Shown here piece by piece: positions 1 through 64,000 of a DNA stretch of 64,000 nt; position 1 is the stretch's first letter, and the number at the start of each line of letters is the position of its first letter. The stretch is taken from contig NC_084461.1 in NCBI RefSeq assembly GCF_027409185.1, forward strand, positions 187,090,001 through 187,154,000, read 5' to 3'. The stretch comes from Cynocephalus volans. Taxonomy: Eukaryota; Chordata; Mammalia; Dermoptera; Cynocephalidae. A model generated the notes under the pieces. It was given only the letters and a program-made list of their open reading frames with translations, was not told where the DNA came from and did not search any database. The translations under genes and the position numbers were made by a program.

Positions 1-519
1 AGAATCACCTGGGATTGAGTGAGCCTCTCAGGTAAATATTCTGTAGCTTACCACAGTCCCCACCACTCCCTATTGCCTTTCCATTAGAGGCCAAATCAAT
101 TGCAGCTTATGCTTACATAGTTTTCAAAATAAGGAAATATTTCTCATAACCATGACTTTATCAAAAGGAGGAAAACAAAAGATAGAAAAGGTCCTCTTAG
201 ATTTATAGATGACCCACTTTATTTCCTGGCCCTTGTAGGTATTTCAGTTTGGGACCCCTGACCCAGATAAATAATGTTAAGAGAAAAAAAGGTCTTAACA
301 GGATAAACTCTATAGAGGGTGATTTGGAAAGTTCTGTTGCAAGTTGGAGAAATCAATCCCCAAGTCATTTTTGATCTAGAGAGAATGCTCAGGGATAGTC
401 AATTTCCCAACCATTTCTTCATTTCCCATATACAGTGAAGATACAGAATCACGTAATGTATAGCCATTGACATATTTAGGATTCCCTAAAAATAATAATG
501 GAAATCTGAACTATTTTCA

Positions 520-1017
520 ATATTAAAAAACAGCTTTATTGAGATATAATTTACATACAATAAAATTCACTCTTTAAAAATGTTCAGTGGTTTTTAGTGT
601 ATTCACAGAGCTGTATAATCATCGCCACTGTCTAATTTTAGAACATTTTCATCACCCCCTCAAAAAAAACCCCATACCCATTAGCAGTAACTATCCATTC
701 TCCCTTCTCCAGTCCCTGGCAACCACTATTCTGCTTTTTTTTTTTTTTTTTTTCTTGGCGGCTGGTGGACGCAGGGATCCGAACCCTTGACCTTGGTATT
801 ATCAGCACCATGCTCTCCCAAGTAAGCTAACCAGCCAGCCCCACTACTCTAGTTTCTTGATTGCTTTTCACCATAGATTAGTTTAGCCTATTCTAGAACT
901 TCATACAAATGGAATCAGTATGTACTCTTTGGGGGAAGGCTTATTGCATTCAGTATAATGTTTCTAAGATTCATCCATGTTGTTACATATACCAGTAGTT
1001 TGTTTCTTTTTATTTTC
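520..1017 (-). repeat. Old L1 3' end, split by a SINE
   Basis: The text from 520 reads as the reverse complement of the mammalian L1MA/L1MB-type 3' end: 'tttattgagatataattta' near the left end, then 'ggaatcagtatgtac' and 'tccatgttgttaca' further right. A SINE at 735-842 splits it. Substitutions are frequent, so it is an old copy. Confidence 0.8.
735..842 (-). repeat. tRNA-Ile-type SINE, monomer
   Basis: A T-run (A-tail on the minus strand) is followed by the reverse complement of a tRNA-Ile-like body ending in 'ccagccagcccc'. It is inserted in the old L1 piece. The flanks 'ccactattct' and 'ccactactct' look like a decayed target duplication. Confidence 0.85.
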
Positions 1018-1474
1018 TTTTTACCACAGAGTGCAATTTGTTTCTAAGGCAATATCTCTCAAAAAACAAGGTGCATGGAAGAAAAATAAGATTGGTAACC
1101 ATGATTCCACTCTCTCTCTCTCTTCCCCCAACACACACCATGACTCAGAGGAGTTAAATGATACGTTGCTAACCAGCAGTGCCACCATCCTGTGGCTTCC
1201 AATCCCATTATCTTTCCACATATTTCACTGCCATTTCCTTATTTTTGTAAGGAAGTTCCTATCTGATTCTATAAGAGAACCTTATTTTATGACATGTAAA
1301 TTCAATACCCAAATTACAAAGGTACTAGGAGTTCCCTCAAAAACAGTGTGTCAGGTGGGTCCCAGTGTAGTAGAGTTTACAACTAATTGATCAGAACCAG
1401 TTACAGATTTCTTTGTTCTTTCTCCACTCCCACTGCCTCACTTGACTCATAAAAGAAAATTTTTAAACATGTTT

Positions 1475-1885
1475 GCCAATGAATGGATAAACAAAATGTG
1501 GTATATCCATACAATGGAATACTATTCAGCAATAAAAAGGAACAAAATACCCAAAATGTGCTGCAACATGAATGATCTTTGAAAACATGCTAAGTCAAAG
1601 AAGCCAGACACAAAAGGACACATATTGTATGATTCTATGTATATGAAATGTTCAGAAAAAGCAAACCTATAGAAACAGAAACCAGATTAGTGGTTGTCTG
1701 AGGCTGAAGTGGGAAGTGGGATTAAACGCAAAAGAGCACAAGGGATATTACTGAGGTGATGAAATGTCCTAAAACTGGATAATGATAATGACTGTACAAC
1801 TAAAAATTCACTGAACTGTATGTACACTAAAATGGGTACATTTTACAGTATGTAAATTATACCTCAAGTAAGTTGCTAAAAAAAA
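1475..1885 (+). repeat. Old L1 3' end
   Basis: The characteristic L1M 3' order is present: 'aatggataaacaaaatgtgg', 'acaatggaatactattcagc', 'gctaagtcaaagaagccaga', 'attagtggttgtctgagg', then 'aaattatacctcaa'. Its orientation is opposite to the L1 piece at 520-1017. Confidence 0.85.
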
Positions 1886-2606
1886 CCTCAAAATCCAAAA
1901 AACCTGTCTGACTACAAATGGATGAAAGAGTCCTGCTCCCAGGCAGAGAAAGATCTGCTTGATAATTCTAGGAACAAAGGAGGCAATTTAAAAGACCCAG
2001 CTACTGAACTGGAAAACAGGTGTTCAAAACAGCAACCTAATATAATTACATACCGTTTTAAGCATTCATTGGAAGCATTTCATTTTAATAAATAAAAGAG
2101 ATTTACAAGTAATTTTCTCTAAAAAGCTTAGTGTCAAGCTATCTGGACAGGTCCCACCTGCCAACCTTAAGATGAGGTAGTCTACTGCAAATGGGCCAGT
2201 TACCACAGGAGCATAAGAAGAGGTTCTTCAGGCTATTCTTTGAAAAGCTGTAATACTGGGTGAATATCTGAAAACCAGGTTAATTACCCACTTTCTACAT
2301 AAGAAACTTTTTTGTTTTGATGCCAAAAGTTTTTCTCATGGTGACAGAATTAAAATAGCCACCTTTCTTCCTCATGCCCACTCAGGATTCTGCATGCTCT
2401 CTTCTGAGACTCAAAGGCTAATAACAAGGAATTCTGTTTCTGGAACTATTTCTCCAGATCTTGGACCCCTTTCTGGAGCTACCAAAATCACCCCTTCTCA
2501 ACCTCCTCCTGCTAGGAGATTTTTCTGATGGTGCAATCAAACCCTAAATACATCAGGAATGCTAGGTTTGGAACGATTTCTTCAGGGAATTCAAGACGAG
2601 GCAGTA

Positions 2607-2935
2607 CAGCCGTCCCCTCTTACCCTTAACGGATATTTTCCAAGACCCCTAGTGGATGCCAAAAACCGCAGATAGTTGCAAACCCTATATGTTTTTCCCT
2701 ATACACACATACCTATGATAAAGTTTAACTTATAAATTAAGCACAGTGAGAGACTGCCAATAGTAACTAATAATAAAATAGAACAATTGTAAACAATATA
2801 CTGTATAAAAATTATTTGAACATTGTCCCTCTCAAAATATCTTATTGTACTGTACTCACCTATCTTCAGGGGGGGCAGTTGACCACCCCAACTGAAACCA
2901 TGGAAAGTAAAACCACGGATAAGGAGGTACTATTG
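2607..2935. mobile_element. Tigger-type (TcMar) DNA transposon fossil
   Basis: The ends form a diverged terminal inverted repeat: it begins 'cagccgtcccctcttaccc' and closes with 'ggataaggaggtactattg'. A TA dinucleotide precedes the left end, as expected for Tc/mariner insertion. The interior ('cctatgataaagttta', 'aataataaaatagaacaatt') is shared, in the opposite orientation, with the element at 17025. It has no transposase ORF, so it is a non-autonomous remnant. The subfamily name is not certain. Confidence 0.75.
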
Positions 2936-3898
2936 TCTTCCTCTACCACAATCAGACCCATCTGAGCAAAAATATCATTCAGGATATATGGTAATTATCT
3001 TTCTCAGGAAAAACACTATAATTCAGAATGCAAGCTCAAAACTCCAAAGCCTCCGTTCCCCACAAGGCCCCCTCAAGAGGCATGGCAGAGCTCAGGGGGA
3101 CAAGATGGAATAGCATGGCCAAAGGAAAGGGCCCAGAGTGCCTGGACTGGCAGAACAGGGTGGATGACTGGGCACCCACCACCGACAGCCCTGGTCAGCT
3201 CTTGTCAGGGAAGCTGCCCACCCACGGCACCAGCTACCAGGGTGCCCCGTGGTGTCCTCAGCACAACACGCACGCAGCACACAGAGGATGGGTCGTTCCC
3301 CAGGCTTCTTCATCTGAGTACTGGCCCCCAGTTGCTCAAGCCAAACACCTCAGAGTCACTGTTGATTCATTCTTTCATCTTCCAGGTCCACTTCATCAGC
3401 AAGTCCAAACCCACCCTGAATCCACCCACTTCTCACCAGCTCCACTCTACCATCCTAGTGTGAGGATGGAGCTCATCAGCCCCCCAGCTGGTACCCTTGC
3501 TTCCACTCCTGCCCTCCTACAGACTAGTCTCCTACACTCTAGTCTCCTACAGAGGAGCCACAAGCTGATCTGTGGTGGTAAATCAGTATTCTCCAAGGCA
3601 ATGAGAACAGCATCCTGACTTCCTACCATGGCCAACAATTTGCCTCTTCAACCTCATCTCCTACCCCTCACCCCTACCCTCCACATTCTGGCCATGCTGG
3701 CCTTCTTTCTAACCCTGGAATGTACCAAGCTCACTCCACCTTGGGCCTCTGCCTGGGCCTCTTCCACCGCCTGGAATGACTACCATGCCTGGCACCTACT
3801 TGCCACTCAAGTTTCAGTTCAACCTGAAATGTCACCTCCTCAGAACACATCTCTAACCAGCCTAAAGGATCTGTCCACCCTCCCCCACCCCATCACTT

Positions 3899-4012
3899 TT
3901 TTTTTTTTTTACTTTAAAAAAAATTTTCATTATAACATAGTTGATTGTACATATTTGTGGGGTACAGAGTTGAATATCATTACCTTTGTGCAATACCCCA
4001 TCACATTCTATT
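3899..4012 (-). repeat. L1 3' tail fragment
   Basis: A T-run is followed by the reverse complement of an L1 3' end ('tgtacatatttgtggggtac'). The same motif appears on the other strand near 63030. It is inserted in the L2 copy. Confidence 0.65.
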
Positions 4013-4105
4013 GTTTTTTTTGGCAGCTGGCTGGTATGGTGGCCCAAACCCTTGATCTTGGTGTTACAACACCGTGCTCTAACCAAATGAGCTAACTGGC
4101 CAGCC
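4013..4105 (-). repeat. tRNA-Ile-type SINE, monomer
   Basis: Reverse-complement monomer: 'ggcagctggctggta', 'cccaaacccttgatcttggt', 'gagctaactggccagcc'. Its tail abuts the L1 fragment. Confidence 0.85.
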
Positions 4106-6092
4106 TACTTTCTATCCTTTACCTTGTTTTATGTTCTTCACTGAACTCACAAAGTAAATCTGATTTGCTTACTGATTCATTCCCTCACTAGCATGTACGT
4201 TCCATGAGGGGAGATGACTAGTCTGTCTTGTTTACTACTGTATCCCCATGGGCTAGAACTATGCCTGGCACACAGTGGAGGCCTGATTAATACTTCTTGA
4301 GGAAAGGAGCACTCATGCTAGGGGCAGCCAATCCAAGACTATAACCAGACTCATGCTCTATGGCCCGTGAGATTTTGCTCAGAGAGGGAGGGCCAGCCAG
4401 TCTCCCTCTCAAACATCTGAACTGGAGACTATAGGGCTAATGTATTTAGACAATTGACAAAGAGTGTTGATGGTAACTGGAAGCTCTAAGTGAGGTCCAT
4501 ATGTGAAGCACAGGCCATGGGCAAGCTCAAGATGGGCAGATGCAGAAGCTCCCAGGAGCAGAAATTCAAAGCACAGAGAAGAAACAGCAGAAGGAGAACA
4601 AGCCAGCAGTCAGTGAGAGAAGACTGCAAAGAAAAATAGCGCCTGAGAGAGGAGCCAAGTCCTTAACGGTGGTCTAACAGTAAAGAGGGGCATCTCCCTC
4701 TTTACTGAGGGAGGTAGAGGACGTAGAGCCCCCTAGAACCCAGCTCCAGTCTCCACTGAAGTCTGACAGTCCTCAGAATCCTGGAACCAGCATGAGATGA
4801 CTAGCAGCTAATCCTTACGGTAAACCTCCATTCCACGGACTGGTACAAGAGGGTCCCCGATCCATGCAGCCAAAAGAGTTCTGCCTAAAACTCAAGCTCT
4901 GTGGCCTGGACTTCTAACCACAGATGAGAGAATTCCAACAAAAGATAGAAGTAATTCAATTCTAGGGAATGGGCGCCTACGTTCTGAATTTTTCATCAGC
5001 CATTATACAATCCTGAAAAATAAGTAAAATTAACTTTCTACAGTACCCTATTATAGGAATTATACCAGGAAACACAGATAAGGCCCACTTTCCAGACATT
5101 TCGTCTTATAACAAGGACCCACCTATCACTAGATCCCCCTGCCCTGGCACCTAGTATGCTCAGCATAACTCAGTGTAACTCCAGGGCAGGCTGCTACACG
5201 CTCCACTCCAGAGGTTGCGTTTGTCTTTACAGAGCTGAAGATAAACAAGATTAGTAAAAGTAAGGTTATAAAGTTGGTTTCCAGGTCCCTGAACATCCCT
5301 TTTTCAATTCAACATTATTTCTTAATCATCTAGTACGTGCCAGAGACTGTTAGGCTCCACGAGGAAGTCAGAGGTGAAGACAGCAGGGTCCACATCACAA
5401 CTATACAAGGCCTAATCAAATAAGGGCCATGGCTTTATAGAGGGATGTGATGTTCATTTGCTTTGGGAAGGCATACAACAGCATCAGAGTCTTGAGCTGA
5501 GTCATGAAGGAAGCGGAGGACATCACCAGTGGGGAAGGGCAGTGCACGGAAGGACACAGAATAGCCCAAGGCATGCGCCTTCTCCATCTTGGCTTCCCTG
5601 GGCCATACATTAGTGGTGGAATTGGCACTTTCACCTCCTCTTTAACAGAATTTCAGGCTTTTGTGAGCAGATAAGGGAGGTAACTTTTCACTTTAAGAGA
5701 CATTTCCTTGCACAAGGTGCCCAACCTCTCAGCAACAGAGCAAATTAACTTCTGGGCTCAGGTTTTCCTTTTTTTAATTTGAAAATCAGGATTCCACCAA
5801 CCTAGCTGAGAGGGTATTGTAAGAGTTGCTTAAGATCACGGAAAGATCATAGAATCTACAACATAGTAGCTGCTCAGTTAATGTGAATTCTCTTCTCTTC
5901 TCCCACCCTAGTAAATAACCTCCTTCCAACTTCTCCCCTAACCTCTTCTCCCAGACTCTCCTTTCCCAATTCTACCAACACTTCCTTGCCCTTCCCTCAG
6001 TTTGGCAATTAACCAACCAGTCTCTATATAAAATGGAAATGTAGTCCTGGATTACTAAAAGGGAAAAGATAGGTAAGAAAAGAACACTGGGG

Positions 6093-6256
6093 GGCCAGCC
6101 TGTGGCTCACTCAGGAGAATGTGGTGCTGATAACACCAAGGCCATGGGATCGGATCCCATGTAGGGATGGCCGGTTGGCTCATTGGATGAGCGTAGTGCT
6201 GACAACACCAAGTCAAGGGTTAAGATCCCCTTACAGGTCATCTTTAAAAAAAAAAA
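6093..6256 (+). repeat. tRNA-Ile-type SINE, dimer, with target-site duplication
   Basis: Two head-to-tail tRNA-like units are joined at 'gggatggccggttggctca'. The first unit carries 'ggccatgggatcggatccc' at the B-box position. A perfect 15-bp duplication (aaaagaacactgggg) lies at 6078-6092 and 6257-6271, so the insertion is relatively recent. Confidence 0.93.
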
Positions 6257-6439
6257 AAAAGAACACTGGGGCTCCCCATTGGGGAATACGATCCATAATT
6301 TTTGGCAGTTAACACAGGGAAGGAGAGACAAGTATTAAACCGTGACGTTAAGGAAACTGTCCACACTGATACTGGTTATGTCAGCACACACACACTCAAT
6401 CTGGTTTGGAAACCCTTCCTCAGTACTGCCAAAGACCTG

Positions 6440-6600
6440 GTTTGCATTTTTATCACAGCCCTTACTAATTGTTCTATAACTGTGTATCTGTTTGTGAGCT
6501 CCTTGAGGAGAGAGACTGCCCTCCACCTCTGTAGGACCAGCTCCCACCTCAGTGCACACCCTTTAGTGGCAGACTATCTCATGATTAAAGACTGAAGAGA
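6440..6600 (+). repeat. L2-like fragment
   Basis: It contains 'gtgagctccttgaggagaga' and nearby text typical of the last 200 bases of L2. It is short and diverged. Confidence 0.45.
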
Positions 6601-7429
6601 GTGAAAAAGAAGAAAAACTGCTTATCTTTGGTGTGGTTATAGAGGAGTAAAACTAATTTAGCCATTAGTATGAATGGTTTCCATTTACAACTAGCTACCA
6701 TGCCTAGCATTAGAAGATTCCTCTATTGAAAACTTAAAATTTGGAGCACACAGTGTTCTAAACCTTTAGTCCTTACTATTCCTTAAGTCTGGCATAGACG
6801 CCCATCTTGGGTCATGAACAAAGGGTTATTGCTATACAGGGCATACATCTAGGGGGCTTCATCCTAGAAACTTATATCCCAAGGCTATCTTACAGGTCCT
6901 AATTAAAATGTCTCCTTAAATATCCACTAAACAAAAACCCATTTTCCAGAAAGCTACTGCTTATCTCTAAATACCTAAAAAGACCATCTATTAGCTCGGA
7001 GACATTCACACCAAGCCTCCCTGATAAGGAGTTACTTAAAAAGGTAGAGAAGTGAAACCAAAACCAACTACAAAAAGCAACACACTAGATGTGTTCAGAA
7101 TCTGTGTGGGGGATGTACATGTGTGACATTCCTTAAAAAGTTAAGAGGGCAAGAACCATGAACTATGTTCTAGAGTACATAGCTCCATTGTGGAGCCTTA
7201 GAAAGGATCTGGCCAAATCAAGAATGCTTCTATTTAGCATTTGTCAGGCAGGCATTTGAGAGCTGCACTCAAAGATCCCAGTCAGATACATTATTTTCTT
7301 CATAAGTTTCTTGTCTATAAATGAGAAACTTGGGCTCCTAATAAATGTCAGCTGAATGAGAATACAGACTTGAAATTCCACCATAACCCACCTGCTACAC
7401 TCAGCCTGTTTAATCTCCTCTTGCCTGTC

Positions 7430-7560
7430 ATTCTTCAGACACTAGACACATTCACAGATGCTATCTCCGTTAATCCTCACTTCCACCCTACAGGGAAGTT
7501 TTATCCTCCTCATTTTAGAGCAGCAGACAAGACAGCTTAGAACAAGTACGCCATGGGCTT
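7430..7560 (-). repeat. MIR SINE fragment
   Basis: It shows the reverse-complement MIR core: 'taatcctcacttccaccct', then 'cctcctcattttagagca'. Diverged. Confidence 0.6.
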
Positions 7561-8113
7561 CTTTTCCCTGTCATCCACCACATAAGTTTTGACTTGGGGA
7601 AAGGCAACTTCTTCCCCTCCAAGACATCCCAGTAATTCAGCACATGTTCTAGGACCAAATCAAGATGTTTCGGCATCACAGAGCAGGAAGGGCATGGATT
7701 TGAAAGTCAGTACAATGAAACTGGAATCCCATCTGCACTGTTACTTACCAGGCAGGCCACTAAGCACACTCACACAGTCCCAAGTCTTCAAACACCCTAA
7801 TCCCGCACCTAAAGTCAACCCTGACCAAAGACCCTTCAGGAGTTAAAGGCCTCGCATGTTCAGGAACAGATCATATTCAGAATCCCTTGACCACTTCTCT
7901 CAGTACTGGGTAAAAAACAACCACAACTTCCCCTGCACTTAGTTCCTCCGTAAGAGCTGTTGAACCTCATCTGGAAACAGCTGGGAGGCAGCAGTTAACA
8001 GGAAACCAAACCTAAAAAAAAAAAGTACAGAGTGTACCAGGGAGAGTTAGGCAGCTAGAATGAAGAGGACAGGGGACAGACAGGAAGTTGAAGTTAGAAA
8101 AAACAGAGGCCAG

Positions 8114-8216
8114 GGGCCTGCCCGGGGCTCACTTGGGAAAGCGTGGTGCTGACAACACCAAGTCAAGGGTTAATAAGATCCCCTTACTGGTCATCTTTTA
8201 AAAAAAAAAAAGAAAG
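8114..8216 (+). repeat. tRNA-Ile-type SINE, hybrid of left and right units
   Basis: The 5' part matches the left unit of the dimer ('ggggctcacttgggaaagcg') and the 3' part matches the right unit ('caccaagtcaagggtta', 'cttactggtcatctttt'), so about one unit is missing. It is flanked by 'aacagaggccag' at 8102-8113 and 8225-8236. An (aaag)n tail follows. Confidence 0.88.
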
Positions 8217-10084
8217 AAAGAAAGAACAGAGGCCAGAAACAGTCACACAGAAGAGGAGACCCAGCTGGCCTCCCTCTCAGCCCACGTAGGAGGAAAGAAC
8301 CTGGAAAACCAGTGGCGAAGGCTCAAACCCCACTGAACCGGAAGTCAAATCAGCTCAGAAATTAATTCTTCTTTCCTCCCTGCCTCCCATCTTGATCTTA
8401 CTTCTCTGAAAGCCAGCTAGTAGTCCTGATAGGAGAGCTGAGGTCAGAAGCTCACTTTTTTCTAGCTTTTTTCTGTGCCAGCAGCTATAGCCCAGACAAG
8501 TGGTTTTGAGTCATTCCTCTGTCAATCCTTACCAAAGTTCCTCACGGCCAACTAAACCCAGGGGCCAGCCAAACCAGCCTCACACAGACAGACAAAGAGC
8601 ATCTTCATGAGGAATTCTAGGCAGATCCTATCCGGGGACCTGTGGCAGTAGACCTCAGGCAGCAGTGGACTTAGGCACAGGGAAAAGCAGTAAAAGCAAG
8701 AGAGCCAGAGGGGCTGGCAGCCCTGAAGAGTAAGGTAAGTTTCTTGCACCAAACATGGTGCATTTTGCTATCAAGAAAGTTAACTGAGTAATAACCAGTT
8801 GCCAAAATATTTTTAAGAGAAATGGAAAAAAAAATAAATGCCATTACTAAAATTCTTTGGCATTATTTAATACGCCTTTAGGTTATCCAAACAGAGGGCA
8901 AAGGGGAGACTGGTTTATTTTTCCTTTAGCTGAGCTTACTTAGGTGAGACCTTTCTAGCCCATGCCTCCTGGGACTCAATTATCCGTTCTCTCCTTGAAC
9001 ATGTAGAAGTTTATATTAAAATAAAGAAGAGGATTAAGTTCTCTTAATAAAACACATTCCTGTCTTTCACCTCTAGTTTTGTTTGAAAAGGCTCTCTCAA
9101 AGTGTGGAATCACTGTAATCTAGATGGGTTTGACTCCAATGGACATAATCAAAATTTGAGACTGAAGGGTGCACAGGGCTGCAACCTCAATACCATTTGT
9201 TTTTTAAAAAACAGAACATCTTTATAGGCTCAGTGCCAGCTCAAACTACCAAGACCAGAGAATCGGAGCAGAGACTGACCAATGTGCCACATCAGGGAGA
9301 TGGGAGGAAGAGCTATGAAAACAAATCAGCAGGGAAACCATCAAGAGAGGAAATGGGGGTGGCAGGGTATGTTTCAGGAATATAACAATGGAACAAGTTG
9401 ACTAATCATTTATTCCAGAGGGGGGAAATGCCATCCAGAGCCAAGTATCTAGTATTTTAACTTCAGGTAAATGCATAATGTTTTCACTTGGATATATCTG
9501 GGGCTGGCTCTCCAACAAAAAAGAGAGGAGAATGTTCTACTCTTTACACTGTTTCTGGACTCTCCTGGGAAACTTTTCCTGTGCTGCCTGCAGAGCAGAC
9601 ATAAGACAGCCCCAGCCAGCCCAGTTACAAGTGCAGTAAGCCAAACTCAGCAGAGATCCTATCATGAGCTTTGTGCAGGGCTAGGCTGCTCAGGTCACTG
9701 CAGCCAGTCCAAAGAAGTTCTGTTGCTGAGGAAGAAAAGTTACCTGCAGCAAACACCTAATATACACACTAGGGAAGGGAGAGAGAGTGACAAGACCAGG
9801 CATTTCTGTGACTTAGAAACAAGAGATCTTCACCCAGAGCTGAATCCACATGTCAGGATAGTATCTGGCCTGTCTGCCCTAAACACTGACATCTCCTTCA
9901 TATAATGTTTCAGGGCCGGCCAGAAAACCCTCCAACTTGCTAGGAGGACAGACTGAACCTCCAACAGCTGTGGCTCCAAGTCTTCCTAGGAGGTACCCAG
10001 GGCCCTCCCAAGATGGGAGAGGGCTTCCCAATACACACCTTGTGAGAGGGCCGAGCCTCCGGGTGCAGGGACGAGAGGAAAAGT

Positions 10085-10330
10085 AGCTAAACATTTAAGG
10101 AGCACCTAAATGCTGCGCCAGGTAGTGGAATAAGCATGTCATTCCATACCCGCAATCGTCCCATGGAGGCAGATACTTCTGTCACTTCCATTATATTTAT
10201 AAAGAAGGAAACAGACTCCGAGGTGTTACACAACCATCAAACAGTGGAGCCAGCTCTCCAGTCGCCCTGGACAGGTGGTCTTAGCCACTGCTAGATATTG
10301 CTGGAAGTACACAAAGCGTTTAGGGGAAAG
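10085..10330 (-). repeat. MIR SINE
   Basis: Reverse-complement MIR: 'aggagcacctaaatgctg', 'ggaaacagactccgaggtg', then 'gtggagccagctctcc'. Old copy close to MLXIP exon 1. Confidence 0.6.
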
Positions 10331-10407
10331 GGTCGATAGAGTTGGGTAACACAAGATGCAGCCTATGTTTATTTCTCTTTCTAGTCCAAGATCTGTGGCC
10401 TCGGGAC

Positions 10408-10441
10408 ACTGGGGTGGGGGTGGGGGGTGCCTAGATGGGGA
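10408..10441 (+). other. Candidate G-quadruplex tract in MLXIP intron 1
   Basis: The plus strand has four G-runs: GGGG, GGGGG and GGGGGG separated by single T bases, then GGGG after a longer loop. It lies about 240 bases inside the intron and is the template strand for MLXIP, so the RNA would carry C-runs. Folding is inferred only. Confidence 0.4.
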
Positions 10442-10680
10442 ACATGAAGCCGGAAGAACACAAACACTGTTGACAGGCGAAGAGGCCAGAACCCGGACCC
10501 CTCTCGCAACGTTGGGGATCCCCTACCCATAAACCCTCCCGAAGGGGGAACACCCAAAGGGAATGTGTGAAGCCAAGGAGTCCCCAGGCGGCGCAGCCCT
10601 CTACGCTTGTTTTGTCAAAGGGAGGCCCTGCTAGAGAGCCGGGGCCCGGCCGGGGCCTTCGGAGGTCGCCGGTTCCCTAC

Positions 10681-11093
10681 CTGTAGGCCAGGGTCATGCA
10701 CTCGAAGAGCTTGGTGAGCGAGGCGTCGATGGACAGGTGGCAGGAGCTGGTCTTGCCGAAGCTGTAGGTCTGGCACGTCTGCTTGTTGACCGTGTCAAAA
10801 TCGTAGCCCTTCTTGGGCGGGTGCTCGCGGTGCGGCGACGACACCATGAAGTGGCCGCTGTGGATGATCTGCTGGCGGCGCGGAGGCTCCTCGCGGCCCG
10901 GCCCGGCCCGGGGTGGCTGCGGCGCGGCGCTCGCGTGGGCCCGGGCCGGGATGGCCGCGCCGGAGGCGGGCGGTGGGGACGGCTCATCCGTGTCCGAGTC
11001 GTCGTCGTCCTCGGGCACCTGGGGCTTGAGCAGCACCGGGCGGCCCGGGCTGCGGGGTCTGCGCGAGGAGCACATGAAGACGTCGGCGGCCAT
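10681..11093 (-). CDS. MLXIP: MLXIP (MondoA) coding exon 1, 5' part of the gene
   Basis: MondoA is a bHLH-leucine-zipper factor that pairs with MLX and moves from the cytoplasm (outer mitochondrial membrane) to the nucleus when glucose 6-phosphate rises, inducing TXNIP and ARRDC4. This exon encodes residues 1-137 plus two bases of codon 138. Visible are the start MAADVFMCSS, an acidic patch EDDDDSDTDE (about residues 28-37), a Pro/Ala-rich low-complexity stretch, the Mondo conserved region motif IIHSGHFMVSSPH, and the start of the second conserved region and export signal, LTKLFECMTLAY. The donor is AG|GTAGGG with its last exon base at 10681. The ATG at 11093 (context CCCCTCATGG) is chosen because it matches the known mammalian N-terminus as I recall it. 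The paralogue MLXIPL is excluded by its different N-terminus. The DNA-binding exons lie outside the window. Confidence 0.96.
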
Positions 11094-11255
11094 GAGGGGC
11101 ACACGGCCGGGGGCATCCCCCGGGACCCGGGGCGACGCGGGCGTGGGAGGCTGAGGGGCGCCGGCCCGGCCCGCGCGCGGACTGCCTGCGAGCCCGCGGC
11201 GGAGCGGGAGGGGGAGCGCGCGGGCCGACAGGGCAGCCTCGGCGCCGGCCCCGCG

Positions 11256-11263
11256 TGACGTCA
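11256..11263. promoter_or_regulatory. CRE palindrome (TGACGTCA)
   Basis: A perfect 8-bp CREB/ATF consensus lies in the CpG island 163 bases upstream of the MLXIP ATG. Such full CREs near the start of CpG-island genes are often functional. Binding here is inferred. Confidence 0.6.
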
Positions 11264-11277
11264 CCGGCTCGTCTCGG

Positions 11278-11282
11278 CCAAT
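11278..11282 (+). promoter_or_regulatory. CCAAT box (NF-Y candidate)
   Basis: CCAAT in the context ggCCAATcgg matches the NF-Y consensus. It sits 14 bases from the CRE, a common pairing in promoters. It is inverted relative to MLXIP transcription. Confidence 0.55.
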
Positions 11283-11576
11283 CGGCCGCCCGCGTCAGCC
11301 TCTTAAAGGCGCACGGGAGTCTTTCCCTGGCCAGGAGGACAAAAAAAAAAGGAAAAAAAAAAAAGGTACCTGAAGACCACGCCTCCCTTCTCCGCCCCTC
11401 GCCGCCCTCTCCCCTCCACGCTGCCGGGGTGCTGCGGGGCGCGGCGGCCAGTCCGCGCCACTCGCCGGTATCATGACCTGGGAGAGGCGTCTGCCAAGCG
11501 GGGCCGCGTTGGGCCCGCACCCGCCCCGCGCTCCCGGAGTCGCCCTGCGGCCTCACTGCGGGCCGGGCTGGCGCTC

Positions 11577-11582
11577 CACGTG
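11577..11582. promoter_or_regulatory. CACGTG E-box upstream of MLXIP
   Basis: Palindromic CACGTG in the outer CpG island. This is the core bound by MYC/MAX/USF and, in pairs, by Mondo-MLX. I see only one copy here, not a full carbohydrate response element. Confidence 0.4.
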
Positions 11583-11964
11583 GTGGGTGGGGGTGGGTGG
11601 GGCGCTTTCCCCTCCCCCTTCCCCCCCTCCCCTCCCAGGCATCGCATTCTCCTGCCTGGCCGCTCAGTCCTAACAGCTCCTTCGTGATTTTGCGGGGCCT
11701 TGTGGCTATTGTGCCGTTTTATTGACTAGAAGACTGGGTCTCTGAATACACAAGGGATTTTTCTAACGCGAAAACAAGATCAAGAACACTGCTCACTGAG
11801 ACCGCACATCCACAGAGGTGGAAACTGGCCCTGCCAAGTTAAGGCACGTTCCCAGGGCATCACAGCTGGTGGCAGAGATAGAGCTTTCTGCCTCCAGAGA
11901 CCTCAGCTCCTTTAACTACAACTCAAAATACTGCCGTTATTGTTTTGGAATTTGGCGATCGAAC

Positions 11965-12150
11965 CAGCCCCAAATTCCAAAAGGGGAAATTCTGGGCCGT
12001 AGTTTTTTCTCTGTCAAATGAGGAACAATTCCTGTTCTCCACTGACAGAGAAGAAATTTCTCTGAAAGTTGTGACAACTTAAAAATGGCTATAAAGTGCT
12101 TAGCAAGGTACCTGGCACAAAATGAGCCCTGAATAAATGTACTACAGGTT
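11965..12150 (+). repeat. MIR fragment
   Basis: 'tgtcaaatgaggaacaatt' and 'aaagtgcttagcaaggtacc', followed by 'tggcacaaaatgagccctga', follow the sense MIR order with divergence. Confidence 0.55.
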
Positions 12151-12694
12151 GAAGGAACTGAATCCACCAGTCCAGAGATGCCTAGAAATTGCCAAGGGTC
12201 GACCACTTTTTGACCTACAGAAACAAATCATATTGCTCAACCTAACTTGTAGGCGCTTCTAGAAAGCTGTCAAGATTTCAGGCGCTCAAAGCCAGTCTGG
12301 GGTTGGGTGTGGCAGGGCAGCAGGAGCACCCACCATAATCCCAGCAGTGTCTTTTGAGTCCTCTACACCACTCCTGCGCTCTGCTCTGAAGCTTGTTTCT
12401 CTTCCAGATTTGGGTGGGGGCTGAGCGCTCTGCCCCATCCTTCTTCTGACAAGAGGCCCCTAAAGGAGATGAATGGCTTTTTCGAAAATGGCTGGCTAAC
12501 TCCTTCCCAAATATCTGCAAGGTGGGTGGCCCAGATGGACTGGCAGCTTCCGGATATGAGTCTGAGTTTCCCTCTTGCCGGAACAATGGCTCCCAGCAGT
12601 GGTTGCAAATATCTGAAAGTCCACCTTTTGAGTTGCATTCCTTTAGCTGAAGACTTTTCTCCTTGGTAAACTCTGAAGTGCCCAGCCACATTTG

Positions 12695-13160
12695 ACACAA
12701 TTCCACTTTTAGAATTTTATCCTAAGGATATGTGTACAAATGATTATAGCACCATTTATGCTGGTGAACACTGGAAACCATGTAATATCTAACAAGAGGG
12801 AATTCATTGGATCTATTACAGCCCCAAATATAATGGAACACTATACATTAAATGATGTAAATGTATTAGATGTATATTTATTGACATGGAAAGATGCCTT
12901 TGATATAGCTTTGAGTGGAAAAACAACTTTTAAATAGTTATCAGTAGTTTGATTTCAATTACAAAAATTCATGTATTTATTTGTGTAACATACACACTAA
13001 CATAGAAAGTGCACCAAATTGTTAACACCAGTTATCTCTGGGTAGGCTGATTTTTGTGTGTTTGTTTTTTTGGGTAGGCTGATTTTTATTTTCTTCTTTA
13101 TGCTTACCTATATTTTCTAATTTCCCAAATAAACGTGTATTGCTTGTATACATTGTTGTA
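12695..13160 (+). repeat. Old L1 (L1ME-like) 3' end
   Basis: 'attttatcctaaggatatgt', 'atgctggtgaacactggaaa', 'ttgacatggaaagatgcctt' and a closing 'aaataaacgtgtattg' match the order of L1ME/L1M4 3' sequences. Strongly diverged. Confidence 0.65.
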
Positions 13161-13310
13161 AATTTTAAAAATTAAACATCAGTTCCCTGGGAGGAGATAA
13201 CCCCTTTGGGCTGAAGTTCCAAAGTAGTGACCCGTGGACCCTATTTGGTGCAGAATAATGCTTCGTTTAATCTTCACCATAAATTGGTTTTTGTTTGGTT
13301 GGTTGGTTGG

Positions 13311-13415
13311 GTTTTTTTGTTGTTGTTTTTTGTTTTGTTTTGTTTTGTTTTATTTTGTTTTGTTTTGTTTTGCTAACCCTTGGTTATCAGCACCACAATC
13401 TAACCAATGAGCTAA
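13311..13415 (-). repeat. tRNA-Ile-type SINE remnant with (TTTTG)n tail
   Basis: A long TTTTG simple repeat is followed by the reverse-complement middle of the SINE ('ctaacccttggttatcagca', 'aatctaaccaatgagcta'). The tail has expanded into a microsatellite and the rest of the body is shortened. Confidence 0.65.
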
Positions 13416-13473
13416 AAGAGACTGTATTAGGGAAAAAAGACTTAAGGAAAATTGCAGTTAAATATGCAGGAAT

Positions 13474-13565
13474 AGGCTGGCCACTTGGCTCAGTTGGTTA
13501 GAGAGCGTTTTTGTAACACCTAGGTCAAGGATTTAGGTCCCCTTACTGGCAAGCTGCAAAAAATT
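13474..13565 (+). repeat. tRNA-Ile-type SINE, monomer
   Basis: 'ggctggccacttggctcagt', 'tggttagagagcg', 'aggtcaaggatttaggtcc', then 'actggcaagctgcaaaa'. This is the tRNA-like monomer with several substitutions. Confidence 0.82.
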
Positions 13566-14629
13566 TTTTAAAAAGATCCTTAACTAGTAACAAAAACAGA
13601 CATGCAGGAAGCAAAGGACCACTGAGCATTAGGATCAGTTATGGAGAGTGAGCCAAGCTCACAATCAATGACTGCAAGGAGAAAGAGAAGGTCTCAGGGA
13701 CAGTTTTCAGGGAATTGTGGAAATGCTTGCAGAGAACCTAAGCTGATGGTCCCTACCACCCCTCCTGCTCAGTAGTAGGTAGTGACAGCAAGTGTACAGA
13801 GGGTGCACATGCAGGGCAGTGCCACAGTGAGCTAACACCCCCCCGTGGAGGACAAGGAGCTCCCACACCCAGACAAATCTCCTCATAGGATAGCCATCTC
13901 TTCTTCAAAAATGAGAAGAAACACTCCATTGAAATCAAATCAGCAGTCAGGCAAATAGGAATTTCTAGACACGAAGAACTACAGACCAGCAAAAGTCAGC
14001 AAACATTTAAGGAAAGCCAGCACTCTGGAAGAAAGCTACCTGAGAACTAAGAAGTGAACAGAACGAACAGAAGACTTTAAAAATAAGTCATAGCCCTAGA
14101 AAGAATACAGAAGATTCTGCACCTGTTAAGCAATGACCCACTATGAAAAACAGGCAGATAGAGGCCTTGGAAAATAAATCTAAATATATAAACATTAAAA
14201 TATGATTTTTTAAAAAAAGCTGTGTTGAATAGCAAAATGAGTAAGACTGAAAAATATAGCAGTGAGCTAACAGATTAAACCGAGGATTTCCCCCAGAAAA
14301 GTACCAAAAGGACAAAGGGAAGTTGTGACATTGAGGATCTGTCCAAAAGTTACAGTTCTAGAAAGAAAGAAGAAAATGAGAGCAAGAAAGAGGAAAAAAA
14401 GAGGAAATAACCAAAGCAGCAATACAAGAAAATTCACCAGTGCTGAAAACACAAGACTTCTATATCCATAAATATAGGCTGATTGTTCTATAGCAAACTG
14501 CTCCCAAGTCTCGATAGCTTTAAACTATAGAGTTGTATTTCTCACTCAAGCTACCTATCTATTGTCTATGCGTTCACACAGATCGGTAGTAGGCTCTGCT
14601 GGTTGTAGTTACTCACTCCAAGACTCAAG

Positions 14630-14870
14630 CAAACAGCAGGGGTGATGAAAATATTCTGCTTCTTGATTGTGGTGGTAGTTACATGACTGGGTAAGCTTGT
14701 CAGAATTCATAGAATGGGGCTGGCCAGTTAGCACTGTTGTTTAGAGCCTTATAACACCAAGGTCATGGGCTTGAATCCCCTTACCAGCCAGCTACAAAAA
14801 AAAAAAAAAAAAAAATTCACAGAATGGTATACCTAAAAATGGTGACTATTACTATATGTAAATTATACAT
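14630..14870 (+). repeat. Old L1 3' end, split by a SINE
   Basis: 'tgatgaaaatattctgcttc', 'gtggtggtagttacatgact', then after the SINE 'gtatacctaaaaatggtgac' and 'atgtaaattatac' follow the L1M 3' end order. Confidence 0.65.
14718..14813 (+). repeat. tRNA-Ile-type SINE, monomer, with target-site duplication
   Basis: Body 'ggctggccagttagcactgt' through 'accagccagctac' plus a 20-base A-tail. The flanks 'aattcatagaatgg' (14704-14717) and 'aattcacagaatgg' (14814-14827) differ at one base. Confidence 0.9.
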
Positions 14871-15129
14871 GAAAAACAGAAAGAAAAGAAAAAGAAAAAG
14901 AAATTTAAAGAAGGAGAAAAACCCACAAAAACAGCAACAACAAAAAAATTATACCTCAATATATTTTCCAGGATAAAAGATTAAACAGCCATCTATAGGC
15001 TATATTTGAAAGAATTACTAGAGGTTGTTCTCTCCAACAAAACAAAAATGAAAGATATGCAACAAAAGACACAATGTGGACCAAAGAATAAAACTTAAAA
15101 TTCAGCTTTAAAAGTTATTTTTAAAAATA

Positions 15130-15900
15130 GAGCTAGGTAGAAATAATTTGTCCTCTGAATTTTAAAGGTATTGCTCCATTGTCTTGTTGCTTTTGAGATG
15201 TCTGACGTCATTCTTATGCTGGGTTCTGTCTGTGTGACCTAATTTTTTCTCTAACAGCCTTAGAATCTTCTTATTATTGGTGCTTTGAGTTTCACTATTA
15301 TGTGCCTTGGTGTGGGTCCACTTAAAATTAATGAGGTTGGGCTTTTGTGAGCTCTTTTTTTTTTTTTTTAAAGATGACTGGTAAGGGGATCTTAACCCTT
15401 GACTTGGTGTTGTCAGCCCCACACTCTCCCGAGTGAGCCGACCGGCCATCCCTATATAGAGATCCAAACCTGTGGCCTTGGTGTTATCAGCACCACACTC
15501 TCCCGAGTGAGCCACGGGCTAGCCCGCTGTGAGCTCTCTTCACCTGGAAGTTCATGTCTTCAGTTGAGGAATATTTTGTTATATTATCTAACTGATTATT
15601 TTCTCCCTTTCATTTTTTAAAAAATTTTCTCTTTCTGGAACTTCTATTAGATATTGGTCTTGTTTAATTTTCTGATTTTTGTCTTTTTTGACCTACTTTT
15701 AAGGAAATTTTACCAAAATATCATGTTATGCCTCATTTCAAAAAATATCTGGGAGGTCTTATGTTCTGAGTGTTAACTTTTTTTCTATAGAGAGAGCATC
15801 CTGTTCTTGCCTCATGGATGCCATACTGTCTCTTATCTCTCCCAGAATAATATTTTGAATTTATTTGAAGTTATCTTTTGCTCCCTGCATTGTTTATGTT
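15130..15900 (-). repeat. Probable old L1 5'-side fragment, split by a SINE
   Basis: 'aaaggtattgctccattgtc', 'gctttgagtttcactattat' and 'gtgccttggtgtgggtcc' resemble reverse-complement text common in old mammalian L1M copies. The right half after the SINE is less certain. Confidence 0.45.
15356..15527 (-). repeat. tRNA-Ile-type SINE, dimer, with target-site duplication
   Basis: Reverse-complement dimer: 'gactggtaaggggatcttaa', 'cgaccggccatccctatata', 'ctcccgagtgagccacgggc'. The 10-bp flank 'tgtgagctct' lies at 15346-15355 and 15528-15537. Confidence 0.92.
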
Positions 15901-17024
15901 TCTTTTTCTTTTTTTCTTTTCTATTAGTTTGTTTTGAACTCTCTCTTCATGTTGGAAGCCTTCCCTCAGAAGTCTGGAAAGGAGCCCACTGGAATGACTG
16001 ATAGGACCAGTGTGCATGGCAGGAGCATGGTCTGCCAACTGGTGAGTCAGCGGGTGGCTGAACAACGTTTTGGTTGGAGGTTCCTTAAATGTCAGTACCT
16101 GGAGGTTGTCTTTCTGGGTGTTTCAGTTGTCCAAGAGAAGACCTCCAGTTGCCTTCTGGGAGATTGTAAGTCTGGCTGCTGGGTCTCTGGAGCAAGTCCA
16201 GGGAAGGGGGCAGTAGTCTTGCTGTTTACTCTCCCTGCTCTTGGCCTCTGGCAACTTACTACTCCCTGCACTCAATGCCCACTATCGTCCCCAATCCTGG
16301 AGCTTCTCTGATATAATTTCTCTAGATGCTAAACCTGGAGTGGGAGAGAAGTAGGAAACCAAGATTTCAAAGGATGGGGAGGTGGGGACCTGGAAGTCTG
16401 ACTGTTCCATATACACCCTTTTTTTTGTTTTTTGCCATTTTTCTGATCTGGGCACTAACAGGGACACTGATTGCCCCCACCAGTGAGTCAAGACGAGCAG
16501 ATTGTCTTCGAGGACTCCAGCACACCAGGACAAGTGCTATGTCAGGATATGACTCTAGTCTTGGCTATACACAGACTTTCAACCAAACTTCGTTTTTAGT
16601 CCCCTGCCTCCAATTCTTGAGACTTTCTGGGATTCCAGGAGAGGACTGGCCTGCTTCTCATTGGGATCTGCTTCTGAAATGCTTGGTTCTGATCTTTCTC
16701 CACCTCGCAAACTTCTTTTCTATTCTTCCATCCTCTTTTTGACTTTCATATATTGTAGTTTGGGACTACAGATATTTGCCTTATTTCACTAAATATGGAT
16801 TTTTCTGCTTCTACTTCTTGTTCTCTTGTACTTTGGGGGTGATTTTGGAGAAAAAGAAGGGGCAGACGTGTTTACCAGAGTAAAAATTAACATCCAAACT
16901 GTTTTTTTTTAATTTGATTTATTTGCTAACATTTAAAAAATCATGACATTTCATATAAACATTAGAAGGTTAGGATTTTCTTCAACTACGGAATATCTGA
17001 CAACACTGGGCCCTTATTTCCACA

Positions 17025-17559
17025 CAGGGTAATCCCCCCTTATCCACAAATTCACTTTCTATAGTTTCAGTTACCTGGATATTAATTGGGTAAAATATTA
17101 AATGGAAGATTCCAGAAATAAACAATTCATAAGTTTTAAATTGCACCCAGTTCTGAGTAGCATGATGAAATCTCACGCTTTCCTGCTCTGTCCCTACTGG
17201 GATGTGAATCATCCCTTTGTCCAGTGTCTCCAAGCTGTATACACTACCGGCCCATTAGTCACTTAGTAGCTGTCTAGGTTATCAGATCGGCTGTCGTAGT
17301 ATCACAGTGCTTGTGGTCAAGTAACTCTTATTATACTTAATAATGGCCCAAAGCACAAGAGTAATGATGCTGGCATATTGTTATAATTGTCTTATTTTAT
17401 TATTAGTTATTGTTAATCTCTTACTGCCTAATTTATAAATTAAACTTTATCATAGGTATGTATAGATAGGAAAAAAGTATATACTGTTTAGGGTTTGTGG
17501 TTTCAGGCTTCTATTGGGGGTCTAGGAACATATCCCCCAAGGATAAGGAGGGACTACTG
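17025..17559. mobile_element. Tigger-type (TcMar) DNA transposon fossil, longer copy
   Basis: It starts 'cagggtaatccccccttatc' and closes 'aaggataaggagggactactg', an inverted terminal pair, followed by a TA. It retains the family's left side ('gaagattccagaaataaaca', 'gatgaaatctcacgctttcc', 'ataatggcccaaagcacaag') and the right side ('taaactttatcataggtatg'), with the transposase region between deleted. The right part is inverted relative to the copy at 2607-2935. Confidence 0.8.
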
Positions 17560-18499
17560 TAGTAACAGCTGGAGCTCAGGAGTGACTATATCCTTTAGAT
17601 AAGGCATGTGTTGCTTTGCCTCCCATGGATTTGTCACCCCTTTTCCCCTGGGTGACGGAGACACCAAAGATTACTCAAAGCCCATCTCTTCTGAGCAATG
17701 AGAAGCCCTGAAAAGGAGTTAATCTCCTGGAACCCTCAAGAGCAAGGCATTCCTTCCATTTGGGAAATTAACCACAAATTGGGGTTCTCTTCCCACATTT
17801 ATTCTCCAGACCAGGAAGTTAGGAAGAGAACGTAGGTGGGGTTTTTGCTAAGTGTAGCTTAACAAGTTTAACAATAGAAGCTGGTAACATTCAGTAAGAC
17901 AAGCAAGGTGACATTCTATAATGCAATTAAGTTGATCCACTAACAAAAGCTTGATTTTAGCAAACATTCTCTTCTTTCAGCAATTTCCCAGTATCTTTAC
18001 ATATCAATCAACAACCTGTCTTTGAGCCAGCAACCTTGCTGTGTTACAATTCCTTATCTTACAACAGAGACTATAGCCTGGGGAAAATTTCCTGTCTTTT
18101 GCAAGGTCAATATTTGAAACTGCAAGGCTTTGGAAAACCAGGCCGTGTGAAGTACATTTGCTTTAGGCATACTCCACAGACATGTACTCTCCAGTTTTCC
18201 ACAGTCCCCACTCCTCCCTATTGCCCTGGCTGTTTTGCTTATTTAAACTACTTGCCTGGTTCCTATTGGCATTTGAGTTTGAAATTCCTTCTAAGCCTTA
18301 TTATTAGCTGTGTGCCCTTCAGTGGAACAAGTTAGTGGAAACTTTTCCTCCTGTGGCTGTGGGAGGGGAGGGGAGGAGAGGAGAGGACAGCCAGAAGAGA
18401 TGAGGGTCACAGAAGGAAGAAGGGGATCAGACTGAGTGGGGGAGGAAATCGAAGAAGGTGAGAGGGCCTGGGGACAAAACTTCCATAATTTGAGTACCT

Positions 18500-18795
18500 A
18501 TTTCATAGGGTTGTTGTGAGGATTGAGTGACTTAATATATATATGTAAACTACTTTATTTATTTATTTGTTTATTTTTTTGTGACTGGTAAGGGGATCGC
18601 AACCCTTGGCTCGGTGTCGTCTGCACCGCGCTCAGCCAGTGAGCGCACCGGCCATCCCTACATAGGATCTGAACCTGCGGCAGGAGCGCTGCTGCGCTCC
18701 CAGTGCCGCACTCTCCTGAGTGTGCCACGGTGTCGGCCCTATGTAAACTACTTTAAACAGTGCCTGGCTCAGACTATGTGGAGCTATGCTTGCTA
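18500..18795 (+). repeat. MIR fragment split by a SINE
   Basis: 'cctatttcatagggttgttg', 'tgaggattgagtgactta', then after the SINE 'aacagtgcctggctcag'. This is the sense MIR order. Confidence 0.6.
18558..18739 (-). repeat. SINE dimer of a GC-rich subfamily, with target-site duplication
   Basis: Reverse-complement dimer whose outer unit has the diagnostic GC-rich centre 'gcaggagcgctgctgcgctc' instead of 'ttggtgttatcagcac'. A perfect 16-bp duplication (tatgtaaactacttta) lies at 18542-18557 and 18740-18755. It shares the variant centre with the copy at 32625. Confidence 0.9.
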
Positions 18796-19166
18796 TTTTA
18801 TTTATTTAGTTTGTTTTATTAAGGTATAAAGTTCTCTCTTTTTAGTGTACACTTCTAGTTTTGACAAATATATAGTCAAGTGACCCACACTACGATCAAG
18901 ATATAGAACAATTCCAATACCACCCCCATCTCTAATTCCCACCTGCCCTTTGTAGTCAGCCCCACCCTCCACCCCAGCCTCTGGCAACTACTGATCTGTT
19001 TCTTGTCCCTATTGTTTTGCCTTTTCTAGAATGTCATATAAATGGAACAATAAGTAATAATAAGCAGCCTTGAGTCTGGCTTCTTTCACTAAGCATGGTG
19101 GATCTGAGATTTCCCCCTGTTGTATGTGTTTGTAGTTCATTTCGTTTTATTGCTGAGTAGTATTTC

Positions 19167-19275
19167 TTTCCTTTTTTTTTTTTTTTTTGCAGCTGGACAC
19201 TGGTACTGGGATCTGAACCCATGACCTTCATGTTATAAGGCTGTGCGCTAACCAACTGAGCTAACCAACCAGCCC
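19167..19275 (-). repeat. tRNA-Ile-type SINE, monomer, with target-site duplication
   Basis: T-tail, then 'gcagctggacactggtactg', 'ccatgaccttcatgttataa', 'actgagctaaccaaccagcc'. The flank 'agtatttc' lies at 19159-19166 and 19276-19283. It interrupts the old L1. Confidence 0.9.
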
Positions 19276-20065
19276 AGTATTTCATTTTATGAATGTACCA
19301 CAGCTTGTTTATCCATTCACTAGTTGAAGGACATTTTAGTTTTTTTAGTTTTTGGTGGTTATGAATCAGGTCACTGCAAACATTCACATCTAGGTTTTTG
19401 TACATTTCCATTTCTCTTAAGTAAATACTTAGGCGTGGGACTGCTGGGTTGTATGGTAAGTTTATGTGTAACTTTACAAAAAGAACCTGCTGAACTCCTT
19501 TCCAGTGGCTCACCACTTTACCCCACCCAGCGGCGTACGAGAGTTCTAGTTGCTCCTTACCCTCACCAGCACTGACACTGTCAGTCTTCTTAGCCATCCT
19601 AACTGGGCATGTAGTGGTATCTCATTGTGGATTTAGTTTGCATTTACCCAATGACTAATGACATTCAGCATCTTTCATGTGCTTTTCGCCTTCTGTACAT
19701 TTTCTTTGATGATGTGTCTATGCAAATATTTTGTAGGTGATTTCTTTTCTTGGTGAGAGAAGTGTTTGCTTTCTTATTACTGAGTTTTGAGCATTCTTTA
19801 TATTATATATTCTGGCTACAAGTCCTTTATCAGATATGTGTTTTGCAAAGATTGTCTGCCAGGCTGTGGGTTGTGTTTTCATTTTCTTAATAGTGTCTTT
19901 AGCAGAGCAGAAGTTTTTAATTTTAATGAAGTCCAATTTATCAATTATTTTCTTTTACAGTTAGTGCATTGATGTCATGTCTAAAAAAAGCTTTGCCTAA
20001 CCCCAAGTCACAAAGATTCTCTCCTATGTTTTCCACTAGAGTTTTTAGTTTTATGTATTACATTT

Positions 20066-20119
20066 TGGTCTCTGATCCACTTTGAGTGAATTTGGTCTCT
20101 GATCCACTTTGAGTGAATT
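20066..20119. repeat. 27-bp tandem duplication
   Basis: 'ggtctctgatccactttgag' plus 'tgaattt' occurs twice in direct succession inside the old L1. It is a local slippage duplication of ORF2-derived sequence. Confidence 0.75.
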
Positions 20120-20749
20120 TGGTGATAAGGTGCAAGGTATGGGTTAATTATTTTTGCACAGAGATGTACAGTTATTCCAACATCATTTGTTGAATATTTG
20201 ACAGTATTATTAACACTATCAGTATTCTCAGCATTCCTGGGCATAGGGAGTCAGCAAGGGGACATTCTGGTTCCACTTTGCAATTAGTCACCTGTTCCAT
20301 GTGCCCCTCAAAACTAGCACCTGGGGCCTGTTGCAGAAGAATTTGTTTCTGGTCTCTTTACCTCTTCTCTTTCTTCCTGAAATCTCCTTCATGAAACAAC
20401 CAAGAAAGGGCAGTGGTGGCCTCACGGTCTGGCAGCGTCCCTTTGAAAATAAACAAGCGTAGAAACTGAAAGGCAGCGGCCACCTCTGGGGACTACTTGG
20501 AGAAAGAGTTCAGGGCCCGTGCATCCGCTGCGCGTGGCTTTCCCGCCCGGACCGGGCGGCAGGTCGGATGTGGCAAAGCCAAACAGGATCCTGATTGCTT
20601 CAGATGTCACCTCTGGCCAGAGAGATGCCTTTGCAGCGAGCACCTTTGGCGAGGGGAGGGGCAGGCTGGAAGAGTCCCGTGGCTGAACAGCCCTCCACTG
20701 TTCGCACGGACTTCCTTATTGGTCCCTACATAACCCTGGGAAGTGCACA

Positions 20750-20830
20750 AGGCAGGAACCCTCATTCCTGTCTTACAGATAGGGAAATTGAGGCACAGAA
20801 GGGTGGAGAAGTAAATGAATGCAGGGTTTG
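20750..20830 (-). repeat. MIR fragment
   Basis: 'ccctcattcctgtcttacag' then 'atagggaaattgaggcacag' is the reverse-complement MIR core. Confidence 0.6.
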
Positions 20831-20834
20831 GATT

Positions 20835-21105
20835 TTTTTTTTGACAGTCTTATTAAAGTATAATTTACATCCCGATTCATCCATTTTAAGTGCATAGATC
20901 GATGAGTTTTAATAAGTTTACACGGTTGTGTAATCATTCCCACAATTCAGTTTTAGAATATTTTCATTGCCCAAAAAATATTCCCTTGTGCCTCTTAGCA
21001 GTTAATCCCTGCTCCCAGCCCCAGGCAACCCAGGCTGTGTTTTCTGTCTCCATAGTTATGCTTTTTCTAGAAATTTCATATAAATGGAATCATACAGTGT
21101 ATATA
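20835..21105 (-). repeat. Old L1 3' end
   Basis: 'cttattaaagtataatttac', 'gttttagaatattttcattg', then 'tttcatataaatggaatcat' is the same reverse-complement L1M 3' motif order as at 520 and 63449. Confidence 0.8.
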
Positions 21106-21394
21106 TCACGGTGGGATTTCAAGCCAGAATCTAACAAAGAAGCCAGATAGCCAGGACAGCAAATACACCTTTAGGAGGGCTCCCCACCTGCTGTGTCACC
21201 TTTTTTGAATCACTGTCTTTGAGCCTCAGTTTTCACATACTTAAAATGAGGCTAGGAATTTATTCCCTTCCCAGAGTAGAAACCAGAGTGAAATAAGATA
21301 ATGGAAGACCAATACCTGGCATGGGATATTTGTAATCCACCCCTCCCCCCAAACTGGACACATCCCAAACGCCCAGCTGCAGGAGAATGAATAA

Positions 21395-21720
21395 GTACAC
21401 TCCTCCCATGGAATATTCTCCAGCAACGGGAATGAATGGACCACAATAGCATGCAACAATAACAATATTGATGAATCTCACAAACATCGTACTGAAAGAA
21501 GCCAGACACAAAGGAGCACATACTGCATGATTCCACGAATACAAAGTTCAACAACAGGCCAAATATGTATAGGTAGAAGTCAGGGTTGCAGTTACCCTTA
21601 GAGGGGTAGTGACTGGAGGGGTTGGGAGGGGGACATCTGGGGGATTAGTAATATTGTTTCTTGATCTAGGTGCTGGTTATGCAGGTGTGTGAAAATTAAT
21701 TGAGCTGTATACCCTCACAC
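21395..21720 (+). repeat. Old L1 3' end
   Basis: 'catggaatattctccagcaa', 'ctgaaagaagccagacacaa', 'cttgatctaggtgctggtta' and 'aattgagctgtatac' match the sense L1M 3' end, diverged. Confidence 0.75.
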
Positions 21721-21829
21721 GCTGATAAAAATTTCAGAGAAGTTGTGCATGGTACCTGGAACATAGTAGGTAATTGTCATTATTATTCTTTCAACTATAT
21801 GTTGTTTCAACAGGGAAGTGTGGTCTATG

Positions 21830-21995
21830 GCAAGGATTGGCAAACTTTTTCTGTAAAGAGCACATGGATACTATTTCTGTTGCAATTACTCAACTCTGTT
21901 GTTGAAAGTAGCCAGGGACAATCTGTAAATGAATGAACGTGGCTGCGTTCCAATAAAACTTTATTTACAAAAACAGGTGGTGAGCTATATTTGCT
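21830..21995 (-). repeat. hAT-like DNA transposon fragment
   Basis: 'ggattggcaaactttttctg', 'gttccaataaaactttattt' and the closing 'tatttgctgacccctggtct' correspond to a common mammalian element whose ends read 'ggggtcggcaaact'. I recall it as a hAT-type repeat. Strand and exact name are uncertain. Confidence 0.55.
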
Positions 21996-22811
21996 GACCC
22001 CTGGTCTATCAGAAAGCAGGCTGGGTTCCAAAGCCTCCTTCATTGAGTCTCTGTAGGACCTTGTTTGGTCATTTCCCTGGTCTGAGTTATCCTTTCTGTA
22101 TAAAGGGGAGGCTGATTCCCTACTCTAAATCACCATTCAGGTTGCAAGAAGGTCAAATGAGCTCATCACTGGGGGAGACCTGAAGGAGAAAAGAGCAGGA
22201 TTAAGGGCCTCTTGAGGTTCTTTGTTATAAAGATTGTTATTTTTGCCAAGGTCTGGAGAGAAAAAGCCATTGACCCCAAGTCACCCAGTACATCCATGGG
22301 CACCAGTGTCCTGGGGGTCTTCCAGAGGGAGACAGGACCCACAGTCTTAGCACCAGATCCTGGTACTTGCCTCCCAGAGACCTTTACCCCAAGCCTGTGG
22401 CGAGAGAACAACGGTGAAAGAGAGCTGGAAAAATGAGTCTCTAATGGGCTGTTCCTCTGAGACTCAGGGCCCAAAGCTTCCTGCTTGGGCCTGCTTTACT
22501 GAGCAAGCAGTACCTGGGGCAGGAATGTGTTGTCTAACCTCCCAGTCTCTGCTCAGACCTTCCCCTCAGCCAGGAATATCTTCCTTCTGCCTGTTTCTTG
22601 GTGGGCTTCTACTCATCCTATAGGGCCTGACTCAGGCTATGGATCATCTGGGGCATGCTGAGTGAATAAGTCAATCATGTGGGGAAGACGTGGGTCTTTA
22701 GAGTGCAAAGTGTAACTCAGAGGGCATGCTGGGGAGTTGGCACATCTTCCCTGTGCCTCACGTGCTCAAAGCTGTATTTCAGGGAGACTAGACATGCTTA
22801 AGGATAATAAT

Positions 22812-23005
22812 TAAATAGTAATAAAAATAGCAGCTAGCACTTGAGATTTACTAAGGGCCAGGATCTGTCCTGAGTACTACATGTGTATTAATTCATTTAA
22901 GCCTCACAGCAACCCTAATAGGCACTATTATTCCCATTTTACAGATGAGGAAACTGGGACCCAGAGAGGTTAAGACACATGCCTGAGGTGACACAGCTCT
23001 GGACT
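22812..23005 (-). repeat. MIR SINE
   Basis: A long reverse-complement copy: 'agcagctagcacttgagatt', 'aatagg' before 'cactattattcccatttta', 'cagatgaggaaactgggacc', 'tgaggtgacacagc'. Confidence 0.88.
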
Positions 23006-23304
23006 GGTGGAATTCTGGATGCTGAGGATTTATGGAAGGGGCTGCCTCAGTGGTCCAAAACAGGTCTATGTTATCCTGTTTATTTCCTTGTCCTCAGCTG
23101 TGAAACTTCCAAGTCCTTGTCACATGGGATTACTAATAGGGGAGCAGTTTGGGGGGGACAGAGACACTCCCTCCAAGAGAATGGCACCAAGACAGGAAGC
23201 AGAGCTACCATATGGACAACCACCCTTCCCATGTGGAGGGACTCCTAGATTTGTCAAGGAGGCACTCCAAGCCCTGGGATGGAGGGACGGGGGCTCATGT
23301 AGGG

Positions 23305-23363
23305 AAAACTGAACCCACCGAAAACTGACCTAAAACCCACTGAAAACTGACCTAAACCATCTG
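23305..23363. repeat. Imperfect ~22-bp tandem repeat, about three units
   Basis: Each unit begins 'gaaaactga' and continues 'cctaaaaccca(c)'. The first unit lacks a few bases and the last diverges to 'accatctgg'. Confidence 0.65.
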
Positions 23364-24299
23364 GTGTTTATTGGCTCACAAAACTGAAATATTCAGTGGA
23401 GGGCTGGCTCCTGGGCTGGCTGGGGCTGAGTGATCAAATGCTGCCCTGGGGAAGCTTACACTCACCATCTTTCAACTCTTTCCTGTGTTGGTTTCAGTCT
23501 CAGGAATGCTTCTGCCTCAGTAGGAGACAGATGGCACCAGGCACCTCTAGTGTTACCACCTCAGCGGATGCTCTAGCAGAACTCTTTCCCACAAGTTCCT
23601 GCAGAAGTCCCAGGGCTGACTCTCATTGGACCACTTTGGGTCATGTGCCCATCCCTGAACCAACTGCAGTAGTCAAGGTGGAGGGACCATGCTGATTGGA
23701 CAGGCCTGAGTCACATGACCACAAGAGCAGGGCCAACCCCTTTTAAGGACTGTGAGGGAGGTCAGCCCCTGTGGGAAGAAGAGGGGAAGGCAACTGAATA
23801 GACAAAAGCCAGTGAGTGTCTGCTGTGAGCCTCTGCAGAAGATCTGCATTCCTCACCCCAAGGAGTTAGGGAGGTAAGTCAGACTTGGCCTTTGGGGTCT
23901 GCAATCCATCCTTGGTACCACAGACCTCCATGACACTTGTTGGCTTGGCATGGACTTTGACTGTGACCTGAGCTTCCTCTGCCTGCCCTGCCCCCTTCCA
24001 GCCCTCCAATCCCCTCCGACCCCTTCATATCACCTGGGGGCATGTGAGCCCTCTTGCCAACTGCAGGCCTCCTGCTTTGCCTGTTGTGTCAGTTCCCTAC
24101 TTGTCTCCACCCCCATCTCCAATCTGGCCTTTTCCAACCTGTGCTATTTATGAGCAATACCATTTCCAGTCCTGTGAGCCCTGGCTCAGAAACCTCCAGC
24201 CACTTCTTCACGTCAACAAAGAAAAATAAGCTTCTTAGCCTCATGCCTGGGGTTCTTCCACCATCCCAGGAGCCTCCCTGACCCCTGCCATCAAAATGC

Positions 24300-24430
24300 G
24301 TCTTCTAATTCCAAACTACTTTAGGCATCTTGGTGCACAAGGGCTCACTTACCTGCTTGAAGAGAAGGGGTCAAATTTGAGTCATTCGTCCCCAGAGCCC
24401 AGCACACAGACGGTGCTCAATGAATGCCTG
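24300..24430 (+). repeat. Possible L2 3' end
   Basis: 'agagcccagcacacagacgg' then 'tgctcaatgaatgcctg' resembles the last bases of L2 ('agcacagtgcctggcacata', 'ctcaataaat'). Upstream text could belong to it but is too diverged to be sure. Confidence 0.35.
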
Positions 24431-25568
24431 TAAAGTTTACGTTCTCAGCTCTTGTGTAATTCTGCTCCTCAACGAAGGGAGATGGGAGAGGAAGACAGCT
24501 GCAGACAATGAGACAGAGAAAGTGAACAGAACAACTGAGGGACAGAGATCAAGAACAGTGGAGACAAAGGTGGCAGACAGAAAAGGGCGAGATCCACAGA
24601 CAGATGAGTCTGGAAGGAAAGGACGCTGATCCCGAGAGCAAAGGCCAGGGAACAGACACACAGGGAGGACAGAAAAGGAGAGCAGGAAAGAGTGCCAGCT
24701 AAAGTTTTTTTTCATTAAGTAAACAAGGCCCCTATGATTTGTGTTTTGTCAAGCTGAACCTTCCATATCAGGAGTTTATTTAGCTGAGCAACCCATTCTG
24801 GCAAAAACACTGGAACATGTTAAAAAGGAACAGCATGGGGAGGGGGTGGAGAGTAAGACAAAAGAAAAAGGAGAGAACATTTGCCTCCAGGTCAGTCAAT
24901 GCAGTGAGACTTGGCCCAGACCTCACTGAAACGATATTCCCACCCCCACCCCCTTTGGGCAGCTTACCTGGGGCCGGTTTCAGCTGGAAGGGAGACTGCA
25001 GAGGGGAAAACAAGTCAACTCAGGGGAGGGAGTAAGCTGAGAGGGGAAGGGCCTGGGCAATTTCTGGCTCCAGCCTGACCACAAGTCACAAGATCCTTTA
25101 TTAAGTCAAGGTAAGGTCGCAACCCACCTGCACACTGACCCCCAAAGTCCCTACCCATGGGCCAGAGGCCACCAAGGTCAAGGAAGTGGCAAATTGGTGT
25201 CCTCACTAGAACATGGGGTGTGAGTGGGGATCAGGTGTGGCTTTTAAACTGCAGCTCTGACTGGCCACTTGAGCCAGGCAAACGACAGTCCTGTTTCCTA
25301 GTTTGCGTGAGGTGACCACCACAACCCACAGAAAGGGTTGTCTAGTGGCTTGCCTGGCACCCAGCTGGTGCTTAATAATGGCAACTGTCACGACTGTGGA
25401 AGGTGACAGTCCTTGCCTGCAAGGGGCTCACCACATCCTGCAGTCAGGGCTACCAAGCCATACAGAAAAGGCCACAACAGGTGGTAAGGGACATCCTCGC
25501 CACTAATCTGATTTTCCTCCTTATTATAAGGCGACCAAAGCACAGGGTATTCATGATTTGAATTTTTT

Positions 25569-25574
25569 TTTATT
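25569..25574 (-). terminator. BCL7A: BCL7A polyadenylation signal AATAAA
   Basis: Plus-strand 'tttatt' gives AATAAA on the minus strand. Cleavage would be expected 10-30 bases further left, about 25540-25560. Confidence 0.55.
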
Positions 25575-25864
25575 TTCTGAAATGGAACCATTGTACATTG
25601 TACAAACCATATCTACTGATGGAATAAATAAGTGAAAAATTATACTGCTGTACAACACACCAAAAAAAAAAAAAAAAATCTTAAGAGGAAAACAAAAATT
25701 AGATAACGGTGAAAAAAAGGTCTTTATACCTCTAACCAGGTCCTCGGCGACAATGAACATTCCAAACCATGACACCTTTGATAATGCGAGGTCACCACCC
25801 TACACGAATCGGTCAACAGCCCTCCGGGTTTGGGTGTAAGTGCCAGCACTTTGTGGAATGTGTA

Positions 25865-26300
25865 GCCGCGGCTTCCCCAACTTCAAGTTTTGAGGGGAGC
25901 TAAGTTTGCCCTGCGAGCCCTTGAGGCCAGGGGGCCTGGCGTCTGCGGAAGGCGTTGTGAGCGGGTGCCCCGGCCCTGGGCCCCGGCCGGTGGCTGGAAG
26001 GTCTTCGATTCTGCGGCAGGGAGGAGCGGCCCGGCCGGGAAGGAAGCACGTGGGATTCGCAGTCTCGCCGCGGGGCAGACGACCTGGAAGGCCGGCGTGG
26101 ACTGCAGGGTTGCGGGCGCTTTGCCTGGCATGGCAGCGGCGGGGCCGGGGCCGAGTGACCCGACCGCTGGCCAGTTCCTACCTTCAGGCACTTCAGAGAA
26201 AGACTACTGAGAGCCCCGCGTCACCGCGCCACTCCCCTTGCCTGCCCAGAGGCACAGGTGGCCCCCGCTGCCTGTTTCCGCGGATGCGTGGGTCTGATTC
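25865..26300. promoter_or_regulatory. CpG-rich block in the BCL7A distal 3' UTR
   Basis: A compact GC-rich, CpG-rich segment of about 430 bases with AT-rich sequence on both sides. Several overlapping open frames on both strands (up to 186 codons on plus, 102 on minus) are a by-product of GC content; I recognise no protein in them. It could be a CpG island with promoter or enhancer activity, for instance for an antisense transcript, or just GC-rich UTR. Confidence 0.5.
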
Positions 26301-28384
26301 TCCTTCAGCTGTCTTGCTCCTAACCTCTCGTTTCCCCAAAAAAGCAAAGGAAATAAATATCCAAATTCATCCGCCATCAAAAATGGAGTTTTGCTGCAAA
26401 GAAAAACGTTACTCTAACTCTACAGGATCTGGAGGTAAAGCCGCCTTGAGATACGTTGAGAGGTAACGCATCTAGATGCTTCTGCCTCAAGACGCAGAAC
26501 ACAGTTCTCAACAGAACTGACTGCCTGAGGGGCAAAACTGATAAGTACAAGGATTTTTTTTTTTTTTTTTTTTTTTTTAAGACAGAAACATTTCAGCATT
26601 GCTAACTTCAACATCAAGATTTTCAAAGTTTTTTTTTTTTTTTCTTCCCTTATTTCAGGAGACATTTTGCATGAGGTATTTGAAATTCAGGAACATTTTG
26701 ATTCTTCTTGAAGTGCAGGAAACAGATAGGCTCCCTTAAGAAAAAAAATAAGAGCCTCACCCTCAGAAACTCTTAGAAAATGGAATCTGGCAGACACTTC
26801 CCATTGTGGTCAGGAGAAAGATCCACACGTCAAAGGTGGTACCTGAATATGCACCAAATAGCCAAAAAAAACACAAAAAACAAAAAAAACAAACCAAACC
26901 AAAACAACAACAACCCCCTCCCCCCGCAATAACACAATTCAAAGGGAGTTAGAACTCCAGTGCAGTAAAGAAAGCTCAGGAAAAGGTTTAAGGTCTGAGG
27001 AGTCTGTAAATCAATTAAGAGCAAACCAGGCCTCAGAACCAATTAGGCAGTTCATCCAAGGGGGCATCTCCATTCTAGTAAGAGGAAGCTGTCCCAGCGC
27101 AGGCGGGACATAGAGGGGAAGGGAAGAGTCAGTCACTCCTTTTTGGAGGGTGTGCAAATTTTTCCAATTCCTTGGTGCCTTGTTTTTGGCCTTCAAGGCC
27201 CACCCATCAAGGCCCGCTCCCCAGTGGGGACCGATGGCATGTCCTGGGAGTGAGACACGATCCAAGTGTTGGCTCTGAGAGTCAGGACATTATGCAGAAG
27301 CAAGTGGATTTCAACTGCCTGCCACCTTGCCTCTTCCGGGGAAAGGGCAGGGCGAAGGGGAGGCAGAAGACAGCAGGTTTCCCTGGATTTGAAATCCAAG
27401 CGACGTCCCGTGGGAGAAGGGTCAGCACCAGCTATTCCTGCCGCTGGCTCCCAGCCTCCCAGCCCTGTTATCGTCCTAAGGAGGCAACCTTGCAGTCGAC
27501 CAGAGAAGCCATCAGAGATCTGGGAGACAGTGGTGACAGAGGTGGTGGTGACAATGTGGAAGCAGGGTGGAAGTGCCAGACAAATCTAGGAGCTTTGCAA
27601 ATCTGTCTGGGTCACAGTGGGCTTGGAAACACCCTTCCTCAAATGCCCCGAGGAAGTGAGGGCATAACTAGTGCCCTCGAGGCCAGCCCTTGGAGACTGT
27701 GCCCTGGCACCTGCCACTCCTCAGGTCCTCCAGGCTAGGGCTGACCCCACTCAGGGCTCAGGGCATGCCCAAGCCTCCTGCACCTGGAAATCAGGTGGGC
27801 TGGGGCTCCCCTGCTCTGCCCTGCCTGCTCCAATGAAGTCCTGGGGCAGGGAAGAGAGAGGGCTGGGGATGGTGGCAGCTGCCGCCTGAACAAAACAGGG
27901 CACTTTGCAAAGGGAGATGCAAAACAACCAGGAAACATGCCAGAGGTCACCTCAAGGGCACAAGGCACAAAAAAAGAAAGCGGAAGGAATCGGTGGAACA
28001 GTGAGAAGCCCCAACGTAAAGCGAATTCCTGATCGGTACCACCCTCAAATAGCTTATATCGTTAAATAGAGAAGTGGGGAAAACTACAGCAGCAACACAA
28101 ATGGAATCTTGGCTTCCGAGACAGTGTGCAGACACTCCTGAGCTGTCGATCCCGCCTCCCCAGGGACAGTCACATGAAGGTTCGAGTGTTTTGCTTCACA
28201 GCAGAAAGTTCTTCAGTGTCTGAGAAGTTACACCGTTCTAGGTTTTCTTGGATTTGCACTTGGTAAACTTGAAACGTTAGTAGTTCTGTTCACACCCAAG
28301 AGGAATCGCTTGGGCAAAGTTGTTCTAGAATTAATTGCTGATGTACCTTCCACGAAACACGGATTGGAGGATTTCACTTAGTGC

Positions 28385-50576
<22,192 letters not shown>

Positions 50577-50615
50577 CTAGCGCTCCGCGGCGGCCACACT
50601 CGCGCCGCCCGCCCG

Positions 50616-50692
50616 CTCACTCACTCACACACACTCTCTCACACACACTCTCACACACACACACACTCTCTCACACACACACACACACACAC
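50616..50692 (-). repeat. GT/GA microsatellite just upstream of the BCL7A start
   Basis: Interspersed (CA)n and (CT)n on plus, that is GT and GA repeats on the transcribed-sense strand. It ends 88 bases before the ATG and so is either in the 5' UTR or at the core promoter. Confidence 0.9.
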
Positions 50693-52089
50693 AAAGCCTG
50701 CTGCCGCCGCGCGCCCGGGGCCCAGTGCGCAAGCGCCGGGCGGCAGCTGCACCGAGCAGGGGGAGCAGCGCCGCCGTGGCCGCCAGCAGTGCGGCCTCCG
50801 GGCACCGCCGCCGCCGGGCAGCGCCCCCGAGTCTCCCCGCCCAGTCGGTGGTGTGCCTCGGACCCCGTCCCGGGGAGGCGGCGAGGGGCGCCCAGCGACC
50901 CCCGGCTCTGGGCACGCGGCGGGGCCGGGCGGGAGGACGTGCGCGCGTACACTCACGCGGAGGCCGCAGGTGCCGTGGGGTCCCCCGGGGACGGAGGGCT
51001 GGCTGGGCGGCCGGCCGTGGAGGGGCGCATTCCCTGGGAGCTAGCTCCGCTGCCCGTCCCCTGCCCCGGGTTTGTGGCAGCGGGTGCAATGATGCAAGTT
51101 TCCTATGGGGCTCTGGACTTCTCAGAGTTGAAGGCGGCGATTCGGGACGCGAGGTGCTCTTGGAAAGAGTTGAGAAACACCGAGCTCCGCTGGCCTGCGT
51201 GCTAGGACGTCGCGTCCCTCATGCTCCGTCCTTTTGGAAAACTAAGGTCATAGGCAAGGTGCCTGGAGCTCAGTGGTTACAGGGACTCTTCCTTTTCCCA
51301 CGGAGATAAGTTGCCCTGTCATAAATCGGGTCAGGGAGCCCTCGCTGGGCTTTGTTGGAGGACCAGTTTACTTTAAGCCACTCTTGATTGAAGCACCAGG
51401 CTCAGACCAGGTGCTGTTACCACGCGAATGACCTCAGCAGGTCAAATGGACTGGTCCGACACACAAGGAGGACTTTTGAGGGTTGTTTCCTCTCCGTCAG
51501 GCCTCAGGACAGAACTGCGGGAGGACTTTCCAATTATCAGGATAACCCAGGGGCCACATCTTTGTGTTCAGCTGCAGCTAAACAACTTGACCAGAGCTGA
51601 TGCGTGCCCCACATGGATGCTGGGAAAAGCAAGAGGGATCCCAGTGTGAGCAAACCCAGTGCCTGGAGATAAACCAACCCAACATCAGTCACTTCACAGG
51701 TGGGGAAACAGTCCCAGGGCAGTTCAAGGTTGCAACCATAAGCTATGTCTTTGACTCTCACTCATTCTAGTACCAAGCAGTTTCCCCTGAGGTTTTGATT
51801 TTGGGGAAAAAAGCAAGAAAGAAATGGAGTGGGAGACAATGGCCCTTTTCCTAGGCATGTCTTTTTTGCCATTCTGAAACGCAAGCTTCTAACGTGAAAA
51901 GTGAAGAGAAAAACAATTACCTCAGAATCATTCTGAGGATTACATGGGAAAATATGTAACAGCAGATCATAAAACAGAGGTCGCACGCTGTTGGCTCTCT
52001 GTATCTGGACAACAGATAATGTGCTTTGAGCCACATGCAACTTTTAAAAATACTTGTTTTAATTTAAAATAGGAAGATATCATGTAAAA

Positions 52090-52515
52090 AATCTAAAAGT
52101 TGACTGATGATAAATGTGTATGCCCACACAATGGAATATTATTCAGCCATAAAAGGGAGTGAAATACTGATACATGCTACGCCATGATGAACCTTAAAAA
52201 CATGCTAAGTGAAAGAAGCCAGTCACAAAAGGACAAATATCATATGATTCTACTTATATGAGATGTCTAGACTAGGCAAATACATAGAGATGGAAAACAG
52301 ATTGGTGGTTGCCAGGGGCTGAGGGAAGGAGGGAATGGAAAGTGACTGCTAGTGGGCGTGGGGTTTCCTTTTGGCATGATGGAAATGTTCTGGAATGGGA
52401 TAGTGGTGACGGTTGCATGACATTGTGAATGTACTTAATGCCACTGAATTGTACCCTTTAAAAATGGTTGCAATGATCAATTTTATGTTATATGTATTTG
52501 ACCACAATAAAAAGA
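52090..52515 (+). repeat. Old L1 3' end
   Basis: 'cacaatggaatattattcag', 'gctaagtgaaagaagccagt', 'ttggtggttgccaggggctg', 'tgaattgtaccctttaaaaa', 'accacaataaaaag'. Sense L1MA/MB-type 3' end, better preserved than others here. Confidence 0.88.
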
Positions 52516-53199
52516 AATCCAAATATCCAGCTTCTCTAGAAACAGCAGAAGATAAGCACACTGGGTCCCCAGTGCCACATGGCACCAGCAGCTGGAGCTG
52601 AGGAGCCCTATACCCTTCTGACAAAGCTCTCTAGGTCACCAGTGTGCTCACCCAGACACTTTAGTCATTTGTGTTACTTGTCTGAGTCCTGCAGGTATTT
52701 GTGTTTTTAATCCCTGATTAAACTATAAAGCTTTCTACAAATGTTCTTTATAAATTTAGTATGTCACTTTTTATAGTTACCTATCCCCTGCAGATATTTT
52801 TAAGCTTCTTTCAAGAAAGCACAGTTGTTTTATAACCTTTGTCTGATGATTCTAATATATGAAGCATCTGAGGATATGCTTCTGCTAGTTCTTGCTCATG
52901 GTGTCATATTTCCCTGTTATATGTCTCGTTCTCTTTGACCATCCTGAACACTGTACTTTAAATTTTACATGTTGGGATAATTTGAGGCCTTCCTCTAGTG
53001 ATGATTTACATTTGCTTTTGCCAGGCTCCCGAGGTCACTGCTAGTCCAGGACTATCTTAATCCAAGTACAGGACTTGTGGATCCCTGACCAGCCAGGTGG
53101 TGCCAGTACTGGCTGCATGATTGTGCAAGACTGGTTTGCTTATTGCATTCTGAGGGTGGAGTCACAGGCTTGCACTTCCCAGCTCTGTGTTGTGAGTTG

Positions 53200-53400
53200 G
53201 AATCAGCCATGGTAGAAATATTCATACTATGGAAATTGGCAAGTGCTATATGTCAGGCCCTTCCTTCTCCAACCCCACCCCAAGCTCTTGGTTAAATGTT
53301 TACCAGCATACCACTGGTGGAGTTTGAGGGGGGTCCCAAGTTATTGTGAGGAAGGAATCCCACTTGGTTTGGGCCCTGGATGTTAATTTTCTGGATTCTT
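53200..53400 (+). repeat. Unidentified dispersed repeat, copy 1
   Basis: 'atcagccatggtagaaatat', 'ctatggaaattggcaagtgc', 'cagcataccactggtggagt', 'cccaagttattgtgagga'. It is clearly homologous to 54498-54670, in the same order and orientation. Confidence 0.65.
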
Positions 53401-53754
53401 GCCCCACAAAACCATTCATAGTCAAGTTGGAATATGCTAAGGTTAGCAAATATCTACAGGGTAAAAGTGGCTTCCTTGCTGCATTATCCTTCAGCATTTT
53501 TTCCCCTTCAATTTTGGTGTAATTCCTTACTATTTTTTCAGTACATGGTAGCTTTTTTGGGGGGTGGGGGTTGGCTTGGTGTTGCCAGCAGTTACGTGAT
53601 AACTTTTAGGATGTTTTCAAATACTTTTCCTAGCATTTTTAGTTACTTTCAACTTGAGAGTAAGTCTGAATATATACTAGAAACTAGAAGGCAAGCTCTG
53701 TACGAATGTTAGTTATTATTCTAGATGTGTTAAAGCAAGTGCTCCAGGGTTATA

Positions 53755-53950
53755 GAAGTGAATTATTTAGTTATGGCTTGGGTCAAATGTCCTAACCTCT
53801 CTGTGCCTCATCTGTAAAATGGGAATGAAAACAATAACACTTATCTCATAGGGTTGTTATGAGGATTAAACACAATGTTTGTCAAGCACTTAGAACAGTG
53901 TCGGCATGTAGTAAGTGCTCTGTACATAGAAAGTGTCTGTTAAATAAAGG
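53755..53950 (+). repeat. MIR SINE
   Basis: 'cctaacctctctgtgcctca', 'tctgtaaaatgggaatgaaa', 'catagggttgttatgaggat', 'cacttagaacagtgtcggca', 'tgtagtaagtgctctgtac'. Sense MIR, well preserved. Confidence 0.9.
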
Positions 53951-54354
53951 ACCTGTAAGGTCTCTCGTATCTTTATGACCCATGTTAGAAACTGAATGCA
54001 AACTACTCCTCTTTCTTGGGTTACTAAATTCAACTCTTAATCCACTCCTGCTGTTAGTGTTCCTCCAGGGTGGAGGCCTGTTTACCACCATAGGGTGGAG
54101 GAGGTTTCCATCTCTGGAATGGAGATGTGTAATTGGGGAAAATGCAGGCCCAGCATCGCTGCTCCTCTGCAGCCTAGCAACTTGGAAATGCAGCAGCATG
54201 TCATTTTCATCAACATAGGTGCTCTGGTGTTTAGGGAGCAGGTCATTTAGCTTGCATTTGAAGAGAAAGCTCCAATCACAGAAAGAAATGCAGTCCCTTC
54301 CTCTGAGAAAGGAACAGAAAAGATATGCTGCAAAGTATGAAACAGACCATCAAG

Positions 54355-54470
54355 GCCACCTCCCTCTCTTCACAGAAAAGAAAATCTAAAATCCAGTAGC
54401 CACACAGCCAGTTAGCAGTGCGGTGGCTAGGACCCAGCTCTCATGATTGTGGTCCCTTGGCTTATCCACT
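54355..54470 (-). repeat. MIR fragment
   Basis: 'cagtagccacacagccagtt', 'agcagtgcggtggctaggac'. Reverse-complement MIR end. Confidence 0.5.
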
Positions 54471-54497
54471 ACACATGCGTCATAATGTTGAGAGTTT

Positions 54498-54670
54498 GAA
54501 ATCAGCCATGGTGGGAGTATTTACACTATGGAAATTGGCAAGCACTATACATCGGGTCCCTCCTTCCCTTCCCCTACCCAAAGCTGGTTGGTAAACATTT
54601 AACAGCATACCACTGGTAGAGCCCAGTGAGATCCCAAATTATTGTGGGAAAAGTCTCCCACCTAGTGTGG
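54498..54670 (+). repeat. Unidentified dispersed repeat, copy 2
   Basis: 'atcagccatggtgggagtat', 'ctatggaaattggcaagcac', 'cagcataccactggtagagc', 'cccaaattattgtgggaa'. Homologous to copy 1 with diverged spacers, so a dispersed family rather than a recent duplication. Confidence 0.65.
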
Positions 54671-54887
54671 GCCTTATGATGTGTTTCAGATAGCCTGGGG
54701 AGGCCTTGAAAAAATGTATGTGTGCATTTGCACCAAACACTGCAATCTGGCTCTCTGCATACTTTTTCTTGACTGTAACCACAACTATAAAAATGATCAC
54801 CAGCTCAAATACTGGTGGATCAGCAATTTGCATATCCATCCATGCAGCCATTGGCTTGCCTAAAAGTTGGGCTGTTTGAGGTCATAT

Positions 54888-54904
54888 AAAAATAGACAAT
54901 AGGG
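54888..54904 (+). repeat. Left target-site duplication of the L1
   Basis: 'aaaaatagacaataggg', identical to 61659-61675. The A-rich start (at/aaaaat) fits the L1 endonuclease preference TTTT/A on the nicked strand. Confidence 0.92.
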
Positions 54905-56440
54905 GGGCATGAGAAAGATGGCGGCGGCTGCGGCGGCTGGCGCGGAGTAGCTGAGGTGGAAAAGGTGGCCACTGGGCCTCAGGCAGCCGGGAAACTTGTG
55001 GACCTTCCTCTCACCATCTCTTAAGGGAGGACCGCTGCTGCTGGCCGGTCGTGGGGGCTCAACGCCACTTTGCCCCCGGCAGGAGAGGCTGCCTCATTTA
55101 CAGGCAACAGCTTTGAAGTGTGGAGCAGGAAAAGAACTGATTCTTAGCTGCAAAAGCGAGTCTTGAAACAGGGAACACGGCGCCAGGGCTGCTGTGGATG
55201 CAGCCAGGATCCCGGAGGCTGGGGCCGCACTGAAGGCGGCCAGCTGCCCTATTCAGGATTCGAGGTTTCAGGCCGGCATTAAAGAAGATTCCTGGGAGCG
55301 CCCGAGCGGCGCCGCGACTGAACAGCCCGAGGTGGCAGCGCCGAGAACACGGAAGGCAACAAACCAGAGACAGAGCGAGCGCCCGACCTGGCACAGCACT
55401 GTGAGTGATCCCTGGCACAGCTCTGTTCGGGGGGTGGATGCCCACGCGGCTCCCGCCTGCACCACCAGGCCACTCACTGCCCTGGTGCTGCCTCCATTTT
55501 CCCAGGTGCGGGCAGCTCCGCCCTGCTCGGCCATCACTGAGCCCAGTTGCTTGGCCTGGCGCGGGGCTTTCCAGACCCTGCGGGCCGGCCTCCTCTCCCA
55601 CTCCCTCCGCGGTTCTCTGGCGGGGCTGAGGGTATGGGGCGACCCGACCAGTGTTGGGAGGGCTAGGAAGTACGGGCGGGCCGACTGTCACTCCACCACA
55701 CCCTGGACTCCGCCCCGGTAAACTTCCTGTTACTGGGAGGCAGATACCATCTCTGCGACCACCAGTTTGGAAAAAAGCCTAACGAATTTCTGGTTGGGAA
55801 TAGTGTGGTAGGAGAGTTCCCAGGTCCACTTGAACCTGCCGGAGAGCAGGCTGCAGGCGGGCACTAGACTCGGTTTATACCGGGGGGATACAAAGGTGAA
55901 CAAGACCCGAGAAAGATCTACATAGTGCTACAAAGGCACCCAGAGAGACCGGTCGTCTGAGCCTAGCAGAAACCTGGTAGACTTCCTGGACGAGGCGGTG
56001 CTGAGCAGGGTCTTGAAGGCCCAGCTGATAGACGAGGGGTGCAGAAGACACACCCCAGCCCAGCACAGTGTGCACAGAGGGGGGAGACGTGCGGCCAGGG
56101 AGGCGGAGACTCGACAGAAACCACACACCCGGTGGGGTCGCCACTGCACGATCTAACAGCATGGGCCAGAGCACACGGAATGGGGAGAAGTCCTGTACAG
56201 AAAGTGAAAGCTCAACAGAGATCACACACCCTGTGGTACGTGATCCACCAGCCCAGCAGAGTACAAGCTGACCAGAAAGGTGGATCCCCGGAGAAGGCCA
56301 AGACCCGAGGCAACCACACACAAAAGACACTAGAGGCCAACTGAGCAGTCACGGCGGGAGCCATACCAAGTTGGCAACCACAGCAACATCCTAGTTAGTC
56401 ATTAGTCTCAAACCGGTGGACTGTGAAACCCCCTGCCACA
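54905..56440 (+). promoter_or_regulatory. L1 5' UTR and internal promoter
   Basis: It is GC-rich and starts 'ggcatgagaaagatggcggc'. A consensus YY1 site AAGATGGCGGC lies at 54915-54925, 11 bases in, the place where human L1 also has its YY1 site that sets the start of transcription. The length of about 1.5 kb exceeds the roughly 0.9 kb I recall for human L1. It is unusually open in several frames: 55194-55721 (175 codons) on plus, 55098-55691 (197) and 55875-56330 (151) on minus; none resembles a protein I know. Confidence 0.85.
54915..54925 (+). promoter_or_regulatory. YY1 site in the L1 promoter
   Basis: AAGATGGCGGC, a full match to the YY1 consensus, about 11 bases from the 5' end of the element. 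Confidence 0.7.
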
Positions 56441-57421
56441 ATGAATAAACACCAAAAAAAAGACACCAGAAATACAAAAAATCAAGAAAGTACACCACCA
56501 AAAGTTATTAAATCTCATACTCTAGATCCTATAGAACAAGAAGCCCTTGAAATAACTGACAAGGAATTTCGAGTGATAATTCTAAGGAAACTGAATGAGA
56601 TACAAGAAAACTCAGCTAGACATCATGATGAAATGAGGAAAAGTATACAGGATCTGAAAGAGGAAATATACAAGGAAATCAATGTCCTGAAAAAAAATGT
56701 AGCAGAACTTGCTGAACTGAAGAAGTTATTCAGCGAAATAAAAAACACAACGGAGAGTTTAACCAGCAGGCTTGTCGAAGTTGAAGAGAGAACCTCTGAA
56801 CTTGAAGATGGGCTGTTTGAAATAACACAAGCAGACAAAAAGAAAGAAAAAAGAATCAAGGACATGGAAGAAAATCTGAGAGAGATATCAGACAACCTCA
56901 AGCGCTCAAATATCCGAGTCATGGGTATTCCAGAAGGGGAGGAAAATGGAGATTCCATTGAAAACATATTCAACAAAATAGTGGCAGAAAACTTCCCAGG
57001 TATAGGAAAAATCACAGATCTTCAGATCCAGGAAGCTCAACGATCTCCAAACGTATTCAACCCAAAAAGGCCTTCTCCAAGACATGTCATAGTCAAATTG
57101 GCAAAACTCAGAGACAAAGAGAGAATCTTAAGAGCTGCAAGAGAGAAGCGTCAAATCACCTATAAGGGAGCCCCAATCAGGTTAACATCAGACTTTTCAT
57201 CACAAACCCTAAAAGCTAGAAAGGAATGGGATGATATTTTCAAAATACTAAAAGACAAAGATTGCCAGCCAAGAATACTCTACCCTGCAAGGCTATCCTT
57301 CCGAAATGAGGGGCAAATAGTATATTTCTCAGACAAACAAAAACTGCGGGAGTTCACTACCACAAGACCACCCTTACAAGAAATCCTCAAGGGAGTACTG
57401 GGTTTGGTTCCTGAAAAATAA
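56441..57421 (+). CDS. L1 ORF1p, RNA-binding chaperone
   Basis: ORF1p forms trimers that coat L1 RNA in the cytoplasmic ribonucleoprotein and act as a nucleic-acid chaperone during target-primed reverse transcription. The protein is 326 residues from the ATG at 56441 (MNKHQKKDTRN...). A second in-frame ATG 18 bases upstream (56423) would add MKPPAT; I prefer the inner one because it gives the basic start usual for the family. In order: a Lys/Glu-rich N-terminus, a heptad coiled coil about 45-150 (for example LKKNVAELAELKKLFSEI), the RRM from about 155 (NIRVMGIPEGEE), and the C-terminal domain about 230-326 (YKGAPIRLTSDFSSQTLKAR; ending GVLGLVPEK). Length and domains match mammalian ORF1p (human 338). 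No disruption seen. Confidence 0.95.
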   Translation: MNKHQKKDTRNTKNQESTPPKVIKSHTLDPIEQEALEITDKEFRVIILRKLNEIQENSARHHDEMRKSIQDLKEEIYKEINVLKKNVAELAELKKLFSEIKNTTESLTSRLVEVEERTSELEDGLFEITQADKKKEKRIKDMEENLREISDNLKRSNIRVMGIPEGEENGDSIENIFNKIVAENFPGIGKITDLQIQEAQRSPNVFNPKRPSPRHVIVKLAKLRDKERILRAAREKRQITYKGAPIRLTSDFSSQTLKARKEWDDIFKILKDKDCQPRILYPARLSFRNEGQIVYFSDKQKLREFTTTRPPLQEILKGVLGLVPEK

Positions 57422-57608
57422 CTACCACTGCCATAAAAACCTAAGAAAAATCTAAACCCGCTAGTACAATAAAAATGGCATTCATGAAGAGAAAACAAGC
57501 TAACAAAAACACTATCTACAACCTAAGGAACCAACAAACAAAGAAACCAAACAGTAAATCAGAAAGCAAGGAACAAAAGACACCTAAGACAACCAAACAA
57601 CCAATAAA
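57422..57608 (+). other. L1 inter-ORF spacer
   Basis: 187 bases, A-rich and T-poor, no ATG-led ORF of note. I recall about 63 bases in human L1, so this spacer is longer. Confidence 0.8.
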
Positions 57609-60600
57609 ATGCTAGGAATAAATCAACACCTTTCAATAACAACTCTTAATGTTAAAGGCTTAAATTCCCCAATTAAAAGACACAGACTGGCTGACTGGAT
57701 CAAAAAGCAGGACCCAACTATATGCTGCCTACAAGAGACCCACCTCACCCATAAAGATTCACACAGACTAAGAGTGAAAGGATGGAAAAAGATTTACCAT
57801 GCAAACAGAAAAGAAAAACGAGCTGGAGTGGCTATTCTTATATCTGACAAAATAGACTGTAAACTAAAAACCATAAAAAGAGACAATGAGGGACACTACT
57901 TAATGATAAAAGGACTGATCCATCAAGAAGACATAACAATCATAAATATGTACGCACCCAATGTTGGAGCAGCCAGATTTATAAAACAAACTCTATTAGA
58001 CCTAAAGAAGGAAATAGACACTAATACCATAATAGCAGGGGACCTGAACACTCCACTGTCAATATTAGACAGATCATCTAGGCAAAGAATCAGTAGAGAA
58101 ACACAAGATCTAAACAAGACTCTAGACCAATTGGAATTGGCAGATATCTACAGAACATTCCACCCAACAACCTCAGAATATTCATTCTTCTCATCAGCAC
58201 ATGGATCATTCTCCAGGATAGATCACATATTAGGTCACAAATCAAGTCTCAATAAATTCAAAAAAATTGGAATTATCCCATGTATCTTCTCAGACCACAA
58301 TGGATTAAAACTAGAAATTAATAACAAACAAAACTCTGGAAACTATACAAACACATGGAAATTAAACAGCATTCTACTTAATGACATATGGGTCCAAGAA
58401 GAAATCAAGCAGGAAATCAAAAAGTTTATTGAAACTAATGAAAACAATGATACATCATACCAAAACCTGTGGGATACTGCAAAAGCAGTATTGAGGGGAA
58501 AATTTATTGCATTAAATGCTCACTTCAGAAGAATGGAAAGATGGCAAGTGAACAACCTAACACTTCACCTTAAAGAACTAGAAAAACAAGAACAATCCAA
58601 TCCTAAAGTTAGCAGACGGAAAGAAATCATTAAGATCAGAGCAGAACTGAATGAAATTGAAAACCAAAAAACAATTCAAAAGATCAACGAATCAAAAAGT
58701 TGGTTTTTTGAAAAGATAAATAAAATTGACAAACCATTAGCATGGCTAACAAAAAAAAGAAGAGAGAAGACTCAAATAACAAAAATTAGAAATGAAAAAG
58801 GCGATATTACAACTGATTCATCTGAAATACAAGGAATCATTCGAGACTACTACAAACAACTATACGCCAACAAATTTGAAAATCTGGAGGAAATGGATAA
58901 ATTTCTGGACACACACAAGCTCCCAAAACTGAACCGTGAAGACGTAGAAAATTTGAACAGACCAATAACAATAAAGGAGATTGAAGCTGTTATCAGAAGG
59001 CTCCCAACAAAGAAAAGCCCAGGACCAGATGGATTCACAGCAGAATTTTACCAAACATTCAAAGAGGAATTGACACCGATTCTTTACAAATTATTCCAAA
59101 AGATTGAAACGGACGCAAATCTCCCAAACTCATTCTATGAAGCAAACATCATCCTGATACCAAAACCAGGTAAAGATATAACCAAAAAAGAAAACTACAG
59201 GCCGATATCCTTGATGAATATAGATGCAAAAATCCTCACTAAAATACTAGCAAACAGAATACAGCAACACATACGAAAAATTATTCATCACGATCAAGTG
59301 GGATTCATCCCAGGGATGCAAGGTTGGTTCAACATACGCAAATCAATAAATGTGATACACCATATTAATAAACTCAAACACAAGGACCATATGATCATCT
59401 CTATAGATGCTGAAAAAGCATTTGATAAAGTTCAGCACTCATTCATGACAAAGACCCTCTATAAGTTAGGTATAGAGGGAAAGTATCTCAACATAATTAA
59501 AGCCATATATGACAAACCCACTGCCAATATCATCCTGAATGGGGAAAAGCTGAAAGCTTTTCCCTTAAGAACAGGCACTAGACAAGGATGCCCACTCTCA
59601 CCACTCATATTCAACATAGTGTTGGAAGTACTAGCCAGAGCAATCAGAGAAGAGAAGGAAATAAAGGGCATCCAGATTGGAAAAGATGAAGTCAAACTGT
59701 CCCTGTTTGCAGATGACATGATCCTATATATCGAACCGCCTAAAACCTCTACAAAAAAACTGTTGGAATTGATAAATGATTTCAGCACAGTAGCAGGATA
59801 CAAAATCAACACACAAAAATCAGTAGCATTTCTTTTCTCCAATAGTGAACATGCAGAAGGAGAAATCAAGAAAGCCTGCCCATTTACAATAGCTACCAAA
59901 AAAATAAAATACTTAGGAATTGAGTTAACCAAGGAGGTGAAAAATCTCTATAATGAGAACTACAAACCACTGCTGAGAGAAATTAGAGAGGATACAAGAA
60001 GATGGAAAGATATTCCATGCTCTTGGATTGGAAGAATCAACATAGTGAAAATGTCCATACTACCGAAAGTGATATACAAATTCAATGCAATCCCCATCAA
60101 AATTCCAAAGACATTTTTCTCAGAAATGGAAAAAACTATTCAGACATTTATTTGGAACAATAAAAGACCACGAATAGCCAAAGCAATGCTCAGCAAAAAA
60201 AATAAAGCTGGAGGCATAACACTACCTGACTTTAAGCTATACTACAAAGCTATAATAACCAAAACAGTATGGTACTGGCATAAAAACAGACACACTGACC
60301 AATGGAATAGAATAGAGAATCCAGAAATCAACCCACACACTTACTGCCATCTGATCTTTGACAGAGGCACCAAGCCTATTCACTGGGGAAGGGACTGCCT
60401 CTTCAGCAAGTGGTGCTGGGATAACTGGATATCGATATGCAGGAGAATGAAACTAGATCCATACCTCTCACCGTATACTAAAATCAACTCAAAATGGATT
60501 AAGGATTTAAATATACACCCTGAGACAATAAAACTTCTTAAAGAAAACATAGGAGAAACACTTCAGGAAATAGGACTGGGCACAGACTTCATGAATACGA

Positions 60601-61436
60601 CCCCAAAAGCATGGGCAACCAAAGGAAAAATAAACAAATGGGATTATATTAAACTAAAAAGCTTCTGCACAGCAAAAGAAACAATTAAAAGAGTTAAAAG
60701 ACAACCAACAGAGTGGGAGAAAATATTTGCAAAATATACATCTGACAAAGGATTAATATCCAGAATATATAAGGAACTCAAACAACTTTACAAGAAGAAA
60801 ACAAGCAACCCAATTAAAAAATGGGCAAAAGAGCTAAGTAGGCATTTCTCTAAGGAAGATATCCAAATGGCCAACAGACATATGAAAAAATGCTCAACAT
60901 CACTCAGCATCCGGGAAATGCAAATCAAAACCACATTGAGATACCATCTAACCCCAGTTAGGATGGCTAAAAGCCAAAAGACTATGAACGATAAATGCTG
61001 GCGAGGCTGCGGAGAAAAAGGAACTCTCATACATTGTTGGTGGGACTGCAAAATGGTGCAGCCTCTATGGAAAATGGTATGGAGGTTCCTTAAACAATTG
61101 CAAATAGATCTACCATACGACCCAGCCATCCCACTGTTGGGAATATACCCAGAGGAATGGAAATCATCAAGTCGAAGGTATACCTGTTCCCCAATGTTCA
61201 TCGCAGCACTCTTTACAATAGCCAAGAGTTGGAACCAGCCCAAATGCCCATCATCAGATGAGTGGATACGGAAAATGTGGTACATCTACACAATGGAATA
61301 CTACTCAGCTATAAAAACGAATGAAATACTGCCATTTGCAACAACATGGATGGACCTTGAGAGAATTATATTAAGTGAAACAAGTCAGGCACAGAAAGAG
61401 AAATACCACATGTTCTCACTTATTGGAGGGAGCTAA
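57609..61436 (+). CDS. L1 ORF2p, endonuclease-reverse transcriptase
   Basis: ORF2p nicks target DNA and reverse-transcribes L1 RNA onto the nick. The protein is 1275 residues, the length I recall for human. The AP-like endonuclease (1-240) keeps N14, E43, D145, N147, D205 and H230 (motifs LQETH, AGDLNTP, SDHNG). The central linker region (240-500) contains [14 protein letters not shown]. The reverse transcriptase (about 500-770) has [17 protein letters not shown]600 in [27 protein letters not shown] and FADD with D702/D703. The C-terminal Cys/His knuckle is C1130, C1134, H1142, C1147 in [18 protein letters not shown]. All residues fall at the same numbers as in human L1, so the frame is collinear. 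Translation in the family is by unconventional reinitiation after ORF1. Nothing missing was found. Confidence 0.97.
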
Positions 61437-61658
61437 AAATTAATATATAAATTCACACACACACATACACACACACACACACAAACCGGGGGGGGGGAAG
61501 AAGATATAACAACCTCAATTATTTGAAGTTGATACAACAAGCAAACAGAAAGGACATTGTTTGGGGGGAGGGGGGGAGGGAGAAGGGAGGGAGGTTTTGG
61601 TGATGGGGAGCAATAATCAGCTACAATGTATATCGACAAAATAAAATTAAAAAAAAAA
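61437..61658 (+). other. L1 3' UTR with CA repeat and G-rich tract
   Basis: A CA run (61456-61482), a G-run, a polypurine G-rich tract about 61560-61595 ('ggggggagggggggaggga', 'gaagggagggagg'), AATAAA at 61639 and the A-tail. The G-rich tract fits the quadruplex-prone segment known in young L1 3' UTRs. Confidence 0.85.
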
Positions 61659-61675
61659 AAAAATAGACAATAGGG
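61659..61675 (+). repeat. Right target-site duplication of the L1
   Basis: Identical to 54888-54904. Its first A bases merge with the L1 A-tail. Confidence 0.92.
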
Positions 61676-61772
61676 CTGCCAGTTAGTTCACTTGGTTAGA
61701 ACACCAAGCTGATAACACCATGGTCAAGGGTTCAGATCCCCATACTGGCAAGCCGCCAAAAAAAAAAAAAAA
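61673..61772 (+). repeat. tRNA-Ile-type SINE, monomer, at the L1 right edge
   Basis: 'gggctgccagttagttcact', 'aagctgataacaccatggtc', 'agatccccatactggcaagc', A-tail. Its first bases overlap the L1 target duplication, so the SINE was there before the L1. Confidence 0.88.
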
Positions 61773-61976
61773 GAAAGGAAGAGATAGTAGACATGAAGTG
61801 TTTTGAAAGACTAATGTAATCTGCACAGCAAAGGACAGTATCAACAAAGTGAAGAAACAACTTACAGAAGGGGAGAAAGTGTTTGTAAACTACACATCAG
61901 ACGAGGGGATAATGTCCAGAATATATAAAAAAACTCAACGGCAAAAAAGTAACCCAGTTAAAAAATGGGCAGAGAA

Positions 61977-62090
61977 GGCTGTCCAGTTAGCTCAGCTGGT
62001 TAGAGCCTGATGTTATAACACCAAGGTTAGGGGTTCAGATCCCCATACTGGCTCGCCCCTAAAAAAAAATTAAATAAATAAATAAAAGTA
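61977..62090 (+). repeat. tRNA-Ile-type SINE, monomer, inside older L1
   Basis: 'ggctgtccagttagctcagc', 'tggttagagcctgatgttat', 'gttcagatccccatactggc', (AAAT)n tail. The closest match here to a real tRNA-Ile body. Confidence 0.9.
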
Positions 62091-62100
62091 AATATATAAA

Positions 62101-62272
62101 GGTCCAGCCCGTGGCTCACTTTGGGAGAGTGTGGTGCTGATTACACCAAGGCCATGGGTTCGAATCCCATATAGGGATGGCTGGTTAGCTCACTGGGTGA
62201 GCATAGTGCTAACAACACCAAGTCAAGGGTTAAGATCCCCTTACCGGTCATCTTTAAAAAATAAAAATAAAA
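62101..62272 (+). repeat. tRNA-Ile-type SINE, dimer, inside older L1
   Basis: 'gtggctcactttgggagagt', B-box-like 'ggttcgaatcc', then 'gggatggctggttagctcac' and 'cttaccggtcatctttaaa'. Both SINEs are bracketed by 'aaaaaatggg' from the host L1. Confidence 0.92.
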
Positions 62273-63448
62273 AATGGGTGAAGGACTTGAACAGACATTT
62301 CTCAAAAAAAGACATACAAATGGCCAACAAGCACATGAAAAAATGCTTAAAATTGCTAATCATCAGGGAAATGCAAATTAAATCCACAATGAGATATCAT
62401 CTCACCCTAGTTAGAATGGCTATTATCAACAAGACAGAAAATAACAAATGCTGGCGAGTATGAGGAAAAAAGGGACCTCTCCTACATTGTTGGTGGGAAT
62501 GTAAATTGGTATAGCTATCGTGGGAGACAGGATGGAGGTTCCTCAGTGAACTAAAAATAGATCTACTTTACAACCCAGCTATCCCACTACTGGGTATATA
62601 CCCAAAGAAAATGAAATCATTTAGGTTCATTGCAACACTATTCACAATAGCCAAAAGATGGAATCAACCTAAATGTCTATCAATAGATGAATGGATAAAA
62701 AAAACTGTAATATATATACACAATGGAATATTATTCGGCTATTAAAAGAAATGAGATCATTTGCAGTAAAACAGATGGAACTGGAAACCATCATGTTAAG
62801 TGTGGTAAGTCAGGCACAGAAAGACAAATACCACATGATCTCACTGATAAGTGAAATCTAAAAAAAAATGGTGGTTCTCATAGAGGTAGAGAGTAGCATA
62901 ATAGTTACAGAGGCTGGAAAAGGTGGGGGGTGGGGAATAAGTGTTGGACTAATGGGTACAAAACTATGCTGTCTACCCTAAATGAATGACAGTGTGGTAT
63001 ATGCACGTATTGAAATGACACACTGTGCCCCACAAATATGTACAAGTAAATGTTAACTTTTTTTTTTAATTTAAAAAATAAAGATTAATGTGTTCAAGGG
63101 TGAGATAATGTAATCTAGACACTCTTCTAACATTAAAATAAACACAGAAAGTCTGGTCATGACCCACTGACTTGGAGTAAAGTTGGATTCCCTCCACAAA
63201 CAGGCTCCAGAAATTTTTAGGTCAGGAATCAAGAAGGTGGTTCAAATTTCTTCTCTCTTACTCTCCACATGTGCAGTCATTTTGGCTGTCCAGCATCTGA
63301 ATACCCTCCCTAGTTCTGGGTGAGCTTTTGTGCGTGGAGGCAGCCCCCACTACAGAAGCTAAAGGGGGCCTGTCTCTCTCTTCATCCAGGCAGTTAAGCC
63401 CTGGACATGGGTCTCAACCTTGGCCATGAGCGGATGGTCTAGCCAATT

Positions 63449-64000
63449 GATTTTTTTAAACAATAGTTTTATTGAGATATAATTCACATACCATAAAATT
63501 CACCTTTTAAAGTATACAATTCAGTGGTTTTTAGTATATTCACAGTTGTGCAGCCATCACCACAACCAATTTTAGAACATTTTCATCATCCATAAAAGAA
63601 ACCCCATACCAATTAAGCACTCTCCTGCACCCCCTTCCAGCTGCTGTCAATCACCAATCTACTTTCTGTCTCTGTGGATTTGCCTGTTCTGGATATTTCA
63701 TGTCAATGGAATCACATAATATATGGCTTTTTGTATCTGGCTTCTTTCACTCAGCATGTTTTCAAGGCTTATCCATGCTGTAGCATGTATTAATACTTCA
63801 TTCCCTTTTATAGCTGAATAATATTCCATTATATAGATATACCATCACTTGTTTATCCATTCATCTGTTGATGGACATTGGGCTGTTTCTTCCTTTTGGC
63901 TATTACGAATAATGTTTCTATGAACAGTAGTGTGCAGATTTTTGTGCGGATGTATAATTTTCTTTCTCTTGGCTGTATATCTAGGAAGGGAATTGCTCGA
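63449..64000 (-). repeat. Old L1 3' end and part of ORF2
   Basis: Reverse complement of an L1M 3' end: 'ttttattgagatataattca', 'ttcagtggtttttagtatat', 'caatggaatcacataatata', 'ctggcttctttcactcagca', 'tgtttatccattcatctgtt', 'tctaggaagggaattgctcg'. It runs off the window. Confidence 0.88.

Follow-up and report, generated by a model that had tools for sequence, protein, structure and literature searches.

The human LINE-1 (L1Ta/L1HS) has a 5'UTR of about 0.9 kb and encodes an ORF1 protein (ORF1p) of 338 amino acids. In the mouse, the available part of one report states that there are about 2,800 intact young L1s and that the promoters of young L1s are monomeric (PMC10620060). The open-licence literature, of which the coverage is partial, yielded no study of colugo L1 activity, and such a study may nevertheless exist; in the available parts of their main text, PMC12424770, PMC6036668, and PMC13174262 do not contain colugo names, and PMC1764860, in its available part, lists Dermoptera as an order and the flying lemur as being without a draft genome. 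We here describe an L1 copy found in a stretch of DNA of 64,000 nucleotides, which was analysed as a whole and is referred to as the window, and compare it with its relatives in the 2.81-Gb assembly (130 contigs) to which the window belongs.

The window contains a complete LINE-1 on the + strand at positions 54905–61658, in which both ORFs are open from end to end, as indicated by the ORF list and translation. It comprises a 5'UTR of 1.54 kb with a GC content of 61% (54905–56440), ORF1 of 326 aa (56441–57421), ORF2 of 1275 aa (57609–61436), and a 3'UTR with a CA repeat, G-rich tracts, an AATAAA, and the poly-A tail (61437–61658), all on the + strand. An earlier note on this DNA had described it as a full-length LINE-1 with intact ORF1 and ORF2, and this was borne out, including the coordinates. 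The same note had pointed to a perfect 17-bp target duplication and an A-tail. In agreement with this, the longest word common to the flanks was an exact 17-bp repeat, AAAAATAGACAATAGGG, which is located on the + strand on either side of the element (54888–54904 and 61659–61675), whereas the longest word in common was 12 bp or less across 396 random stretch pairs from the window. The duplication is certain for 12–17 bp, in that its leading five As might be part of the tail. The poly-A tail and a target duplication starting with A5 indicate an endonuclease-type site, as is characteristic of L1.

The RBD-like and dsRBD-like domains of ORF1p were matched in Pfam (PF02994 and PF17490), in accordance with the RRM-like domain and CTD of L1, and the trimer domain scored slightly below the Pfam cut-off (21.7 versus 22.2 bits); a coiled coil is probably also present. 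The protein was aligned to the human ORF1p structure (PDB 2ykp) at residues 106–322, and 24 of 28 relatives had an open ORF1 across the 318 codons that were compared. Eight consecutive As are located in the first codons of ORF1 (56454–56461). Among the 36 loci with a match to the pattern, including that of the window copy, the run was A8 in 33, A7 in 2, and A9 in 1, and the loci with A7 or A9 (L040, L057, and L041) were without a full ORF1. The A8 run looks like a slippage site, or a frameshift hot spot, in this L1 family.

The ORF2 protein (ORF2p) was aligned with human ORF2p (PDB 8uw3) from 1–1275 on 1–1275 with a score of 2112.7 bits, without gaps up to near residue 957. Its endonuclease (PF03372) and reverse transcriptase (PF00078) were matched in Pfam and, with a C-terminal Cys/His knuckle at C1130-C1134-H1142-C1147, make up the set of APE-type endonuclease, reverse transcriptase, and knuckle that defines ORF2p of L1. 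The earlier note had placed nine catalytic residues and the knuckle at the exact human numbers. This was found to hold for the knuckle and for eleven residues, N14, E43, Y115, D145, N147, D205, S228, H230, D600, D702, and D703, which we take to be catalytic or important in human ORF2p, and not for residue 192, which is Thr in human ORF2p and Ser here, a conservative change. The copy has the open ORFs and the catalytic residues that are expected of an active L1. The likeness to human L1 extends to the two-ORF layout, the collinear 1275-aa ORF2p with residues at equal numbers, the poly-A tail, and the target duplication, whereas the window copy differs in having a different and longer 5'UTR, an ORF1p of 326 aa, a CA repeat in the 3'UTR, and Ser192. 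It also carries six private missense changes, as counted against six other loci over 4 kb, and these could disable it.

The 5' terminus distinguishes the window copy from its relatives. The element AAGATGGCGGC at the start of the 5'UTR, presumably a YY1-like site, is directly preceded by TTTC, mostly as GAGTTTC, in 27 of 29 fetched relatives, whereas the window copy has GGGCATGAGA instead (54905–54914, + strand). The first 24 bases of the window copy occur once in the whole assembly. It is possible that this non-canonical terminus represents bases added without a template, the use of another start site, or a short switch of template at the end of reverse transcription. The GC-rich 5'UTR is presumed to be an internal Pol II promoter. 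The tandem repeat at its start consists of a 9-base unit only, present in 2–3 units, and the absence of long tandem monomers sets the window copy apart from the young L1s of the mouse, as far as the available description of the latter extends. An antisense frame of 197 aa in the 5'UTR, which remained open in 27 of the 29 copies aligned, the window copy counted, was examined as an ORF0-like candidate and rejected as a chance occurrence, a frame of that length or longer having appeared in 146 of 1000 sequences simulated from the 5'UTR with a first-order model. When an ATG start was required, the antisense frame was 95 aa long, and this length was reached in 690 of 1000 such simulations.

Young repeats are generally the hardest parts of a genome to assemble, and a copy of this kind might accordingly be suspected of being an assembly artefact or a collapsed repeat. 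Such an origin is extremely improbable, however, for a copy that has private changes, of which the target duplication is single and clean and the 5' end is unique, and which is located in an assembly of 130 contigs.

The age of the copy was evaluated in two parts of the element. In the 5' alignment (2.48 kb), which included the window copy and 28 of the 29 fetched relatives (L015 was left out, its match being short), the median distance of each of the 29 copies to the rest was 0.87–1.45%. The window copy was 1.09% from its nearest relative and had 13 private changes, compared with 3–16 in the other copies. The 5' pairwise table contained two loci twice (L002 = L041 and L005 = L040), and the duplicates were removed in the later six-locus comparison. 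In the 3' 4.2 kb, 19 copies, the window copy included, were on average 0.87% apart at non-CpG sites (0.76% when the outlier L059 is omitted), and the closest pair differed by 0.44%. Here, the window copy was 0.49% from its nearest sampled relative at non-CpG sites and had 10 private changes in 4,070 non-CpG sites, the other copies having 5–41. The tree obtained with FastTree was star-like, with very short inner branches, a window branch of 0.0039, and other branches of 0.0036–0.0198, and this shape fits a burst off one L1 lineage. With a mammalian rate of 2.2e-9 per site per year, a change of 0.25–0.39% would give the window copy an age of about 1–2 million years, or roughly 1–3 million years overall; half that rate would about double the age. 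The claim that the copy is young, made in the earlier note, is supported, and the copy is typical of the sample, being neither the youngest nor the oldest.

Taken together, the window copy is very probably a canonical mammalian LINE-1 that was inserted by target-primed reverse transcription while one L1 lineage was undergoing a burst. According to established L1 biology, the 5'UTR would drive a bicistronic RNA, which ORF1p would coat; the endonuclease of ORF2p would nick a TTTT/A-type site, reverse transcription by ORF2p would start from the poly-A tail, and a staggered second cut would result in the 17-bp duplication.

To place the copy within its family, 41-base patterns for the 5' and 3' ends were searched for in the assembly with up to 2 mismatches. 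The 5'-end pattern was found at 5,608 places (2783 + 2825) and the 3'-end pattern at 23,091 places (11561 + 11530), with 0 matches for either pattern when reversed as a control. Six copies were then sampled by list position from the exact 5'-end matches listed on contig C1, a sample that leans towards young copies because it was drawn from exact matches only. All six were full length (6745–6771 aligned bases), with ORF2 full length in two and both ORFs full length in one. Among ten copies selected by 5'UTR similarity, ORF2 was open in two, in one of which (L013/L048) ORF1 was open too, and of the two copies selected by ORF2 similarity (L040 and L041), one had an open ORF2 and neither had both ORFs open. 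Pooling these 18 relatives, which were read whole, both ORFs were open in 2 and ORF2 in 5; L039, which is inverted or rearranged, was excluded from these counts. The relatives have the same length and organisation as the window copy, and 7 of 8 unrearranged copies were 98.6–99.0% identical to it over the whole element, the eighth, L059, being 96.8% identical. What distinguishes the window copy is that both of its ORFs are open, as in 2 of the 18 relatives, and that it has the private 10-base 5' end.

A change of about 0.25–0.4% in 4.8 kb of coding sequence is expected to leave each copy with one disabling change or a few, which fits the proportion of intact relatives. The intactness of the window copy is most likely due to its youth and not to anything exceptional about it. 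The earlier note had regarded such copies as rare, which is not supported for this genome in view of the 5,608 5'-end places and the 2 intact copies among 18 relatives; intact family copies would rather seem to be a minority yet not rare. As a crude extrapolation, which has a wide error and is biased towards young copies, coding-intact copies may number in the hundreds in the assembly.

The earlier note had also proposed the window copy as a candidate source element and had named the presence of near-identical copies in the assembly as a check. The first ORF2 search (1 kb; 40 of 954 candidates scored) gave six other copies that were 100% identical to the window copy (L001–L006). The same six differed from it by 0.6–1.1% over 4 kb, however, and they were rejected as near-identical copies, the 1-kb stretch being simply conserved. 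The absence of near-identical copies, which the note had given as a refuting observation, is thus borne out in part. Another copy, L008, had one mismatch in the 1-kb stretch and was 0.5% from the window copy over 3.3 kb. The last 991 bases of the window copy had no identical partner among the 40 of 470 candidates that were scored, the best other match scoring 1745 bits compared with 1788 bits for the copy itself; this search lists matches down to 82% yet misses known 99% copies and is, hence, not a ranking of all copies. Furthermore, no daughter copies with the private changes of the window copy were found in these searches, as also indicated by the single occurrence of its first 24 bases in the assembly.

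The proposal stood with respect to youth, full length, and a coding-competent sequence, and not with respect to daughters or close copies. It seems unlikely that the window copy acts as a source element at present: its open ORFs, the agreement of all checked catalytic residues with human ORF2p except for the Ser in place of T192, and the youth of its lineage would be in keeping with such a role, but it has no offspring in the searches made, its 5' 24-mer is unique, its last 991 bases are without an identical partner among the 40 scored candidates, and its nearest sampled relatives are 0.5–1.1% away. Each similarity search scored 40 candidates and skipped very common words, by which a small active subfamily could escape; this skipping should favour copies that have private changes in common, although the search is non-exhaustive. 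We regard the window copy as a competent-looking member of a recent burst and at most as a candidate source, which may have kept the ability to copy itself.

Two further copies were used as anchors over 2.49 kb, with 40 candidates scored for each. The nearest other copy scored 4425 bits for L012 (4493 bits for itself) and 4435 bits for L055 (4491 bits for itself), and these gaps of 68 and 56 bits correspond to about 12–15 mismatches in 2.49 kb if each mismatch costs about 4.5 bits. Among the copies scored, near-identical relatives were thus found neither for the window copy nor for L012 and L055. Local tandem-array units aside, all pairs around three anchors and in the sampled set were at least about 0.4% apart. 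It may be, then, that the burst is over, that is, an extinct recent wave of which the surviving intact copies are merely undecayed as yet. The distances around L012 and L055 are what such a wave would leave; a small younger subfamily could be missed, however, given that each search scored 40 candidates and that the relatives read whole numbered 18, and we consider an extinct wave a serious possibility without holding it to be probable.

With respect to the burst as a whole, we tentatively suggest, at only slightly less than even confidence, that a close relative of primates has undergone a very large and very recent L1 expansion, with more than 5,000 5'-complete insertions from a single star-like lineage and more than 20,000 in total, of which perhaps hundreds are coding-intact; in scale, this expansion would resemble that of mouse more than that of human, and it may be ongoing. 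The likeness to young mouse L1s consists in many intact copies being present at once, as given in the available part of the mouse report (PMC10620060). The single window copy adds little, being one more intact mammalian L1; of greater interest is the size of the burst, which merits further attention. The host may plausibly be a colugo, as the earlier note held to be probable and as a tRNA-Ile-like SINE in the window would fit. In that case, colugos being close relatives of primates, the many recent full-length copies would provide a useful contrast to the few active L1s of human and could serve to examine why such bursts vary among related lineages.

Some L1 copies in the assembly were arranged in tandem. 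At C12:139.705–139.717 Mb (L043, C12:139705500–139714500), a head-to-tail array consists of 3.81-kb units that contain solely the 3' part of L1, from element position 2945 to the poly-A, with four junctions 3808–3810 bases apart at which the poly-A tail is joined straight to position 2945 of the next unit. Two junctions were covered in full by the 9 kb read. Neighbouring units were 99.87% identical (5.2 kb compared), and an exact pattern for the junction occurred 4 times in the assembly, all at that locus. A second array, at C2:174.469–174.479 Mb, gave three matches 4.55 kb apart and, hence, has at least 3 units; the 7 kb read there (L044, C2:174467000–174474000) contained one junction, at which a unit begins at element position 2235. 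The simplest reading of both arrays would be that one L1 landed within another at an A-rich endonuclease site and that the units were then amplified by unequal exchange. The rearranged family member L039 (C30:90516318–90524118) has parts in opposite orientation, with the switch at element position about 4912–4927, a structure that we take to be of the kind attributed to twin priming.

Within the window, an older diverged L1 fragment is located just downstream of the intact copy on the same strand (62265–62845), with 74% identity to it over 612 aligned bases. There are also tRNA-derived SINE units at 61673–61760 and 61977–62052, the first of which comes directly after the 3' target duplication of the L1, and units similar to it recur elsewhere in the window. 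ARAGORN reported a tRNA-Ile at 764–837 of the window, and tRNA-Ile-derived SINEs are, we assume, a colugo marker.
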